Part shown: positions 1 through 64,000 of the stretch, one piece after another
How the letters are laid out: each line of letters opens with the position of its first letter
How positions within the stretch are numbered: position 1 is the stretch's first letter
From: Phaeobacter sp. 11ANDIMAR09
Lineage (GTDB): Bacteria > Pseudomonadota > Alphaproteobacteria > Rhodobacterales > Rhodobacteraceae
Direction of reading: 5' to 3'
Length of the DNA: 64,000 bases
Assembly: GCF_001294455.1 (NCBI RefSeq)
Contig: NZ_LIKT01000008.1
Coordinates: forward strand, 124,001 to 188,000
Notes under the pieces: generated by a model
The model's input: only the letters and a program-made list of their open reading frames with translations
Databases searched by the model: none
Told to the model about the DNA's origin: nothing
Made by a program: the position numbers and the translations under genes

Positions 1-352
1 CCACGCGATACAACCAGGTAGAGACCTTCGCCTGCCCCGGCTGCCAATCGGGCGCCATGCGCCACAGGCGCATCATCGCCTCTTGAGTGACATCTTCGGC
101 CTCGGCCTGATTGCCAAGCACCCGCCGCGCCACACCCAAGGCACGTGGTGCCAAACGCTGCATCAGTTCTGCCGCCGCTGCCGGATCTCCGTTGGCATAG
201 AGCACCAAAAGCGCATCATCGCTGGCGCTGTCACAGGCCCTGTCACTGGTCGAGCCACTGGCCACAGGTTCAGCCCTGCGGACAACAGCAGCTGTTGACC
301 TGTCGCCCCGCCAGTTTTCAGAGGCCCCCGTCACCACAGCCACGCCCGGCAC
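1..352 (-). CDS. ECF-type RNA polymerase sigma factor (partial, runs off the left edge)
   Basis: Only the N-terminal part is inside the window. The translation contains a sigma-70 region 2 signature: a run like LVLYANGDPAAAAELMQRL, then an acidic QAEAEDVTQEAMMRLW segment and the WQPGQAKVSTWLYRV motif typical of extracytoplasmic-function sigma factors. There is no ATG in this frame near the upstream gene. I chose GTG at 350-352 because AGGGG lies six bases before it; the frame stays open further upstream with other GTG/TTG codons, so the start is uncertain. It follows the EF-hand gene by about 65 bases on the same strand, so the two may be co-transcribed. A partner anti-sigma factor would lie outside the window. 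Confidence 0.75.
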   Translation of the reverse strand, partial: MPGVAVVTGASENWRGDRSTAAVVRRAEPVASGSTSDRACDSASDDALLVLYANGDPAAAAELMQRLAPRALGVARRVLGNQAEAEDVTQEAMMRLWRMAPDWQPGQAKVSTWLYRV

Positions 353-416
353 TGGCAGCCCCTGCGACAGGGGCTGCACCGGCAATATTGGTTTGGTATG
401 CAACACGGCTGCTGAA

Positions 417-926
417 TCAGTTCTGCTCCATTTTGTCGCCGGGACCACCACAGTCACCACCACCTGGGCCACCGTGACCGCCACGGCGCTTGCCGCCTCG
501 GTGCTGCTTGGCCTGTTCAAACTCCTCTTTGGAGATCGCGCCATTGCCATCGCCGTCGACACGCGCGAACATGTCACCATGGCGTCCACTGCGATTGGCC
601 ATTTCCTCCTGGCTCACCATGCCATCGCCATCCTTGTCAAGGTGACTGATCATTTTCTCAACACGCTTGGCTGCATGTTTTTGGGCCTGAGCCACCAGCT
701 CATCCGCCGAAAGCTTACCGTCGCCATTGCTGTCAGAGGTCGCAAAGCGCGCGGCTTTATGCGCTTCCATTTCAGCCTTGGAGATTTCCCCATTGCCATC
801 AGTGTCGAGCTCTTCAAACTGCATCTTCGGCCCCATGCCACCGCAGCCAGGCTTGGCCACGACAGTGGTTGCCGCCAATGCGCCGGCGGTTGCGAGGATC
901 ACGGCGAAGATTTTGGTCTGTGTCAT
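417..926 (-). CDS. Exported EF-hand calcium-binding protein
   Basis: 169 residues. An N-terminal hydrophobic signal peptide (about residues 5-24) precedes four EF-hand loops at about 41-52, 65-76, 97-108 and 124-135, each of the D-x-D/N-G-D/N-G type ending in E. The C-terminus (142-165) is rich in Gly, Arg and Lys. The start at 926 is supported by AGGAGA six bases upstream; an upstream in-frame ATG at 950 lacks such a site. EF-hand proteins of this size next to ECF sigma genes are common in alphaproteobacteria, and a periplasmic calcium or metal-sensing role is an inference from that neighbour only. The repeats are clear; the function is not. Confidence 0.85.
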   Translation of the reverse strand: MTQTKIFAVILATAGALAATTVVAKPGCGGMGPKMQFEELDTDGNGEISKAEMEAHKAARFATSDSNGDGKLSADELVAQAQKHAAKRVEKMISHLDKDGDGMVSQEEMANRSGRHGDMFARVDGDGNGAISKEEFEQAKQHRGGKRRGGHGGPGGGDCGGPGDKMEQN

Positions 927-1139
927 ATCTGCTCTCCTATGCGTTCCCAAAGCAGCACCTTGCTGCCGGATACACAGACTAAACGCAGCCCGGCGCAGTT
1001 TCCGTCGCCCCGGTTGCCCAAAAATTTACGCGTCAGGTAAGGCGACCCAAAAATTGCGGCATCAGGCCGCAGAGATTTCCTTTGGCTTTTCTTTCCCTCA
1101 CGGACAAGGGATGATTGCGCCAAAACCACAGGATTTCCA

Positions 1140-1559
1140 ATGACCGAGACCTCTGCTCCCGCGACCAGCGATGTGACAGGCACCCTGAGCCTTGATGAGC
1201 GCCCCACCTGGCCCGCCCTTGCCAAGGGCTGGCGGCGCAGGTGTCCAAACTGCGGCAAGGGCGAGGTGCTGCATTCCTATCTCAAGGTCAACGATACCTG
1301 CTCGGAATGCGGCCTCGACCTCTCACAGGCCCGCGCCGATGATGGGCCGGCCTATCTGACAATTTTGCTGGTTGGGCATATCATGGCGCCGCTCTTGCAT
1401 GTGGTCTATTTCACCTGGCGGCCGGAACCTCTCGTAACGTTTTCTGTTTTCTCGATTGGCTGCATTGTCTCTTCTCTCTATCTTTTGCCAAGACTAAAAG
1501 GGGTTGTGGTCGCCTATCAATGGGCGCGCCGGATGCATGGCTTTGACAACAAGAGCTGA
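1140..1559 (+). CDS. DUF983 family membrane protein (copy 1)
   Basis: 139 residues. Cys35-Pro-Asn-Cys38 and Cys54-Ser-Glu-Cys57 form a zinc-ribbon-like pair, followed by an ADDGPAYLTIL block and two membrane segments (about 72-92 and 98-118), then a conserved QWARRMHGF end. This layout is that of the DUF983 family, whose function is unknown; members often sit near cytochrome oxidase or respiratory genes, which is not the case here. A second family member lies at 47511-47954. The next gene (NUDIX hydrolase) starts 36 bases downstream on the same strand and may be co-transcribed. Confidence 0.85.
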   Translation: MTETSAPATSDVTGTLSLDERPTWPALAKGWRRRCPNCGKGEVLHSYLKVNDTCSECGLDLSQARADDGPAYLTILLVGHIMAPLLHVVYFTWRPEPLVTFSVFSIGCIVSSLYLLPRLKGVVVAYQWARRMHGFDNKS

Positions 1560-1595
1560 CATCCCCCAAAAGCAACACACGGGAGAGGCCGGTCT

Positions 1596-2327
1596 ATGAG
1601 CGATACAGCAATTCAAGGCGTAACATCCGAAGACCGCAGCGCGATCCGCAATGCGGCGACGATCATTGCCCTGCGGGACCGGATGAGCGACAGCCCCAAA
1701 GTCCTGATGGGACAACGCGGTGCCAAAGCCGCCTTTATGCCCAATAAATTTGTCTTTCCCGGGGGCGCGGTTGATCTGGCAGATGCCTCTGTGCCTCTGG
1801 CCCAGCCCCTGCCCGAGGTCTGTCGCGCCCGCCTTGCGGAACAGGCCAGTGATGGGCTGGATCACACCCTGGCAATTGCTGCCATTCGGGAGCTATGGGA
1901 AGAAACCGGCTTGATCCTGGGGCATCCAGGCGACTGGCAGGAGGAAATTGCCGCCGATTGGCAGGGCTTTGCTGCCACCGGGCATTTGCCTTCAGCCCGG
2001 GCGCTGCAATTTGTGTTCCGCGCCCTGACGCCTCCCGGTCGCCCGCGCCGTTTTGACGCTCGGTTCTTCCTGATTGATGCCGATGAAATCAGCGGTGATC
2101 TGGATGATTTCTCCCAGGCCTCGGATGAGCTGTCGCATCTGCAATGGATCCCTCTGAGCGAGGTGCGCAGCTTTGATCTGCCCTTTATCACCGAGGTGGT
2201 TCTGGCCGAGGTCACTGGCCGGTTGCACGATCGCAACCCGCCGACCAGCGTGCCCTATTTCTGCAACAACGACGAAGAGAGCCTGTTCCTGCGCCTCAAG
2301 GGCCACCCGATGCCCGAGATCGACTGA
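1596..2327 (+). CDS. NUDIX hydrolase family protein
   Basis: 243 residues. The NUDIX box core is visible at about 96-107 (AIRELWEETGLI), with Arg98, Glu99, Glu102 and Glu103 as the metal-binding set. The canonical glycine five residues before the first Glu is replaced, as in the larger NUDT19/7-like NUDIX proteins that act on CoA derivatives or nucleotide diphosphates. A KFVFPGGAVD segment (51-60) matches the substrate-facing strand of the family. The substrate cannot be told from sequence. It converges on the EamA transporter gene, with 36 bases between the stop codons. Confidence 0.85.
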   Translation: MSDTAIQGVTSEDRSAIRNAATIIALRDRMSDSPKVLMGQRGAKAAFMPNKFVFPGGAVDLADASVPLAQPLPEVCRARLAEQASDGLDHTLAIAAIRELWEETGLILGHPGDWQEEIAADWQGFAATGHLPSARALQFVFRALTPPGRPRRFDARFFLIDADEISGDLDDFSQASDELSHLQWIPLSEVRSFDLPFITEVVLAEVTGRLHDRNPPTSVPYFCNNDEESLFLRLKGHPMPEID

Positions 2328-2363
2328 GCCCCGGTCAAATCTCCATATCACTGCAAGGCTGGT

Positions 2364-3266
2364 CTAAAGCGCCAGTCCCAGCGCCAGAATAGATAGCACC
2401 AACAGGGCCATGCCTGCCACTTCGCGGCGGCTGATCTTTTCTTTGAAGAACAGCAGGGACGCCAGGATGGAGAGTAAGAGCTCCACCTGCCCCAGTGCTT
2501 TGACATAGGCGGCATTTTGCAGAGTAAAGGCCCAGAACCAGCAGAATGAGCCGCCAAGGCTGGTCAGCCCCACCCAGATCGCAACGCGGCGCGCCTGCCA
2601 GACACGGGTGATCTCGCCTTTTTCACGCCAGGCCAGCCAGATCACCATCAGTAATGTCTGTAGCGAGACCACAGAGGCCAGGGTCACGGCAGCCCGAAAC
2701 ACCGGTGCCAAATCGCCCAGCTGCAACGAGGCCCCACGATAGCTAACTGCGGAAAAGGCAAAAAGAACCCCGGCACCAAGCCCCAGTTTGGAGGCGCGAT
2801 TGGTGAGATGCGACCACCAGGCACCAGTGGCCTCGGGCGGTTTAGACAGCACCAGAACGGCGCTCAGCCCCAACAAGATTGCTACCCAACCCCAGGCACT
2901 AATGCCATCGCCTAGAATAATCAGACCCACAATCGCCGTCTGGATCACCTCGGTCTTTTTGAAAGTGATCCCTACGGCAAAATTGCGCTGTTTAAACAAG
3001 GCCACAACACAGACAGTTGCAAGGATCTGCGAGACGCTGCCGATCAGGGCAAAGCCCCAAAAGCGCGACCCCAAATAGGGCAGGTTTTGGTCGCTGAAGT
3101 ATAGGTAGATTGCCAGCCCGCTGAGGATAAAGGGAGCCGAGTAGGCAAAGCGGGCAAAGGTGGCGCCCCCGGGCGACAGTGTCACCGAGCTCAGCACCTT
3201 TTGCAGCATAAAGCGAAAAGTCTGAAAGGTGGCTGCGGCAATCGTGACGGGAATCCAGGTCAACAT
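2364..3266 (-). CDS. EamA/DMT-family drug/metabolite exporter
   Basis: 300 residues, almost entirely hydrophobic, with about ten predicted membrane segments in two halves as in the EamA (DMT) transporters. No substrate can be assigned. The gene begins 18 bases after the stop of the fatty acid desaturase on the same strand, so the order DUF2061 protein, desaturase, transporter looks like one operon. The second half contains LGQVELLLSILASLLFFKEKIS, the typical late EamA helix pair with a charged Lys-Glu-Lys turn. Confidence 0.85.
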   Translation of the reverse strand: MLTWIPVTIAAATFQTFRFMLQKVLSSVTLSPGGATFARFAYSAPFILSGLAIYLYFSDQNLPYLGSRFWGFALIGSVSQILATVCVVALFKQRNFAVGITFKKTEVIQTAIVGLIILGDGISAWGWVAILLGLSAVLVLSKPPEATGAWWSHLTNRASKLGLGAGVLFAFSAVSYRGASLQLGDLAPVFRAAVTLASVVSLQTLLMVIWLAWREKGEITRVWQARRVAIWVGLTSLGGSFCWFWAFTLQNAAYVKALGQVELLLSILASLLFFKEKISRREVAGMALLVLSILALGLAL

Positions 3267-3284
3267 GATTGCCTTTATGCAGAC

Positions 3285-4214
3285 CTACTCCTTGGAAGAC
3301 CAGAGCGGATGCGGCACCGGATCCTTGCTGCGCAGCAGGTAGCGGGCAAAGACCTCTGTGTAGCTGCGATAGGAATAGCCCTGATTGGCCTCCAGGTAGC
3401 TGTCTCGGTTGGCCTGATACAGCTTTGGCAGCGCATACCAGGGCACGCCGGGGTGCAGGTGGTGCACGATATGCAGATTATTGTTCAAAAACAGCCAGGC
3501 CAACGGTCCACGATCCTCGATCACCACAGTACGGCTGTGGCAGTCCTGATGCGCGCGATGCTCCAGAAAGGTACGGATTTTCACCAGAGCCAGCCCGATA
3601 TAGGCCCCAAGGCAAAGCGCCCAGAGCGGCGTTGGCGTCGCAATGGCAATCGAAAACACCAGCCCCACGCCCAGTGCATGCAAGACCCAGTCCCTCAGAA
3701 CGCCCCTGTCGCCCATCCGCACCAGATGCCAGTCCTCTGCCATAAAACAGATCTGTCCCAACAATGGCCCCAAGACCACCCGCCCCAGCAGCGTATTGTT
3801 TACTCGCATTAACCGCCGCCGCCAGCCCGGCATCTGCGCCCAGACTGCAGGGTCCTGAAAATTGCTTTCAGGGTCATCATAGGGATCCGTCAGTCGCTCA
3901 TCTTGGTGGTGCGCCAGATGGGTGTCGCGGAACCTACCGTAGGGAATAAACAGGGTCAGCGGCAGGAACAGCAGCGCCTCATTCAACAGGCGGCTGCGAA
4001 ACGGATGCCCATGCAGGGCCTCATGGGTGAGCGACGAATGCAGCGCCGCCAGCCCACCAAGACAGAGGACCGTCAGGCCGAGGCTGACCTCGGGCAGTAG
4101 CAACAACACCAAGAGCCAAAGCCCGTAACACAACAGGATCAGCAACAGAGTGCCCCATTCGACACCACGCGGCATCACCTTACGGCAGTCAATATCGCGA
4201 CGAGGATCAGACAT
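3285..4214 (-). CDS. Fatty acid desaturase
   Basis: 309 residues from the chosen ATG. The three histidine boxes of membrane di-iron desaturases are present: HEALHGH at 64-70, HLAHH at 99-103 and HIVHH at 248-252. Hydrophobic stretches at about 21-57 and 175-215 anchor it in the inner membrane. It should introduce a double bond or hydroxyl into a lipid-linked acyl chain using O2; the acyl substrate and position are not visible. The start at 4214 overlaps the end of the DUF2061 gene by eight bases; a 30-residue longer reading would lie inside that gene. The divergent XRE regulator at 4575 is a plausible controller. Confidence 0.88.
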   Translation of the reverse strand: MSDPRRDIDCRKVMPRGVEWGTLLLILLCYGLWLLVLLLLPEVSLGLTVLCLGGLAALHSSLTHEALHGHPFRSRLLNEALLFLPLTLFIPYGRFRDTHLAHHQDERLTDPYDDPESNFQDPAVWAQMPGWRRRLMRVNNTLLGRVVLGPLLGQICFMAEDWHLVRMGDRGVLRDWVLHALGVGLVFSIAIATPTPLWALCLGAYIGLALVKIRTFLEHRAHQDCHSRTVVIEDRGPLAWLFLNNNLHIVHHLHPGVPWYALPKLYQANRDSYLEANQGYSYRSYTEVFARYLLRSKDPVPHPLWSSKE

Positions 4215-4464
4215 GTGTTTGCCCTGCTTGGCGCTCAAGCCTGAGGGACGCAGTCCCCGCAGTGCCATTGCGTCCCCAGGCGATCCGGGTCCAGACCCGT
4301 TCATAGATCACATAGCAACCAAAGCCCAAAGCCGTGTTGATCAGAGCCATCGTTCCGCCCAGCCTGAACGATCCTGTGGCGAGGAAACCAACCAATGCCA
4401 TGGTTGCCAGGCCAATGGCGTTCCAGACCAAGGCCTTAACAAGGGATCGCTTACGGGTTTCCAT
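4207..4464 (-). CDS. DUF2061 domain small membrane protein
   Basis: 85 residues from METRKRSLVKALVWNAIG. A basic N-terminus is followed by two membrane segments (about 10-30 and 37-57) and the INTALGFGCYVIYERVW motif typical of DUF2061 proteins. Function unknown. An upstream ATG (4497) would add 11 unsupported residues. It leads the desaturase-transporter operon and overlaps the desaturase start by eight bases, which suggests translational coupling and a role in the membrane. Confidence 0.8.
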   Translation of the reverse strand: METRKRSLVKALVWNAIGLATMALVGFLATGSFRLGGTMALINTALGFGCYVIYERVWTRIAWGRNGTAGTASLRLERQAGQTHV

Positions 4465-4574
4465 ATGGGCTGTGCTCCTGCTGATGCCGATAGACAATCA
4501 GTAGGCGGATGAGACGCTGTGGAAAATTCCGAATACAGTTAACTTTTCTCAGCATCCGTGATAAAAATCTACAT

Positions 4575-5444
4575 ATGCCGCAAAAAATCGACAAACGGCT
4601 TCGTGCCGAACAGTTTCGCACACGCCTCATTCGGGCACTCAGCGACAGTGGCCTCAGCCAAAGCGCTTTGGCGCGCGACACTGGAGTGGACCGCTCGACC
4701 ATTTCTCAGCTGCTCAATGATGATGGCGCCCGCCTGCCCAATGCCCATGTTGTTGGCGCCTGCGCTTCGGTGCTCGGGGTTTCGGCTGACTGGCTCCTGT
4801 CGCTCTCGGATCGTCCAGAAAGCGCAGCCGCGCTGATGGCCTCCAGCCTCTCCCTCAGCAAAGCGCCGCGGGCGCTGGTTGATCAAAAGATCTTTGATTG
4901 GCACCGTGAGGCGGCAGGCTACAAAATCCGCCATGTGCCTGCCGCGCTGCCGGATATGCTCAAGAGCCGTGCCCTGCTGGAATGGGAATATGCACCGCAT
5001 CTGGGCCGCACAGCGGATCAGGCCATTGGCGCCTCCGAGGATCGTCTCTCTTGGATGCGGCAGTCACAGTCGGACTATGAAATCGCCATGCCGATCTACG
5101 AACTTGAGAGCTTTGCCCATGCCACCGGCTATTACTCCGGCCTGCCGCTGGAGATCCGCCTGGAACAGCTGGAACAATTTGAGCGGCTCACCACTCAGCT
5201 CTACCCCCGACTGCGGATCTATCTCTTCGATGCCAAACGGTTGTTCTCCTCGCCGCTGACCGTCTTTGGTCCGCTGCTCTGTGTCTTCTATGCCGGCAGC
5301 CATTACATCGCCTTCCGCGACCGTGAGCGGATCGAGACCTTCACCAGTCATTTTGACCAATTGGTGCGCGAGGCCGATATCACCGCCCGTCAGGTCTCGG
5401 GCCGTCTGCGCGCCCTCAAGGCCGCCATCAGCAGCTCAGCCTGA
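4575..5444 (+). CDS. XRE-family transcriptional regulator with C-terminal ligand-type domain
   Basis: 289 residues. A helix-turn-helix of the Xre/Cro type spans about 9-78 (ARDTGVDRSTISQLL is the recognition helix pair, followed by LGVSADWLLSLSD). The long C-terminal region (about 100-289) has no motif I recognise and is likely the sensing domain. It is divergent from the DUF2061-desaturase-EamA operon, with 110 bases between starts, which makes control of membrane lipid desaturation a reasonable hypothesis. The ATG at 4575 is preferred over the open frame upstream because the HTH begins right after it. Confidence 0.82.
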   Translation: MPQKIDKRLRAEQFRTRLIRALSDSGLSQSALARDTGVDRSTISQLLNDDGARLPNAHVVGACASVLGVSADWLLSLSDRPESAAALMASSLSLSKAPRALVDQKIFDWHREAAGYKIRHVPAALPDMLKSRALLEWEYAPHLGRTADQAIGASEDRLSWMRQSQSDYEIAMPIYELESFAHATGYYSGLPLEIRLEQLEQFERLTTQLYPRLRIYLFDAKRLFSSPLTVFGPLLCVFYAGSHYIAFRDRERIETFTSHFDQLVREADITARQVSGRLRALKAAISSSA

Positions 5445-5526
5445 GCACCGCTCCCGCCTCTCCCCTGGCTGTGGCATTCAAAGACGTCCGTTGCCCCCAG
5501 CGTCAGGCGCGCGCCAGCGCGCCGCT

Positions 5527-5562
5527 CAGGCTCAAGCCGTGGCAACGGCTTGAGCCTGTTTT
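5527..5562 (+). terminator. Intrinsic terminator after the XRE regulator
   Basis: A perfect 14-bp inverted repeat (CAGGCTCAAGCCGT, loop ggca, ACGGCTTGAGCCTG) is followed by TTTT on the plus strand. It lies between the convergent XRE and SDR genes; on the minus strand there is no T-run, so it mainly serves the plus-strand transcript. Confidence 0.85.
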
Positions 5563-5575
5563 GGAAGTATTGCGC

Positions 5576-6346
5576 CTAGACCTTGGGATCGGGGTTCTCA
5601 GTATGGCCATCCACCGCAATCACCTGGCCTGACACCAGGCGCGCTGCATCCGAGCCCAGAAACACAGCCATATTGGCAATATCCTTGGCCTCGACAAAAC
5701 TGCGCATCGAGGTGCCGACGGCATAGCCATCATAGACCTGATCGCGTGTCATGCCCTTGGCCGCGGCTTCGCGCGCCAGGACCCCCTCCATGCGCGGCCC
5801 CTCAACAGCACCGGGGCAGATCACATTGGCGCGAATGCCAAAGGGCCCGAGCTCCATCGCCAAAGTCTTGGTCAACCCCACCATGGCCCATTTGGCCGCT
5901 GCATAGGGCGCCCGGTTTGGATAGCCATATTGCCCCGCCGTAGAAGAGGTCACAATGATGGATCCGGCCTTGGCTGCCTTCATTATCGGGGTGGCGTATT
6001 TGGCTGCCAAAAACGCCCCCTCCAGATTGACGCTGACGCAGCTACGCCAGTCCTGCAAAGCCACATCCTCAACCAGGGCCGTCGGCCCCGCAATGCCTGC
6101 ATTGGCGCAGAGTACCTCTAGGCCGCCCCACTGTTCAGCGATCTCGGTAAACAGCGCCTGCATTGATGCTTCATCCGCAGCATTGGCAAGAGTACCACGC
6201 CAGCCTTCGGGCAGATTGGCCAGGGTCTCCGGGTTGAGATCAGTAATCCAGACCTGAAAACCCGCTTCAGCGAAGCCTTCCGCCATGGCCCGGCCAATCC
6301 CGGAGCCACCCGCCGTGACCAGAACCCGCTTTAGACCCGCACTCAT
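5576..6346 (-). CDS. SDR-family NAD(P)-dependent oxidoreductase of the carnitine operon
   Basis: 256 residues. The Rossmann glycine motif TAGGSGIG is at 11-18, NAG at 82-84, and the catalytic Ser134/135, Tyr148 and Lys152 are all present. The start codon overlaps the stop of the carnitine dehydrogenase gene (ATGA), so it belongs to the same operon. Possible roles inferred from context are oxidation of D-carnitine, or of 3-hydroxybutyrate made from the acetoacetate released downstream; the sequence does not decide between them. Confidence 0.85.
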   Translation of the reverse strand: MSAGLKRVLVTAGGSGIGRAMAEGFAEAGFQVWITDLNPETLANLPEGWRGTLANAADEASMQALFTEIAEQWGGLEVLCANAGIAGPTALVEDVALQDWRSCVSVNLEGAFLAAKYATPIMKAAKAGSIIVTSSTAGQYGYPNRAPYAAAKWAMVGLTKTLAMELGPFGIRANVICPGAVEGPRMEGVLAREAAAKGMTRDQVYDGYAVGTSMRSFVEAKDIANMAVFLGSDAARLVSGQVIAVDGHTENPDPKV

Positions 6347-7818
6347 CTTGGGGCACCGATTGCCCGGCCCAGCCCTTCGGGAGCCTCCAGACCGGCATGG
6401 GCCTGCGCCAGTTTCACCAGATTGGCCTCGATATGCGCGGCAGGTGGTGCGGAGCGCCGGGTTTTCAGATCCACATGTAAGAGCATATGTTCACCCGTGG
6501 CCAGCAGACGATCGCCCTCATACATCTCATGCCAGAGATGCATTTTCTTGCCCGCCCCCATGATCACGCGTGTCCGGATCTGGACCGGATGGCCCGCGTG
6601 CACCTCATCAATATGGCGGATATGGGTTTCTGCGGTGAAATAGCTGCCACCACTGGCGATATATTCCGCATCACATCCAATGATCGCCATCAAACGGTCT
6701 GTCGACTGCGCAAAGGCATCCAGATAGCGGCTTTCAGTCATATGGCCATTATAATCGGTCCAGTCCAGCGGCACCACGCGGCTTTGGGTGAGAACAGGCT
6801 GGCTCAGGTCCGCGATCTCGCCGATCATATTGACCAGGCCGGCCTCCCCTTCGAGGGTCTTGTCATGAGCGTTTTGCAGCGCCCCCGTGCCCCAGTCATT
6901 GGCCCCAAGTGCGCGCATCATACCCACCAGATTGTCGTCGCGAATACGCTCCATCTCTCGGATCGACAGATGGCCCGACTGCGCGTCTGACTGGCCTGCA
7001 ATCAGATCGACCAATTCATCGGTGAACTCTGGCACATCCATCAGCTTGGTCCAGGGAGAGGTCAGGCAAGGGCCAAACTGCGCCATGAAATGTTTCATGC
7101 CCGCTTCGCCACCGGCAACGCGATAGGTGTCAAACAGCCCCATCTGCGCCCAGCGGATGCCAAAGCCATAGCGAATAGCGTTGTCGATTTCTTCGGTGCT
7201 GGCAATGCCATCCTTGACCAGCCAAAGCGCCTCGCGCCAGACGGCCTCCAGAAAACGATCAGCCACATGGGCGTCGATCTCTTTCTTCAAATGCAATGGA
7301 TACATCCCAATGGAGGAAATAACCTCCTTGCTCCGCTCGACCACCAACTTCGAGTTGGCCTCGGTTGTGACCACCTCGGCCAGAGGCAGCAGGTAGACCG
7401 GGTTAAAGGGATGCGCCACCACGATCTGGCCTGCATTCCCCCGACCCTTTTGCAACTCGGAGGGTTTAAAGCCGGAGGTAGAGGAGCCGATCACGGCATC
7501 CGCGTCACAGTGTTTTTCCAGATCCGCATAGACTTTCTGCTTCAGGTCCAGCCGCTCAGGTACGCTTTCCTGAATCCAATCCGCGCCAGACACCGCTTCG
7601 GCTAAGTCCGCGTGAAAGCTCAGGCTGCCTTCAGCAGGGAGCGCCACATTGCCCAGCCCCGGCAAGGCGCGCCTTGCGTTGTCCAGCACTTCGCTAATTT
7701 TACGCTCGGCTTCGGGATCGGGGTCAAACACCCGCACATCCCAGCCATTGAGCAAGAACCGCGCGGCCCAACCGCCACCGATAACACCGCCACCGATAAT
7801 TGCTGCTGTTTTAGTCAT
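6343..7818 (-). CDS. cdhA: L-carnitine 3-dehydrogenase fused to a thioesterase domain
   Basis: 491 residues. The N-terminal part (about 1-320) is a 3-hydroxyacyl-CoA-dehydrogenase-type enzyme: the dinucleotide motif GGGVIGGG starts at 9 and the HPFNP catalytic motif is at 136-140. The C-terminal part (about 345-491) is a hot-dog thioesterase with DWTDYNGHM at about 352-360. In Pseudomonas the dehydrogenase (CdhA) and the thioesterase (CdhB, betainyl-CoA hydrolysis) are separate proteins; here they are one polypeptide. The product oxidises carnitine to 3-dehydrocarnitine and should release glycine betaine from betainyl-CoA. The start at 7818 has GGGAAC upstream; the ATG at 7833 does not. The cleavage enzyme lies at 8440-9357. 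Confidence 0.9.
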   Translation of the reverse strand: MTKTAAIIGGGVIGGGWAARFLLNGWDVRVFDPDPEAERKISEVLDNARRALPGLGNVALPAEGSLSFHADLAEAVSGADWIQESVPERLDLKQKVYADLEKHCDADAVIGSSTSGFKPSELQKGRGNAGQIVVAHPFNPVYLLPLAEVVTTEANSKLVVERSKEVISSIGMYPLHLKKEIDAHVADRFLEAVWREALWLVKDGIASTEEIDNAIRYGFGIRWAQMGLFDTYRVAGGEAGMKHFMAQFGPCLTSPWTKLMDVPEFTDELVDLIAGQSDAQSGHLSIREMERIRDDNLVGMMRALGANDWGTGALQNAHDKTLEGEAGLVNMIGEIADLSQPVLTQSRVVPLDWTDYNGHMTESRYLDAFAQSTDRLMAIIGCDAEYIASGGSYFTAETHIRHIDEVHAGHPVQIRTRVIMGAGKKMHLWHEMYEGDRLLATGEHMLLHVDLKTRRSAPPAAHIEANLVKLAQAHAGLEAPEGLGRAIGAPR

Positions 7819-7892
7819 AGTTCGTTCCCGCATGTTTCGGGTCGCCTCACCTGCAACTGCTCTGTCACTACAGCCAGGAAAGGAGACATTTT

Positions 7893-8366
7893 ATGAGACT
7901 TGAATTTCACGCATTGCCCAGCGAGGTCGTCGAGACCATCCATCGCACGGGTCTTGATTCCTACGGCAATCCGGTCGAACGCCACCCAAGCGCCGAAGCG
8001 GGCAGCGTACCCTGCCGCCATTGTCTGTGCCACGTTCCCGATGGCGCTCCATATCTGATACTGGCCCATCGCCCGTTTCAAACCCGCAACCCCTATTCCG
8101 AAACAGGGCCGATTTTCCTCTGCGCCGAAAAGTGTGAGCGCGCCCAGCCTGCTCCAGAGCCCCCCGCGATGTTGCAGGCCGAGGCCTATATCTTGCGCGG
8201 CTACTCCGCTGACGAACGCATCATCTACGGCACTGGAGCAGTCACCCCGCGCAGCCAGCTGATCGACTATGCAACCAGCCTGTTGGCCCGACCGGACGTC
8301 GCCTTTGTCGATTTGCGCAGCGCCAGCAACAATTGCTTTCTCTGCCGCATTCACCGCGCCGAGTGA
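7893..8366 (+). CDS. DUF1203 domain protein
   Basis: 157 residues, cytosolic. CRHCLCHVPDG (about 42-52) and the LAHRPFQTRNPYSETGPIFLC segment are typical of DUF1203, a family of unknown function. It lies on the plus strand between two minus-strand carnitine genes, divergent from the dehydrogenase and convergent with the cleavage enzyme. It therefore cannot share their transcript. AGGAGA eight bases upstream supports the start. Confidence 0.85.
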   Translation: MRLEFHALPSEVVETIHRTGLDSYGNPVERHPSAEAGSVPCRHCLCHVPDGAPYLILAHRPFQTRNPYSETGPIFLCAEKCERAQPAPEPPAMLQAEAYILRGYSADERIIYGTGAVTPRSQLIDYATSLLARPDVAFVDLRSASNNCFLCRIHRAE

Positions 8367-8382
8367 GTCATACATTGTCGAT

Positions 8383-8417
8383 GAAAGCCACGCAGCTCTG
8401 TGCTGCGTGGCTTTCTT
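8383..8417 (+). terminator. Hairpin terminator between DUF1203 and BKACE genes
   Basis: A perfect 13-bp stem (GAAAGCCACGCAG / CTGCGTGGCTTTC) with a 7-base loop lies between the convergent DUF1203 and cleavage-enzyme genes. The T-rich end on both strands is short, so it may work in both directions. Confidence 0.75.
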
Positions 8418-8439
8418 CAAGAGGCTGCGCATCGCTCGA

Positions 8440-9357
8440 TCACGCCGCCACAGGCGCGCGTTTTGTCAGGCCCAGCTGCGCGCGCACCTCTTGCGGTCCC
8501 ATCAGCTTGGCGCCCATGTTCTCGATGATAGTGCCCGCACGTTCCACCAGCTGATAGTTCTCAGCCAGCACGCCTTTGTCGAGCCAGAGGTTGTCCTCAA
8601 GCCCAACCCGCACATTGCCACCCGCCAGCACAGAAGCCGCCACATAGGCCATCTGATCGCGCCCCAGCGAGAAGGCCGACCAGTTCCAACTCGTCGGTAC
8701 ATTGTTGACCATCGCCATGAAGGTATTCAGATCATTGGGCGCGCCCCATGGCACCCCCATACAGAGCTGCACCAGCGCGGGGCTTTGCAGGATGCCTTCT
8801 TTCTCCAGCTCTTTGGCAAACCAAAGATGCCCGGTATCAAAGGCTTCGATCTCGGGTTTCACGCCCAGATCCGCCATCATCTGCCCCATGGCGCGCAGCA
8901 TGCCGGGCGTGTTGGTCATTACATAGTCGGCTTCGGCAAAGTTCATGGTGCCGCAGTCCAGGGTGCAGATCTCTGGCAGGCATTCGGCGATATGCGCCAT
9001 GCGGGCCGTGGCCCCGATCATATCGGTCCCGGCCTCGTTGACTGGCAACGGGTTCTCAACATCGCCAAAGACCATATCGCCGCCCATGCCTGCGGTGAGG
9101 TTCAGCACAACATCGGTGTCGCTGTCGCGGATCCGGTCGGTGACTTCACGGTAGAGGCCCAGGTCACGGCTCGGCGCGCCGCTTTCGGGATCCCGCACAT
9201 GGCAATGCACCACAGCGGCGCCTGCCTTTGCGGCGGCAATCGCGCTTTCGGCAATTTGCGCGGGCGAACGCGGCACATGTGGGCTGCGATCCTGCGTCCC
9301 CCCGGACCCGGTCACGGCGCAGGTGATAAAGACGTTTTTATTCATATTCAGAGGCAT
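8440..9357 (-). CDS. cdhC: BKACE (DUF849) beta-keto acid cleavage enzyme, dehydrocarnitine-cleaving
   Basis: 305 residues. The DUF849/BKACE family marker is the metal-binding His51-Cys-His53 followed by VRDPESG, in a TIM-barrel protein. In characterised carnitine pathways this enzyme condenses 3-dehydrocarnitine with acetyl-CoA and gives betainyl-CoA plus acetoacetate. Specificity is inferred from the adjacent carnitine dehydrogenase-thioesterase fusion and the CdhR-like regulator. The ATG at 9357 has GAGGA eight bases upstream; the ATG at 9345 has no such site, and longer readings run into the divergent promoter. Confidence 0.88.
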   Translation of the reverse strand: MPLNMNKNVFITCAVTGSGGTQDRSPHVPRSPAQIAESAIAAAKAGAAVVHCHVRDPESGAPSRDLGLYREVTDRIRDSDTDVVLNLTAGMGGDMVFGDVENPLPVNEAGTDMIGATARMAHIAECLPEICTLDCGTMNFAEADYVMTNTPGMLRAMGQMMADLGVKPEIEAFDTGHLWFAKELEKEGILQSPALVQLCMGVPWGAPNDLNTFMAMVNNVPTSWNWSAFSLGRDQMAYVAASVLAGGNVRVGLEDNLWLDKGVLAENYQLVERAGTIIENMGAKLMGPQEVRAQLGLTKRAPVAA

Positions 9358-9490
9358 TTTGGTTTTCCTCGCGATGTACAGGGTTTTGCCTAGAGTTATC
9401 CCCAGGCTCCTCCCCAGATTCCGATTTGCTTCATACCCGACTCTGCCCCAGCATTTGGCCAGACAGTTTACACTAGGCGAATCGAAGTTG

Positions 9491-10531
9491 ATGAAATCCG
9501 CAAAAAACATCCTGCAACCCGAACATCGCCCGCTGAAAACAGCGGTGCTGGTGCTTGATGAATGCAACACGCTCTCTTTTGCGGCCGCCGTTGATCCGAT
9601 GCGCGCCGCCAACCGCCTGGCCGGGCGCTGCGTCTTTGACTGGGACTATGTCAGTGCCACGGAGGAGCCCCCGATGCTCACCAGCGGCCTGACCGTGCCC
9701 GGCTTTCCGCTGGCCCGGCTCGAGGAGTGCGAACTGCTGATTGTGGTGGCCGGTTTCCAGCTGGCGCGCCAGGCCACCCCCAGCCTGCTGGCCGGTCTGC
9801 GACGTCTCGCGGCCAAGGGCACCACCATTGCCGGAATCGATGGCGGCCCCTGGTTGATGGCCGAAGCCGGTCTCTTGGATCAGCACCCGGCCACCACCCA
9901 TTGGGAAGATCTGGAGAACTTCTCCAGCCGCTTCCCCGAGGTGGACTGCCGCAATGACCGCTTCACCGTCTCCGATCAACGCCTGACTTCGGGCGGGGCA
10001 ACACCGGCGATTGAAATGATGCTGCACATCATCAGCTGCCGCCATGGCGCCAGCTTTGCCGCCCGAGTGGCAGGCTTGTTCCTCTATGATGGCCCTGCAG
10101 CCCCGACCCGGCCTCAAAGCCGTCTTGGCGGGCACAAACACAATGCGCTGACGGCCAAGGCCAATGCCCTGATGGAGGCCTCGCTGGACGAGCCCCTGAC
10201 CCTGACCGCCATTGCAGATCGATTGGGCACCAGCCCGCGCAGCCTGCAACAGCAGTTCCGCCTGCGTCTGGGCACAACGCCACAGGACCACTATCTGCAC
10301 CTGCGCCTCGCCGAGGCTCGCCGCCTGGTCTCGGATACCGACCTGTCACTGATGGAGGTGGCGCTGGCCACCGGCTTCACCTCGCCTTCCAGCTTTGCCC
10401 GTGCCTTCCGGGTTGCCCATGGCACCTCGGCGCGCGAACTGCGCCAAAGCCGCGCCAGCCTCAGTACCGCCGGCTTTGGGGGCACTGGCTCCAGCGCAGG
10501 CCGGTCACCACAACGCCCCACCACACATTGA
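9491..10531 (+). CDS. cdhR: GlxA/CdhR-type AraC-family regulator of carnitine catabolism
   Basis: 346 residues. An N-terminal DJ-1/PfpI-like (class-I glutamine amidotransferase-like) domain (about 14-190) precedes a C-terminal AraC double helix-turn-helix (about 225-320: LTAIADRLGTSPRSLQQQF and MEVALATGFTSPSSFARAF). This is the arrangement of CdhR and GbdR, which sense carnitine or betaine-type metabolites. It is divergent from the cleavage enzyme with 133 bases between starts, so the shared region is its likely target. The ATG at 9491 is preferred; the earlier open frame encodes a basic, unlikely extension. Confidence 0.87.
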   Translation: MKSAKNILQPEHRPLKTAVLVLDECNTLSFAAAVDPMRAANRLAGRCVFDWDYVSATEEPPMLTSGLTVPGFPLARLEECELLIVVAGFQLARQATPSLLAGLRRLAAKGTTIAGIDGGPWLMAEAGLLDQHPATTHWEDLENFSSRFPEVDCRNDRFTVSDQRLTSGGATPAIEMMLHIISCRHGASFAARVAGLFLYDGPAAPTRPQSRLGGHKHNALTAKANALMEASLDEPLTLTAIADRLGTSPRSLQQQFRLRLGTTPQDHYLHLRLAEARRLVSDTDLSLMEVALATGFTSPSSFARAFRVAHGTSARELRQSRASLSTAGFGGTGSSAGRSPQRPTTH

Positions 10532-10722
10532 CCCAAGGCACTAGGCGGCTCAGCCGCAGGCCTCGGGTCAAGGGCCGCCCCAGCGGCCCTGCGCAGCAGG
10601 GTTCACCCTTGAGGCGGGGCTTGCGGCTTTACACTCAACCTGGCCACTGCGGGGCAGACCTGCCCCTCAGGGCTTCTCAGCAATAGAAAACCGCCGCGCG
10701 TCAGCGCGGCGCTGGGCCCAAC

Positions 10723-10755
10723 AAAAGGCACCGCATTTTAATGCGGCGTTCTTTT
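10723..10755 (+). terminator. Probable terminator after cdhR
   Basis: CCGCAT, loop ttta, ATGCGG form a 6-bp stem flanked by AAAAG and CTTTT that extend the pairing imperfectly. It sits between the convergent cdhR and aldo/keto reductase genes. The stretch from 10532 to 10722 holds further GC-rich inverted repeats but no gene that I can see. Confidence 0.55.
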
Positions 10756-10775
10756 GGCGGGAGCTCCCCCTGTCC

Positions 10776-11819
10776 TTAGTAGGGCATGGGATGGGCGCGA
10801 TGGGCCTGGTTGATCTCCTCCATCACCTCCGGGCTCAGCTCCAGCTCTACCGATTTCAGGATATGTTCCAACTGCACCTGTCGGGTTGCACCAAAAATTG
10901 CAGACGCCATAAAGGGCCGTGTCCGACACCAGGCCAGCGCCATATGCACAGGATCCAGCCCGTGGCGCGCAGCGATCTCCAGATAGGCCGCCACCGCACC
11001 ATAGACTCGGGGGCTGTGGCGCCCGCCCAGCTCTGGAACCAGCGCTTTACGCGATCCCTCAGGCACAACGCCATCCTGGTATTTCCCCGTCAACAGCCCC
11101 GTGCCCAGCGGCGAAAAGGCCAAAAGCCCCACTTCCTCGTTCACACTCAGCTCACCCAAGTCGGTGTCATACATCCGGCACAAGAGCGAGTATTCATTCT
11201 GGATCGAAGCCACCCTCGGCCCCTGCCCCTCTTCGGCCAAGCGCAGCCACTGCGCCGTGCCCCAGGCGCTTTCATTGCTCACCCCAAAGGCGCGGATATT
11301 GCCTTTGTCGACCTGTTGTTGCAGCGCCTGCAAACAGTCGCGCATATTGTCCAGCGTCTCTTCTCGGTTCTGGGTCGAGGGGTCATAGTCCCAATTCTTG
11401 CGGAACATATAGCTGCCGCGATTGGGCCAGTGGAACTGGTAGAGGTCGATGTAATCGGTCTGCAACCGCTTAAGCGAGCCCTCAATGGTGGCGGCAATGG
11501 TCTTTGAGGAAATCGGCGCTCCATCGCGAACCACGGCCAGCCCCTCGCCCGAGTGTTTGGTGGCCAAAATGTAATCGCCCCGCCGCCCGGTTTGGGCATT
11601 CCACGTGCCGATAATCTCTTCGCTGCGCCCAACGGTTTCCTTGGCGATCGGATTGACCGGATACATCTCGGCGGTGTCGATGAAATTCACCCCTGCCGCC
11701 AGAGCCGTATCGATCTGAACATGGGCCTCAGCCTCAGGGGTCTGGGTACCATAGGTCATCGTGCCAAGGCAGAGCTCCGACACCTGCATGCCGGTACGTC
11801 CCAAGGGGTTCATTTTCAT
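10776..11819 (-). CDS. Aldo/keto reductase (Tas-like)
   Basis: 347 residues. The aldo/keto reductase tetrad is present: Asp48, Tyr53, Lys88 and His130, with the GVNFIDTAEMY and DLYQFHWP blocks. The MYPVNP insert after the tyrosine and the overall length resemble the Tas/YghZ-type NADPH-dependent reductases. The physiological substrate is unknown. The start at 11819 follows AAGGA by eight bases. It is transcribed alone, divergent from the rhodanese gene. Confidence 0.87.
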   Translation of the reverse strand: MKMNPLGRTGMQVSELCLGTMTYGTQTPEAEAHVQIDTALAAGVNFIDTAEMYPVNPIAKETVGRSEEIIGTWNAQTGRRGDYILATKHSGEGLAVVRDGAPISSKTIAATIEGSLKRLQTDYIDLYQFHWPNRGSYMFRKNWDYDPSTQNREETLDNMRDCLQALQQQVDKGNIRAFGVSNESAWGTAQWLRLAEEGQGPRVASIQNEYSLLCRMYDTDLGELSVNEEVGLLAFSPLGTGLLTGKYQDGVVPEGSRKALVPELGGRHSPRVYGAVAAYLEIAARHGLDPVHMALAWCRTRPFMASAIFGATRQVQLEHILKSVELELSPEVMEEINQAHRAHPMPY

Positions 11820-12007
11820 TGCGCATTCCTTTCCTGCAGCCGCCCTCTGGCCTGCTCGTCTGACGCGACCTTAACGCGGCCCGGCGCATGTGCAAGGCCA
11901 GGCTCTGCCATTGCTTCCTGAGCCACGCCGAGACCTTGTGCTTGCCAGTAAAATCAGAGAGCCTAGCGCGATTCCGCTTCAGCAAGCGCGCACAAAGGAC
12001 AAGCAGC

Positions 12008-12409
12008 ATGGCACAGAACATCACCAAGGGCGTCAAGGCTCTGCTGGCAGAGGCCAATGAGCTGGTCACCACCCTGTCCATCGACGAGGCCAAGGAGAAA
12101 GCCCAGGATCCTGACTATGTATTTGTCGATCTGCGTGACATTCGCGAACTGCAGCGCACAGGGCTGATCCCCGGCGCCTTTTCCTGTCCCCGTGGCATGC
12201 TTGAATTCTGGATTGACCCCGACAGCCCCTATCACAAGCCGGTGTTCAATCAGGACAAGACCTATGTCTTCTACTGCGCCAGCGCCTGGCGTTCCGCCCT
12301 GAGTGCAAAAATCGCCATGGAAATGGGGCTGACACCGGTGATGCATCTCGAGGGCGGCTTTACCGCCTGGGAAAAAGCAGGCGGCGCCATCGTGCCACGC
12401 ACCAGCTGA
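12008..12409 (+). CDS. Rhodanese-like domain protein
   Basis: 133 residues, single rhodanese domain. DLRD (41-44) is the family's first motif, and the active-site loop is Cys90-Ala-Ser-Ala-Trp-Arg-Ser, so it can carry a persulfide. Cytosolic; no signal peptide. The sulfur acceptor is unknown. It lies alone between the divergent aldo/keto reductase and a YceI-family gene 268 bases downstream. Confidence 0.88.
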   Translation: MAQNITKGVKALLAEANELVTTLSIDEAKEKAQDPDYVFVDLRDIRELQRTGLIPGAFSCPRGMLEFWIDPDSPYHKPVFNQDKTYVFYCASAWRSALSAKIAMEMGLTPVMHLEGGFTAWEKAGGAIVPRTS

Positions 12410-12450
12410 ATATTTGACCAGGGGCGGCTCTTAATTTTTTGGCCGGAAAA

Positions 12451-12460
12451 TCACATGTGA
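12451..12460. repeat. 10-bp palindrome TCACATGTGA upstream of the YceI gene
   Basis: A perfect 10-bp palindrome lies in the 268-base gap between the rhodanese and YceI genes, about 220 bases before the YceI start. It could be a regulator site, but no promoter elements next to it are convincing. Nothing else was recognised in the gap. Confidence 0.35.
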
Positions 12461-12677
12461 AAATTGAGCCCCCAAAGCGAGCGCGGTATTCAAATCCCCC
12501 GACGCTTCACCTGTTCTTGTGCCATGGCCAACCCAGATCAATAGGCTTCGCTCCCCTATGGAAAGAGGCGCGAAAACCGAATAGTGATCAGTACCCTCCT
12601 AGTGCGGACGGCAGTATCAGCCTAAGCTTCTGCAGGGCCGTGCGATCTGCGCAGCCAGATACAGCAGGGGCACGACC

Positions 12678-13283
12678 ATGCTTTCACGACGCCAAACTCT
12701 TTTGGGCTTGATCAGCCTTGTCGGGAGCCCCGGACTGGCCACGGCAGTGGGCGCGAGCGAAAGCCCGGGCTACGTATTGGATCTCGCATCCACCGAGGTG
12801 AGATTCGGGTTTCAGCTCAATGGTTTTTGGCAAAACGGCACGATGCCAATTCTCAGCTCGCACATCGCACTGAACCCAAAACGGCTCGCCGCCACCCGCG
12901 TTTCTGTTTCTCTGGATGCCAGCGCCGCCAAAACCGGGTTGATCTTTGCCACCCAGGCTATGACCAGCCCAGAGGTTCTCAATGTTGAAAAGTTTCCCAC
13001 CATCAGTTTTGCAACCCGGCGCATCCTCCTGAGCCCCGAAGGGCGCCTGTCCAATGGCGCCGAGGTGATCGGCGATCTCACCCTGCGTGGCGTCACCCGC
13101 CCCCTCTCGCTAAGCGTTGACCTCTTTCGCCGTCCAGGCAGCGCCGTTGAGGATCTCAGCCGTCTGGACTTTTCTCTGCGCGGCAGTCTCAGCCGTGCCG
13201 CTTTTGGTGCGTCGGGCTATCCCAAGCTGGTCAGTGACACTGTGCGCCTGGACATTCGCGCCAGCCTCCAACAGGTGATATAA
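12678..13283 (+). CDS. YceI-family periplasmic protein
   Basis: 201 residues. The N-terminus MLSRRQTLLGLISL has a twin-arginine-like export signal, cleaved probably near residues 24-26. The mature part follows the YceI beta-barrel pattern (YVLDLASTEVRFGFQLNG, then GDLTLRGVTRPLSL), a lipocalin-like fold that binds isoprenoid or lipid ligands. The ligand here is unknown. The MFS transporter starts about 80 bases downstream on the same strand. Confidence 0.82.
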   Translation: MLSRRQTLLGLISLVGSPGLATAVGASESPGYVLDLASTEVRFGFQLNGFWQNGTMPILSSHIALNPKRLAATRVSVSLDASAAKTGLIFATQAMTSPEVLNVEKFPTISFATRRILLSPEGRLSNGAEVIGDLTLRGVTRPLSLSVDLFRRPGSAVEDLSRLDFSLRGSLSRAAFGASGYPKLVSDTVRLDIRASLQQVI

Positions 13284-13364
13284 ATCCCCAACAACGGGCC
13301 GGATGCGACATTTGCGTCGAAAAACCTCTTGCTCCCCCCGGGCTGAGCGCATTGAGTGCCAATC

Positions 13365-14594
13365 ATGCGTATGATCATTTCCTTTGCCGCCCTGTTCCTC
13401 TCTGTTGTGTTGTTGCAATTTGCAACCGGAGGAGTTGGTCCGTTGGATGCGCTCTCGGGCTTTGCCCTGGGGTTTGACAAGGAACAGATCGGCCTCTTGG
13501 GCTCAGCGCATTTTCTGGGTTTTTTTATTGGCTGCTGGTGGGCACCGCGCCTGTTGGGCACCATTGGCCATTCGCGCACCTTTGCTGTCTGCACTGCTCT
13601 CGGGGCCATGGGGCTACTGGGCCATACGTTGACAGAGGATCCCTATGCCTGGGCCGCGATGCGGATTGCCTCGGGGGTCTGCGTGGCGGGAGCCTATACG
13701 GTGATCGAAGCCTGGCTCAATGCCAAGGTCACCAATGAGACGCGCGGCCGCGCCATGGGCACCTATCGGCTGGTCGACATGGGCGGATCTTTGGGCGCAC
13801 AGCTGTTTATCGCGGTGCTGCCACCGGCCTATTATGTTTCTTATAACATGTTGGCGCTGCTGTGCTGTGCCGCATTGCTGCCGCTCACCCTGACGCGCGC
13901 CAGCCAACCCGAGACCCCTAAAGCGCCGCGCCTGCGCCCCAAGCTGGCCTGGCATTGCTCACCGCTGGCGGTTGTAGGCGTCACCGTTGCAGCCCTCAGC
14001 TCCGCCTCTTTTCGCATGGTCGGGCCGATCTATGGCCAGGAGGTCGGGTTGGCGGTGGACCAGATTGCTTTCTTCCTCGCCTCCTTTGTCTTGGGAGGCG
14101 CGCTGGCGCAATATCCAATGGGCTGGCTGGCGGATAAATACGACCGGCGCTGGGTGTTGATCTGGCTATCGGTAGCAGCGGTTGCAAGCTGTGGAATCAC
14201 CATGGCAGCCAGTCAGACTGGCACTCTGGGGGTGATGCTGGCGGCAGGTTTCTTTGGCCTGACCACCTTTCCGATCTTCTCGCTGTCCTCAGCCCATGCC
14301 AATGATTTTGCCAGCTCCGAACAGCGGGTCGAACTCTCGGCGGCCTTAATGTTCTTTTTTGCCCTGGGCGCCATCGCGGCCCCCTATGTGGCCTCCAGCT
14401 TGATCAGCAGCTATGGGCCACCGGCGCTCTTTGCCTTTGTTGCCCTGGGGCATATCCTGCTGATCATCTTTGGCCTGACCCGGATGCAGGCGCGCCCCGC
14501 ACCGGATGTCGAAGACCGCACCCGCTATGTCTATGCGCCCCGCACCTCTTTCACCATTGGTCGTCTGCTGAAACGCTCACGCGAGCGCAAATAA
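13365..14594 (+). CDS. Major facilitator superfamily transporter
   Basis: 409 residues with about twelve membrane segments. The MFS loop motif appears after helix 8 (GWLADKYDRRWVL) and a degenerate first-half version appears near GCWWAPRLLGTIGHSR. It resembles the YcaD-like group, whose substrates are unknown. Starts at 13356 (GTG), 13365 and 13371 are all possible; the ATG at 13365 is a compromise choice. The stop codon abuts a hairpin that serves as terminator for the opposing flotillin gene. Confidence 0.83.
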   Translation: MRMIISFAALFLSVVLLQFATGGVGPLDALSGFALGFDKEQIGLLGSAHFLGFFIGCWWAPRLLGTIGHSRTFAVCTALGAMGLLGHTLTEDPYAWAAMRIASGVCVAGAYTVIEAWLNAKVTNETRGRAMGTYRLVDMGGSLGAQLFIAVLPPAYYVSYNMLALLCCAALLPLTLTRASQPETPKAPRLRPKLAWHCSPLAVVGVTVAALSSASFRMVGPIYGQEVGLAVDQIAFFLASFVLGGALAQYPMGWLADKYDRRWVLIWLSVAAVASCGITMAASQTGTLGVMLAAGFFGLTTFPIFSLSSAHANDFASSEQRVELSAALMFFFALGAIAAPYVASSLISSYGPPALFAFVALGHILLIIFGLTRMQARPAPDVEDRTRYVYAPRTSFTIGRLLKRSRERK

Positions 14595-14615
14595 AAAAGG
14601 CCGGAAACTCCGGCC
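14591..14615 (-). terminator. Intrinsic terminator of the yqiJK-like operon
   Basis: On the minus strand GGCCGGA, loop gtt, TCCGGCC is followed by six T residues, 29 bases past the flotillin stop codon. It overlaps the stop codon of the convergent MFS gene. Confidence 0.85.
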
Positions 14616-14643
14616 CCTTGGTTTGACATGGGAGAGTTGCAGA

Positions 14644-16350
14644 TCAGGCCGACGCGCCTGGCTCAACCTCGGTTGCCTCACTATCCACAATCGGCGGCAC
14701 CTGATTTGCAGGCGTTGCCGCCTCCGCGCCCAGCGCAGCGCTGGCGATACCACTGACGCCATCTTCCATAGACAGGCCCAGTTCTTCGCCCAGCTTTTTC
14801 AGTGCGGGCATCTGAACCGCCATGCCCATGATCGAATCCAGCGCCTGGTTCACAACCGGCTTTTCACCAGACCCGGCCTGCGCGGTCTGACCTGCGCCAC
14901 CAGAGCCGCCAGCTGCGCCGATGCCGCTGACCTGATGGATCTTGATCGAGTCAATTTTCTCAGCCGGTTTGACCATTTCAGCGACAATCGAAGGCATGGC
15001 TTCCAGACGGGCCAGATCAATCTTCATGCCAATCAGCTCCGCCGAGAGGGCATTTTCTGCATCGACAATGGCGCGTTTGCCTTCGGCTTCAGCCAGCATG
15101 TCGTTCTTTTTCGCCTCAGCGCGAATGTTGAGCGCGTCGGCTTCGGCCTGAGCTTCTTCACGGCGGGCTTCGGCGCGGTCTGCGGCTGCATCCTTTTCGG
15201 CTTGCGCGGCCAGACGAATACCAGTGGCCTGGCGCTCAGCCTCACGGGTGGCCTGGATCAGCACGATCTGCTTTTCACGCTCGGCTTCGGCCACCTGACG
15301 GGCGGTTGCAACCGCTTCAGTCGCCTTGGTGGCCTCGGCACGGGCCAGATCAGCTGAGGCACGGGCGCGGCTTTCCTCTTCGGACTTTTGCTGGATGATG
15401 ATCTGACGTTCCTGTTCGGCCACCTCCAGCTCACGCTCCTTCTGGATCTCAGCGTCGCGGATCTTGCGCTCGCGTTCAATCTCGGCCGAGCGGATCGCCT
15501 CTTCCCGGGCAATCCGGGCGCGTTCAGTTTCTCGCACCGAATCCTCGGTCCGGGCTGCGATCTCAGCTTCCTGCGCCACCCGCAGGGTTTCAACCCGCTC
15601 CTTTTGCTCAATACGGGCCTGTTCTTCGTCCTGTTCAATCAACAGCTTCTGACGCTGAGCTTCCATCGCCGCACGGCGCACCGAAACATCTGCATCCGCG
15701 TCAATTTGGGCCCGCTCCATCTTTGATGTCGCAATCACCTCGGCCAGTTTGCGCATCCCAACAGCGTTAAAGGCGTTGTTCTCATCCAAAGCCTCGAACG
15801 GCGTCTGGTCCAGGGCGGTCAAGGATACAGATTCCAGCGAGAGACCGTTTTTGGTCAGGTCTTCGGAAACCGCGTTTTGCACTTCCTGCACAAAGTCGGC
15901 GCGATTTTCATGCAGCCCATCCATAGTCATTTGCGCCGCCACAGCACGCAGACCGTCGATCAGCTTACCCTCGATCATTTCGCGCAGCTGTTCTACGTCA
16001 AAGGTGCGGTCGCCCAGCGTCTGGGCTGCCCGGGCGATCCCTTCTGCTGTCGCCATGACCGAGACATAGAATTCTACGCCAACGTCAACCCGCATCCGGT
16101 CCTGGGTGATTAGAGCTGCCTCGCCGTCGCGCTTCACTTCCAACCGCAGGGTTTTCATGTTGACAGGGCTGACCTCATGCATGAGCGGCACCACAAGAAC
16201 GCCACCATCCATAATGACCTTCTTACCGCCTGAACCCGTTCTAATCAGACTAACCTCGCGGGTTGAGCGCCGATACAAGCGCCCAAGCACCAGGCCAACA
16301 ACAAGCAAGAGTGCCAGCACAGCAGGCACAGTAATAATCAGAAAATCCAT
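14644..16350 (-). CDS. yqiK: Flotillin-family membrane protein (YqiK-like)
   Basis: 568 residues. One N-terminal membrane segment (about 3-24) precedes an SPFH/band-7 domain (about 30-210) and a long Ala/Glu/Arg-rich coiled coil (about 225-420), ending in a Gly-rich hydrophobic tail. This is the bacterial flotillin architecture, associated with ordered membrane domains. The ATG at 16350 follows GGAGG by seven bases; an ATG 20 codons upstream lacks this. It is preceded on the same strand by an OB-fold membrane protein of YqiJ type, the known partner arrangement in enterobacteria. Confidence 0.9.
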   Translation of the reverse strand: MDFLIITVPAVLALLLVVGLVLGRLYRRSTREVSLIRTGSGGKKVIMDGGVLVVPLMHEVSPVNMKTLRLEVKRDGEAALITQDRMRVDVGVEFYVSVMATAEGIARAAQTLGDRTFDVEQLREMIEGKLIDGLRAVAAQMTMDGLHENRADFVQEVQNAVSEDLTKNGLSLESVSLTALDQTPFEALDENNAFNAVGMRKLAEVIATSKMERAQIDADADVSVRRAAMEAQRQKLLIEQDEEQARIEQKERVETLRVAQEAEIAARTEDSVRETERARIAREEAIRSAEIERERKIRDAEIQKERELEVAEQERQIIIQQKSEEESRARASADLARAEATKATEAVATARQVAEAEREKQIVLIQATREAERQATGIRLAAQAEKDAAADRAEARREEAQAEADALNIRAEAKKNDMLAEAEGKRAIVDAENALSAELIGMKIDLARLEAMPSIVAEMVKPAEKIDSIKIHQVSGIGAAGGSGGAGQTAQAGSGEKPVVNQALDSIMGMAVQMPALKKLGEELGLSMEDGVSGIASAALGAEAATPANQVPPIVDSEATEVEPGASA

Positions 16351-16455
16351 TTGAATTCCTCCATCGTTCAATAAAATCTCGGCTGTTTGTTCGGCTGTCT
16401 TCTTGGCCATTTCAAACCTGCCTGTGTATCCACGGCCCTAAGGCGGCACGGAGCT

Positions 16456-17214
16456 TCATTCCGAAAGTGGGATCAGCACATAGGCATCTTGCCGCCTGTC
16501 GCGGATCACCAAGACCTCGGTGCCCTGGGTGATTTCCTCACCTTTGGCAAAGGGTTCGGCGCGTAGGTAGTGGGCATTGCCGTAGCGATCCATCACCCGC
16601 ACCTCGGCAGGACGTCCCTTGGCAGCGGTGCCCTGGGTGACGACGCCGCGTCGGCGACCCAGGCTACGCTCAGACAGGGCTTCGGTTTCCACCTGTGGCA
16701 GCAGACGCGCAAAAACGGCGCCAAAGCTGCGGGCAAACCAGATGCCAAAGGCACCAGCCGGAGCCCCAATCAGCCAAGGGGACAGGGCAGACCCGATAAG
16801 CGACGTCAGCGCCAATTGCAGTCCGATACCGCTCAAGCCAAAACCCAGCAGTAAGGTCGCCAACCAGATCAGCATCGGCATTTTGCCCAGGCCCAGCCAG
16901 TTGCTCACCCCGCCCGGGGCCTCAACCGTTGCAGTGCCCTCGGCCAGATCCATGCCATCGATATCTGCGAGATCCAGATCTCCCAATTCACCAAGGTCGC
17001 CAAAGGCATCGGCATCCAGCGACAGGTCGCCGCCGACATCGCCCAGTTCCGGCGCGTCCGGACCATCTCCGCCCAGATCCGCATCCGGCTCCCCGCTGCC
17101 CAAAAAGCTAGCCCCAATCAGCAGAGCCGCCAGTTCCAGCCCCGCCAGGCCAAACAACAGCGCCAGCGCAAAGGTAAAAGGCAGAAAATCTGGGTCAAAC
17201 AGGTAGTCAAACAT
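16456..17214 (-). CDS. yqiJ: YqiJ-like inner-membrane OB-fold protein
   Basis: 252 residues. The N-terminal membrane helix (about 10-38) is followed by an acidic Asp/Gly/Leu-rich segment (about 42-95), then two further membrane helices (about 110-165), and a C-terminal soluble domain (about 180-252) of the NfeD/OB-fold type. NfeD-like proteins partner with flotillins, and the flotillin gene follows 105 bases downstream on the same strand. The low-complexity acidic linker is a striking feature and may be extracytoplasmic. Confidence 0.8.
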   Translation of the reverse strand: MFDYLFDPDFLPFTFALALLFGLAGLELAALLIGASFLGSGEPDADLGGDGPDAPELGDVGGDLSLDADAFGDLGELGDLDLADIDGMDLAEGTATVEAPGGVSNWLGLGKMPMLIWLATLLLGFGLSGIGLQLALTSLIGSALSPWLIGAPAGAFGIWFARSFGAVFARLLPQVETEALSERSLGRRRGVVTQGTAAKGRPAEVRVMDRYGNAHYLRAEPFAKGEEITQGTEVLVIRDRRQDAYVLIPLSE

Positions 17215-17242
17215 CTATGGGCAATATCCTTGGCTTGAAAAT

Positions 17243-17262
17243 GGTATGCAACGGTATGCAAT
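17243..17262. repeat. Tandem 10-bp direct repeat upstream of yqiJ
   Basis: GGTATGCAAC is followed directly by GGTATGCAAT, 29 bases upstream of the yqiJ start and inside the 240-base region shared with the divergent metG gene. It could be an operator, but nothing else supports that. Confidence 0.4.
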
Positions 17263-17454
17263 ACATCTGGTAACGCGTCAGTGACATTTCAAGGTTTTGG
17301 CAGAACAATTCCCGTTATAGGTGCGCCAGAGCGGGCCGCAACGCAAGGCAAAGCTGGCTTGGCCTCCAAAAAACTGCGGAAAGGCTCAGCCGGGGTTTTC
17401 GTGCCGCCCTGCATGGGGTAGACGAGCCTCTGACTTTATTCATGGGTGGATGGC

Positions 17455-19173
17455 ATGGCACGCATTCTGATTACTTCGGCAATTCCCTATATCAATGGGA
17501 TCAAACACCTTGGAAATCTGGTAGGCAGTCAGCTCCCGGCTGATCTCTATGCCCGGTTTCAGCGCGCCACTGGCAACGAAGTTATGTTTCTCTGTGCCAC
17601 CGATGAGCACGGCACCCCAGCCGAACTTGCTGCCGCCAAGGCGGGAAAGCCGGTCGAAGCTTTCTGCGCCGAAATGCACGAGGTGCAGGCCGATATCGCC
17701 AAGGGCTTTGGCCTCAGCTTTGATCACTTCGGCCGCTCTTCCAGCCCACAAAACCATGCGCTGACCCAGCATTTTGCCGGCAAACTGGCCGAGGCAGGCC
17801 TGATCCGCGAAGTGGACGACAGCCAGATCTACTCCCATGCCGATGGCCGCTTTCTGCCGGATCGCTATGTGGAAGGCACCTGCCCCAACTGCGGCTTTGA
17901 AAAGGCCCGCGGCGATCAATGCGAGGAATGCACCAAGCAGCTGGACCCCACCGATCTGATCAACCCACGCTCTGCCATTTCTGGCTCCACCGATCTGGAG
18001 GTGCGCGCCACCAAACATCTGTTCCTGTGCCAAAGCCAGATGAAGGATCAGCTGGACGCCTGGATTAACAGCAAGAGCGACTGGCCCGTTCTCACCACCT
18101 CCATTGCCAAGAAATGGCTGCATGACGGCGACGGGCTGCAGGATCGCGGCATTACCCGCGACCTCGACTGGGGCATCCCGGTGAAAAAGGGCACCGAAGA
18201 CTGGCCTGGCATGGAGGGCAAGGTTTTCTACGTCTGGTTCGACGCCCCGATCGAATATATCGCTGCCGCAGGCGAATGGGCCGAGGCCAATGGCAAGACA
18301 GATGCCGATTGGCAGCGTTGGTGGCGCACCGACATGGGCGCAGATGATGTGAAATACGTGCAGTTTATGGGCAAGGACAATGTGCCCTTCCATACACTAT
18401 CCTTCCCAGCCACCATCCTTGGCTCAGGCGAGCCCTGGAAGTTGGTCGACCACCTCAAGAGCTTCAACTACCTGAACTATGACGGTGGCCAGTTCTCGAC
18501 CAGTCAGGGACGCGGCATCTTCATGGATCAGGCACTGGAAATCCTGCCCGCCGACTACTGGCGCTGGTGGCTGCTCAGCCATGCCCCCGAAAGCTCGGAT
18601 TCCGAATTCACCTGGGAGCAGTTCCAGCAATCGGTGAACAAGGATCTGGCAGATGTTCTGGGCAATTTTGTCAGCCGCATCACTAAGTTCTGCCGCTCAA
18701 AATTCGGCGAGGCCGTACCAGAATCTGCCCCCTATGGCGCACCGGAACAGGCGCTTATCGCCGATCTCACCAGCCGTATTCGCGCCTATGAGCAACATAT
18801 GGAAAACATGGAAGTGCGCAAATCCGCCCAGGAACTGCGCGCGATCTGGGTTGCCGGCAACGAATACCTGCAAAGCACAGCCCCCTGGGCCACCTTCAAA
18901 ACCGACCCGCAGCTGGCCGCCACCCAGGTGCGTCTGGGGCTCAATCTGATCAGGCTCTATGCGGTGCTCAGCAGCCCCTTTATCCCCAACGCCTCAGAGA
19001 TTCTGATGCAGGCCCTGAACTGCGACGACCGCAGCTGGCCAAAGGATGTCGAGGCCGCCCTCTCAGCCCTGCCTGTGGGCCATGAATTTGCCGTGCCGGA
19101 AAACCTTTTTGCCAAGATCACTGATGAGCAACGCGAAGAGTGGCAGGCACGTTTCGCAGGCACCCGCGACTAG
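17455..19173 (+). CDS. metG: Methionyl-tRNA synthetase
   Basis: 572 residues, the class-I enzyme that charges tRNA-Met. The HIGH-type signature is His18-Leu-Gly-Asn21 within [12 protein letters not shown] zinc knuckle is formed by Cys143, Cys146, Cys156 and Cys159. The KMSKS loop appears as the variant FSTSQ at 347-351. The protein lacks the C-terminal EMAP-like tRNA-binding domain found in longer bacterial versions. A GTG at 17446 is also in frame; the ATG at 17455 gives the usual [15 protein letters not shown] start. A strong terminator follows. Confidence 0.95.
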
Positions 19174-19230
19174 ATCGCAACCTGTCCAAACAGCGCCAAT
19201 CCGGCGCGCTCTAGCGCGCCAAAACCTGTA

Positions 19231-19260
19231 AAACCCGCCTTTTCCAAAGGCGGGTTTTTC
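19231..19260 (+). terminator. Intrinsic terminator of metG
   Basis: A perfect 12-bp stem (AAACCCGCCTTT / AAAGGCGGGTTT) with loop tcc ends in a T-run. A smaller GCGCGCT/AGCGCGC hairpin lies just before it. Confidence 0.92.
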
Positions 19261-19393
19261 CATTTGGCAAGGCCGGCGACTAGGATCCGCTGCCGCGCAA
19301 TGGCCCGATCCCAATACCGCCTCCAGGCCGCAATCGATAAACAAAGCACCCTGGACAAATATTTTCCGACAAAAATACTCAGAAAGGGTTTTC

Positions 19394-19408
19394 TGATAAA
19401 TTTAATCA
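19394..19408. promoter_or_regulatory. Iron-responsive operator (TGA-N9-TCA), putative RirA site
   Basis: TGATAAATTTAATCA matches the IRO consensus TGA-N9-TCA exactly and is part of the longer inverted repeat CTGATAAATTTAATCAG (19393-19409). It is 73 bases before the first ORF of the hemP operon, in an AT-rich stretch with TATAAAG nearby. RirA is the iron-sulfur global iron repressor of many alphaproteobacteria. The regulator assignment is inferred from consensus and gene content. The rest of 19174-19481 holds the metG terminator and no other gene. Confidence 0.65.
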
Positions 19409-19481
19409 GGTATAAAGAGCTCAGCCAACCTGACTCGACAGGCCAGCCCTGACCTGCATCTCACAAATAGAAATCGCCACC

Positions 19482-19649
19482 ATGTCGATCAAAACCTCAC
19501 AAACCACCACGGCCCATACCCGCCCAGAACCGGCGGCCGAGCGTGATGCGCTCTGGGCCCCAGTGTTTGCCCCCAGCGGTGCCCTGTCAGGGCTCTGCCT
19601 GGAATGGATTTTGGACAAGGCGGAATTCAACAATGGGCGCCCCTCATGA
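19482..19649 (+). CDS. Small ORF (55 aa) translationally coupled to hemP
   Basis: ATG at 19482 opens a 55-codon frame that ends in TGA overlapping the hemP ATG (ATGA). The product starts MSIKTSQTTTAHTRPEPA and ends LCLEWILDKAEFNNGRPS; it is soluble-looking with one short hydrophobic patch (about 33-46). I do not recognise it. Its position directly behind the iron operator, plus the overlap, argue that it is translated. It could be a short protein or a leader ORF that sets hemP translation. Confidence 0.55.
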   Translation: MSIKTSQTTTAHTRPEPAAERDALWAPVFAPSGALSGLCLEWILDKAEFNNGRPS

Positions 19650-19816
19650 ACCAGATGACATCCGATCCTGTAGCAACCACCGCCTCCCCCGAGGTCTTCC
19701 CAACCTATCACGCCGAAGATCTCACCCGTGGCGGAATCCAGGCCCGCATTCTTCTCAACGGCCAGATCTACAGCCTGCGCATCACCCGCGCCGGAAAGCT
19801 GATCCTGACAAAATGA
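19646..19816 (+). CDS. hemP: Hemin uptake protein HemP
   Basis: 56 residues. The C-terminal half (about 27-56, GGIQARILLNGQIYSLRITR then AGKLILTK) is the HemP signature. HemP proteins are small, iron-repressed and linked to haem uptake; in some bacteria they activate the haem receptor gene. The ATG at 19646 overlaps the stop of the preceding small ORF, and its own stop overlaps the next start (ATGA), so three genes are tightly coupled. No haem receptor is inside the window. Confidence 0.85.
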   Translation: MNQMTSDPVATTASPEVFPTYHAEDLTRGGIQARILLNGQIYSLRITRAGKLILTK

Positions 19817-20292
19817 CCCCCAAGCCCCCCTCTAGACGCGGCGGTGCCACCGTCGGCCTGCTCGCGGATCTGCCCCCGCTCGAAGCCGGGGCGGTGCGGT
19901 TTTTTCGCTTTTGGTTCAGCGGGGCAGAGGCACGTGCCGACCTGCAGGACGCCTTTTGCCAGGCGTTGGGACCTGGTGCCGCCGAAAGCGCCTATGAGAG
20001 CTTTGGCATGCTGTGCGACTTCTGCGTCACCCATGGCCGCCGCCCCCTGGTCCGTCACGGCATGACCTGTAGCTGCCTGGGCGCAGATGAGAACTGTTTT
20101 GCCAATCTCGTCGCCGCCGCCACCCAGGGGGATGCGGCAGATGCCGATCTGCTGGCCTCTTTGATCGTGGCGCCACATCAAGCCCAGACCCTCAGCACCC
20201 TGGCCGCCCAATCTGGCCTGTTCTTGCAACATCTCACTGGCGGACTGCCGTCGCGGCAGCGCTATCGCCCCGCCACAGCACTGCTCCACTAA
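19813..20292 (+). CDS. Cys-rich protein of unknown function in the hemP operon
   Basis: 159 residues, no signal peptide or membrane helix. Six cysteines occur in a compact region: Cys49, Cys68-x-x-Cys71, Cys86-x-Cys88 and Cys95, with His74 and His82 between them. That pattern could hold a metal or iron-sulfur cluster. I do not recognise the family. It is coupled to hemP by an ATGA overlap and is followed 44 bases later by the imelysin gene, so an iron- or haem-related job is inferred from position only. Confidence 0.7.
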   Translation: MTPKPPSRRGGATVGLLADLPPLEAGAVRFFRFWFSGAEARADLQDAFCQALGPGAAESAYESFGMLCDFCVTHGRRPLVRHGMTCSCLGADENCFANLVAAATQGDAADADLLASLIVAPHQAQTLSTLAAQSGLFLQHLTGGLPSRQRYRPATALLH

Positions 20293-20336
20293 TCTGAATT
20301 CGACCCACCCAAGCGACACGACCCAAGGACTATACA

Positions 20337-21605
20337 ATGAAAAATCTGTTTCTGACTGGCTCCGCCCTGGCAGGTCTTGCCCTCAGCGCGACGCCTATTC
20401 TGGCTGCTGACAAAGCCGAGGTTTTGACCAATTATGCCAATATCGCCGAAGCAAAATACCAAGACAGCCTGATCACCGCCAAGACCTTACAAGCCGCGGT
20501 CAATGCGCTGACTGCCGCCCCTTCCGCCGAGGCGCTTGAAGCAGCCAAAGAAGCCTGGCTCGCTGCCCGGGTGCCTTATCAGCAGTCCGAAGTTTTCCGT
20601 TTTGGCAATGCCATCGTTGACGATTGGGAAGGCAAGGTAAACGCCTGGCCGCTGGACGAGGGCCTGATCGACTATGTGGATGCCTCCTACGGCGGCCCTA
20701 GCGATGAAAACACCCTCGCAGTGCTGAACGTGATTGCAAATCCCTCTTTTGAGCTCTCCGGAAAAAGCATTGATGCCGGCAAGATCACCCCGGCCCTGCT
20801 GGAAGAGAGCCTCCACGAAGCGGATGGTGTTGAAGCCAATGTGGCCACCGGCTATCACGCCATTGAATTCCTGCTTTGGGGTCAGGACCTGAACGGAACC
20901 GACCACGGCGCCGGAAACCGCTCCTGGACCGATTATGCCGCAGGTGAGACCTGCACCAATGACAACTGCGACCGTCGCGGCGCCTACCTGAAGGCCGCAA
21001 CAGATCTGCTGGTCTCCGACTTGGAGTGGATGACTGCTCAATGGGCGACAACTGGCGACGCCCGCACCGGTCTGTTGGCCGATGAAACTGCGGGCATCTC
21101 GGCCATGCTGACTGGCATGGGCTCGCTGTCTTACGGTGAAACCGCCGGCGAGCGTATGCGTCTGGGCCTGATGCTGAACGATCCCGAAGAAGAGCACGAT
21201 TGCTTCTCGGACAATACCCACAACAGCCATTACTATGACGGCCTGGGCGTACAAAACGTCTATTTGGGGGAATACATCCGCGTAAACGGCGCTCTTGTCT
21301 CTGGTCCCTCCCTGTCAGATCTGGTTTCTGCCAGTGACCCGGCTCTGGATGGTGAGATGCGCACCAAGCTGGCAAACACCATGCAAGCCCTTGGAAGAAT
21401 TAAACTCACCGCCGAAGCTGGCACTTCTTATGACCAAATGCTGGAAGCCGGCAATGCCGCAGGCGAAGCCTTGGTTATGGGCGGCGTGAACGGCCTGGTT
21501 GACCAAACCCAATCCATCGAACGGGTCGTTAAACTGCTGGATCTTGGCGGTCTGGAACTTGAGGGATCCGACAGTCTTGACAATCCTTCAGCAGTCTTCG
21601 AATAA
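20337..21605 (+). CDS. Imelysin-family iron-regulated periplasmic protein (IrpA-like)
   Basis: 422 residues. A signal peptide (about 1-23, cleavage after LAA) precedes a helical M75 imelysin domain. The GxHxxE motif is intact (Gly172-Tyr-His174-Ala-Ile-Glu177). A CTNDNCDRRG segment (about 203-212) may form a disulfide. Imelysins are related to the EfeO iron-binding proteins and are iron-regulated; the name peptidase is historical. It is the first member of a conserved gene set (imelysin, di-haem oxidoreductase, imelysin, DUF1513), here with a porin and bacterioferritin genes in between. Confidence 0.9.
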   Translation: MKNLFLTGSALAGLALSATPILAADKAEVLTNYANIAEAKYQDSLITAKTLQAAVNALTAAPSAEALEAAKEAWLAARVPYQQSEVFRFGNAIVDDWEGKVNAWPLDEGLIDYVDASYGGPSDENTLAVLNVIANPSFELSGKSIDAGKITPALLEESLHEADGVEANVATGYHAIEFLLWGQDLNGTDHGAGNRSWTDYAAGETCTNDNCDRRGAYLKAATDLLVSDLEWMTAQWATTGDARTGLLADETAGISAMLTGMGSLSYGETAGERMRLGLMLNDPEEEHDCFSDNTHNSHYYDGLGVQNVYLGEYIRVNGALVSGPSLSDLVSASDPALDGEMRTKLANTMQALGRIKLTAEAGTSYDQMLEAGNAAGEALVMGGVNGLVDQTQSIERVVKLLDLGGLELEGSDSLDNPSAVFE

Positions 21606-21688
21606 GTGAAAGTTATGTGATTACATAACAAACATATTGAGCCTGGCTGCCCCCTACAGCCAGGCCTTTACACCGGAAAGAAACCGAC

Positions 21689-22702
21689 ATGACCACTAAG
21701 ACCTATGCCGCGCTGGCCCTCAGCGCGCCCGTCCTTCTGTGCGCAAATGCTGCCTTTGCTGAGCAGGGATTCTCCTGGGAAGGTGAAATCGAAATTGGCA
21801 ACGAGCAGGTTGTCTCCTCGGATGTTGCCGCCAATGAAATCCGCAACACCTATGCCATCATCACCGCCACCGGCACCTATTCTTTCGGCAATGGTGTCGA
21901 GCTCTTTGCAACCCTGACCGGCGAAAGCGTCACCGACCCAACCGTCGACCGCACCTTTGAGGACATGGGTCTCTATGTCGAAGAACTCGGCTTTAGCTTT
22001 GGTGTTGGCGAGAGTGCCACGATCACGGTTGGTAAACTGGCCCCCTCTTTTGGCTCAGCCTGGGATGATACCGCAGGCTTCTTTGGCGGCACCCTGGCCG
22101 AAGACTATGAGCTGACAGAACAGCTGGGCGTTTTAGCCGATGTTGACCTCAACGGCGCGGGCACCCTTTCCTTTGGCGTCTTCTTTGCCGACGACACCTC
22201 ACTCAGCCGTTCCTGGGGTGAAGACCGTGGCCGCAACCGCGCCTCGGCAGGCGGCGCCGGCAACACCGGCGAGCTGGACAACCTTGCGATCCAGTGGGCC
22301 CATGAGGTGGACAACACCCACTTCCACATTGGCGCCCGCCACCTAAGCGCCAGTGTTGGTGATGTGGATGACGAGCAGGGTTTTGTCGCGGGCATCGGCC
22401 ATTCCTTTGAAGGCGGCTTTGACGTCTTTGCAGAAGTGGCCTCCTTCTCCAACTTTGGCGGCACCGCAGACGATGCCACCTTCGTGACCCTGAATGCTGC
22501 CTATGCGATCGGCAACCTGACCCTGTCTGGCACCCTGTCGCAGCGTGATTTGGACAGCTCTGGCAAGACCGACCTGCATTCGATCGCGGCCGAGTATGAG
22601 TTCCAGAACGGCATGACCCTGGGTGGGGCACTGGCACATCAGGATGATGGTGGCGTCAAGGACACCATTGTAGGTCTGAACCTCATCATCCCACTGGGCT
22701 GA
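21689..22702 (+). CDS. Outer-membrane porin-like beta-barrel protein
   Basis: 337 residues. A signal peptide ends at about residue 24 (NAAFA). The mature chain is a series of alternating amphipathic strands (for example ITVGKLAPSFGSAWDD, FASFSNFGG-type repeats and a terminal VGLNLIIPLG), acidic overall, as in general alphaproteobacterial porins. The substrate is unknown. Its place within an iron-regulated gene block suggests passage of an iron species, which is inference. A terminator follows. Confidence 0.8.
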   Translation: MTTKTYAALALSAPVLLCANAAFAEQGFSWEGEIEIGNEQVVSSDVAANEIRNTYAIITATGTYSFGNGVELFATLTGESVTDPTVDRTFEDMGLYVEELGFSFGVGESATITVGKLAPSFGSAWDDTAGFFGGTLAEDYELTEQLGVLADVDLNGAGTLSFGVFFADDTSLSRSWGEDRGRNRASAGGAGNTGELDNLAIQWAHEVDNTHFHIGARHLSASVGDVDDEQGFVAGIGHSFEGGFDVFAEVASFSNFGGTADDATFVTLNAAYAIGNLTLSGTLSQRDLDSSGKTDLHSIAAEYEFQNGMTLGGALAHQDDGGVKDTIVGLNLIIPLG

Positions 22703-22801
22703 TAGGGCCTGCCACTGTGGCAGCACCAAGAGCCATGACCTTGAAGCCGATTGACCGCCCCCTTCCCTCGGGGCCCGGCCGGTTTGCCTCTCAAGCTATA
22801 A

Positions 22802-22828
22802 GGGGCCGCAATTTGCGGTCCCTTTTTG
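22802..22828 (+). terminator. Terminator after the porin gene
   Basis: GGGCCGCA, short AT loop, TGCGGTCCC (one bulged T) followed by CTTTTT. It separates the hemP-imelysin-porin transcript from the bfd-bfr transcript. Confidence 0.75.
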
Positions 22829-22848
22829 CCAATCGCCCATTCTTGATC

Positions 22849-22887
22849 AAAACAATAAGAATTGAAATCTTGTATTCTTATTGTTTT
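22849..22887. repeat. 14-bp inverted repeat upstream of bfd (probable operator)
   Basis: AAAACAATAAGAAT and ATTCTTATTGTTTT are perfect inverted copies separated by 11 bases, in an AT-rich stretch 68-106 bases before the bfd start. It does not match TGA-N9-TCA. It could be an operator for an iron regulator such as Irr or a Fur-family protein, or an AT-rich stem-loop in the leader. Confidence 0.6.
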
Positions 22888-22954
22888 TGTCAGATATTAC
22901 CTCAACCTATTCGACTCAAAAGACCTCGGCGCCACACACCCAGGGACCCCCTGC

Positions 22955-23248
22955 ATGATCATCTGCCACTGCACCGCGATTTCGGATCACGACATTCATG
23001 CCGCCATTGACTGGATGCGCAGCTCTGATCCCGAAACCATCATCACTCCGGGGAAAATCTACCATGCCCTTGGCAAGACGGCGGACTGTGGCGGATGCAT
23101 GCCACTCTTCCTCGACACCATGCGCAGCAATGATAAGATGACCGTACCGTCGGGGCTCCAAAACCTGCGCCGGAAAACAACTCAGGAGAGCACCTATGAA
23201 GGGCGACCCCAAAGTCATCGACTATCTCAACAAAGCGCTGCGTCATGA
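22955..23248 (+). CDS. bfd: Bacterioferritin-associated ferredoxin
   Basis: 97 residues. The four cysteines that bind the [2Fe-2S] cluster are Cys4, Cys6, Cys45 and Cys48 (CHC and CGGC), the Bfd pattern. Bfd delivers electrons to bacterioferritin so that stored ferric iron can be released. The C-terminal 25 residues are basic and unlike the family and overlap the bfr start by 53 bases, so the useful domain ends near residue 65. Confidence 0.88.
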
Positions 23249-23684
23249 GCTGACCGCCGTCAGCCAATACTGGCTACACTATCGTCTTCAGGACGACTGG
23301 GGTCTGGGCAGCATGGCCAAAAAGAGCCGTGAAGAAAGCATCGAAGAGATGCAGCATGCGGATGATCTGATTGAACGCATCCTTTTCCTGGGCGGTCACC
23401 CCAACCTGCAAAAGCTGGATCCCCTGCGCATCGGCCAGACCCCCAAGGAAACGCTCGAATGTGACCTGGCCGCTGAAGAAAGCGCCCGTGCCCTGTACAA
23501 AGAGGCCCGCGAGGTCTGCAATGAGGCCGGTGATTACGTCACGATGAAGCTGTTTGAAACCCTGATGGCCGACGAGGAAGGCCATATCGACTTCCTCGAA
23601 ACCCAACTTGACCTGCACGACCGGATTGGTGCCGAAAACTATGCACAACTCAATGCCACCAAAATGGAAGCGGTTGAAGAGTAA
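23196..23684 (+). CDS. bfr: Bacterioferritin
   Basis: 162 residues, full length. The ferroxidase ligands Glu18, Glu51, His54, Glu94, Glu127 and His130 are all in place and the haem-ligand Met52 is present. It forms a 24-subunit haem-containing iron storage shell in the cytoplasm. GGAGAG before the ATG supports the start inside the end of bfd, which suggests coupled translation. The di-haem oxidoreductase start overlaps its own end. Confidence 0.95.
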
Positions 23685-25203
23685 CACCCTTCTGGCTGCC
23701 GCCCTTGCGGCAGCCTCTCCTGCCCTGGCCTTTGATATCTCCACCCTGTCACTGAGTGACCCACATCTGAACATCACGCCACGCAGCGCCCAGGAACGGG
23801 CCCGCGTCACCGCTGTCACCGCGCCGACGACGGATTTCACCACTCCTGAGAGCTTTGAGGAAAACCCCGCCGGTGCCGCCTCCATTCGGGCGCGCGATGA
23901 TGATGAGGCCTTCTCGCAGCACAGCGCCAATCTCTCCTTTGAGCAGGAGCTGGAGTTCAAGCTCGGCAATGGGCTGTTCAAAAAAATCTGGGTCTTCTCC
24001 CCAGCCTCCACCCAGGCCTCGGATGGGCTCGGCCCGCTTTACAACGCCCGGTCCTGCCAGCGCTGCCACGTCAAAGATGGGCGCGGTGTGGTGCCCGAAG
24101 ATCCCGACTATCGCTCCGCCTCGATGTTTCTGCGGATCTCTGTTCCCGGTGAAACCCCACCGAACCTGCAGGCGATTACGGACTATATCGGGACCGCACC
24201 CGACCCCAATTATGGCGGCCAGTTGCAGGACTTCTCCCGCCCCGGCCTTGCCCCAGAATATCGTCTGAGAGTTGAGTATACCCAGCAAATCGTCACCCTG
24301 GCAGGTGGCGAGAGCGCTGAGCTGCGGGTGCCGCGTTACACCGCTGCCGATCTGGGCTATGGTCCGCTGCAGGCGGATGCGATGCTCTCGCCCAGGGTGG
24401 CGCCGCCCATGATTGGCCTTGGCCTGCTCGAGGCAATCTCTGCTGCCGATATCCTCGCCAATGCAGATGAGAATGACCACAACGGCGATGGCATTTCCGG
24501 CCGCGCCAATCTAGCCTGGTCGCCCGAGTTCGATCAGATTATGCTGGGGCGCTTTGGTCATAAGGCTGGAATGCCCACCCTGCACCAGCAATCCGCTGCG
24601 GCCTTTTCCGGCGATATCGGCATTTCAACGCCGCTGTTTCCTGGCCCCGCAGGGGATTGCACCCCGGCGCAGAGTGATTGCCTATCCGCCCCTCATGGCG
24701 ATGGTGACATTCGCGGCACCGAGATTGATCAGGCCAATATGGATCTGGTGACCTTTTACGCCCGCAACCTCGCGGTCCCCGCCCGGCGCGACAGTGACAC
24801 CCCTGAGGTGCTGCGCGGCAAAGAGCTGTTTTACGCCAGCGGCTGCACCAGCTGCCATACCCCAAAATTTGTCACCCAGCGCCTGGTGGACAGGCCCGAG
24901 AACAGCTTTCAGCTGATCTGGCCCTATAGCGATCTGTTGCTGCATGACATGGGCGAGGGTCTTGCCGACAACCGCCCCGAAGGCCGCGCCACGGGGCGCG
25001 AATGGCGCACTGCGCCGCTTTGGGGTATTGGCCTCACCAAACAGGTCAACCCAGCTGCCACCTATCTGCATGATGGCCGTGCCCGGACCCTGCTGGAAGC
25101 GATCCTCTGGCATGGCGGCGAGGCAAAGCCTGCCCGGGACAGGGTTATTGCCCTGTCGCCAGTTGATCGCGCCGCCCTCCTTCGTTTTTTGGAAAGCCTC
25201 TGA
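23653..25203 (+). CDS. Di-haem oxidoreductase, putative peroxidase (DUF1111)
   Basis: 516 residues, periplasmic. A signal peptide (basic start, then [16 protein letters not shown]) precedes two c-type haem sites: Cys135-Gln-Arg-Cys138-His and Cys398-Thr-Ser-Cys401-His. This is the COG3488 thiol oxidoreductase/DUF1111 family, found between two imelysins in iron-regulated loci. The electron partner is unknown. The start at 23653 overlaps bfr by 32 bases; a TTG at 23674 is an alternative that also leaves the signal peptide whole. Confidence 0.87.
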
Positions 25204-25204
25204 T

Positions 25205-26209
25205 TTGAAACATACAGTCTTTGCTCTTGCCGCTGCTGTCAGTCTCTGTGCCAATGTCGCGCGTGCCGATATGGTTGATGAAATCCTCGATGATCAAATC
25301 CTGCCTGCCATGCAGGCCCTGGCCGAAAGTGGCCAGGATCTGGCAGATGTTGCCAAAACCATCTGCCGCCCCGGCGCCAGCCCGCTGCGGGATGCCTATG
25401 CCCAGGCCTTTGACGATTGGATCCGCGTCAGTCACCTGCGTTTTGGCCCTACTGAGACCGACAACCGCGCCTTTGCGCTGGCCTTTTGGCCCGACAGTCG
25501 AGGCAAGACGCCCAAGACACTGGCAACACACCTGCGCGAGGCAGATCCCGCCCTGTTGACTCCGCAGCGTTTTGCCCAGTCTTCCATTGCCGGACGCGGG
25601 TTCTACGCGCTTGAATTTATGTATTTTGACCAGGACTTCACCAGCGCAAAACCACATGAATACCGCTGTGCGCTGACCGCTGCCATGGCCCGCGACATAG
25701 CCACAAATGCCACAGCGATCCACCAAGAGTGGCAAGACTCCTACGCCAATCAGATGCGCACCGCTTCGGGACGCTATCAAAACAAAACCGAAGTAAAACA
25801 AGAGCTCTACAAATCGCTGAACACTGGCCTGCAAATGCTGGCAGATATGCGCTTGGGCCGCCCCCTGGGGAGCTTTGACAAACCACGTCCAAAACGTGCA
25901 GAGGCCTGGCGTTCAGGCCGCAGCCAGCATCACATTGTTCTAGCCCTGCAAGCTCTGCAGCCTCTGGCCATCGCGCTGGCCGATGGGGATCAAGACCTAA
26001 CAGTGCAACTGGAAGCCGCTTTCCAAAAACCGATCCTGCGCGCCCAGCGGCTAGAGGACCCCCGGCTTAAGGGGGTCGCGGATCCCGCCAAGCGGTTCCG
26101 CATCGAGGCCCTGCAGCAGGAGGTCAACGACCTGCGAGCCCTGATCGAAAGCGACCTGGGCCCGTCTCTCGGGGTGCTGGCGGGGTTCAACTCGCTAGAT
26201 GGCGACTAG
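25205..26209 (+). CDS. Second imelysin-family periplasmic protein
   Basis: 334 residues from a TTG start that gives a clean signal peptide (KHTVFALAAAVSLCANVARA). No ATG in frame would keep it. GGAAAG is about eight bases upstream. The domain is imelysin-like (COG3489), but the GxHxxE motif reads Gly-Phe-Tyr-Ala-Leu-Glu, with Tyr in place of His, as commonly seen in the second protein of these pairs. It follows the di-haem protein by one base, so the two are coupled. Confidence 0.85.
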   Translation: MKHTVFALAAAVSLCANVARADMVDEILDDQILPAMQALAESGQDLADVAKTICRPGASPLRDAYAQAFDDWIRVSHLRFGPTETDNRAFALAFWPDSRGKTPKTLATHLREADPALLTPQRFAQSSIAGRGFYALEFMYFDQDFTSAKPHEYRCALTAAMARDIATNATAIHQEWQDSYANQMRTASGRYQNKTEVKQELYKSLNTGLQMLADMRLGRPLGSFDKPRPKRAEAWRSGRSQHHIVLALQALQPLAIALADGDQDLTVQLEAAFQKPILRAQRLEDPRLKGVADPAKRFRIEALQQEVNDLRALIESDLGPSLGVLAGFNSLDGD

Positions 26210-26236
26210 CAAACTCACCAAACCAAAGGAAAGCAG

Positions 26237-27322
26237 ATGACTTCTCGACGTGGCTTCCTCGCAGGTCTGTTGGCCGCCGGCCTGGCCCCTGCCCCAAGCT
26301 GGGCGGATCTTGGCGGGCCAGCTTTTCTGGCCGCCGCCCGCAGCCCCGCCGGCCGCTATCTGCTGGCAGGCCTGTCCGAGACCGGGGCGATCCGTTTTAC
26401 CTGCCCGCTGCCCGGCCGCGGCCATGCCGCAGCCGCCCACCCGACACGCCCCGAGGCGGTCGCCTTTGCCCGCCGCCCCGGACGCTTTGCCGATGTCATC
26501 GATTGCCGGGACGGGACACCCCTTGCCCGACTGGAGCCCCCACAGGGGGTTCATTTCTATGGTCATGGGTTGTTTTCGGCGGATGGAACGCGCCTGTTCA
26601 CAACCGAAAACGATTATGAATCCGGCGGCGGCATGATTGGCGTTTGGCAGGTTTCACAGGGCTATCGCCGTATTGGCAGTTTTAAGTCCGGCGGCATTGG
26701 CCCGCATGACATGCTGCTGCGCCAAACCCCGGGCTCCGTCCAGCTTGCGGTAGCCAATGGCGGGATCGAAACCCATCCGGACAGCGGCCGCGCCAAACTG
26801 AACCTGCCGGAAATGCGCCCCAACCTCAGCCTGCTCTCCCTGGAGGGGCAGGTTTTGGATGTGATGGAACTCGACCGCGACCTGCATCTGAACTCCATCC
26901 GGCACCTTGCCCTGTCCGCGCAGGGCGTGCTGGGTTTTGCCATGCAGTGGCAGGGCGATCTGGGTGACGACGTGCCACTGCTGGGGCTCTATCAGCCCGG
27001 ATCGGCCCCACAGCTGCTGGGGGAAGATGATCCCAGAACCCGCAATTTGCGCGGCTATGGTGGCTCTGTCGCCTTTGACCCAGAGGGGCAGACACTTGCC
27101 GTCACCTCTCCGCGTGGCGGCGTGGTGCAGGTCATGGAGGTCGGCACCGGGCACATCCTTCATGAACATGCGCTGCCGGATGTCTGCGGGCTTGCCACAG
27201 CCAAGAGCGGATTGATCGCCAGTACCGGCCTCGGACTGATCGCAGGGCTGGCGGATGCAGAAGCTAAACCATTGCACCACCATGACCTGGCCTGGGATAA
27301 TCACCTCGTACGGCTGAGGTAA
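26237..27322 (+). CDS. DUF1513 Tat-exported protein
   Basis: 361 residues. MTSRRGFLAGLLAAG is a twin-arginine signal, so the protein is folded before export. The rest is a repetitive beta-rich fold (six- or seven-bladed propeller-like pattern) with GGGMIGVWQ and HLNSIRHLAL blocks typical of DUF1513 (COG3490). Function unknown; the family is a fixed neighbour of imelysin and DUF1111 genes. It ends the iron block. Confidence 0.87.
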   Translation: MTSRRGFLAGLLAAGLAPAPSWADLGGPAFLAAARSPAGRYLLAGLSETGAIRFTCPLPGRGHAAAAHPTRPEAVAFARRPGRFADVIDCRDGTPLARLEPPQGVHFYGHGLFSADGTRLFTTENDYESGGGMIGVWQVSQGYRRIGSFKSGGIGPHDMLLRQTPGSVQLAVANGGIETHPDSGRAKLNLPEMRPNLSLLSLEGQVLDVMELDRDLHLNSIRHLALSAQGVLGFAMQWQGDLGDDVPLLGLYQPGSAPQLLGEDDPRTRNLRGYGGSVAFDPEGQTLAVTSPRGGVVQVMEVGTGHILHEHALPDVCGLATAKSGLIASTGLGLIAGLADAEAKPLHHHDLAWDNHLVRLR

Positions 27323-27349
27323 GAGCCGCTGTTTGCCCCAGGTGAATTC

Positions 27350-27416
27350 CTGCGATATGCTTTCGCATATCTTATAAAACCTATCTTACGAAATTATACG
27401 AAAACTAAGGATGACA
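27350..27416 (+). promoter_or_regulatory. Promoter region of glpR-like operon with repeated ACGAAA-type elements
   Basis: GATATGC, loop tttc, GCATATC forms a 7-bp hairpin at about 27354-27371, which could end the upstream iron transcript. It is followed by two TACGAAA direct repeats. DeoR-type regulators often bind such TTTCG/CGAAA repeats, so autoregulation by the next gene is plausible. Confidence 0.4.
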
Positions 27417-27461
27417 AAATGACAGCAATTCGCTAGGTATTCCCTCAAAAGAGGAAACCCC

Positions 27462-28259
27462 ATGTACGCCGCGAGTCGCCACAGTCACATTCTGGAACTC
27501 CTGAACACTCAGGATCGTGTCGAGGTCGAGGATCTAGCCACGCGGTATGGCGTGTCTCTGCAGACCGTTCGAACGGATCTGCGGGACCTTGCGGCGCGCG
27601 GGGCGCTGTCGCGGGTACATGGCGGCGCCGTGCGGGTGAGCTCTGCCGCCACACGCGCCTATGCAGACCGACGCAAACAAAATGCCGCCGCCAAGCAGGC
27701 TATGGCAGCCCTTCTGGCGGAACTCATCCCCGACAATTGTTCTCTGGCCCTCAATATTGGCACCTCAACCGAACAAGCCGCGCGGGCACTTGAAAGCCAT
27801 CGCGGCATCACCGTATTGTCAAATAACATCAATATTATCAATCTAATGATGGGTGGAGAAGCCAAGGAGCTGATCCTGGTCGGCGGCACAGTTCGGCAGA
27901 GTGATGGGGCAATCATCGGCGAAGATGCCGTCGAATTCATCTCCCGCTACAAGGTTGACTATGCAGTGATCGGCGCCTCTGCACTCGACGAGGATGGCGC
28001 TGTGTTAGACCATGACGCCCGCGAAGTTTCCGTCGCCCGCGCCATTCTGAAAAATGCCCGCATCAAGATCCTGCTCTGTGATGGCAGCAAGTTTGCACAA
28101 TCCGCACCGGTGCGGATTTGTGACCTGTCGGATCTGGATATTGTTGTCACCGATCAATCGCCTCCTGCGCCCTTCTACGAGGCGGCACGCGCCGCGGGCA
28201 CCCGCATCCTCTGCACCGAAACCGGCGAAAGCAAAACCGAAAGCAGCGAAAATGACTGA
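27462..28259 (+). CDS. glpR: DeoR/GlpR-family transcriptional regulator
   Basis: 265 residues. The N-terminal DeoR helix-turn-helix is visible (RVEVEDLATRYGVSLQTVRTDLRDL, about 19-43), followed by the HGGAV linker and a sugar-phosphate sensing domain (about 75-240). The adjacent overlapping glpD makes glycerol-3-phosphate the likely ligand. AGGAAA upstream supports the start. The stop overlaps the glpD start by eight bases. Confidence 0.87.
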   Translation: MYAASRHSHILELLNTQDRVEVEDLATRYGVSLQTVRTDLRDLAARGALSRVHGGAVRVSSAATRAYADRRKQNAAAKQAMAALLAELIPDNCSLALNIGTSTEQAARALESHRGITVLSNNINIINLMMGGEAKELILVGGTVRQSDGAIIGEDAVEFISRYKVDYAVIGASALDEDGAVLDHDAREVSVARAILKNARIKILLCDGSKFAQSAPVRICDLSDLDIVVTDQSPPAPFYEAARAAGTRILCTETGESKTESSEND

Positions 28260-29829
28260 TCCAAAGATCACCGATCTCTTTATCATCGGCGGCGGCATCA
28301 ATGGCTGCGGAATTGCCCGTGATGCTGCCGGGCGCGGCCTCTCGGTCACACTGGCCGAAATGAATGATCTGGCCTCGGCAACCTCTTCGGCCTCGACCAA
28401 ACTGTTCCATGGGGGGCTGCGCTATCTGGAGTATTTTGAGTTCCGCCTGGTCCGCGAAGCCCTGATTGAACGCGAAGTCCTGCTGAAGGCGATGCCGCAT
28501 ATCTCCTGGCCCATGCGGTTTGTACTGCCCTTCCACAAGGATATGCGGTTCGACAACACCACCCCGACTTCAAAACTGCTGACTGCCTTTATGCCCTGGA
28601 TGAAGGGCCGCCGCCCCGCTTGGCTGATCCGCTTGGGGCTGTTTTTGTATGATTCCTTAGGCAAACGCGGAATTCTGCCTGGCACCAAAACGGTAGATCT
28701 GACCACGGATGTGGCGGGCCGCCCGTTGAAATCAAAGTTCAAAAAGGCCTTTGAATATTCCGATTGCTGGGTCGAAGACGCCCGGCTGGTGGTGCTGAAC
28801 GCCCGTGATGCAGCTGCCCGCGGCGCGACAATTCTGACCCGCACCGAAGTTCTGGGCGCGGAGCGTCGCGCCGATCACTGGGTCATCACCGTCCGGGATC
28901 AGGCCAGCGGCGAGACGCAAGAACATCGCGCGCGGATGCTGATCAATGCCGGCGGGCCCTGGGTTGCGGATCTGCTGCGTCAGACACTGGGACAAAACAG
29001 CCGCGAAACCGTGCGTCTGGTGCGCGGCAGCCATATCGTGGTGCCCAAGCTGTTTGATCACGGACGTTGCTACTTCTTTCAAGGCGAGGATGGGCGCATC
29101 ATTTTTGCCATTCCTTATGAGGAAGAATTTACTCTGATCGGCACCACCGACGCGGATCACCCCGACCCGCAGACAGCCCCCGAATGCACAACCGAAGAGC
29201 AGGATTATCTGATTGATTTTGCGTCCAATTATTTTGAAACACCGCTGAACCGGGACGACATTACCTGGACCTATTCCGGGGTGCGCCCACTTTATGATGA
29301 CGGCGCCAGCTCGGCCACGGCCGCAACCCGGGAATATGTGCTGACGCTGGATCAGACCCAGGCACCTTTGCTCAATGTTTTTGGTGGTAAGATCACCACC
29401 TACCGCAAACTTGCCGAGGCTGCGCTGGCCAAGATTGGCGAGGCCCTGCCCAGCGTAAAAGGGGATTGGACCGCCGGGGTCGCCATGCCTGGTGGCGACT
29501 TCCCGGTGGCGGATGTCGCCAAGCTGACGGCAAAACTGGCCAGCGACTATCCCTTTCTGTCGCCCTATGCCTGCCGCCGCCTGATCCGCGCCTATGGGCT
29601 GGAGGCCTGGGAGGTGCTGGGCGACGCCAAATCCGCCGAGGATCTGGGGCAGGATTTTGGCGCCACCATCACGGCGCGCGAACTGGACTGGGCCATGGCC
29701 CGCGAATGGGTGCGCGCGGGCGATGATTTCCTGTGGCGTCGCACCAAGCTGGGCCTGCGTCTGGACCAAGACCAGCGTGCCGCCGTGGACGCCTACATTC
29801 AGGACCAGCTGGCCCCACGCCCGGCCTAA
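28252..29829 (+). CDS. glpD: Glycerol-3-phosphate dehydrogenase (FAD, aerobic)
   Basis: 525 residues. The FAD-binding motif IIGGGINGCG lies at about 10-19, with SSASTKLFHGGLRYLE (about 45-60) and the C-terminal GlpD domain (about 400-520). It oxidises glycerol-3-phosphate to dihydroxyacetone phosphate and passes electrons to quinone at the inner membrane. Its translation is coupled to the GlpR-type regulator. No glycerol kinase or facilitator lies in the window. Confidence 0.93.
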   Translation: MTDPKITDLFIIGGGINGCGIARDAAGRGLSVTLAEMNDLASATSSASTKLFHGGLRYLEYFEFRLVREALIEREVLLKAMPHISWPMRFVLPFHKDMRFDNTTPTSKLLTAFMPWMKGRRPAWLIRLGLFLYDSLGKRGILPGTKTVDLTTDVAGRPLKSKFKKAFEYSDCWVEDARLVVLNARDAAARGATILTRTEVLGAERRADHWVITVRDQASGETQEHRARMLINAGGPWVADLLRQTLGQNSRETVRLVRGSHIVVPKLFDHGRCYFFQGEDGRIIFAIPYEEEFTLIGTTDADHPDPQTAPECTTEEQDYLIDFASNYFETPLNRDDITWTYSGVRPLYDDGASSATAATREYVLTLDQTQAPLLNVFGGKITTYRKLAEAALAKIGEALPSVKGDWTAGVAMPGGDFPVADVAKLTAKLASDYPFLSPYACRRLIRAYGLEAWEVLGDAKSAEDLGQDFGATITARELDWAMAREWVRAGDDFLWRRTKLGLRLDQDQRAAVDAYIQDQLAPRPA

Positions 29830-29840
29830 AACAACGCTCA

Positions 29841-29911
29841 GCCTGACCAGGGGAAAGTACAGTGCGCCTTCCCCTGGGTAAGGTCAGGCGCGCCCGACCA
29901 TGTGGTCGGGC
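29841..29911. terminator. Paired hairpins between glpD and cobO
   Basis: Two inverted repeats fill the gap between convergent genes: GCCTGACCAGGGGAA with TTCCCCTGG/GGTCAGGC (29841-29889), and GCCCGACCA / TGGTCGGGC (29892-29911). Neither has a long T-run. They probably end transcription from both sides. Confidence 0.6.
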
Positions 29912-29918
29912 TGAGAGA

Positions 29919-30554
29919 TCAAAACTCGACGCCCTTTTGCGCTTTCACCCCAGCGCGGAAAGGATGCTTGATCTGCCCCATTTCGGTGACCAGATCAGCG
30001 ATCTCGATCAGCTCTTCCTTGGCATTGCGTCCGGTCAGAACCACATGGGTCATGGCGGGCTTTTCTTCCACCAGAAACTCCAGAACTTCGTTCAGATCCA
30101 GATAGTCATAGCGCAGCGCGATATTGATCTCATCGAGCAGCACCATGGTGTTGCGCTCATCGCGGATCATCTCCTTGGCCTTTTCCCAGCCCTTTTGCGC
30201 TGCCGCAATATCGCGGGCCTTGTCCTGGGTCTCCCAGGTAAAGCCCTCGCCCATGGCGTAGAACTGGCACAGATCGCTGAAATTCTCCTCGATCAGGGTG
30301 CGCTCACCGGTCTGCCAGGCGCCTTTGATGAATTGCACCACCGCCGAAGGCATACCATGGGCGATACAACGCATGATCATCCCGAATCCCGAGCTGGATT
30401 TGCCCTTCCCTGGGCCGGTGTGAACGATGATCAGTCCCTTTTCACCGTCTTTGGTTTTCATCATACGGTCTCGGGCGGCCTTCTTCTTGGCCATCTTTGA
30501 CGCATGACGGGCGGCTTCCTCTTCCGAGATGTCGGTTTCAGACTTTTCACTCAC
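29919..30554 (-). CDS. cobO: Cob(I)yrinic acid a,c-diamide adenosyltransferase
   Basis: 211 residues. The P-loop is GPGKGKSS at 47-54, followed by MRCIAHGMPSAVVQFIKGAW and the LLDEINIALRY Walker-B-like block of CobO/BtuR. It transfers the adenosyl group of ATP to the corrinoid. There is no ATG at the natural start; a GTG at 30552-30554 with GGAGA six bases upstream fits. It is divergent from the cob operon and upstream of the riboswitch, which lies on the other strand and so cannot control it directly. Confidence 0.92.
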   Translation of the reverse strand: MSEKSETDISEEEAARHASKMAKKKAARDRMMKTKDGEKGLIIVHTGPGKGKSSSGFGMIMRCIAHGMPSAVVQFIKGAWQTGERTLIEENFSDLCQFYAMGEGFTWETQDKARDIAAAQKGWEKAKEMIRDERNTMVLLDEINIALRYDYLDLNEVLEFLVEEKPAMTHVVLTGRNAKEELIEIADLVTEMGQIKHPFRAGVKAQKGVEF

Positions 30555-30617
30555 GGCGGCTCTCCTGCTGTTTGGCCAAGTCTTGACAAGGAAGGCACCA
30601 ATAGCGCAAGGGGTTTT

Positions 30618-30826
30618 CGTTGGTTCCTGCATTTCGCAGGCGAAGAGGGAATGTGACAGGCTTTGGGATCTTGATGGATCCGGGCCAAGAGCACAGCCGC
30701 CCCCGCGACCGTGACCGGAAAGGTCTCTGATGCCACTGGAACTGTGCTTGCCACAGTCCGGGAAGGTAGGAGCACCGCCAAGGGGAAGATCCTCTTGAAA
30801 TCCGCAAGCCGGGAGACCTGCCAACG
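30618..30826 (+). ncRNA. Cobalamin riboswitch of the cob operon
   Basis: A plus-strand element with the landmarks of the B12 aptamer: closing helix CGTTGG (30618) / CCAACG (30826), GGTTCC, GCCGCCCCCGCGACCG, the conserved TGCCACTG, CCGGGAAGG, and the 3' B12 box GAGACCTGCC. It lies 115 bases before the DUF1636 gene, so cobalamin should repress the DUF1636-cobW-cobN-to-cobF transcript. No clear terminator hairpin follows, which suggests control of translation or Rho. Confidence 0.93.
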
Positions 30827-30941
30827 GTTGAGACAACGGGCGAACGGGGTGTTTCGCGACTGGTTGTGGGATTGTGCCTCCTCCGGCCCTCCCCTGCTGG
30901 CCAAGCCCCCGCACTGCCCATAGATTTAGGAAGCGCGCGCG

Positions 30942-31355
30942 ATGGCTGAAGATATGGCAGATCTCCCTGCCCAGAATAGCGCAGAGGTCACTCTGACCAT
31001 CTGCACCACCTGCAAACGCGAAGGCGTTGACCCCGAGGCCACCCGCCCCGGCGCGATCCTGATGGCGGCGCTGGACGAGGCCGCGCTGCCCGCTGGTGTC
31101 ACCGTGCGCGGCGTCGAATGCCTGTCGGCCTGTAAACGTGGCTGCGCCATGGTGCTGACCGGCGGTGACGATCGCTGGAGCTATATCTATGGCGATCTCG
31201 ATCCCGACCAACATGTCGATGACATCCTGGCCGGTGCTGCCGCCTATGCTGCCACTGCGGATGGTTTGGTGCCCTGGCGGGAACGCCCGCAGGTCTTTCG
31301 CAAACAATCCATCGCCCGCATCCCTCCGATCAAACTGCCCTCAAAGGACGACTAA
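30942..31355 (+). CDS. DUF1636 putative metal-binding (2Fe-2S thioredoxin-like) protein
   Basis: 137 residues. Cys21-x-x-Cys24 in LTICTTCKR and Cys60/Cys64/Cys68 in VECLSACKRGCAMV resemble the ligand pattern of thioredoxin-like [2Fe-2S] proteins. The family (DUF1636) is repeatedly found in cobalamin operons of alphaproteobacteria, but its role is not established; a link to cobalt or iron-sulfur supply for CobG is possible. It is the first gene after the B12 riboswitch and cobW follows three bases after its stop. Confidence 0.82.
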   Translation: MAEDMADLPAQNSAEVTLTICTTCKREGVDPEATRPGAILMAALDEAALPAGVTVRGVECLSACKRGCAMVLTGGDDRWSYIYGDLDPDQHVDDILAGAAAYAATADGLVPWRERPQVFRKQSIARIPPIKLPSKDD

Positions 31356-31358
31356 TCC

Positions 31359-32393
31359 ATGAGCGATCTTAACAAAATCCCCGTCACCGTCATCACCGGC
31401 TTTCTGGGCGCGGGTAAGACCACGCTGATCCGCCACCTGATGCAAAACCCCCAGGGCAAACGCCTGGCGGTGCTGGTCAACGAATTTGGCACCGCCGGAG
31501 TCGATGGCGACATCCTGAAATCCTGCGCCGATGAGAACTGCCCCGAGAACAACATCGTGGAGCTGGCCAACGGTTGCATCTGCTGCACCGTCGCGGATGA
31601 TTTCATCCCCACGATTGAGGCGCTGATGGCGCTGCCGGAACAGCCCGAGCATATCCTGATCGAGACTTCCGGCCTGGCCCTGCCCAAACCCCTGCTGAAA
31701 GCTTTTGACTGGCCCGCGATCCGTTCGCGCATCACCGTGGATGGCGTCATTGCCCTGGCCGATGCCGAGGCCGTCGCCGCAGGTCAGTTCGCCCCCGACC
31801 TAGAGGCTGTCGCCGCCCAGCGCGAAGCCGATGACAGCCTGGACCATGAGACACCCCTGTCCGAGGTGTTTGAGGATCAGATCTCCTGCGCCGACATCGT
31901 GCTCCTGTCCAAGGCCGATCTGGCTGGTGAGGCCGGGTTGGAAAAGGCTCGCGCTGTGATCGAGGCCGAAGCCCCCCGCCAATTGCCAATCTTGCCCATG
32001 AGCGAAGGGGTGATTGATCCACGTATCATCCTAGGTCTGAATGCCGCCGCCGAAGACGATCTGGAAGCGCGCCCCAGCCATCACGATGGTCATCACGACC
32101 ACGAGCATGACGATTTCGAGAGCATTGTTGTCGAAATGGGCGAAGTATCTGACCCCGAGGCGCTGCAAAATGCCATCGTGAAACTTGCCCGCGAGCGTAA
32201 CATCCTGCGCGTCAAAGGCTATGTCGCGGTAGAGGGAAAGCCGATGCGCATGTTGGTACAGGCCGTAGGCGAACGTCTGCGGGCCCAATACGATCAGCCC
32301 TGGGGAGACACACCACGTCGCACCCAGCTGGTGGTCATTGCCGAACATCACAACATCGACGCCGCCGCCATCCGCGCGGACCTGGGAGCCTAA
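31359..32393 (+). CDS. cobW: Cobalamin biosynthesis GTPase CobW
   Basis: 344 residues. The GTPase P-loop is GFLGAGKTT (about 12-20), the metal-binding CxCC motif is GCICC (about 72-76), and a His-rich metal loop (HHDGHHDHEHDD) lies near 243-254. COG0523 G3E GTPases of this type act as metallochaperones, and CobW is thought to supply cobalt to the CobNST chelatase. It sits directly before cobN under the same riboswitch. Confidence 0.93.
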   Translation: MSDLNKIPVTVITGFLGAGKTTLIRHLMQNPQGKRLAVLVNEFGTAGVDGDILKSCADENCPENNIVELANGCICCTVADDFIPTIEALMALPEQPEHILIETSGLALPKPLLKAFDWPAIRSRITVDGVIALADAEAVAAGQFAPDLEAVAAQREADDSLDHETPLSEVFEDQISCADIVLLSKADLAGEAGLEKARAVIEAEAPRQLPILPMSEGVIDPRIILGLNAAAEDDLEARPSHHDGHHDHEHDDFESIVVEMGEVSDPEALQNAIVKLARERNILRVKGYVAVEGKPMRMLVQAVGERLRAQYDQPWGDTPRRTQLVVIAEHHNIDAAAIRADLGA

Positions 32394-32437
32394 GACCTAT
32401 GATCTCTCTCCCGACACGCTCAGTTTCAATGCGGAAA

Positions 32438-32517
32438 GGATCGCGCCCGTCCCGGGGTGGGCGCAATCACGCCCGCCTTGGGGGCGGGTCGGGCGCGATC
32501 CGGGGCATTCGCCCCGG
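32438..32517 (+). repeat. Nested GC-rich inverted repeats between cobW and cobN
   Basis: GGATCGCGCCCG (32438-32449) and CGGGCGCGATCC (32490-32501) are perfect 12-bp inverted copies enclosing smaller GGGGTGGGCG / CGCCCGCC-type pairs. They are followed at once by CCGGGGC-attc-GCCCCGG (32500-32517). No T-run follows, so it is not a classic terminator. It may protect or attenuate the message ahead of the very long cobN. Confidence 0.65.
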
Positions 32518-32553
32518 GCCTGAAAAAACACCTGCTGCGCGAGGTTGTATCTG

Positions 32554-35500
32554 ATGCATGTCGTCTTTCGCGAAAGCCACGGGCTGGATCAAACCGATAC
32601 CCCGCAGGATCTGGGCCAAACCCCTGCGGATCTGGTGGCGCTGTCTTTTTCCGACAGTGATCTCGGCGCCTTTGCGGCCGGCTGGCACCGCGCCGAAGGC
32701 AAGCTGCCCTCACTGCGGCTGGCCAATCTGGTGGCGCTGAAACATCCGCTATCGGTGGATACCTATGCTGAACAGACGCTGGAGGGCGTCAAGGGCATTT
32801 TGGTGCGTCTGATTGGCGGCGAAAGCTATTGGTCCTATGGCCTTGCAACCCTCCAGGATCTGGCCCGACGCAAAGGCATTGCACTGGCAATCCTGCCAGC
32901 CGATGGCCGCGAAGATCCGCGTCTGGATGAGCTCTCCACCCTGCCGGTGTCCACCCTGCGCCGCCTCCAGGCGCTCTGTGACGCCGGTGGTGCCGTGGCG
33001 GCCCAGGCGGCCCTCGCACAGCTGGCTTTGGCAGCCGGACTCTATGCCGGTCCCGTCATTGGGCTCAAGAGCACGCCCAATCATGGGTTTTATGATCCCG
33101 ACAAAGGCGTGCTTGCTGACCTTCCGAAACAGGACAGGCCGCTGGTTTTGGTCAGCTTTTACCGCTCCTACCTGACCGCTGCCGACACCGCTCCGGTGGA
33201 CGCGCTGATTACAGAGCTCCGCGGGCGGGGCTATGCCGCCTATGGCGTATTTGCCGCCAGCCTCAAGGCTCCAGAGGCCGCCACCTGGCTGCGCGCCACG
33301 CTTCCCGCCCTCGCCCCCTCCGCCATCATCAACGCCACTGCCTTTTCGGCGCAGGGCACCGATGGCAGCGCCTCGCCGCTCTCGGCCACTGGTTGTCCAG
33401 TGTTTCAGGTGGCCCTGTCCACCGCGCGCAAAAAGGACTGGGCCGAGGCAGCCCGTGGCCTGTCGCCCGCAGATCTTGCCATGCATGTGGTCCTGCCCGA
33501 GGTCGATGGCCGCATCCTGACCGGGGTGATCAGCTTCAAAGCGCCGGGCAAAAAAGACCCCGATCTGCAATACTCCCGCTTTGCCCATCGCGCCCAGCCC
33601 GATCGCATCAGCGCCGTTGTCGACCGTGTCGAAGGCTGGCTGCGGCTCAGCACTTTGGAGAACGCCAACAAGCGCTTGGTGCTTGTGCTCTCCACCTATC
33701 CCGGTAAAGGTTACAATCTCGCCCATGCGGTGGGCTTGGATGCCCTGGCCTCCTGTGCAGAAATCCTCAAGTCCCTGGCGGATCAGGGCTATGATGCGCC
33801 ATCTGCCGGGGATCTGGGCCCACGGCTGCTGGACGAGCAGCTGACTGTGCCCCTGGCGGCCTATCGCCAAGCTGTGAACGCCCTGCCCGAGACCCTGCGC
33901 CAGCCCCTGTTTGAGGCCTGGGGGGAGCCGACAGAGGACCCCGACTGTCAGGACGGCGCCTTTCATTTCAAAGCCCTGCGCGCAGGCAAGGTTCTGATCG
34001 CGCTGCAACCGGAACGGGGCGAGGTAAAGACCCGGATTGATGACTACCACGATCTCGAACGCACGCCGCGCCATGCCTATGTCGCCTTTTATCTCTGGCT
34101 TCAGCAAGAAATAGACGCCTTGGTTCATATCGGGGCTCATGGCACCCTGGAGTGGCTCCCCGGCAAGGCCGTGGCCCTATCGCAGGACTGTTGGCCCGAG
34201 GCGCTGACCGGTCCACTGCCCGTGGCCTATCCGTTTATTGTCAATGACCCCGGTGAGGCCGCCCAGGCCAAGCGGCGCATTGGCGCTGTCACTCTTGGCC
34301 ATCTGCCGCCGCCCCTGGCCCAGACCAACCTGCCCGAGGGCATGGCGCGGCTTGAGAGCCTCTTGGATGAATATTCCACCGCTGATGGGCTTGATCCCAA
34401 CCGTCGCGACCGTTTGATCGATGATATCCGCACCGAGGCTCAGGGCACCGGAGTGGAAGCCGATCTTGGCCTAACCCCCGACAGTTCTGCCGCCGAGGCG
34501 ATCACCCGTATTGACGCCTTTGTCTGCGACATCAAGGAAAGCCAATATGGCGAGGGGCTGCATATTTTTGGCACCGGCGAAAGTGGCGAGAATGAGCGCG
34601 CCGGGTTGATGGCGGCACTGAATGGCAAAATGGTCGCGCCTGGCCCTTCGGGCTCTCCGTTTCGCGGGCGCGCGGATGTTTTGCCCACCGGGCGCAACCT
34701 CTTTACCACCGACCCGCGGGCGGTGCCCTCGCGGGCGGCGCAGGCGCAGGGTGTCAAACTGGCGGAAGAGCTGCTGCGCCGCCACCTGCAGGACCATGGC
34801 GACTGGCCGCAAGGGCTGGTGATTGATCTCTGGGGCTCTGCCACCATGCGCACCGCTGGCGAAGAATTTGCCATGGCTCTACATCTGGCCGGCCTCGCGC
34901 CAAAGTGGGACGAGGGATCCGAGCGGGTCTCGGGCTTTGAAGTCTTGCCCCTCACGCTGCTTGGCCGCCCGCGCATTGACGTGACCCTGCGGGTCTCGGG
35001 CCTGTTTCGTGATGTCTTTCCTGGCTTGGCGCAGATGTTCGAAACTGCCGCCGCCGCCCTGTCCGCGCGCGAAGAGACCCGGGCCGACAACCCCTATTTG
35101 TCCCAATCCCCCCGTGTCTTTGGCCCCAAGCCAGGCCAATATGGGCTGTCGATGGGGGCTCATATCGAAGACTACAGCGAGGCCGCCCGCGCGGCTGCCG
35201 GGGAAGCCTGGCTCACCGCCTCCTCACATGCGATCGACGCCAAGGGCGATATCTCCGAAGCCCGGGAGGCGCTGGAAGACCGCCTGAAGACCGCCGACAG
35301 CTTTGTGCATCTGCAGGATTTGCCGGAAACTGATGTGCTGGTCGCCTCGGATTATGCCGCGCATGAGGCCGGTTTTGCCGCCGCCATGGCGCGCATTGGT
35401 CTTGCAGCTCCTGCGCTTTACCATCTGGATGCCACCCGTCCGGATCGCCCGCAGGCGCGTTCCCTGGGCGAAGAAATCGCCCGCGTCACCCGTGCCCGCG

Positions 35501-35799
35501 CCATCAACCCGGACTGGGCCAGCGCGATGATGAACCATGGCTTTCGGGGCGGGGCGGAGATCGCCGCGACCCTTGACCACATGGCCGCCTTTGCCCATCT
35601 GGCCCAGGTGGTGCCCGCGCATCTGTTTGATCTCTATTTCGAGGCCACATTGGGACGCGAGGACCTGGTTGCATTCCTCGAGGCTGAAAACCCGGCGGCC
35701 CTGCAGGCCATGCGGGATCGTTTTAACGCCCTGGCCGAGGCCGGCCTTTGGGCCAGCCGCCGTAATTCGATTATCGCCGCTCTGGAGGGCGCCCTATGA
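32554..35799 (+). CDS. cobN: Cobaltochelatase subunit CobN
   Basis: 1081 residues, the large subunit that inserts cobalt into hydrogenobyrinic acid a,c-diamide together with CobS and CobT, which are not in this window. Family blocks are visible: LVLSTYPGKGYNLAHAVGLD (about 371-390), HIGAHGTLEWLPGKAVALS (about 526-544) and YGEGLHIFG. It is somewhat shorter than the best-known CobN. A TTG at 32545 is in frame; the ATG at 32554 gives the usual MHVVFRESHG start. The stop overlaps the cobG start (ATGA). Confidence 0.93.
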   Translation: MHVVFRESHGLDQTDTPQDLGQTPADLVALSFSDSDLGAFAAGWHRAEGKLPSLRLANLVALKHPLSVDTYAEQTLEGVKGILVRLIGGESYWSYGLATLQDLARRKGIALAILPADGREDPRLDELSTLPVSTLRRLQALCDAGGAVAAQAALAQLALAAGLYAGPVIGLKSTPNHGFYDPDKGVLADLPKQDRPLVLVSFYRSYLTAADTAPVDALITELRGRGYAAYGVFAASLKAPEAATWLRATLPALAPSAIINATAFSAQGTDGSASPLSATGCPVFQVALSTARKKDWAEAARGLSPADLAMHVVLPEVDGRILTGVISFKAPGKKDPDLQYSRFAHRAQPDRISAVVDRVEGWLRLSTLENANKRLVLVLSTYPGKGYNLAHAVGLDALASCAEILKSLADQGYDAPSAGDLGPRLLDEQLTVPLAAYRQAVNALPETLRQPLFEAWGEPTEDPDCQDGAFHFKALRAGKVLIALQPERGEVKTRIDDYHDLERTPRHAYVAFYLWLQQEIDALVHIGAHGTLEWLPGKAVALSQDCWPEALTGPLPVAYPFIVNDPGEAAQAKRRIGAVTLGHLPPPLAQTNLPEGMARLESLLDEYSTADGLDPNRRDRLIDDIRTEAQGTGVEADLGLTPDSSAAEAITRIDAFVCDIKESQYGEGLHIFGTGESGENERAGLMAALNGKMVAPGPSGSPFRGRADVLPTGRNLFTTDPRAVPSRAAQAQGVKLAEELLRRHLQDHGDWPQGLVIDLWGSATMRTAGEEFAMALHLAGLAPKWDEGSERVSGFEVLPLTLLGRPRIDVTLRVSGLFRDVFPGLAQMFETAAAALSAREETRADNPYLSQSPRVFGPKPGQYGLSMGAHIEDYSEAARAAAGEAWLTASSHAIDAKGDISEAREALEDRLKTADSFVHLQDLPETDVLVASDYAAHEAGFAAAMARIGLAAPALYHLDATRPDRPQARSLGEEIARVTRARAINPDWASAMMNHGFRGGAEIAATLDHMAAFAHLAQVVPAHLFDLYFEATLGREDLVAFLEAENPAALQAMRDRFNALAEAGLWASRRNSIIAALEGAL

Positions 35800-36968
35800 G
35801 CCCCCAATCGTCGCCCACCTCACCCAAAGTCTATGGCTGGTGTCCTGGCGCCCTGCGTCCGATGATGTCGGGGGATGGCCTGGTAGTCCGTATTCGCTCG
35901 CCTCTGGGTCGGCTGAGCCAGACCCAGGCCAGCGCCATTGCAGACATGTCGCGCATATATGGCAACGGGTTGATTGACCTCTCGGCACGGGCAAACCTGC
36001 AGCTGCGCGGCATCTCCCCCGATGGCCATGGCGCCGTGATCGCGGGCCTGAAGGAGCTTGGGCTTTTGGATCAGGATGCCGCAGCGGAAAGCCGCCGCAA
36101 CATCTTGCTCGCCCCTTTCTGGCGCGCAGGCGATGCCAGCCATGTGATCGCAAGCAGATTGGAAAGCGCCCTGCGGGCTGCAGAGGATCTGGCACTGCCT
36201 GGAAAATTTGGCTTTGTGGTTGATGCGGGCGCAAGCCCGCTCTTGCAAGGCTGCCCCGCAGATATCCGAATTGAGCGCAGCGGAAGCGACATTCTTCTGG
36301 TCGCCGATGGAGCCCAGGTCGGACAGCCGGTAACGGTTGAGACTGCAGCTGACAAAGCCATAGAGCTGGCGCGCTGGTTTCTGCAACAGGGCGGCGCGAT
36401 CAACGGGCGCGGCAGAATGCAGGCTCTCCTTGCGCGCCGCGCAGCCCCGGCCGCGCATTCCTCGTCGCGGGGCACCAGCGCACCTCAGCCCCCGTTAGGT
36501 CAGACAGCCCTCGGCCAGCTTGTCGGCCTAGAGTTCGGCCAGATCACCGCTGAAACCTTTGCCACCCTGGCAGAAATCGCCCCCCTCCGCCTGACCCCCT
36601 GGCGCATGCTTCTGGTCGAGGGGGCGCGTGACATCGCCCCTCTGCCCGGGGTGATCCTAGACGCGACAGATCCGCGCCTGCAGGTGCGCGTTTGCACCGG
36701 AGCCCCCGGTTGCCTGCAGGCGCTTTCTTCCACCCGCGAATTGGCGCGAGATCTGGCCCCGCATGTCCCAGAGGGGCAAGTCTTGCACGTTTCGGGATGC
36801 GCCAAGGGCTGCGCCCATCCCGGCCCCGCACCGCTGGTTCTGACCGCCACAGCCTGTGACACTTTTGATCTGATCCACCATGGCAAGGCCAGTGATCTGC
36901 CGTTAAGACAAACCCTAAGTGCCGGCGCCCTGCGCGCCGCCCCCGAAACCCTGACAGAGGGCAGCTGA
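35796..36968 (+). CDS. cobG: Precorrin-3B synthase (O2-dependent)
   Basis: 390 residues. A sulfite/nitrite-reductase-like protein with the four [4Fe-4S] ligands Cys300, Cys306, Cys335 and Cys339. CobG uses O2 to hydroxylate precorrin-3A, which marks this pathway as the aerobic (late cobalt insertion) route. The start overlaps the cobN stop by four bases. Residues about 215-232 (a Ser/Pro/Arg-rich linker) look poorly conserved. Confidence 0.92.
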   Translation: MSPQSSPTSPKVYGWCPGALRPMMSGDGLVVRIRSPLGRLSQTQASAIADMSRIYGNGLIDLSARANLQLRGISPDGHGAVIAGLKELGLLDQDAAAESRRNILLAPFWRAGDASHVIASRLESALRAAEDLALPGKFGFVVDAGASPLLQGCPADIRIERSGSDILLVADGAQVGQPVTVETAADKAIELARWFLQQGGAINGRGRMQALLARRAAPAAHSSSRGTSAPQPPLGQTALGQLVGLEFGQITAETFATLAEIAPLRLTPWRMLLVEGARDIAPLPGVILDATDPRLQVRVCTGAPGCLQALSSTRELARDLAPHVPEGQVLHVSGCAKGCAHPGPAPLVLTATACDTFDLIHHGKASDLPLRQTLSAGALRAAPETLTEGS

Positions 36969-36969
36969 C

Positions 36970-37599
36970 ATGCTCCACACCTATGAGACCAATGGCGCTG
37001 CGATCTATGCAGAGAGCTTTGCCACCATCCGCGCCGAAGCCAATCTGGACCGGTTCAACAAAGATGAGGAAAGCGTAGCCGTGCGCATGATCCATGCCGC
37101 AGGCATGGTTGGCCTCGAAGAGCACATTCGCTTTTCGCCCGGCATGGCGGAGAGCGCCCGCGCCGCCCTTGCCAAGGGTGGAGCAATCCTCTGTGACGCC
37201 CATATGGTCTCCGAAGGCATCACCCGTCCGCGACTGCCCGCCAATAACGAGGTGATCTGCACCCTGCGCGACACACGCGTCCCCGATATGGCCAAGGAAA
37301 TGTCCAACACCCGTTCGGCTGCGGCACTGGAGCTCTGGCGCCCGAAACTGGAAGGCTCGATTGTGGCCATTGGCAATGCGCCTACCGCCCTGTTTCACCT
37401 GCTGAACATGCTGAAAGACCCCAGCTGTCCTCGCCCCGCGGCCATCATCGGCTGCCCCGTGGGTTTTGTCGGCGCCATGGAATCCAAAGATGCATTGATG
37501 CAGGATCTGCCGGTACCCTCGATGATCGTCAAAGGTCGCCTGGGCGGCTCTGCCATCACCGTTGCCGCCGTGAACGCCCTGGCGAGCTGGAAAGAGTGA
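36970..37599 (+). CDS. cobH: Precorrin-8X methylmutase
   Basis: 209 residues. The characteristic block AVRMIHAAGMVGLEEHIRFSP (about 37-57) includes the catalytic His, and GNAPTALFHLL (about 136-146) and GCPVGFVGAMESK are family hallmarks. It moves the C11 methyl group to C12 and gives hydrogenobyrinic acid. One base separates it from the cobG stop. Confidence 0.95.
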   Translation: MLHTYETNGAAIYAESFATIRAEANLDRFNKDEESVAVRMIHAAGMVGLEEHIRFSPGMAESARAALAKGGAILCDAHMVSEGITRPRLPANNEVICTLRDTRVPDMAKEMSNTRSAAALELWRPKLEGSIVAIGNAPTALFHLLNMLKDPSCPRPAAIIGCPVGFVGAMESKDALMQDLPVPSMIVKGRLGGSAITVAAVNALASWKE

Positions 37600-37601
37600 G
37601 C

Positions 37602-38318
37602 ATGGGAAAAGTCATCTGTGCAGGCTTGGGGCCGGGCGATCCGGAGCTGATGAGCGTCAAGAGCTGGCGCGCCATTCAGGCGGCCCGCCATGTGGCCTAT
37701 TTCCGCAAAGAAGGCCGCAAGGGCCAGGCGCGGACTCTGGCGGATTCTGTCCTGCCTGAGGGTGTCACGGAACATGCCATGGAGTATCCCGTCACCACCG
37801 AGATCCATTTTTCGGATCCCGCGTACAATCGGGTGATGGCAGAGTTTTATGACGGCTGGGCCGAGACCCTAGCCGAAATCGCGCAGAGGGAGGATGTTGT
37901 CGTCCTGTGCGAAGGCGATCCCTTCCTTTATGGCTCCTACATGCATCTCTACACCCGGCTTCAGGGCCGCGCCGAGCAAGAGATCATCCCGGGCATCACC
38001 GGTATGTCTGGCTGCTGGACCGCCTCGGGCCAGCCGATCACCTGGGGCGATGATGTGCTGACCGTGGCCATGGCAACCCTGCCCGAAGATGAGCTGACAC
38101 GCCGGATCAAGGATACGGATGCGCTGGTCGTGATGAAGATCGGCCGCAACCTGCCCAAGCTGCGCCGCGCGCTGGAGGCCGCAGGCAAGGCGGATGACGC
38201 CTGGCTGGTAGAGCGCGGCACCATGCCCAGTCAAACCGTGCAAAAGCTAAGCGAGATCACCGGCGAGGTGCCCTATTTCTCAATCGTGCTGATCCATGGA
38301 CAGGGGCGCAGACCATGA
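37602..38318 (+). CDS. cobI: Precorrin-2 C20-methyltransferase
   Basis: 238 residues. A tetrapyrrole methylase with the N-terminal GLGPGDPELMSVKS motif and EGDPFLYGSYMHL (about 105-117). It uses S-adenosylmethionine to methylate C20, giving precorrin-3A. The ATG at 37602 lies three bases past the cobH stop; a GTG at 37596 that overlaps cobH is also possible. The stop overlaps the cobJ start (ATGA). Confidence 0.93.
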   Translation: MGKVICAGLGPGDPELMSVKSWRAIQAARHVAYFRKEGRKGQARTLADSVLPEGVTEHAMEYPVTTEIHFSDPAYNRVMAEFYDGWAETLAEIAQREDVVVLCEGDPFLYGSYMHLYTRLQGRAEQEIIPGITGMSGCWTASGQPITWGDDVLTVAMATLPEDELTRRIKDTDALVVMKIGRNLPKLRRALEAAGKADDAWLVERGTMPSQTVQKLSEITGEVPYFSIVLIHGQGRRP

Positions 38319-39076
38319 GCATCTCCAAAACCGGTTGGGTTAAGATCGCAGGCCTTGGCCCCGGCAATGAGGCGATGGTCACGACTCAGGTGCAGGATAT
38401 CATTGCCGAGGCCACAGATGTGGTCGGCTATATTCCCTATGTGAAACGCATCCCCGAACGTCCCGGACTGACACTGCATGCCACAGACAACCGGGTGGAG
38501 GTGGAACGCGCCACCCATGCGCTGGAGATGGCCGCTGCGGGCAAGCGTGTACTGGTGGTCTCTTCGGGCGATCCTGGCGTCTTTGCCATGGCCTCGGCCG
38601 TGTTTGAAGCGCTGGAGGTTGCGGACAGACTGGATTGGCTGGAGCTCGACATTCAGGTGTTGCCGGGCATCACCGCGATGCTGGCCGCCTCAGCCCGGAT
38701 CGGCGCGCCGATGGGACATGATTTTGCCGCCATCAACCTGAGTGACAATCTCAAACCCTGGAGCCTGATTGAAAAACGCCTGCGCCTAGCTGGTGAGGCA
38801 GGATTTGCCATGGGATTTTACAACCCGCGCTCAAAATCGCGCCCCCATCAATTTGCCCGCGCTTTGGAGATCCTGCGTGAAGCCTGTGGCGGCGAGACGC
38901 TGATTTCTTTTGCCCGCGATGTCTCCAAACCGGGTGAAACCATCACCACCGTCACCCTCAACGAGGCAACGCCCGAGATGGCAGATATGCGCACCGTGGT
39001 CATCGTCGGCAACCAGGACACTCGCCGCGTCGGCCCGCATGTCTATACACCGCGCTATGCGCGGGACGAGGGTTAA
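38315..39076 (+). CDS. cobJ: Precorrin-3B C17-methyltransferase
   Basis: 253 residues. The methylase motif GLGPGNEAMVT is at about 11-21 and SSGDPGVFAMASAVFE at about 85-100, with YNPRSKSRPHQ (about 169-179) typical of CobJ. It methylates C17 with ring contraction, giving precorrin-4. Its TAA overlaps the stop of the inverted cobK by four bases. Confidence 0.94.
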   Translation: MSISKTGWVKIAGLGPGNEAMVTTQVQDIIAEATDVVGYIPYVKRIPERPGLTLHATDNRVEVERATHALEMAAAGKRVLVVSSGDPGVFAMASAVFEALEVADRLDWLELDIQVLPGITAMLAASARIGAPMGHDFAAINLSDNLKPWSLIEKRLRLAGEAGFAMGFYNPRSKSRPHQFARALEILREACGGETLISFARDVSKPGETITTVTLNEATPEMADMRTVVIVGNQDTRRVGPHVYTPRYARDEG

Positions 39077-39813
39077 CCCGGGGTATGAAACAGCCAGGCC
39101 ATCACCTCAGCCACATCTCCGTAGATCTTGCGGGGCGGCACCTTGGGTCTGTCGATCATGATGATCGGCAGGTTGAGGGCGCGCGCGGCAGCGAGCTTGG
39201 CCGAGGCACCGCGTCCTCCAGCATTTTTGGACACCAGATGGGTGATGCCATGGCGCTGCAGCAACGCAAGATCCCCGGCCTCGTCAAAGGGGCCGCGCGC
39301 AATCTCCACACTGCAGTCGGGCAAGGGCAGCGCAGCTTCGGGTTCATCCACCAGACGCAACAGATAGTGATGCTGCGGCTTGGCGGCAAACTCCGCAATA
39401 TGCTGTTTGCCAATCGCCAAAAAGATCCGGGCGGCTTCCTCCGGCAAGGCCTGAACCGCCGCATCAATATCGGCGACACCCGTCCAGTCATCCCCCGGAC
39501 CTGGCCGCCAAGCCGGCCGTTCAAAAGCACACAGAGGCACCCCCGTCCGGGTGCAGGCCGCAACCACGTTGCAGCTCATCTGCGCCGCAAAGGGATGGGT
39601 GGCATCCACCACATGGCTGATGCCCTCCTCAAGCAGATAGTCCACCAGACCATCGACACCACCAAAGCCCCCTACCCGCATGGGCAACGGCTGTGCTACC
39701 GGGCTAGCGGTGCGTCCAGCATAGGAAAACACGGCTTCCTCGCCCACCTCAGCCAGGGCCCTGGCCAGTTTCGAGGCTTCGGTAGTGCCGCCCAAAACAA
39801 GGGTACGTGTCAT
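39073..39813 (-). CDS. cobK: Precorrin-6A reductase
   Basis: 246 residues. The NADPH-binding start LVLGGTTEASKLARAL is at 5-20, with VDATHPFAAQMS (about 80-91) and VSKNAGG (about 205-211) typical of CobK. It reduces precorrin-6A to 6B. It is the only minus-strand gene inside the cob operon: its stop overlaps that of cobJ by four bases and its ATG overlaps the cobL ATG head-to-head (39811-39813 and 39812-39814). Its own transcription must start inside cobL, and the riboswitch cannot control it in cis. Confidence 0.94.
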   Translation of the reverse strand: MTRTLVLGGTTEASKLARALAEVGEEAVFSYAGRTASPVAQPLPMRVGGFGGVDGLVDYLLEEGISHVVDATHPFAAQMSCNVVAACTRTGVPLCAFERPAWRPGPGDDWTGVADIDAAVQALPEEAARIFLAIGKQHIAEFAAKPQHHYLLRLVDEPEAALPLPDCSVEIARGPFDEAGDLALLQRHGITHLVSKNAGGRGASAKLAAARALNLPIIMIDRPKVPPRKIYGDVAEVMAWLFHTPG

Positions 39814-41020
39814 GTCTGATCCTACTCGCGCAACCGAAAAAGCCCCCTGGCTCACGGTGATTGGTCTGGGAGAGGATGGACTGGCGGGCCTCTCGAATGC
39901 AAGCCGCAATGCCCTTCAGGAGGCCGAGGTGATCTTTGGCGGGCCGCGTCATCTGGACCTGGTCGAGGCCGGTGCCCGTGGGCAGGCCTGGCCGGTGCCG
40001 TTTTCCACCGCACCGGTTCTGGAGATGCGAGGGCGCAGTGTTGTGGTTCTGGCCTCGGGCGACCCCTTTTGGCATGGAGCCGGCGGCTCACTGGTGGGGC
40101 AGCTGGAGCCCGGTGAATGGGTCTCTCACCCAGCCCCTTCCTGCTTTGCCCTGGCGGCGAACCGTCTGGGTTGGAAGTTGGAAGAGGTGCTTTGTCTTGG
40201 GCTCCACGCCGCCCCCTATGCCAAGCTCCTGCCGCTTTTGGGCCGAGGCACACGGGTGATCTGCACCCTGCGTGACGGAAAGGCTCCCGCAGAGCTGGCC
40301 AGCTGGCTTGTTGAAAACGGGCAACCAGATGCAAAACTTCATGTCATGGAACGGCTTGGCGGGCCCAAGGAACATTTGCGCCATGCCCTGGCTCAGGACT
40401 GGAAACTGCCGCAAGGGGAGGCCCCGGTCCTTATGGCCATCGAGGCCATGCGGCCCGGGCTGCCGCAGGCTGCGGGGCTGGCGGATAGGTATTTCGCCAG
40501 CGATGGCCAGATCACCAAACGCCCAATCCGCGCTCTGACCCTATCGGCCCTGGCGCCACGCCAGGGTGAGCTGCTCTGGGATATCGGCGGCGGCTCTGGC
40601 TCTGTCTCGGTCGAGTGGTGCCTGGCCGCGCGCAGTGCCCGCGCCCTGACCTTTGAACCCCGCGCCGAACGTCTGGAGAATATTCGCACCAATGCCGCGC
40701 GTTTTGGCTTGTCTCATCGCATGGCCGCCGTGCTTGGCAAAGCCCCGGAGGTGTTGACCGGCCATGAACTGCCCCACTGCGTCTTTATCGGCGGTGGCGG
40801 CTCTGAAGCCCTGCTAGATCACCTCTGGATGATCCTGCCCGAAGGCACCCGGATTGTGGCCAATGGGGTCACGCTGGAAACGGAAACCCTGCTGATGCAG
40901 GCCCATGCCCGCCTGGGTGGTCATCTGTTGAAGGCCGAGATCGCCGAGGCAGGCCCTCTGGGATCCATGCGCGACTGGCACCGTGCCCGCCCGGTGATCC
41001 AGTGGAGTGTCACCCGATGA
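39812..41020 (+). CDS. cobL: Precorrin-6B C5,15-methyltransferase (decarboxylating)
   Basis: 402 residues in two parts. The N-terminal half (about 10-205) is a tetrapyrrole methylase of the CbiE type ([13 protein letters not shown]), and the C-terminal half (about 225-400) is a CbiT-like Rossmann methyltransferase ([16 protein letters not shown] at about 254-269). The fusion catalyses both methylations and the decarboxylation to precorrin-8. The ATG at 39812 overlaps the cobK ATG; the stop overlaps cobE. Confidence 0.93.
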
Positions 41021-41394
41021 AGGTGGCTGGGATCGGATTTCGCGCCAGCGCGACGCTGGCAGACCTGCGTCAGGCTCTGGACCTGTTGCAGGTGCAGCCG
41101 GATGCGCTGGCCTCACTCCGAACAAAAGCCGCAGCCGAGCCTTTAATAACGCTCGCCACAGAGAGAGGGCTGCCCCTGATCGCCCTCGCCGAAGAAGATA
41201 TCGCCGGAGAGCAGACTCTGACCTGCTCGCCCCGGATCAAGGCACGCTTTGCCACCGGCTCCCTGGCCGAGGCCGCAGCGCTGGTTGGCGCACGACAGGC
41301 CCGGCCCGGCGCAGGCGCGCGCCTCATCGCCCCCCGAATTGTTACCGCGAATGGCCTGGCCACCGCGGCTCTTGCAGAAAGACTAGATCCATGA
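41017..41394 (+). CDS. cobE: CobE/CbiG C-terminal-like cobalamin biosynthesis protein
   Basis: 125 residues. [19 protein letters not shown] at about 3-21 is the CbiG C-terminal/CobE signature, as is the [19 protein letters not shown] end. The exact biochemical role of CobE in the aerobic pathway is not settled; the family binds corrin intermediates. ATGA overlaps on both sides join it to cobL and cobM. Confidence 0.87.
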
Positions 41395-42185
41395 CCGTTC
41401 ATTTCATTGGCGCCGGCCCTGGTGCCGCCGATCTCATCACACTGCGCGGGCGCGACCTGATTGCCGCCTGCCCGGTCTGCCTCTATGCCGGCTCGCTGGT
41501 GCCGGAGGCGTTGTTGCAGCACTGCCCGGATGGCGCCAAGGTGATCAATACCGCGGCCCTGTCGCTGGATGAAATCATCGCCCATATCAAAGCGGCCCAT
41601 GACGCGGGTCATGACGTGGCACGCCTGCATTCTGGCGATCTGTCGGTCTGGTCGGCCCTGGGCGAGCAGCTGCGCCGCTTGCGGACGCTGGGTATCCCCT
41701 ATGACGTCACCCCCGGCGTGCCCGCCTTTGCGGCTGCGGCCGCAGCACTAGGCTCCGAGCTAACCCTGCCAGGTGTGGCCCAATCGCTGGTGCTGACGCG
41801 GACCTCCGGCAAGGCCTCGGCGATGCCCGAAGGCGAAACGCTGGAGAACTTTGCCCGTACCGGGGCAACCCTGGCCATTCACCTGTCGGTGCATGTGCTG
41901 GAGGATGTGATTGCCCGACTGACCCCCAGCTATGGCGCCGAGTGCCCGGTTGCCGTGGTCTGGCGCGCCACCTGGCCGGATCAGAAGGTGGTCAAGGCAA
42001 CGCTTGCCACCCTAGAAGAGGCGACGGGCGGAATGCGCGGGCGCACCGCACTGATCTTGGTTGGCCCCGCGCTTGGCAATGAGGATTTTGACGAAAGCTG
42101 CCTTTACGCGCAGGATTACGACCGCCGCTACCGGCCACAAAGCGCCGATAGCCAATGGGCCAACTGGAGCGAAGGCGATGACTGA
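41391..42185 (+). CDS. cobM: Precorrin-4 C11-methyltransferase
   Basis: 264 residues. The methylase opening [16 protein letters not shown] (about 5-20), [17 protein letters not shown] (about 28-44) and [15 protein letters not shown] (about 80-94) identify CobM. It methylates C11, giving precorrin-5. It shares four bases with cobE and eight with cobB. Confidence 0.94.
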
Positions 42186-43494
42186 TTTTCCCAAAGGCTT
42201 GATGATCTCTGCCCCGGCCTCTGGCACCGGCAAGACCACGGTGATGCTGGGCCTGCTGCGCGCCCTGGCCGAGGATGGCCTGGCAGTGCAGCCCTATAAG
42301 AGCGGCCCCGACTATATCGACCCGGCCTTTCACCTGGCAGCCGCCAAGCGCCCCAGCTTCAACCTCGACACCTGGGCCATGGATGGCGGTCTGCTGGATG
42401 CGGTCGCCACACAGGCCGCCGGGGCCGAGATCTGCATCGGTGAAGGCTCCATGGGCCTATTCGACGGCGTTGCCACCCGGGGTCAATCCGGCTTTGGCTC
42501 ATCGGCGGAAACCGCCAAACGCATGGGCTGGCCGGTGGTGCTGGTGATCGACGTGGGCGGGCAGGCGCAGTCCGCTGCCGCCACCGCCCTGGGGTTCAAA
42601 TCCTATGACCCCGAGGTGCCCTTTGCCGGGGTGATCCTCAACCGGGTTGCCAGCCCGCGCCACGAGCGTCTGACCCGATTGGGGATGGAACGCGCCGGCG
42701 TCAAGGTCCTGGGCTCCCTGCCCCGGCGCGGAGATCTGGCCCTGCCCGAACGCCACCTGGGTCTCATTCAGGCGGTTGAGCACCCGGATCTGGAAGCGGC
42801 CATTACAGGCTATGCCAGCTTCCTGCGCGAACATGTGGACCTCGAAGCCATCAAGGCTGCGGCCCTGGGCGCATCGGCCCCCGCCGCCAGCGCCTTGCCA
42901 AAACCTCCCGCCCAGCGCATTGCCCTGGCGCGTGACGCGGCCTTTTCCTTTACCTATCCGCATCTGTTGACAGGATGGCGCAACGCCGGCGCCGAGATCC
43001 TGCCGTTTTCGCCGCTGGCGGATGAGGCCCCTGCAGCGGATGCCGATCTGGTCTGGCTGCCCGGCGGCTATCCAGAGCTGCATGGCGGCACATTGGCCGC
43101 CGCAGAGAAGTTCCGCGCGGGCCTGCGTAAACACGCCGAGACCAAGCCGGTGCATGGCGAATGTGGTGGCTATATGGCTCTGGGCGAAGCCTTGATCGAC
43201 AAAGAGGGCAACCGTCACCAGATGGCCGGCCTCTTGGGGCTGGTGACCTCATATGAAAAACGCAAGTTCCACCTGGGCTATCGTCGCGCCATTTTGCAGG
43301 CAGGTATGCCGGGCTTTGACAACGGTGCAGCGCTGCGCGGGCATGAATTCCACTATTCCACCATTCTGGATGAACCCGACGCCCCCTTGGCCAATGTCAT
43401 GGATGCGGATGGCAATCCGGTGCCCGAAACCGGATCGGTCAAAGGCCATGTCACCGGCACCTTCTTCCACCTGATCACCGGGGAACAGACATGA
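42178..43494 (+). CDS. cobB: Cobyrinate/hydrogenobyrinate a,c-diamide synthase
   Basis: 438 residues. The N-terminal ATP-binding domain has the P-loop variant [11 protein letters not shown] (about 11-21); the C-terminal glutamine amidotransferase domain (about 250-430) has [15 protein letters not shown] with the nucleophilic Cys. It amidates the a and c side chains, the last step before cobalt insertion in this pathway. Its start lies within the end of cobM, and its stop overlaps cobA. Confidence 0.94.
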
Positions 43495-44240
43495 GCGGCT
43501 TTGTCAGTTTTGTGTCCTCCGGCCCGGGTGATCCGGAGCTGCTGACGGTCAAGGCGGTCAAGCGACTAGAGGCCGCCGATGCGGTGTTGTTTGACGATCT
43601 GTCGTCCGGCCCGATCCTGACCCATGCCCGTTCGGACGCGGATCTGGTGGGGGTGGGCAAACGCGCCGGACGCCCCTCGCCCAAGCAGGACCACGTCAGC
43701 CAACTCCTGGTGGACTACGCCCAAAGCGGGCTCAAAGTCGTGCGGCTGAAATCCGGCGACAGTGGCGTCTTTGGCCGCCTGGAAGAAGAGATCACCGCCC
43801 TGCGCGCGGCTGGCATCCCCTTTGAAATCGTCCCCGGTGTTACCGCCGCCTCTGCCGCCGCAGCTGCGGCCAATATCCCGCTGACCCGGCGTTTGACCGC
43901 ACGGCGGATGCAGTTCATCACCGGTCACGATGTCACCGGCGGCCTGCCCGATACACTGAACATGGCGGCGCTGGCTGATCCCGACGCCACCACCGTTGTC
44001 TATATGGGCAAGCGCACCTTTGCCGCCCTGGCCGAAAAGCTGGTGGAGGCGGGACTGCCAGCCCAAACCCATGCTCTGGTGGCCCTGGGGGTGTCGACAC
44101 CGGATCAGCAGCTCAGCTGCCACACGGTTGGCGATTTGCCCAAAGTGCTACGCGAGATGGAGACCACCGCTCCGGTGCTGATCCTCTATGGGCCCTTGGC
44201 AGACACCGACTTTCCACATCTGCCCGCAGGGGCCTCTTGA
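43491..44240 (+). CDS. cobA: Uroporphyrinogen-III C-methyltransferase
   Basis: 249 residues. The SUMT signatures are present: VSSGPGDPELLTVKAVKRLEAADAV split at about 6-30 and GKRAGRPSPKQDHVSQLLV (about 56-74). It makes precorrin-2, the branch point to cobalamin and sirohaem. It is a stand-alone methylase without the CysG dehydrogenase half. It sits near the end of the operon even though it performs the first step. Confidence 0.93.
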   Translation: MSGFVSFVSSGPGDPELLTVKAVKRLEAADAVLFDDLSSGPILTHARSDADLVGVGKRAGRPSPKQDHVSQLLVDYAQSGLKVVRLKSGDSGVFGRLEEEITALRAAGIPFEIVPGVTAASAAAAAANIPLTRRLTARRMQFITGHDVTGGLPDTLNMAALADPDATTVVYMGKRTFAALAEKLVEAGLPAQTHALVALGVSTPDQQLSCHTVGDLPKVLREMETTAPVLILYGPLADTDFPHLPAGAS

Positions 44241-44241
44241 G

Positions 44242-45009
44242 ATGTGCAACGCTGGTATTGAACTCTCCCTGATCGGCATTGGCACCGGCAACCCCGAGCA
44301 TCTTACGCTTGAGGCTGTGCGCGCCCTGAATGCGTTGGATCTGATCCTCATCCCCAACAAAGGCAGCGGCAAGGATGATCTCGCCGGGTTGCGACAGGCG
44401 ATCTGCGCCGATGTCATCCCCGCTCCGGGCCCCAAGATTGTGGAATTTGACCTGCCCCTGCGGGATCCGGCGATCAAGGACTACAAGGCCCGTGTTGATC
44501 ACTGGCACGATGCCATCGCCCAGGTCTGGATTGAGACCATTCGCTCGCATCTGCCTGAGGGTTCTGCTCGGGTTGGCTTTCTGGTCTGGGGCGATCCCTC
44601 GCTCTATGACAGCACCATGCGCATCGCTGAAAGGCTGAAATCCAAACAGGAGATTGCCCTAAAGGTCATCCCCGGCATCACCTCAATCCAGGCGCTGACA
44701 GCCGCCCATGCCATCCCGCTCAATGAGATCGGCGCGCCCTTTATCGTCACCACCGGGCGTCAGCTACGCGAAAACGGCTGGCCAGACAGCGCTGATACAG
44801 TGGTCATCATGCTCGACGGTGAATGTTCGTTCCAAGCCATTGACCCCACTGGGGTTGAGATCTGGTGGAGCGCCTATGCAGGCATGGAAAACCAAATCAG
44901 CGTTTCCGGGCCCCTGGCAGAGGTAACCGCCGAGATCATCGAGACCCGGGCCCAGGCCCGTGCGGACCATGGCTGGATCATGGATATCTACCTGCTGCGC
45001 AGATCCTGA
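44242..45009 (+). CDS. cobF: Precorrin-6A synthase (deacetylating)
   Basis: 255 residues. A tetrapyrrole methylase with LSLIGIGTGNPEHLTLEA (about 8-25) and LVWGDPSLYDSTMRI (about 113-127), the CobF type. It methylates C1 and removes the C20-derived acetyl group, giving precorrin-6A; it is found only in the aerobic route. It begins one base after the cobA stop and ends the operon. A long stem (ACCGGCCC / GGGCCGGT, 45013-45046) follows. Confidence 0.93.
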   Translation: MCNAGIELSLIGIGTGNPEHLTLEAVRALNALDLILIPNKGSGKDDLAGLRQAICADVIPAPGPKIVEFDLPLRDPAIKDYKARVDHWHDAIAQVWIETIRSHLPEGSARVGFLVWGDPSLYDSTMRIAERLKSKQEIALKVIPGITSIQALTAAHAIPLNEIGAPFIVTTGRQLRENGWPDSADTVVIMLDGECSFQAIDPTGVEIWWSAYAGMENQISVSGPLAEVTAEIIETRAQARADHGWIMDIYLLRRS

Positions 45010-45012
45010 ACC

Positions 45013-45046
45013 ACCGGCCCTGCGGCGCCTTCGCCGCTGGGCCGGT
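45013..45046. terminator. Convergent hairpin between cobF and the EamA gene
   Basis: CACCGGCCC-tGCGGCG-cctt-CGCCGC-tGGGCCGGT forms a long GC-rich stem three bases after the cobF stop and up to the EamA stop. There is no T-run, so its termination function is tentative. Confidence 0.5.
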
Positions 45047-45912
45047 CAGCTTTGCGCCAGGCGACGCCCCGCCAGCCAAAGCGACGAGAGGCCAGACAGA
45101 ATGATCACCGCGAGCCCGACCAGCGCCAACTCATCCGGGATATCGCCAAAGACCAGCACACCGATGACGGTCGCGGCCAACAATTGGCTATAGACCAGCG
45201 GCGCCACCACATTTGCCGGGGTTGTCCGATTGGCCACGGCCAGCAGAAAGTTCCCGGCTGCAGATCCCAGGGCGCTCACCAGGATCAATCCCGTGCCCGC
45301 CAAATCAATGCTCTGCGGCATGGACCCCAGGCAAAAGGGAAACAGGACCAGGGCTCCGATAATCAATTGAGAGATCAGCAAAAAGCGCGGACGATACAGG
45401 CCGGCCAGCCAGCGGGTTGCCACGAGGTAAGAGCCATGGAAACAGCCCGCCAACAGGGCAAAGCCCATGCCCACCTGCATGCCAAAACCCGGCTTTACCA
45501 CCAAGAGCACCCCGGCAAAGCTCACCAAGAGCAGCAGCATACGACCTAGATCCAGGCGTTCTTTTAACAAGAGAGAGGACAGCACAAAGGCCACAATCGG
45601 CCCCACAAAGAACCCGCCAAAGACATTGGCGATGGGTTCAGTTTTCAGCGCTGTCAGGATGCAGGAAATACCGGCAGAGATGAGCAGAGCCCGCAGATAA
45701 ATCCGCCAATCCAGGAAACCGCGCAGCTCAGCGACCGTCAGCCCGCTAAAGGGCAACAGCACCACGGCCGCCACGGTAAAGCGAGACCAGGCAACAAATA
45801 TGGGGCTAAAGCCAGCAGCGGTGAGCAGCTTACCCGCGGCATCGCCAATCACGATCAGGGTCATGGCAAAAACCACAATGCCAAGGATGCGCAGCGACAA
45901 ATGTGAGGTCAT
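45046..45912 (-). CDS. EamA/DMT-family transporter (second copy type)
   Basis: 288 residues with about ten membrane helices. Two EamA halves are visible (about 10-135 and 150-280); the loop LLKERLDLGR after helix 4 is typical. It has low similarity by eye to the protein at 2364-3266, so it is a separate member. It lies 37 bases downstream of a MocR-type regulator on the same strand, a common pairing in which the regulator controls the exporter. Substrate unknown. Confidence 0.85.
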   Translation of the reverse strand: MTSHLSLRILGIVVFAMTLIVIGDAAGKLLTAAGFSPIFVAWSRFTVAAVVLLPFSGLTVAELRGFLDWRIYLRALLISAGISCILTALKTEPIANVFGGFFVGPIVAFVLSSLLLKERLDLGRMLLLLVSFAGVLLVVKPGFGMQVGMGFALLAGCFHGSYLVATRWLAGLYRPRFLLISQLIIGALVLFPFCLGSMPQSIDLAGTGLILVSALGSAAGNFLLAVANRTTPANVVAPLVYSQLLAATVIGVLVFGDIPDELALVGLAVIILSGLSSLWLAGRRLAQS

Positions 45913-45949
45913 CCAAGAGCCTTCCCGGTGGGGATATCAATCGCCTGTT

Positions 45950-47338
45950 TCATCCCAGCCAGTCCTTGCGCAGAATGGCATCCCGCAACGCAACCAGATC
46001 CTCGCGCAGCTGCGCCAAGCTGATGGGGCCGCCCAGACAGACCCGCAAGGCTTCACCGGGCTGGCCCAATACGGCGAAGGCATCACTCGGCATGATGCCA
46101 ATCTGCCGGTTCGCCATACGTCCCATGACCTCGGCCCGGCTGGTACCGCGTGGCAGCTCCACCCAAAGATTAAAGGCCTCGGGCGCGCTGGTCACGAAAC
46201 AGCCACATAGGATCTCCTGCGCCAAGGCCTGACGTTCCGCCGCTGCGCGGCGGACAAAGGACTGGATCTCGAGCGCTGTTCCATCTTCGATCCACCGCCC
46301 CAACAGGGCGAGGCTCAGCGGGGAAGCCATTACGTTGATGCTGCGTAGAGCCTGGGAGAATTCGCCCATTTCTGCCCGCTGTGGCACCGTGGTGTAGGCA
46401 AGCCGCAGGCCTGCGCCAAAACATTTGGAAATCCCCGCCACATGCCAGGCCAGATCTGGCAGGTGACTGGCCATCGGCGCCGGGGCCTCGGAGGCGACGA
46501 AACGATAGGCATCATCCTCGATCAGTTGCAGATCATGGCGTTTCAGCACCTCGGCAATCTCGCGACGGCGGTGTTCGGGCATTGTCTTGGTCGTAGGGTT
46601 CTGCAGAGTTGGATTGAGATAAAGCGCCGCAGGCCAGTGTTCGGTAATCATGCGCTCCAGAGCTTCGGGGTTCAGACCGTCCTTATCGCTTGGCACCCCG
46701 ATCAGGCGCAGCCCAAGACGGGACGCGATGGAACGAATGCCAGGATAGGTCAGTGTCTCGCAAAACAGGGTCTGCCCAGGCTCGCTCAGCAGGGTCAGAA
46801 TCGCATAGATGCTGGCATGGGCGCCCGGCGTTATGGCAAGGCGGTCGGCCGCGTAGTCCAATCCGCTGGTTTGCATCCAGATCCGCGCGATCTCGCGATC
46901 AGCGGCGCCGCCACGAACCGATTGATAGCGCAACAATGGCACCAAATTTGCAGCCACATGGTTGAGCCCACTGGCCATACGCGCAACCAAGGCCGGATCA
47001 TCCGGTTCTGGCGGCATATTCATCATCGGGTCTTCTTCCAGAATTCGGCGCGGATCTGGGGCTTCAAGGGCGGCGTCAGGTTCTGCCGATGCGGTCTGAC
47101 TGCGCACAAATGTTCCGCGCCCGACAAAGCTCTCAATATCTCCACGCCGCACCGCTTCTGCATAGCCTCTTGAAACAGTAGAGAAATCTACCCCCAACTC
47201 CTGCGCCACACCACGCTGAGGAGGCAGCCGATCTCCGGGCTTCAACAGGCCGCCTTCGATGTCGGTACGGATGGCATCGGCAATTTCCACATAGCGTGGC
47301 TTGTCCGAGGTTGGCAGTGTCGGGCTCCATTGTTTCAA
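45950..47338 (-). CDS. MocR-type regulator (GntR HTH fused to PLP-dependent aminotransferase-like domain)
   Basis: About 462 residues. A GntR winged helix (IADAIRTDIEGGLLKPGDRLPPQRGVA-type block, about 20-80) precedes a class-I aminotransferase fold with the PLP lysine in GISKCFGAGLRLAY. Such regulators use the pyridoxal cofactor to sense amines or amino acids. The chosen TTG at 47338 has GGGGAGAG just before it; an ATG at 47362 is the alternative. It is upstream of an EamA transporter and divergent from a DUF983 gene, with a 16-bp palindrome in between. Confidence 0.85.
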   Translation of the reverse strand: MKQWSPTLPTSDKPRYVEIADAIRTDIEGGLLKPGDRLPPQRGVAQELGVDFSTVSRGYAEAVRRGDIESFVGRGTFVRSQTASAEPDAALEAPDPRRILEEDPMMNMPPEPDDPALVARMASGLNHVAANLVPLLRYQSVRGGAADREIARIWMQTSGLDYAADRLAITPGAHASIYAILTLLSEPGQTLFCETLTYPGIRSIASRLGLRLIGVPSDKDGLNPEALERMITEHWPAALYLNPTLQNPTTKTMPEHRRREIAEVLKRHDLQLIEDDAYRFVASEAPAPMASHLPDLAWHVAGISKCFGAGLRLAYTTVPQRAEMGEFSQALRSINVMASPLSLALLGRWIEDGTALEIQSFVRRAAAERQALAQEILCGCFVTSAPEAFNLWVELPRGTSRAEVMGRMANRQIGIMPSDAFAVLGQPGEALRVCLGGPISLAQLREDLVALRDAILRKDWLG

Positions 47339-47453
47339 AAGATCTCTCCCCGCAGCGATCATGTTTTCACTCAGTCCCAAAGAGCGCTTTGGCACAGATC
47401 CGCCTTGGGATACCCCTAAGCTTGCGACAATTGCAACCAAAATTGTACGCATC

Positions 47454-47469
47454 ATTGATTGCAATCAAT
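47454..47469. promoter_or_regulatory. Perfect 16-bp palindrome, probable MocR operator
   Basis: ATTGATTGCAATCAAT is a perfect 16-bp palindrome between the divergent MocR-type regulator and DUF983 genes. A further inverted pair ACAATT / AATTGT lies at 47427-47446. Together they mark a likely operator for the divergent regulator. No experimental link is known to me. Confidence 0.6.
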
Positions 47470-47510
47470 TTCGAAACACTTTAGAGGCAACATCAGACAG
47501 GAGACCCAAG

Positions 47511-47954
47511 ATGGCGATGACTGAAATGACCCAGGATAATAGCACAGCGACACCCAGCGCGGATCAGGCCCAGGATTTGGTGGCGCAGCCCGATCAGGAA
47601 GAGATGCGCCCCTGGAAGCCAGCTGTGCTGCGCGGGCTGCGTCTGCGCTGCCCCAATTGTGGTGAGGGTAAAATTCTGCAGGGCTACCTCAAGGTCCGGC
47701 ACAGCTGCGACTGTTGCGGCCAGGAACTCTATCACAATCGGGCAGATGATGGCCCCGCCTATTTGACCATCTTGATCGTCGGCCACCTGCTTGGCTTTGC
47801 GCTTCACATCACCTACCTGCAGTTCCGTCCGGACCCGCTCACCCTGGCGCTGATCATGTCGGCAGTGACCATCTCCTCTTCCCTGTTTTTGCTGCCGCGC
47901 ATGAAGGGGCTAGTGGTTGCCTATCAATGGGCCAAACGCATGCATGGATTCTGA
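47511..47954 (+). CDS. DUF983 family membrane protein (copy 2)
   Basis: 147 residues. Cys47-Pro-Asn-Cys50 and Cys66/Cys68/Cys69 match the zinc-ribbon-like motif of the copy at 1140-1559, and RADDGPAYLTILIVGH and VVAYQWAKRMHGF are almost identical in both. Two membrane segments lie at about 83-103 and 110-130. Function unknown. AGGAGA before the ATG at 47511 supports the start; a long upstream open frame belongs to the divergent promoter. Confidence 0.85.
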   Translation: MAMTEMTQDNSTATPSADQAQDLVAQPDQEEMRPWKPAVLRGLRLRCPNCGEGKILQGYLKVRHSCDCCGQELYHNRADDGPAYLTILIVGHLLGFALHITYLQFRPDPLTLALIMSAVTISSSLFLLPRMKGLVVAYQWAKRMHGF

Positions 47955-48138
47955 TCGCCCCCCCTGCAAAGCTGACCAAGCCCCCCCCTGCGGCAGGCGC
48001 AAAACGGCCGACATATCCAAAACCCTTGATTGTTAACGAAATCAATTTACACTCGCCTTGCGGGTGCTGGTTTTTTTGCCTCAACCCCAAAGCATTTCCA
48101 AGACCATTTTTAACTGCCGCATGTTGGAAGGGGACTAA

Positions 48139-50268
48139 ATGGCAGGTGACCAGTTTCTCCAAGCCAGAAAGTTACATGCCCAAAACATAAGAGAATCGTC
48201 GCACTGGCTGTTCCAGTATTTCATGATTGCCGTGGGGTTGAGCATTCTTGCAGCTGCAACGCGCGCCGTACCCTATGGGCCACTTTACTATTTTGGCATT
48301 CCAATCTTTCTGGTTTTCTTTGTGGCGCCGCCTTTGTTTTTGCGTGGCCCTCACCACCATGTAAGACGCGTCTTTCTGCTGATCATCGGCCTGTTCTTGC
48401 TCTCCATCACCGGGCTCAGCTTTCTTGGGCTGGCATCAGCAGGTTGGCTCATCCTGCTCACAACTCCGATAATTGCCGTTGCACTGGTGGGGCGCCGCGC
48501 GGCCTATTTAACCCTGGCCGCGTCGCTGTTGATTTCAATCACCCTGGGATATCTGCATTCGGCAGGGCATCTGCAGACCACCATTGCCAGTTACGGTCAC
48601 TACGTGGAAAACTCGCGCAATTGGATGATCATGAGCCTGGCCCTGATGTTCAGCGGGATCGCCTGTATCATCCTGACCGAACATCTGCGCACCCAATGGG
48701 AAACCTCTAACATCGCGCTTTATCAACAGCATGACCAGATGCTTGCCCTCGTCGAATATGCGCCAGAAGCCATTTTGATCTACGATATGGATCAAAAGAG
48801 CTTTGTCACCAGCAACTCGCGTGTTGAAAGAATCCTTGGATATTCGCGCGAGGAATTGCTGGAAAAAATTGCTCCAAAGAACCTAAGCCCCCCCTTGCAG
48901 CCTGATGGGCAAGACTCCAGCAAAACCGCATCTCGCTATATGCAGCAGGCCCTCAAAGGCGAGTTTCCTGTCTTCGAATGGCAGCTCAAAGGCAAGAGCG
49001 GCACATTGCTTGATTGCGAAGTTTCTTTGGCAAGGTTACCGCCCTTTGACCGCAGGCTGATCCGCGCCAGTGTGGTTGAGATTTCCGCCCGCAAGGCCGA
49101 GCGCGAAGAGCGGGCGAAGATACAGCAACAGCTCGCCACCTCTCAAAAACTGGAAGCGGTCGGCAAGCTGACTGGCGGCGTTGCACATGATTTCAACAAT
49201 TTGCTGGCCGTCACCCTGGGCAATCTTGAACTGCTCCGGGATGAAATCAACGATCCGGACCAGAAAAAGCTGATCGACAAAAGCATTGCGGCGACGCTGC
49301 GCGGTTCGGATCTCACACGCAATATGCTGGCCTTTGCACGCAAAGCCAGTCTCGCCCCCAGCCCCATCGACATCAATCAAGTGGTACGGGAAACCAAGAA
49401 TTGGATCAGCCGGACCCTGCCGACAACTATCACGGTCAACACCTCCCTGCTTGACGAGCTTTGGCAGGTTGAGGCCGACCCCAGTGCCACGGAAAGTGCG
49501 CTATTGAATCTCATCCTCAATGCCCAAGATGCCATGCCCAAGGGCGGCAAGCTCACCATAGAAACGGCAAACATGGTGATTGATGACAGCTACATTGATC
49601 TTCGTCATGAGGAGTTGCCCCCTGGGCGCTACGTCATGCTAGCGGTCAGCGATACCGGCGAGGGCATACCACCAGAAATCCTTTCTGAAATCTTCGAACC
49701 TTTCTATTCGACCAAAGCTCCGGGCGACAATTCCGGACTGGGTCTCTCTATGGTTCATGGCTTCATGCGTCAGTCCATTGGCACCGTGCAGGTCTACTCG
49801 GAACAGGGGATCGGCACCACGTTTAAGCTCTTCTTCAAGGCGGCGGCGAACCCCGATGAACCCGATCTAAAGCCAGAAAGAGAAACTAACGCACCGCAAC
49901 ACGACGCCGGACGAATCTTGCTGGCCGAAGACGATGTCGGTGTTCTGGAAGTGCTGGTCAAAACCCTCACAGCGGCAGGCTATGCGGTCACAGCGGCGAC
50001 CTCAGGGGACAGAGCAAAGGAAATCTACGAGTCCGATCCCGAGTTTGATCTCTTAATCACCGATGTTGTCATGCCCGGCACCCTATTGGGTCCGGGCTTG
50101 GCGACAGAGCTGCGGGCGCAAAGGGCCGGTTTTCCGGTGATTTTCATGTCAGGCTATGCAAGCGAGGCCAGCCTACACGGCAACGGATTGCAGCCCGACG
50201 ACGTCCGACTGATGAAACCGGTCCAACGCACCGATCTTTTAAACGCCATCTGGAAACTGCTGCGGTAG
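48139..50268 (+). CDS. Hybrid sensor histidine kinase with PAS and receiver domains
   Basis: 709 residues. About six membrane helices (roughly 25-185) lead into a PAS domain (about 205-315), a HisKA dimerisation helix with the H-box His350 (GGVAHDFNN), a HATPase domain (about 440-560, LNLILNAQDAM and SGLGLSMVHGF) and a C-terminal receiver (about 585-705) with the phospho-acceptor Asp642. The input signal is unknown; the PAS domain lacks the flavin-binding Cys motif of LOV domains. No response regulator is next to it, so it is an orphan kinase. Confidence 0.9.
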   Translation: MAGDQFLQARKLHAQNIRESSHWLFQYFMIAVGLSILAAATRAVPYGPLYYFGIPIFLVFFVAPPLFLRGPHHHVRRVFLLIIGLFLLSITGLSFLGLASAGWLILLTTPIIAVALVGRRAAYLTLAASLLISITLGYLHSAGHLQTTIASYGHYVENSRNWMIMSLALMFSGIACIILTEHLRTQWETSNIALYQQHDQMLALVEYAPEAILIYDMDQKSFVTSNSRVERILGYSREELLEKIAPKNLSPPLQPDGQDSSKTASRYMQQALKGEFPVFEWQLKGKSGTLLDCEVSLARLPPFDRRLIRASVVEISARKAEREERAKIQQQLATSQKLEAVGKLTGGVAHDFNNLLAVTLGNLELLRDEINDPDQKKLIDKSIAATLRGSDLTRNMLAFARKASLAPSPIDINQVVRETKNWISRTLPTTITVNTSLLDELWQVEADPSATESALLNLILNAQDAMPKGGKLTIETANMVIDDSYIDLRHEELPPGRYVMLAVSDTGEGIPPEILSEIFEPFYSTKAPGDNSGLGLSMVHGFMRQSIGTVQVYSEQGIGTTFKLFFKAAANPDEPDLKPERETNAPQHDAGRILLAEDDVGVLEVLVKTLTAAGYAVTAATSGDRAKEIYESDPEFDLLITDVVMPGTLLGPGLATELRAQRAGFPVIFMSGYASEASLHGNGLQPDDVRLMKPVQRTDLLNAIWKLLR

Positions 50269-50370
50269 TTCCCTCCAGGCCTGCCTAAACGCCCGGCTCT
50301 CATGCCTGGCGACAGCCCGAAAGGCGAAGGTGGCGCTTGACTCGCAATTCCCCATTTGTCATTGAACCAG

Positions 50371-50562
50371 AGTGATCGGTTCCGTGCGTGTTTCAATGCA
50401 CAGCGGAAGCAATAGGGAACACGGTGAGGCGTAGCCAAAAGGCACCAAATCCGTGACTGCCCCCGCAACTGTGAGCGGTGAGTGACGCTGAACAAGCCAC
50501 TGGGACATTCCCGGGAAGGCCAGCCGATCCATGACCCGCGAGTCAGGAGACCTGCCGGACAC
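50371..50562 (+). ncRNA. Cobalamin riboswitch of the cobalt transporter operon
   Basis: The B12 aptamer landmarks are present: GGTTCC, CTGCCCCCGCAACTG, AGCCACTGGG, CCCGGGAAGGC and the 3' box GAGACCTGCCGG. It lies about 155 bases before the DUF4198 gene. The expression platform is probably the hairpin just downstream. Cobalamin should lower expression of the cobalt importer. Confidence 0.93.
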
Positions 50563-50570
50563 AAGGATTG

Positions 50571-50600
50571 AGACTCCGTTTGCGGAGTCTTGACCCTTTT
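50571..50600 (+). terminator. Probable riboswitch-controlled terminator
   Basis: AGACTCCG, loop tttg, CGGAGTCT forms a perfect 8-bp stem followed by TGACCCTTTT, starting nine bases after the aptamer. It is a reasonable intrinsic terminator for transcriptional control by the riboswitch, though the T-run is delayed. Confidence 0.6.
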
Positions 50601-50716
50601 CCACCGGACGCCGGGGTGCGCGTCTGGCGCGGTTGGCTATTTGGCTATTTCGTGCCACTACTCCCCGTTGTTCATTCCTGATTGCAGGTCCCCCTGCATC
50701 GTCGAATGAGGACGAC

Positions 50717-51514
50717 ATGAAACTTAATTTCCTGGCCGCTTTGCTGGCCACCTCTGCAACAGTGTTGAGCCCGCTAGCGGCTTCTGCTCATTTCCTGTTG
50801 CATTACACCGACAGCTCGATGATCGACCGCCCCGGCGATGTGCCGGTTGGTCTGATCTTTTGGCACCCCATGGCCAATGGTCACGCCATGGACATGGGCA
50901 AGCCCCAAGAGTTCTACATGATCCACAAGGGCGAAAAGACCGATCTGTCGGATAGGCTGCAGCCTGTCACCTTCAAGGGTGCAGAAAATGAATCCGCGGC
51001 CTTTTCCGCTTCGATCCCGGTCAAGCGCTCGGGCGACTATGTCGTGATCACTGTCCCCGCGCCCTACTACGAGGAAAGCGAAGACATCTACATTCAGCAG
51101 ATCACCAAATCGGTTCTGAACCGCAACACGCTGCCCACCGACTGGGACCAGCCTGTGGGGCTGCCAACCGAGATCCTGCCGCTGAACAAGCCCTACAACG
51201 TCATTGTTGGCTCCACCTTCTCGGGTCAGGTTCTAGCAGATGGCGAACCCGTCGCAGGCGCCGAAATCGAGATCGAATTCATGGCCTCCGAGCCTGATCT
51301 CGACGCCTTTGCCACCACGGATCCCACCACCGGCGAAATGCCAGGCGGTGCTATTGTTGCCATCTCGGACGCCAATGGCGTCTTTACATTTGGCATTCCC
51401 AAGGCAGGATACTGGGGCTTTGCGGCTCTGGGCTCTGGACCGGCAACCGAACATGAGGGCAAGGAACTCAGCCAGGATGCCGTGATCTGGATCGAAGCCA
51501 CAGATCTGAAGTGA
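50717..51514 (+). CDS. DUF4198 periplasmic protein of cobalt ECF transporter
   Basis: 265 residues. A signal peptide (about 1-24, cleavage after ASA) precedes a His-starting mature protein (HFLLHYTDSSM), a feature seen in DUF4198 proteins that accompany nickel/cobalt transporters and may bind metal through the new N-terminal His. A beta-rich domain (about 165-230) resembles carboxypeptidase regulatory-like folds. It heads the riboswitch-controlled operon before cbiM. Confidence 0.82.
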   Translation: MKLNFLAALLATSATVLSPLAASAHFLLHYTDSSMIDRPGDVPVGLIFWHPMANGHAMDMGKPQEFYMIHKGEKTDLSDRLQPVTFKGAENESAAFSASIPVKRSGDYVVITVPAPYYEESEDIYIQQITKSVLNRNTLPTDWDQPVGLPTEILPLNKPYNVIVGSTFSGQVLADGEPVAGAEIEIEFMASEPDLDAFATTDPTTGEMPGGAIVAISDANGVFTFGIPKAGYWGFAALGSGPATEHEGKELSQDAVIWIEATDLK

Positions 51515-51524
51515 GGCTGACCCC

Positions 51525-52142
51525 ATGCATATCGTAGATGGCGCATTGTCGAACCCGGTTGTGATCGCTGGCGCGGTTGCCGCCGTCGGCGGTATCGCCA
51601 TGGGGCTGCGCAGCCTGCCGCTGGAACGCATTCCAGCGGCAGGTGTTCTCTCCGCCAGCTTTTTTGTCGCTTCGCTGATCCATGTGCCGATCGGCCCCAG
51701 TTCAGTGCATCTGATCCTGAACGGGCTGGCCGGGCTAGTGCTCGGATGGGCAGCCTTCCCAGCTCTCTTTGTCGGGTTGCTATTGCAGGCGGTATTCTTT
51801 GGCTTTGGCGGTCTCACCGTATTGGGCGTCAACGCTGTGAATATCGCCCTGCCAGCCGTGCTGGTCGGTCTCGCCTTCCGCCCCTTGGTGGTGCGCGGTT
51901 CGCCGCTGCACGGTGCAATCTGGGGCGGCATTGGTGGCGCCTTGGCGATTGCACTGACCACTTTGGCCGTGGCGGTATCGCTAATGCTGTCGGGGGATGA
52001 ATTCATCCTGGCCGCCAAGCTGGTTTTCTTTTCTCATATCCCGGTAATGGTGATCGAAGGGCTGCTGTCTGCCGCCGCCATTTTCCTGGCCCGACGGGTC
52101 AAACCGGAGCTGTTTATCGACGCAAGGAGACCCCTGACATGA
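51525..52142 (+). CDS. cbiM: Cobalt ECF transporter S component CbiM
   Basis: 205 residues, about six membrane helices. The mature N-terminus begins Met-His-Ile (MHIVDGALS), the N-terminal metal-binding feature of CbiM/NikM. FFVASLIHVPIGPSSVHLILNG and VNAVNIALPA are family blocks. It is the substrate-binding part of the energy-coupling-factor cobalt importer in the inner membrane. Ten bases separate it from the DUF4198 gene, and its stop overlaps the next start. Confidence 0.93.
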   Translation: MHIVDGALSNPVVIAGAVAAVGGIAMGLRSLPLERIPAAGVLSASFFVASLIHVPIGPSSVHLILNGLAGLVLGWAAFPALFVGLLLQAVFFGFGGLTVLGVNAVNIALPAVLVGLAFRPLVVRGSPLHGAIWGGIGGALAIALTTLAVAVSLMLSGDEFILAAKLVFFSHIPVMVIEGLLSAAAIFLARRVKPELFIDARRPLT

Positions 52143-52717
52143 TCCGCTCTTTTGTCTTGGGCCTGGCCTTGCTGCTCCCCCTTCCCGCTCTGGCTCATAA
52201 CGTGATTTCGTCGGTCTTCCCCTCGGGGACGGATATCGAAGGCGAGGTTGGCTTTTCCAATGGCGACATGGCGGTTGACCTGCTGATCGAGGTCTTTGAC
52301 GAGGCGGGCACCAAATTGGGCGAAACCCGGACAGATGCAGATGGCTTTTTCCTGTTCACACCCGAACAGCCCGTGACGCATATCTTTCGCGGCGATCTGG
52401 GCGCCGGCCATGTGGCCGAGGTAGAGATGGCGGCCAGCGAAGTGGCAGAACTGCTGGGTCAAAGCATCGCCACTCCGGCGGCCAGCGCCTCTGGGCAAAC
52501 GGCCGCGGGAGTGGCCAATGGAGCCCTATCGGATCAATCCCGCGCCGAGCTGGCCACAATGATCCGCAACGAGCTGCGGCCTCTGCGCCAGGAGTTGACC
52601 GCCTTTAAGAACAAATCCAACTTCCAGTCTGTTCTGGGGGGCATTGGCTATATTTTTGGCCTCTTTGGGCTCGGCTTTTACATCGCCGCCCGCCGTAAGA
52701 TGGACAACAACACATGA
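52139..52717 (+). CDS. cbiL: CbiL/NikL-like accessory protein of the cobalt transporter
   Basis: 192 residues. A signal sequence (about 1-18) precedes a beta-rich extracytoplasmic domain (about 19-90) beginning with His, an Ala/Gly linker, a short helix and a C-terminal membrane anchor (about 161-184). This is the NikL/CbiL type that replaces the small CbiN in many ECF nickel/cobalt systems. It overlaps both neighbours by four bases. Confidence 0.8.
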   Translation: MIRSFVLGLALLLPLPALAHNVISSVFPSGTDIEGEVGFSNGDMAVDLLIEVFDEAGTKLGETRTDADGFFLFTPEQPVTHIFRGDLGAGHVAEVEMAASEVAELLGQSIATPAASASGQTAAGVANGALSDQSRAELATMIRNELRPLRQELTAFKNKSNFQSVLGGIGYIFGLFGLGFYIAARRKMDNNT

Positions 52718-53502
52718 CCTATGTGCTGACAGGCGACAGTGCCCCGCTCAGCGGCTTTGCTGGGATGCGGGCCAAAGTCACCACGTTGGACCCGCGCATG
52801 CGCATCGTGATGACGGCGCTCTACGCGGTGGTTGTGGTCTCGCTCAGCAATCTATGGGTTCTGACCTCTGCCTTGGGGCTGTCGCTGTCGCTACTGGCGC
52901 TGTCCGGCCTTCCGCCGCGTGAAACACTGAAACGCATGGCAATGATGGACAGTTTCATCATTTTTATGCTACTGCTTTTGCCCTTTACCATGCCCGGTGA
53001 TGCGATGTTTTCGCTCTGGGGGCTCGAGGCCAGCTGGCAGGGCCTGTGGCGCGCGGTGGAAATCGCGCTGACGGCCAATGCGGTCATTCTGGCAGTGATG
53101 ACCCTGGTTGGCACCATGGAGCCCGTCACCATGGGGCATGCTCTGTTTGCGCTGAAAACGCCTGAGCGACTGGTGCATCTGATGATGTTCACCATTCGCT
53201 ACATCGACGTATTGCGCGAAGAATACCAACGTCTGCGCACCTCAATGAAGCTGCGTGGCTTTCGCCCCGGCACCAACTGGCACACCTACCGCAGCTATGG
53301 CTATCTGATCGGCATGATGCTGGTGCGGGCGATTGAACGCTCCGAACGCATCCTCGCAGCCATGAAGTGCAGGGGATTTTCCGGTCGCATCATTCTGCTT
53401 GAGGCCTTTCAATTGCGGCGTGCTGATCTGCTCTTTGCGTTCATCCTGGGCGCCGCCCTTGCCACCCTGATCTGGGCCGAGGTGCACTATGCCGCTACTT
53501 GA
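52714..53502 (+). CDS. cbiQ: Cobalt ECF transporter T component CbiQ
   Basis: 262 residues, with membrane helices at about 28-60, 75-95, 115-140 and near the C-terminus. The coupling helices of ECF T proteins contain the Ala-Arg-Gly type motifs; here KLRGFRPG and KCRGFSGR (about 178-185 and 218-225) are visible. It links the ATPase to CbiM. The end overlaps cbiO by 14 bases. Confidence 0.9.
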   Translation: MTYVLTGDSAPLSGFAGMRAKVTTLDPRMRIVMTALYAVVVVSLSNLWVLTSALGLSLSLLALSGLPPRETLKRMAMMDSFIIFMLLLLPFTMPGDAMFSLWGLEASWQGLWRAVEIALTANAVILAVMTLVGTMEPVTMGHALFALKTPERLVHLMMFTIRYIDVLREEYQRLRTSMKLRGFRPGTNWHTYRSYGYLIGMMLVRAIERSERILAAMKCRGFSGRIILLEAFQLRRADLLFAFILGAALATLIWAEVHYAAT

Positions 53503-54139
53503 TTTGCAAGACATTCATTTTGGCTATCCCGGTCTTGACCCCGTTCTCGAAGGGGCATCCATGCAATTGCAGCCCGGCGAGCGGCTGTCGCTCATTGGTC
53601 CTAACGGCGCGGGAAAGTCGACCCTGCTCAAGATCATCATGGGGCTCTTGACGCCGACCAGTGGCCGCGTCACCGCTTTTGGCAAACCCTGCCTGGCCGA
53701 GGCCGATTTCCACGATATGCGCCGGCGGGTTGGCTTTGTGTTTCAGGATGCAGATGACCAGCTGTTTTGCCCCACCGTTGCCGAAGACGTGGCCTTTGGC
53801 CCGCTGAACCTGGGCAAGTCCAAGGCCGAAGCGCTTGCAATTGTCGACAGGGTGCTGTCCCGTCTGGACCTTACCCATCTGCGGGACCGGGTCACGCATA
53901 AGCTGTCAGGGGGCGAAAAGCGCCTGGTCACTCTGGCTACCGTTCTGGCGATGGATCCCGAAGTGCTGATCCTGGATGAGCCCACAAATGCGCTGGACCC
54001 GGACAACTATGCGCGGCTCACCGAGATCCTGACCGGGCTTGATCAGGCGATCTTGCTGGTCAGCCATGATCCCGAGTTTCGGGCCAAGCTGGCTCCGAAT
54101 GGCTACCGGCTGGTTGGGCGGCGTCTCGAACGGACCTGA
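53489..54139 (+). CDS. cbiO: Cobalt ECF transporter ATP-binding subunit CbiO
   Basis: 216 residues. Walker A GPNGAGKST (37-45), signature LSGGEKR (about 138-144), Walker B VLILDEPTNALD (about 158-169) and the Q-loop in VFQDADDQLF are all present, so the ATPase is complete. It is shorter than CbiO proteins with the C-terminal extension. It powers the cobalt importer and closes the operon. Confidence 0.92.
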   Translation: MPLLDLQDIHFGYPGLDPVLEGASMQLQPGERLSLIGPNGAGKSTLLKIIMGLLTPTSGRVTAFGKPCLAEADFHDMRRRVGFVFQDADDQLFCPTVAEDVAFGPLNLGKSKAEALAIVDRVLSRLDLTHLRDRVTHKLSGGEKRLVTLATVLAMDPEVLILDEPTNALDPDNYARLTEILTGLDQAILLVSHDPEFRAKLAPNGYRLVGRRLERT

Positions 54140-54168
54140 GCGTGCAGGGCCGGGCCGACTGCGCGGCT

Positions 54169-55281
54169 CTACGCCAGCGCAGCACGGTCCTGTTCCGCAA
54201 GCCAGAGCTGGAAGTCACGGACGGTGCCCTCGTAGTCATCGCCCGCCAGCGGGCCGGACACCGCATGCTGTGACCGCAGGGCGATCTGCATTTTTTCCAG
54301 CTTCTCGCGGTCCTCCCGGTTGACCTCTTCCCAGAGCCTGATGCGGTCCTGAATGGTCGCGTCATCCAGATCCTCACCATAGACCGACATGGTCCATTTC
54401 ACCCGAATGGATTCAGCCGAAATCGGAAAAATAGAGAGCGAGACCAGGAGGCTCGCAGCCTGGCTGGCAACCTGAGTTGGGAAGCGCGCAAACAGGGTGG
54501 AGCGCTGACGCTCTGCTGTGCTCAACCCCGGAGCGCCAGCACCGCGCGGGGCGATACCTTCGGGGTAATTTGCGGTGTAGGATGTAAACCCGGGGCCAGA
54601 GACCGACTTTCTGGCCAGACCAGTGGGCGTGTACCCGTGGAGGGTTTGCGGATGGACCACGGAGAGGTGGTAGCCCTCCATGAAATTCTCGACCAGACAT
54701 TTCCAATTGGTCTGCCAGATCTCCTCAGCCACATGGACCAAGCGAAAAGAGCCGGTCTCGTAAGGAGAGACAAGCGCGTCGAGCTCTTGGGATTCCTCTG
54801 CAAAATGAGGGGCCTCTGCATCCAGGTTACAATAGATAAAGCCGTTCCAGAACTGGATGTTGTAGCTGTGCAGTCTGCAGGACTTGGCATCGAACCCTTC
54901 GTTTTGCATCCGGGCTGCACGCAGCAGGGCCCCATCGCGCCCATACATCCAAGCGTGATAGGTGCAAATAAAGCGTTTCACATTGCCACGCCCCTCGGCC
55001 AGAGGCATGCCTCGATGGCGGCAGACATTGGCCAGAACCCGAACCGCGCCGTCGTCCCCGCGCACCACGATCAGCGGCTCCTGCAGCAGCTGCACGGTAA
55101 AGAAGTCGCCCGGCTCTGGCACCTCATCAACCCGGCCCAGGCAATGCCACCCCTGTTGCAGCACCGTCTTCTTTTCCCACTCAAAGCGCTCGGCAGAGGT
55201 ATAAAAAACGCCAGGAAGCCCCATTGGGCGATCCGCTGGCAGAGCGGCCAGCTCTTGCAAAATTGGGCTCAGATCTTTCAT
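54169..55281 (-). CDS. Rieske-type aromatic ring-hydroxylating oxygenase alpha subunit
   Basis: 370 residues. The Rieske [2Fe-2S] ligands are Cys87, His89, Cys106 and His109 (CRHRG and CTYHAW). The mononuclear iron site has His205 and His210 in ENFMEGYHLSVVH. The family includes choline monooxygenase, glycine-betaine demethylase (GbcA) and stachydrine demethylase as well as aromatic dioxygenases. No reductase gene is adjacent, so the electron partner and substrate are open. It converges on cbiO. Confidence 0.87.
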   Translation of the reverse strand: MKDLSPILQELAALPADRPMGLPGVFYTSAERFEWEKKTVLQQGWHCLGRVDEVPEPGDFFTVQLLQEPLIVVRGDDGAVRVLANVCRHRGMPLAEGRGNVKRFICTYHAWMYGRDGALLRAARMQNEGFDAKSCRLHSYNIQFWNGFIYCNLDAEAPHFAEESQELDALVSPYETGSFRLVHVAEEIWQTNWKCLVENFMEGYHLSVVHPQTLHGYTPTGLARKSVSGPGFTSYTANYPEGIAPRGAGAPGLSTAERQRSTLFARFPTQVASQAASLLVSLSIFPISAESIRVKWTMSVYGEDLDDATIQDRIRLWEEVNREDREKLEKMQIALRSQHAVSGPLAGDDYEGTVRDFQLWLAEQDRAALA

Positions 55282-55820
55282 TTCCTAGCTCCTTGCTGGT
55301 CTTTGCTCGTGTTGGGTCGCGCCCTCAGTTTCATAGGAAGAGTTGGCCTCCGGCCATCCGGGTGCGGCAAGAAGACCGCCAATGTGGGGCAGTAGAATCC
55401 CGCGTCGCGCCAGCTTTCTCCTGTGGCGCAGCCGCCAGCCGCCGCCCCGCTGGCAAGGGTAGACCTGGGTGCATAAGATCCACGGCCATTTCCACGCACT
55501 CCCCGGTTGCTATGCTCTATATCTTCAGCATGGGGCAGCGCGCCGGCGGGAACCGTCAAAACGCGACAAGCTTCAAGAAAACTTCATTTCGCCAACTATT
55601 GGCGCTTTTTGCTCGATAATGAACGCAGTTTTAACGCGAATGCCATCCAGCGCTTCTGCTGGTATTTAGCGAATGCGACATCCAATCAAACCGGTTCGAC
55701 AACCTAGCCTGTGGCCTCAGAGCCGCCAGGCGCAGGGGCGTGCCCCGCCATTCCAGCTTTTTGTGAGTGGAAATTCCGTCAGCCCAGGCATTGCCGCCGC
55801 AAATTTTCTTGCCCTCAAGG
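55282..55820. other. Long intergenic region with no recognisable gene
   Basis: About 540 bases between the Rieske gene and the rpoE promoter. Open frames on both strands here encode low-quality Arg/Pro/Ser-rich products and lack ribosome sites. A short stem CGCCAA-cta-TTGGCG followed by CTTTTT (55590-55610, plus strand) looks like a terminator without an upstream plus-strand gene; it might end a small RNA, but I cannot support one. Confidence 0.4.
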
Positions 55821-55850
55821 TGATCCAAAAATTGCACCCATCCGTAGCCT
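55821..55850 (+). promoter_or_regulatory. Sigma-E-type promoter of rpoE
   Basis: TGATCC (55821-55826), 18 bases, then TAGCCT (55845-55850). The -35 sequence and spacing match the RpoE promoters of Rhodobacter and match two other sites near this locus. It implies autoregulation and a transcript start near 55857. Confidence 0.75.
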
Positions 55851-55947
55851 TGGTATGATACAAACAGTACTCGAACATCCGCTTGCAGGCCGCGCGCACA
55901 AAGGCCCGCCCCCAAAAGGACGTGCCGTGCAATTGGAAGCCCCGCAA

Positions 55948-56484
55948 ATGTCCCAGATGACAGTCTGGTTGGTCGCCGTGCGTGACCAGCGGGATCGGGC
56001 TGCGTTTGGGGCATTGTTCGACTATTTTGCACCTCGTTTAAAAGGCTTCATCATGCGATCGGGCACCAGTGCGGCGCAGGCAGAAGAGATCGTTCAGGAT
56101 GTGATGCTGACCGTGTGGCGCAAGGCCGCGATGTTCGACCCTCATCGTGCCCAGGCCTCTGCCTGGATTTATCAAATTGCCCGGAACCGCCAAATCGATA
56201 TCATCCGCAAAGAGAACCGTCCCATCCCTGATGAATTGGCGCAGGACCCGGGATCTGAACCGGATGCAAGCCAAATTCTGGCCTTTGATCAAGAGGCTGA
56301 GCAGCTTAAAACCGCTTTGGAAATGCTGCAACCAGACCAGAAAGAGATGATCCAGAAAGCCTATATGGGGGATCTCACCCATCAGGAAATCAGTCTTCAA
56401 ACCGGCCTGCCGCTTGGCACAGTGAAATCACGCATTCGCCTCGGCCTGAACCGGTTGCGCAAAGAGTTAAAGGGGTTGCGATAA
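55948..56484 (+). CDS. rpoE: RpoE-type ECF sigma factor (singlet-oxygen response)
   Basis: 178 residues from the chosen ATG. Region 2 (about 15-85: AAFGALFDYFAPRLKGF, EEIVQDVMLTVWRKA, ASAWIYQIARNRQIDIIR) and region 4 (about 120-175: LTHQEISLQTGLPLGTVKSRIRLGLNRLR) are both complete. The partner ChrR follows with no gap. ATG 55855 would sit at the predicted transcript start, so a later start is needed; a GTG at 55927 with AAGGA upstream is an alternative to 55948. In Rhodobacter the RpoE/ChrR pair responds to singlet oxygen. Confidence 0.9.
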   Translation: MSQMTVWLVAVRDQRDRAAFGALFDYFAPRLKGFIMRSGTSAAQAEEIVQDVMLTVWRKAAMFDPHRAQASAWIYQIARNRQIDIIRKENRPIPDELAQDPGSEPDASQILAFDQEAEQLKTALEMLQPDQKEMIQKAYMGDLTHQEISLQTGLPLGTVKSRIRLGLNRLRKELKGLR

Positions 56485-57120
56485 ATGTCTGCAATCACAC
56501 ACCATATTCCAGATGACATGATGGCAGCCTATGCCGCCGGCACGCTGCCCCACCCCTTTGCCATGGTTGTCGCAGCCCATGTTTCGCTTTGTGCTGACTG
56601 CCGCGCCACTTTGGAAGCCTATCACACTCTTGGCGGCGCCTTGCTGGAGCAGACCGAAGATATTGAGGTCTCAAAGGGGTTGAAGTCCAATTTGATGGCG
56701 CTGTTGGATGAACCGGCCCCTCCCGAACCGGTGTTTGACGCCAAAGGCATATACCCCGGTCCGGTGATGGCGGCCTTAAAAGGCAGATCGCCACGCTGGA
56801 AGACACTTGGCATGGGGGTAAAGCAAAGCATCCTGTCTGAAACCGAAGGGGGATCTGTTCGACTGCTGTATATTCCCGCCGGACAGGCCGTGCCCGATCA
56901 CAGCCACAACGGGCTGGAGCTCACGCTGGTTCTTCAGGGCAGTTTCAGTGATGAAACCGGCCGCTTTGGTGTCGGGGACGTCGAGATCGGCGACGAGGAT
57001 CTGGAGCATACCCCAATTGCGGATGCCGGAGATGCCTGCATTTGCCTCGCCGCAACGGATGCGCCGCTGCGCTTCAACGCCTTCCTGCCGCGACTGCTAC
57101 AGCCCCTGTTCCGTATTTAG
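56485..57120 (+). CDS. chrR: ChrR-family zinc anti-sigma factor
   Basis: 211 residues. The N-terminal anti-sigma domain has the zinc ligands His6, His32, Cys36 and Cys39. The C-terminal cupin domain has His139, His141, Glu145 and His175. This matches Rhodobacter ChrR, in which the first domain holds RpoE and the second is needed for release on singlet oxygen. The gene starts immediately after the rpoE stop. Confidence 0.92.
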   Translation: MSAITHHIPDDMMAAYAAGTLPHPFAMVVAAHVSLCADCRATLEAYHTLGGALLEQTEDIEVSKGLKSNLMALLDEPAPPEPVFDAKGIYPGPVMAALKGRSPRWKTLGMGVKQSILSETEGGSVRLLYIPAGQAVPDHSHNGLELTLVLQGSFSDETGRFGVGDVEIGDEDLEHTPIADAGDACICLAATDAPLRFNAFLPRLLQPLFRI

Positions 57121-57220
57121 GGGCTTTGCGAGCGCCAGGCGAAAGCCCCCGCATATCGCGAGTTTTCTGGTGCGGCAGCTGTGGTCGGCTAGAAGCTTAA
57201 AGGGCTCAGGTTTGCTCAAT

Positions 57221-57946
57221 CTATCTGAAACGATAAACCGCCCAGTCAGGCAAAAGAGCCAATGCCTTAATCACCCAAGAAAAGGGACGTGGAAAATCGG
57301 TCCGAAACCGGCGATGTTCCATAGCACTGAGCACATGATGGGCAGCCGTTTCAGCCGACATCAACTGTGGCATTTCAAAATCGTTCTTGTCCGTCAGACG
57401 TGTCTTGATGAAACCTGGATTCACAATGCGGACTGTAACGCCGCTGCCTCTCAGGTCGTGGCGCATGGTTTCCGCCAGGCTGATCAGCGCAGCCTTGCTG
57501 GCCCCATATCCAATTGCGGCAGGCAAGCCGCGATACCCCGCCAGCGATCCGACCAAGGTGATGCTTCCCGCCTCTTTGGCGATGAACCGAGGCAGCACAT
57601 GGCCCAGAACCCGCAGAGCGCCGCCATAGTTCACATCCATCATCGCTAAGGCTGCACCACTGTCCCAGGCCTGGCTTCGCATCGGCACATAGGCCCCGGC
57701 ATTGTAGATGACCCCGTCAATCTCATCCAGGCTCTCTGCCGCCGCTTTGACCGCACCGTCATCTGTAACATCCAGGGCCAGCGGTGTTGCCGCCCCCAGC
57801 GCCCAGGTCAGCTCTTGCAGCCGCTGCTTTGATCGGGCCGACACAATGACATGAGCGCCAGCCCCCACCAAACCCTTGGCGATCTCCCGTCCCAGGCCTT
57901 CGCTGGCGCCTATCAACCAATAGGTCTTGCCGCTCAGCCTGCTCAT
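57221..57946 (-). CDS. SDR-family oxidoreductase of the RpoE locus
   Basis: 241 residues. The nucleotide motif is GASEGLGREIAKG (about 13-25), NAG is at about 87-89, and the catalytic Tyr and Lys lie in GYGASKAAL. It is the second gene of a minus-strand pair with the DUF1365 gene (ATGA overlap) and so is expected to be under RpoE. A homologous SDR is part of the Rhodobacter RpoE-linked operon, as far as I recall. Substrate unknown, likely a lipid intermediate by context. Confidence 0.85.
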   Translation of the reverse strand: MSRLSGKTYWLIGASEGLGREIAKGLVGAGAHVIVSARSKQRLQELTWALGAATPLALDVTDDGAVKAAAESLDEIDGVIYNAGAYVPMRSQAWDSGAALAMMDVNYGGALRVLGHVLPRFIAKEAGSITLVGSLAGYRGLPAAIGYGASKAALISLAETMRHDLRGSGVTVRIVNPGFIKTRLTDKNDFEMPQLMSAETAAHHVLSAMEHRRFRTDFPRPFSWVIKALALLPDWAVYRFR

Positions 57947-58710
57947 GAGCCGAGCCTGGAGGAGAGACTATCAGATATCAGGGGTTTGGGCGGTTTTGGT
58001 TTGCGCAGGAATGGGGCGCCTTTGGACCAGAGCTTCAGCGCCTGCCAATAAATCAGAGCCACAACCCGTACCGCCCCCAGCGGGCGGCGCAGAGCCACTC
58101 CAACCAAGGTAGCGGTGGTGAGTGGCCGGCGCAGCCCATTCAATGTCGCCAAAACGCCCTGATCGCCAGATTCATAGGCAATGCGGATATTGAAAGCGCG
58201 CTCTGTCATATCGAAATTAAAGCGATAGGTGCCTTTGACCTGCTGAAACGGCGAGACATGCATCAGTTTCTCGGCCTCGATCTGATCGGTGCGTTTGATC
58301 GGACGGAAATCAGAATGGGCACAAAAATAGCAATGCCGGTGACCAAATGTATTGTTGACCTCGGCAATAAAGGCGCGTGGTGCGCCATCAACTTCCGCAA
58401 TCCAAAAGCTCACTGGGTTGAAGTGAAACCAGAGGAAGCTCGGCTGGGTCAGAAGCAACAGCTTTGCCTGCGCGATGGGAAAGCCGCGCTTTTGCAGCTC
58501 CTCGCGAAACCAGCTCACCCCCTGGCCCGCGCCGCGTGGGCCACCATGGTGGCGGTCCTGCAGCGAGAACAGATTGAAGCGGTTGCGTGACATCAGCCGA
58601 GCCCCCCCTTCGCTCAGATCGGTCAAAACGTAGTCGACCCCATAGCGAAAGGCGTTTTTCAGGCTGCCGCGGCGGGCGTGGTAGGTCTGGGCTGAGACAA
58701 GTTCAATCAT
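57943..58710 (-). CDS. DUF1365 family protein
   Basis: 255 residues from MIELVSAQTYHARRG. Family marks are the FRYGVDYVLTDL and HFNPVSFWIAEVDG blocks and EVNNTFGHRHCYF. DUF1365 proteins are regular neighbours of the FAD oxidoreductase and Cfa-like genes found here, but their role is unknown. The ATG coincides with the predicted transcript start of an RpoE promoter (58715-58744), which predicts a leaderless message; a longer reading from 58755 would include the promoter itself. Confidence 0.85.
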   Translation of the reverse strand: MIELVSAQTYHARRGSLKNAFRYGVDYVLTDLSEGGARLMSRNRFNLFSLQDRHHGGPRGAGQGVSWFREELQKRGFPIAQAKLLLLTQPSFLWFHFNPVSFWIAEVDGAPRAFIAEVNNTFGHRHCYFCAHSDFRPIKRTDQIEAEKLMHVSPFQQVKGTYRFNFDMTERAFNIRIAYESGDQGVLATLNGLRRPLTTATLVGVALRRPLGAVRVVALIYWQALKLWSKGAPFLRKPKPPKPLISDSLSSRLGS

Positions 58711-58714
58711 ATTT

Positions 58715-58744
58715 AGACTACGCAAAATGACGGTGACTGGATCA
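58715..58744 (-). promoter_or_regulatory. Sigma-E-type promoter of the DUF1365-SDR operon
   Basis: On the minus strand TGATCC (58744-58739), 18 bases, TAGTCT (58720-58715). The start ATG at 58710-58708 lies five bases after the -10 element, where transcription should begin, so there is no room for a leader with a ribosome site. Confidence 0.75.
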
Positions 58745-58772
58745 CCGCAGGCCAAATTTTATTAAACAAAAG

Positions 58773-58802
58773 TGATCCGTAGCGTCAGCCCAGGCGTAAT
58801 GC
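58773..58802 (+). promoter_or_regulatory. Sigma-E-type promoter of the FAD oxidoreductase-cfa operon
   Basis: TGATCC (58773-58778), 18 bases, TAATGC (58797-58802). It is divergent from the previous promoter with 28 bases between the two -35 elements. The first ATG (58833) has GAGGAC upstream. Confidence 0.75.
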
Positions 58803-58832
58803 CTTCATTAGTTAGTACAAAATGAGGACAGT

Positions 58833-60182
58833 ATGCTGGATCAAACCCAAGGCCCGCGCCGCAAGGTCGCGATCATCGGAGGCGGAATATCCGGACTGTC
58901 CGCAGCCTATTATCTTGCCGCATCCCATGATGTGACCCTCTATGAGGCGGCGCCACGATTGGGCGGACACGCCCGCACGGTTCTGGCTGGAAGAAACGGC
59001 GACCAGCCGGTTGATACAGGCTTTATTGTTTTTAACTACGCCACCTACCCTTATTTGACGCGTCTGTTCCGGGATCTGGACGTTCCAGTCATCAAAAGTG
59101 AGATGAGCTTTTGTGCCAGCATCGACAACGGCCGCATCGAATACGGGCTTAACAGCCTCTCTGCGATCACGGCGCAAAAGCGCAACCTGTTCCGGCCCCA
59201 GTATTACAAGATGATTGCCGATATCCTGCGGTTTGGCCGCGAGGCCGAGGCGGCAGCAAAAGACGACACAATGACGATCGGTGAACTGGTCAACAAGCTG
59301 GGTCTTGGCCGATGGTTTCGCGACAATTACCTCCTACCCATGTGTGGGGCGATCTGGTCCACGCCGGTCACGGATGTCGACGCCTTCCCGGCAAAATCCC
59401 TGATCTCGTTTTTTCGAAATCACGCTTTGCTGGCAGGAACGGGGCAACATCAATGGTGGACCGTCAAAGGCGGCAGCATCGAATATGTTCGCCGCTTGGA
59501 AGCGGCCCTCAAGGCACGGGGCTGCACCATTCACACCGGCGCCCCCATTGAACAGGTTGCCCGCGCTGAGCCTGGTGTGTCCCTGGTGGTTCAGGGACAG
59601 GGTGCACAGCTTTTTGATGAGGTGGTCTTTGCCTGTCATTCGGATCAGGCGCTAAAAATTCTTGGCCATAGTGCAACTGCGGCGGAAACCTCCGCGCTTG
59701 GCTCCATTCGCTACCAAACCAACTCTGCCGTCCTACATTGTGACGAAAGTCAAATGCCCAGGCGCCGCTCCTGTTGGTCAAGCTGGGCCTATCGCAGCCA
59801 GAATGGGGGGCTGGGCGTGACCTATTGGATGAACCGACTGCAGAACATTCCCGAATGTGATCCGCTATTTGTGACGCTGAACCCAACCCGGCCAATCCCA
59901 GAGACCAAAATCTACGATCAGGTCGAGTTTTCCCACCCGGTTTTTGACCAAGCTGCCCTACAGGCACAGCGTGAGCTGCAGTCGATGCAGGGCCAAAACA
60001 ACACCTGGTTCGCAGGTGCCTACAACCGCCATGGCTTTCACGAAGACGGCATCGCCAGTGCAATGCGCATTGTCCGGATGATGAACTCGCAGACCCCAGT
60101 GACCGCAAAAGGATCCAAGCATGACATTGACGAACAAAGCGATGAAAAAGCAATTTCTGGAAACCTGCGCGCAACTGCGTGA
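58833..60182 (+). CDS. FAD-dependent amine-oxidase-like oxidoreductase
   Basis: 449 residues. The FAD motif AIIGGGISGLSAAYYLA is at about 13-29, followed by the Glu-rich strand end and GGHARTV. The fold is that of NAD(P)-binding/amine-oxidase-type flavoproteins, which include carotenoid and fatty-acid desaturating enzymes. Homologues lie next to rpoE-chrR in Rhodobacter, where this gene group has been linked to methylated and furan fatty acids and to ChrR turnover; the exact step for this protein is inferred. Its end overlaps the cfa gene by 62 bases. Confidence 0.85.
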   Translation: MLDQTQGPRRKVAIIGGGISGLSAAYYLAASHDVTLYEAAPRLGGHARTVLAGRNGDQPVDTGFIVFNYATYPYLTRLFRDLDVPVIKSEMSFCASIDNGRIEYGLNSLSAITAQKRNLFRPQYYKMIADILRFGREAEAAAKDDTMTIGELVNKLGLGRWFRDNYLLPMCGAIWSTPVTDVDAFPAKSLISFFRNHALLAGTGQHQWWTVKGGSIEYVRRLEAALKARGCTIHTGAPIEQVARAEPGVSLVVQGQGAQLFDEVVFACHSDQALKILGHSATAAETSALGSIRYQTNSAVLHCDESQMPRRRSCWSSWAYRSQNGGLGVTYWMNRLQNIPECDPLFVTLNPTRPIPETKIYDQVEFSHPVFDQAALQAQRELQSMQGQNNTWFAGAYNRHGFHEDGIASAMRIVRMMNSQTPVTAKGSKHDIDEQSDEKAISGNLRATA

Positions 60183-61278
60183 AGGGCGCCTAACTCTGCG
60201 CACGCCAGACGGAGAGCGCTATCAGTTCGGCGATCACGGCCCCGAAGCGGAGATGGAAATTCGCGACTGGGCAGCGGTCTCGGCCCTGGCAGCACATGGG
60301 CAGGTCGGACTGGGGGAGGCCTATGTCCAGGGGCTTTGGGACACACCTTCGATCGAGGGGTTAACCTCATTGGCGATGCTGAATCGTGAGCATCTGGGCA
60401 GCTATGATCAGGCCAGCCCCTTCAACCGCGTAAAGTTCCGCCTTGTTGATCGGGTCATACGGGCCAATTCCAAACGCGGATCGCGCAAGAACATTCGAGC
60501 CCATTATGATGTGGGGAATGAGTTTTATCAGCTCTGGCTAGATGAGGGCATGACCTATTCTTCGGGCCTCTTTGGCGATACCGGCGATGATCTGGCCCAG
60601 GCGCAGACGCGCAAGAACGAACGTGTCTTATCCCATCTCAATCAGGGTGAGCGGGTCTTGGAAATCGGCTGCGGCTGGGGGGGATTTGCTGAACAGGCCA
60701 GCGCCGAGGGACGCGATGTGACTGGCGTCACAATTTCGCGCAATCAACACGCCTATGCGGATTGCCGTCTAGATGGCCGCGCTGAAATACAGCTACGCGA
60801 TTATCGCGATGTGCGGGGAGCCTTCGACAATATCGTCTCCATCGAGATGATCGAAGCCGTGGGCGAAAAATACTGGCCCAGTTACTTTGACACGTTGAAA
60901 CGCAACCTGTCAGAGGGTGGCCGTGTCATGTTGCAGGCGATCACGGTTCCCGACAGTTTCTTTGAGACCTATCGCAGCTCCTCTGACTACATCCGGCAAT
61001 ATGTCTTCCCGGGGGGCATGCTGTTGTCAGATCAAGTGATCGCAGATCAAGCGCGAGCGGCTGGCCTGCAGGTGAAAAATTCTTTTGCCTTTGGCCAGGA
61101 CTACGGCAAGACCTGCCGGATCTGGGCGCAGCGTTTGGTGGCACAAAAACGTAAAATCCAAGAACAGGGCTACGACGAAGGATTTTTCCGCAACTGGCAG
61201 TACTATCTGGAGATCTGTGCCGCATCCTTTGCGATTGGACACACCAATGTTGTCCAGGTCGAGCTGGCCCATGCGTAG
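60121..61278 (+). CDS. Cyclopropane-fatty-acyl-phospholipid synthase-like methyltransferase
   Basis: 385 residues. The SAM motif is EIGCGWGGFAE (about 181-191), with HYDVGNEFYQLWLDEGMTYSSG (about 128-149) and the IEMIEAVGEKYWPSYF block of the Cfa family. It transfers a methyl group to the double bond of a membrane phospholipid acyl chain; members in Rhodobacter act in furan fatty acid synthesis rather than cyclopropanation. AGGA seven bases before the ATG supports the start inside the previous gene. Confidence 0.88.
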   Translation: MTLTNKAMKKQFLETCAQLREGRLTLRTPDGERYQFGDHGPEAEMEIRDWAAVSALAAHGQVGLGEAYVQGLWDTPSIEGLTSLAMLNREHLGSYDQASPFNRVKFRLVDRVIRANSKRGSRKNIRAHYDVGNEFYQLWLDEGMTYSSGLFGDTGDDLAQAQTRKNERVLSHLNQGERVLEIGCGWGGFAEQASAEGRDVTGVTISRNQHAYADCRLDGRAEIQLRDYRDVRGAFDNIVSIEMIEAVGEKYWPSYFDTLKRNLSEGGRVMLQAITVPDSFFETYRSSSDYIRQYVFPGGMLLSDQVIADQARAAGLQVKNSFAFGQDYGKTCRIWAQRLVAQKRKIQEQGYDEGFFRNWQYYLEICAASFAIGHTNVVQVELAHA

Positions 61279-61765
61279 CCTGTTGCTTTGGACCAGCCTG
61301 TGCTTGGCACCTGTCATTGCGGCGGCCTCGCAACCAGGTAATCTGCCACGCGGCGCAGAGCAGCGCGGAGAAGCGACGTTTCGTTTTCTGGGCTTTCCTA
61401 TCTACAAGGCGCGCCTGTTCACCCAGGGCGGTCAGCCACTGGATTGGTCACAAGATTTTGGCCTTGAGCTAACCTATCAGCGCCAGTTGAGCCAATCTGA
61501 TCTGGTGGAGGCCACCCTGCAAGAGATGGCCCGTATGGGAAACGCGTTGCCCATTCGGGATCAACTGCAGAAATGCTACCAGCCTGTTGAGGTCGGAGAC
61601 AGTTACCTGGCCGTCAGTGACGGGCCGGACAGGCTGACGTTTTGGCGCAGGGGAGTCCCGGTCTGCACCCTGTCCCAAGAAGCCATAAAAACCCGCTTTA
61701 TGGAGATTTTTCTGGGCAAAAACAGCCGCTCTGCAGGCTTCACACGGGCACTCCTAGGGCAATGA
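61271..61765 (+). CDS. Chalcone-isomerase-like exported protein
   Basis: 164 residues. A signal peptide (about 1-19) precedes a chalcone-isomerase-like domain (FRFLGFPIYKARLFT, LELTYQRQLSQSDLVEATLQEM, then a C-terminal FMEIFLG-type block). Bacterial members are thought to bind fatty acids rather than flavonoids. The start overlaps the end of the Cfa-like gene by eight bases and the stop overlaps the MFS start. Confidence 0.78.
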   Translation: MRSLLLWTSLCLAPVIAAASQPGNLPRGAEQRGEATFRFLGFPIYKARLFTQGGQPLDWSQDFGLELTYQRQLSQSDLVEATLQEMARMGNALPIRDQLQKCYQPVEVGDSYLAVSDGPDRLTFWRRGVPVCTLSQEAIKTRFMEIFLGKNSRSAGFTRALLGQ

Positions 61766-62991
61766 CGCAGTATCCAAGGGTCGGCCTTTATGCCTTGATG
61801 CTGGCCAGTGCAGGGATCCCTTTGTATATTCATCTGCCGCAATTTGCGGCAACCGATCTGGGTCTGAGCCTTGGCTCTCTTGGCGCTGTTCTATTGGCGA
61901 TCCGAGCCTTTGATCTGGTGCAGGATCCCTTGATTGGTTGGGCGGTGGATCGCTGGCCGCAATACCAGTCCAGCTTTGGTTGGGCTGCTGCCCTTGGCTT
62001 GGCTCTGGGGTTCCCGCTGTTGTTTGGGTTGCAACCCGGGCCCTATCTGCTGGCAAAAATGACCGTGATCCTGATGTTGCTCTTCTCGGCCTATAGTCTG
62101 GGAATGATCTTGCTCTACGGGCGCAGTGCCATGCTGAGCGGCTCAACCAGACCGCGCGATCTGATGACGCTCGCTGCGTTCCGCGAAAGCGGCATGCTGA
62201 TCGGCGTAATCCTGGCGGCAATTGCCCCGGCGCTGCTGGTTGGACTGGGGGCCGCCCGGCAGGGATATGCGGTCTTTGGGCTCTTCTTAGCGGCGCTGGC
62301 CATTCTTGCTGCCGTCTTGACCAGGCCGATTTGGAAGCGTCAGGCCGTGGTGGGGAGACCGCTTGGGGTTTCCAATCTCTGGCAGTCCGGGGCATCACAT
62401 CTGCTGGTTCTGGCGGTTCTAAACAGTCTGCCTGTGGCGCTGACCTCCACCCTGTTTTTGTTCTTTGTTCAGGATTACCTGGCGCTTCCCAAATTGGCTG
62501 GCCCGCTCTTGGTGCTGTTCTTTCTCTCTGCGGGGCTTGCCGTGCCTGCCTGGACCCTGTTGAGCCGCAGGATCGGTGCAAAGCCGTCGCTTTTGATCGC
62601 TATGCCTCTGGCACTTGCCAGCTTTGCTGGCGCTGCCTTCCTGGAACCGGGGGATGCGGTAGGTTTCACCTTGATCTGCATGGCCTCTGGGGCAGCGCTT
62701 GGTGCAGATATGCTCTTGTTGCCCGCCCTGTTCAGTATCTCGCTGACCAAAGCAGGCCTCAGCGCAGGCGCTGCCTTTGGCATCTGGTCCTTTGCCGGAA
62801 AACTTGCCCTGGCCCTGGCGGCTGCAATTGCTTTGCCCCTGCTTGAGGCTCGTGGTTTCAACCCCGGAACTGACAACACCAAAGCCGCGCTTGCCGCGCT
62901 GGTCACCGCCTATGCCATTCTTCCCTGTTTCCTGAAAACCCTGGCCTTTTGCTATGCGCTAAGGCTGCCTACCGAAAGTGCCTCGTCATGA
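61762..62991 (+). CDS. MFS transporter (GPH/MelB-like)
   Basis: 409 residues with about twelve membrane helices. The loop after helix 2 (FDLVQDPLIGWAVDRWPQ) is the mark of the glycoside-pentoside-hexuronide:cation group. In this locus it is more likely to move a lipid-related molecule, since it is coupled on both sides (ATGA) to lipid-type genes; that is inference. Confidence 0.82.
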   Translation: MTQYPRVGLYALMLASAGIPLYIHLPQFAATDLGLSLGSLGAVLLAIRAFDLVQDPLIGWAVDRWPQYQSSFGWAAALGLALGFPLLFGLQPGPYLLAKMTVILMLLFSAYSLGMILLYGRSAMLSGSTRPRDLMTLAAFRESGMLIGVILAAIAPALLVGLGAARQGYAVFGLFLAALAILAAVLTRPIWKRQAVVGRPLGVSNLWQSGASHLLVLAVLNSLPVALTSTLFLFFVQDYLALPKLAGPLLVLFFLSAGLAVPAWTLLSRRIGAKPSLLIAMPLALASFAGAAFLEPGDAVGFTLICMASGAALGADMLLLPALFSISLTKAGLSAGAAFGIWSFAGKLALALAAAIALPLLEARGFNPGTDNTKAALAALVTAYAILPCFLKTLAFCYALRLPTESASS

Positions 62992-63533
62992 AATTGCTCG
63001 CAGCCTGTCTGGTGATCTTGCTGATCGCCATCATCGCCAAAACCTATCTGTTCAGTTTTCGGTTCCAGTCTCCAAATGACTACGCCGAGACAGGACCACA
63101 CTTTGATCTCAAAAGGCATCTCTCCGGAGAAATCCTGTCCGAGGGTCTGATTTTTGGGCCAAACGGAAAAATGACCAATCGTTTTACCGCCAAAATGGTG
63201 GGAACTTGGGAGGGTGACACGGGGACTTTGACCGAAGAGTTCACCTATTCAAATGGCAAAACCCAAAGCCGGAAGTGGTATCTGACCCTTGGCCCCGATA
63301 ACACGTTTACCGCAGCCGCTGACGACTTGGTCGGGGAGGCTCAGGGCGTCGTGTCCGGTGCCACCGTGCGCTTGAGCTACGAAATCATCCTTCCGCAGGA
63401 ATCCGGCGGGCATACCCTGCAGGCCACAGATTGGATGTACTTGACCGCAGATGGCGCGATCCTGAACAAATCAGAGATGCGCAAATTTGGCCTGAAAGTT
63501 GCAGAACTCATCGCAACAATGCGCCCTCTCTGA
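62988..63533 (+). CDS. DUF3833 family membrane-anchored protein
   Basis: 181 residues. One N-terminal membrane helix (about 3-20) precedes a beta-rich domain with FGPNGKMTNRFTAKMVGTW (about 58-76), DDLVGEAQGVVSG and the end ATDWMYLTADGAILNKSEMRKFG typical of DUF3833. Function unknown. It is the last gene of the RpoE-linked plus-strand operon. Confidence 0.82.
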   Translation: MKLLAACLVILLIAIIAKTYLFSFRFQSPNDYAETGPHFDLKRHLSGEILSEGLIFGPNGKMTNRFTAKMVGTWEGDTGTLTEEFTYSNGKTQSRKWYLTLGPDNTFTAAADDLVGEAQGVVSGATVRLSYEIILPQESGGHTLQATDWMYLTADGAILNKSEMRKFGLKVAELIATMRPL

Positions 63534-63738
63534 ATTGTGCGTCGGCAGAGTTTGTGTGTTCAAAGGCGATGTGGCTGGGAAGCCTGTCCGTGGGCCTGAC
63601 GGCTATGTTGCACCAGTAAGTCAAACTGAAGACGGGGTCGAAATCGTAGGATCCGCTGAGAGCTGTTCGTCGCCATGGCTCGGAGCCTGGAACGGTACTC
63701 CGACCTATTAGCAAATCACTACGAAGTGAGGTGCCCCT
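63534..63738. other. Intergenic stretch without recognisable gene
   Basis: About 205 bases after the DUF3833 stop. Short open frames exist on both strands but none has a ribosome site, a family pattern or a convincing length. It ends at the abrupt start of the IS66-like remnant. Confidence 0.4.
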
Positions 63739-63804
63739 AGCCGACCACAAAATCACACGCCTCGACGAGTTACTCCCTTGGCGTTTCAATGCCCAACCCG
63801 CGTA
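63739..63804 (+). pseudogene. IS66-family transposase C-terminal remnant
   Basis: In one frame the translation reads LADHKITRLDELLPWRFNAQPA followed by a stop, which matches the C-terminal tail of IS66-type transposases. The reading before it does not resemble the family, so only about 22 residues survive. It marks an old insertion or deletion point at the edge of the lipid locus. Confidence 0.6.
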
Positions 63805-63956
63805 ACAGGTCATACTCCCGCCCAACAGGGCGGCTTCAACGGACGGGCACTCTGATCATGGGATCAGTTGCAAATAGAAAATTGTATCTCTGCCCCAAGC
63901 ATGGCACGCTACTATGAAACATTGGTTGATATTGCACTCACCTAAGGACCATTCAT

Positions 63957-64000
63957 ATGCGTATAGTTACTCGCGCAATCAATTACTTACTATCGCATAG
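63957..64000 (+). CDS. Possible start of a gene running off the right edge
   Basis: An ATG at 63957 with AAGGA eight bases upstream opens a frame beginning MRIVTRAINYLLS that continues to the window end. Only 14 codons are visible. The surrounding bases are clearly more AT-rich than the rest of the window. No function can be given. Confidence 0.35.
   Translation, partial: MRIVTRAINYLLSH

Follow-up and report, generated by a model that had tools for sequence, protein, structure and literature searches.

Three copies of the pattern TGATCC-N18-TA lie around rpoE-chrR in a 64,000-nucleotide stretch of Phaeobacter sp. 11ANDIMAR09 DNA (the window), which raises the question of whether they are promoters for the sigma factor RpoE (sigma-E), whether they delimit a compact regulon, as the initial annotation proposed, and what their messages would encode. 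Direct reading and pattern matching find all three sites where they had been placed (Table 1). The pattern occurs five times in the window, compared with a mean of 0.72 in shuffled sequence and at least five in 0 of 100 shuffles; the two further matches (at 28257 and 51712), which the initial annotation did not name, do not end in CGTA and are absent from the window sites listed above 11 bits in a matrix scan. The sites stand, but the signature first given for them was incomplete, since the CG before the TA also belongs to the motif, which becomes TGATCC-N16-CGTA. Across the genome, TGATCC-Nx-CGTA is found 4, 13, 3, 3, 20, 5, 8, 9, and 6 times for x = 12 to 20, i.e., spacer 16 takes 20 of 71 matches and the other eight spacers average 6.4; at this background, ∼0.09 TGATCC-N16-CGTA sites are expected per 64 kb, and three are observed in the window. 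We used the other spacers as the null, not the pattern read backwards, because the reversed pattern contains CTAG, which is scarce in many bacteria. Matches collected from 80 ufaD loci in other genomes have spacer 16 in 171 of 185 cases (each other spacer occurs 0–4 times), and relatives keep the sites while the spacer bases vary; the spacer counts and this conservation rule out a chance motif. A scoring matrix built from 189 sites in the same 80 loci gives the three sites 20.9–24.4 bits, with the next best site in the window at 13.5 bits. The suggested likeness to the Rhodobacter RpoE promoter is borne out by the motif TGATCC(N15)GCGTA reported for R. sphaeroides in an excerpt of PMC5036791; the rpoE site itself reads CCGTA.

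Gene and Pfam annotation gives nine genes at the locus, as initially counted, and those around rpoE-chrR match known RpoE targets of R. sphaeroides: the nine, namely rpoE-chrR together with the furan-fatty-acid genes and their companions, constitute a core regulon that is already known. RpoE has both regions, 2 and 4, of an ECF sigma factor (PF04542, PF08281), and its best solved relative is the RpoE chain 2q1z_A (E 2.7e-57), which the core matches. ChrR has H-x3-C-x2-C in its first domain and H-x-H-x3-E plus H in its cupin domain, both of which align with 2z2s_B, the latter corresponding to the cupin-domain ligands at residues 141, 143, 147, and 177 (PMC6852236). The UfaD, UfaO, and UfaM candidates are assigned by family fit; the CMAS protein falls under the NCBIfam cyclopropane synthase cut-offs (best 243.9 versus 400). 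Neither Pfam nor NCBIfam gives a family for the 164-residue protein at 0.001.

Table 1. Predicted promoters and genes of the rpoE-chrR-ufa locus (window coordinates)
Feature	Position	Strand	Remarks
Putative sigma-E promoter of rpoE-chrR	55821..55850	+	TGATCC-N18-TAGCCT; TA at 55845; matrix 20.9 bits
rpoE long form, predicted, 209 aa	55855..56484	+	ATG at inferred transcription start
rpoE short form, predicted, 185 aa	55927..56484	+	Internal GTG, AAGGA upstream
chrR, zinc anti-sigma factor	56485..57120	+	TIGR02451 207.5 bits, cut-off 124.5; aligned with 2z2s_B
SDR oxidoreductase, RSP_1087-like by family and place	57221..57946	-	PF00106 E 2e-39
ufaO homologue (DUF1365)	57943..58710	-	PF07103 E 2.8e-64; start codon at inferred transcription start 58710
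Putative sigma-E promoter of ufaO-SDR	58744-58715	-	TGATCC-N18-TAGTCT; TA at 58720-58719; 21.0 bits
Putative sigma-E promoter of ufaD operon	58773..58802	+	TGATCC-N18-TAATGC; TA at 58797-58798; 24.4 bits
ufaD homologue, FAD-dependent oxidoreductase	58833..60182	+	PF01593, PF13450
Probable ufaM, SAM-dependent fatty-acyl methylase (CMAS family)	60121..61278	+	PF02353 E 1.8e-74
164-aa protein	61271..61765	+	Signal-peptide-like beginning (by eye)
GPH/MFS transporter, RSP_1089-like	61762..62991	+	PF13347 E 2.1e-36
DUF3833 protein, RSP_1088-like by place	62988..63533	+	PF12915 E 5.2e-52

The proposal that these nine genes form a self-contained local regulon defined by three promoters draws on the concentration of three strong sites within 3 kb, with nothing else above 13.5 bits in the window, and on the 24 of 80 loci that have the nine genes in the same order. 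Set against this, the whole-genome motif scan yields 20 strict sites, 13 of which precede genes by our reading, ten of them elsewhere in the genome, so the regulon exceeds the window and we regard a self-contained unit as very unlikely. The 13 gene-preceding sites score 18.6–26.7 bits and the other seven at most 17.3; two of the ten extra sites belong to a second rpoE-chrR-ufa locus on another contig (C36). Motif evidence alone nominates two folE2 genes, hemH, a glutathione peroxidase gene, and fasciclin genes elsewhere in the genome. The rpoE2 site carries TGTA instead of CGTA (13.2 bits), and a photolyase gene on C36 has a weak site (15.6 bits). In neither this genome nor 11 congeners do the ∼500 nt preceding rpoHII contain a site; an upstream site above 16 bits is present in 7 of 18 rpoHII loci of other relatives.

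We placed the transcription start, by inference, 10 nt after the T of CGTA (T+10). For rpoE, this is position 55855, an in-frame ATG located 31 codons upstream of the ATG at 55948 and 24 codons upstream of an internal GTG at 55927. Counting each distinct promoter once and naming loci without a site separately (as for ufaO and ufaD), the rpoE ATG is found at T+10 in 74, at T+11 in 3, and at T+13 in 1 of 78 distinct site-bearing loci, and it is in frame and open into rpoE in all 78; 12 rpoE loci have no site under the pattern. The ufaD promoters, serving as controls, have an ATG at T+10 in 3 of 90 cases. Because the extension analyses described below were restricted to the 83 loci (74 distinct) whose in-frame ATG falls exactly at T+10, 78/78 is the unbiased frame count. 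Of six plasmid records examined, four have the site; in all of these an ATG at T+10 to T+12 is in frame and open, yet rpoE is annotated from a start farther downstream. With the predicted message start on the start codon, the rpoE mRNA is expected to be leaderless, and its initial ATG predicts a longer, unannotated form of RpoE.

The ufaO mRNA looks leaderless too, in most loci: T+10 (58710) coincides with the ATG start codon here, and among 44 ufaO loci the ATG lies at T+10 in 28, at T+11 in 1, and at T+13 in 14, with none in the remaining locus (43 are in frame). For ufaD, the predicted leader runs 26 nt to the ATG at 58833. No site is present within 150 nt upstream in 28 DUF1365 loci and 23 ufaD loci; many DUF1365 genes sit inside an operon. 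The initial annotation had missed that two of the three units, rpoE and ufaO, have their start codon where transcription is expected to begin. When 17 promoters of this genome were checked, 7 had an ATG at T+10/11, of which 5 open into genes (rpoE and ufaO of both loci, and one fasciclin gene) and 2 open frames of 16–17 codons that then reach a stop.

What would the upstream rpoE start add? Residues 1–33 of the long form have no predicted structure (pLDDT 40–52 for residues 1–30), and the part unique to this form evolves fast, with 42/41/70 changes by codon position and a synonymous/non-synonymous count of 36/69 (539/130 for the RpoE core in the same comparison). The extensions have many lengths and stay in frame. 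An in-frame start 11–16 codons before the core is found in 63 of the 74 distinct extensions, and with a Shine-Dalgarno-like stretch in 44; the other frames give 18 and 1. The codon exactly 14 before the core anchor is GTG, TTG, or ATG in 38 of 74, and the 34 Val codons at this position comprise 32 GTG and 2 GTA, with GTG in 96 of 201 elsewhere in the extensions. The internal GTG at 55927 is this conserved start 14 codons before the anchor. Two forms of sigma-E are expected because the long-form ATG precedes the conserved internal start by 24 codons; translation of the induced message would thus yield the short sigma-E and, in addition, a long one carrying a disordered tail.

One could suppose that only the short form is made, with the ATG at T+10 explained as a sequence preferred for initiation and the upstream frame as an untranslated leader. 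The fast evolution of the extension, its lack of predicted structure, the conserved internal start, the annotators' choice of a downstream start in the four plasmid records, and the two promoters here whose ATG opens just 16–17 codons would all be in keeping with this. An untranslated leader is nevertheless unlikely, given that the ATG is in frame and open in every distinct locus at many lengths, that changes are in excess at the third codon position (70 versus 42 and 41), and that ufaD promoters of the same type rarely have such an ATG. Exclusive production of the long form, with the internal GTG, TTG, or ATG unused, is doubtful as well. It is favoured by the near-constancy of the ATG at the putative message start and by the extensions that have no internal start at 11–16 codons (11 of 74) or none accompanied by a Shine-Dalgarno-like stretch (30 of 74), but start codons are most frequent at the position 14 codons upstream of the core, where Val is almost always GTG.

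The second rpoE-chrR-ufa locus looks foreign. Its ChrR is 71% identical to the window copy, with zinc ligands that align with 2z2s_B in the same way; two ChrR copies occur in 2 of 316 ChrR-bearing genomes of the family. The composition of C36 correlates with that of the window at 0.875 (0.98–0.99 among window pieces; 0.87–0.94 for the ufa loci of four other genomes). An in-place duplication is less likely because the two copies group apart in a UfaD tree of 93 rows, the C36 copy with genomes G002 and G049 and the window copy with Pseudophaeobacter. Deviant composition and closest kin distinct from those of the window copy are also what an assembly contaminant would display, yet we think contamination improbable: the reported contamination of the assembly is 0.18%, G002, of the same genus, has the C36 type as its sole ChrR copy (RpoE 99%, ChrR 94%, transporter 99%, and other genes 81–99% identical), and the C36 end sequence has relatives on contigs C3 (86%) and C45 (77%). 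A plasmid search with the right half of C36 matched one plasmid record, over 133 bases. A single chrR deletion may not be clean in this genome and may mislead because the second ChrR could hold the sigma factor.

The explanation that we consider probable as a whole, judged from sequence, comprises sigma-E promoters, a feedback, leaderless rpoE and ufaO messages, two RpoE forms, and a wider motif-bearing gene set. The three sites would act as promoters recognised by RpoE, an ECF11 sigma factor that ChrR holds until singlet oxygen leads to loss of ChrR, as published for R. sphaeroides. Freed sigma-E would, with RNA polymerase, use TGATCC-N16-CGTA, start ∼10 nt after the T, and turn on the rpoE-chrR operon as well as the two arms of the furan-fatty-acid locus. 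In R. sphaeroides, normal loss of ChrR depends on the products of this locus, which would close a positive feedback. The rpoE message would begin on the long-form AUG, and both long and short sigma-E would be produced.

This arrangement shares with RpoE (ECF11)-ChrR of R. sphaeroides (RSP_1087-1091) the promoter motif, the sigma/anti-sigma pair with conserved zinc ligands, the companion genes, and the folE2 and fasciclin targets. In contrast to R. sphaeroides, ufaO has its own divergent promoter here, a ufaM-like gene is in the ufaD operon, hemH and the glutathione peroxidase gene bear sites, a second rpoE-chrR-ufa locus is present, the photolyase gene on C36 has no more than its weak site, and no motif precedes rpoHII, the target of a cascade in R. 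sphaeroides that membership of the family does not demand. The three gene families of the UfaM-UfaD-UfaO furan fatty acid pathway of R. sphaeroides and R. palustris are grouped here, as CMAS, FAD oxidoreductase, and DUF1365 genes are in R. palustris RPA2569-2571 according to an excerpt of PMC7380195, but in two divergent putative sigma-E units beside rpoE-chrR. A parallel for the two starts is sigma-R/sigma-R' of Streptomyces coelicolor, where, in the excerpted account of PMC4921905, a self-activated promoter lies upstream of an in-frame start that adds an N-terminal tail; its zinc anti-sigma factor RsrA is, like ChrR, a founding member of the ZAS anti-sigma factors (PMC6852236). A short-lived long form, a stable short form, and a separate promoter for the short form are further marks of the sigma-R' type. 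What the two systems share, at the sequence level, is an alternative in-frame start placed behind a self-activated promoter; the differences are the sigma factor, the position of the upstream start at the presumed 5' end of the message, and the lack of a sigma-70 type promoter upstream of rpoE in a consensus scan of 55300-58850.

The nine-gene RpoE core regulon is already known; the ATG at the inferred rpoE transcription start, together with the conserved internal start, is a new observation. A literature search for ChrR and leaderless returned nothing relevant, which does not establish these ideas as unpublished. We tentatively suggest that many Alphaproteobacteria may make their ECF11 sigma factor in two forms, a leaderless long one and a short one, with a tail that tunes lifetime or ChrR binding. 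If so, two distant zinc-anti-sigma circuits would share a tail device (the sigma-R' tail affects lifetime in Streptomyces), and the annotated start of a well-studied stress regulator may be too far downstream, as in the four plasmid records. The two sigma-E loci of this genome offer a natural case for interference between copies of one stress circuit, and a leaderless, two-start sigma-E would bring a translation-level layer to the singlet-oxygen response.

The initial annotation placed three TGATCC-N18-TA promoters around rpoE-chrR, and direct reading together with a pattern search finds all three where they had been reported (listed in the table below), among five matches to this pattern in the window versus 0.72 expected. 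The bases preceding TA count too, such that the full signature is TGATCC-N16-CGTA, in agreement with the RpoE motif given for Rhodobacter sphaeroides, TGATCC(N15)GCGTA (PMC5036791); the proposed likeness to the Rhodobacter RpoE promoter is thus borne out. Across 80 loci retrieved with the FAD oxidoreductase as query (the closest, from Pseudophaeobacter sp. EL27, at 87%), spacers of 12 to 20 nt occur 2, 2, 1, 2, 171, 4, 1, 0, and 2 times, respectively, and the bases inside the spacer are variable. With a matrix built on 189 sites, the window's three sites score 24.4, 21.0, and 20.9 bits, and the next best scores 13.5. The FAD gene has an upstream site (TGATC-N17-CGTA within 250 nt) in 71 of the 80 loci, and 24 of them repeat the order of the window's nine genes.

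Positions of promoter sites, start codons, and neighboring genes
Feature	Position	Strand	Remark
Site before rpoE	55821-55850	+	window
Site before ufaO (DUF1365)	58744-58715	-	window
Site before ufaD (FAD oxidoreductase)	58773-58802	+	window
Upstream rpoE ATG	55855		window
Internal rpoE start, GTG	55927		window
Downstream rpoE ATG	55948		window
Site before hemH (ferrochelatase)	G000:C1:270711-270736	-	25.8 bits; L008
Sites before two folE2 genes and an SDR gene near one of them	G000:C45:9652 and 11691; L010		one folE2 and the SDR gene on C45
Stealth-type protein genes	L031:76-1149; L024:191-1216		small contigs
Degenerate foreign-type rpoE promoter	L030:662; L154		TGTA in C36; spacer 17 in G002

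The rpoE-chrR pair and the furan fatty acid (ufa) genes ufaD (RSP_1091) and ufaO (RSP_1090) were identified from their families and published R. sphaeroides data, as were a CMAS-family gene that is the probable ufaM and companions resembling RSP_1087-1089 (PMC7074977, PMC7380195), with orthology inferred from family membership and gene position rather than by aligning sequences. ChrR, the zinc anti-sigma factor, retains its zinc ligands in both domains.

In the whole genome, 71 sites match TGATCC-Nx-CGTA for x = 12 to 20, and 20 of these have x = 16; the other spacers average 6.4 sites each (maximum 13, at x = 13). By our own reading of the frames, 13 of the 20 strict sites precede genes (18.6–26.7 bits), which agrees with 20 minus the background of 6.4, and the remaining seven, inside coding sequence or with no gene ahead on their own strand, score at most 17.3 bits, four of them below 15. 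The 13 lie before rpoE, ufaO, and ufaD in the window, before ufaO and ufaD at a second locus, and elsewhere before the ferrochelatase gene, two copies of folE2, an SDR gene close to one of these, a glutathione peroxidase gene, and three fasciclin genes. With so many of these sites outside the window, the idea of a compact local regulon fails on the genome; the three promoters and their assignment to sigma-E (RpoE) are sound, as part of a known regulon. A heme-pathway target such as hemH would fit the removal of photosensitizing porphyrin. Each folE2 gene has its own site, as does the SDR gene, which lies near the folE2 on contig C45, and genes for Stealth-type proteins (called by Pfam on C58 and by sequence resemblance on C45) stand beside sigma-E-linked genes. 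In 22 Ruegeria loci (among L099-L126), the SDR gene, the FAD gene, and companions are present with sigma-E sites, and matches to DUF1365, CMAS, and rpoE are absent from the fetched stretch of at most 6 kb per side.

In R. sphaeroides, rpoHII is sigma-E dependent (PMC6852236). We scanned ~500 nt upstream of rpoHII-like genes in this genome and 29 relatives with returned loci, 11 of the same genus, and found no sigma-E site there in any of the 12 genomes of the genus; 7 of the 18 relatives outside it have a site at -113 to -163 that scores more than 16 bits (L192, L193, L196, L197, L200, L201, and L208). Judged from these upstream regions, this genus appears to lack the RpoE-to-rpoHII link, and the cascade seems to vary among relatives.

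The window's rpoE has an ATG exactly 10 nt past the T of CGTA (T+10, the inferred transcription start), in frame and 31 codons ahead of the downstream ATG. Among 78 distinct loci with a site, this ATG stands at T+10 in 74, T+11 in 3, and T+13 in 1, and is in frame and open in every one; in a set limited to in-frame cases, the extensions are 90 to 174 nt long. In 12 further loci, the pattern finds no site. For ufaO (n = 44), 28 loci have the ATG at T+10, 1 at T+11, and 14 at T+13, and one lacks it. The ufaD promoters serve as a control: ATG is at T+10 in 3/90, and the gene start follows T+10 by 22–28 nt in 82/86. This placement suggests that the rpoE and ufaO mRNAs are likely leaderless. When 17 promoters of this genome were checked, 10 had no ATG at T+7 to T+14; an in-frame ATG at T+10 is found at both loci for rpoE and ufaO, and also for one fasciclin gene, and two other promoters have an ATG at T+10 or T+11 that opens just 16–17 codons.

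A second in-frame rpoE start peaks 14 codons ahead of the conserved core, where 38 of the 74 distinct extensions carry one (GTG 32, TTG 5, ATG 1). Internal starts 11–16 codons ahead of the core are found in 63/74, with an SD-like stretch in 44; the other frames give 18 and 1. Because Val at codon -14 is GTG in 32/34 cases versus 96/201 elsewhere in the extensions, this codon behaves as a start codon in its usage. In the window, the internal GTG falls close to where the solved R. sphaeroides protein begins. A site was found in four of six plasmid records; in each of the four, an ATG at T+10 to T+12 is in frame and open, and the annotated rpoE start is a more downstream one. The records from Azospirillum and Skermanella gave no site. 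The segment found only in the predicted long form evolves quickly (42/41/70 changes by codon position, 36 synonymous versus 69 nonsynonymous, in 12 disjoint pairs). An AlphaFold model of the predicted long RpoE (mean pLDDT 75, pTM 0.46) gives pLDDT 40–52 for residues 1–30 versus 90–97 for residues 31–110, with the second domain likewise uncertain (54–73). The predicted long form resembles Streptomyces sigma-R', a short-lived form described as expressed from a self-activated promoter and as carrying 55 additional residues (PMC4921905); the RpoE tail might affect how long the protein lasts or how it binds ChrR.

The second locus lies on contig C36 (23.8 kb), where rpoE-chrR is followed by SDR, ufaO, ufaD, CMAS, a 164-aa type protein, a transporter, and DUF3833, i.e., the window's order except for a fasciclin gene inserted after chrR; photolyase and fasciclin genes lie farther away. 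RpoE is 77% and ChrR 71% identical between the copies. The composition of C36 is unlike that of the window, and so is that of the ufa loci of other genomes; contamination keeps a low probability despite a stated value of 0.18% for the genome. Since the C36 copy is nearest to those of two other genomes, G002 and G049, and the window copy to Pseudophaeobacter, we infer that acquisition explains the second locus better than an in-place duplication would. ChrR is found at E 1e-40 or better in 316 of 394 family genomes (as a rule one per genus), and by our reading of the rows only this genome and G151 (L165, L166) have two copies; in G151, ufa genes were not found beside one copy (19 kb taken). At 1e-20, ChrR is found in 68/100 relatives, with two copies only in this genome. 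The foreign-type rpoE promoter is degenerate in C36 and G002, and the in-frame ATG at T+10 is nevertheless retained. As the DNA-reading regions of both sigma factors look alike by eye in alignments to 2q1z, cross-talk between the two would be expected.

The start-codon placement and the second rpoE-chrR-ufa locus are the parts worth following. In R. sphaeroides mutants lacking the furan fatty acid genes, sigma-E activity is reported not to increase normally when singlet oxygen is present (PMC6852236), and the gene layout of the window would serve positive feedback from the furan fatty acid genes to sigma-E activity.
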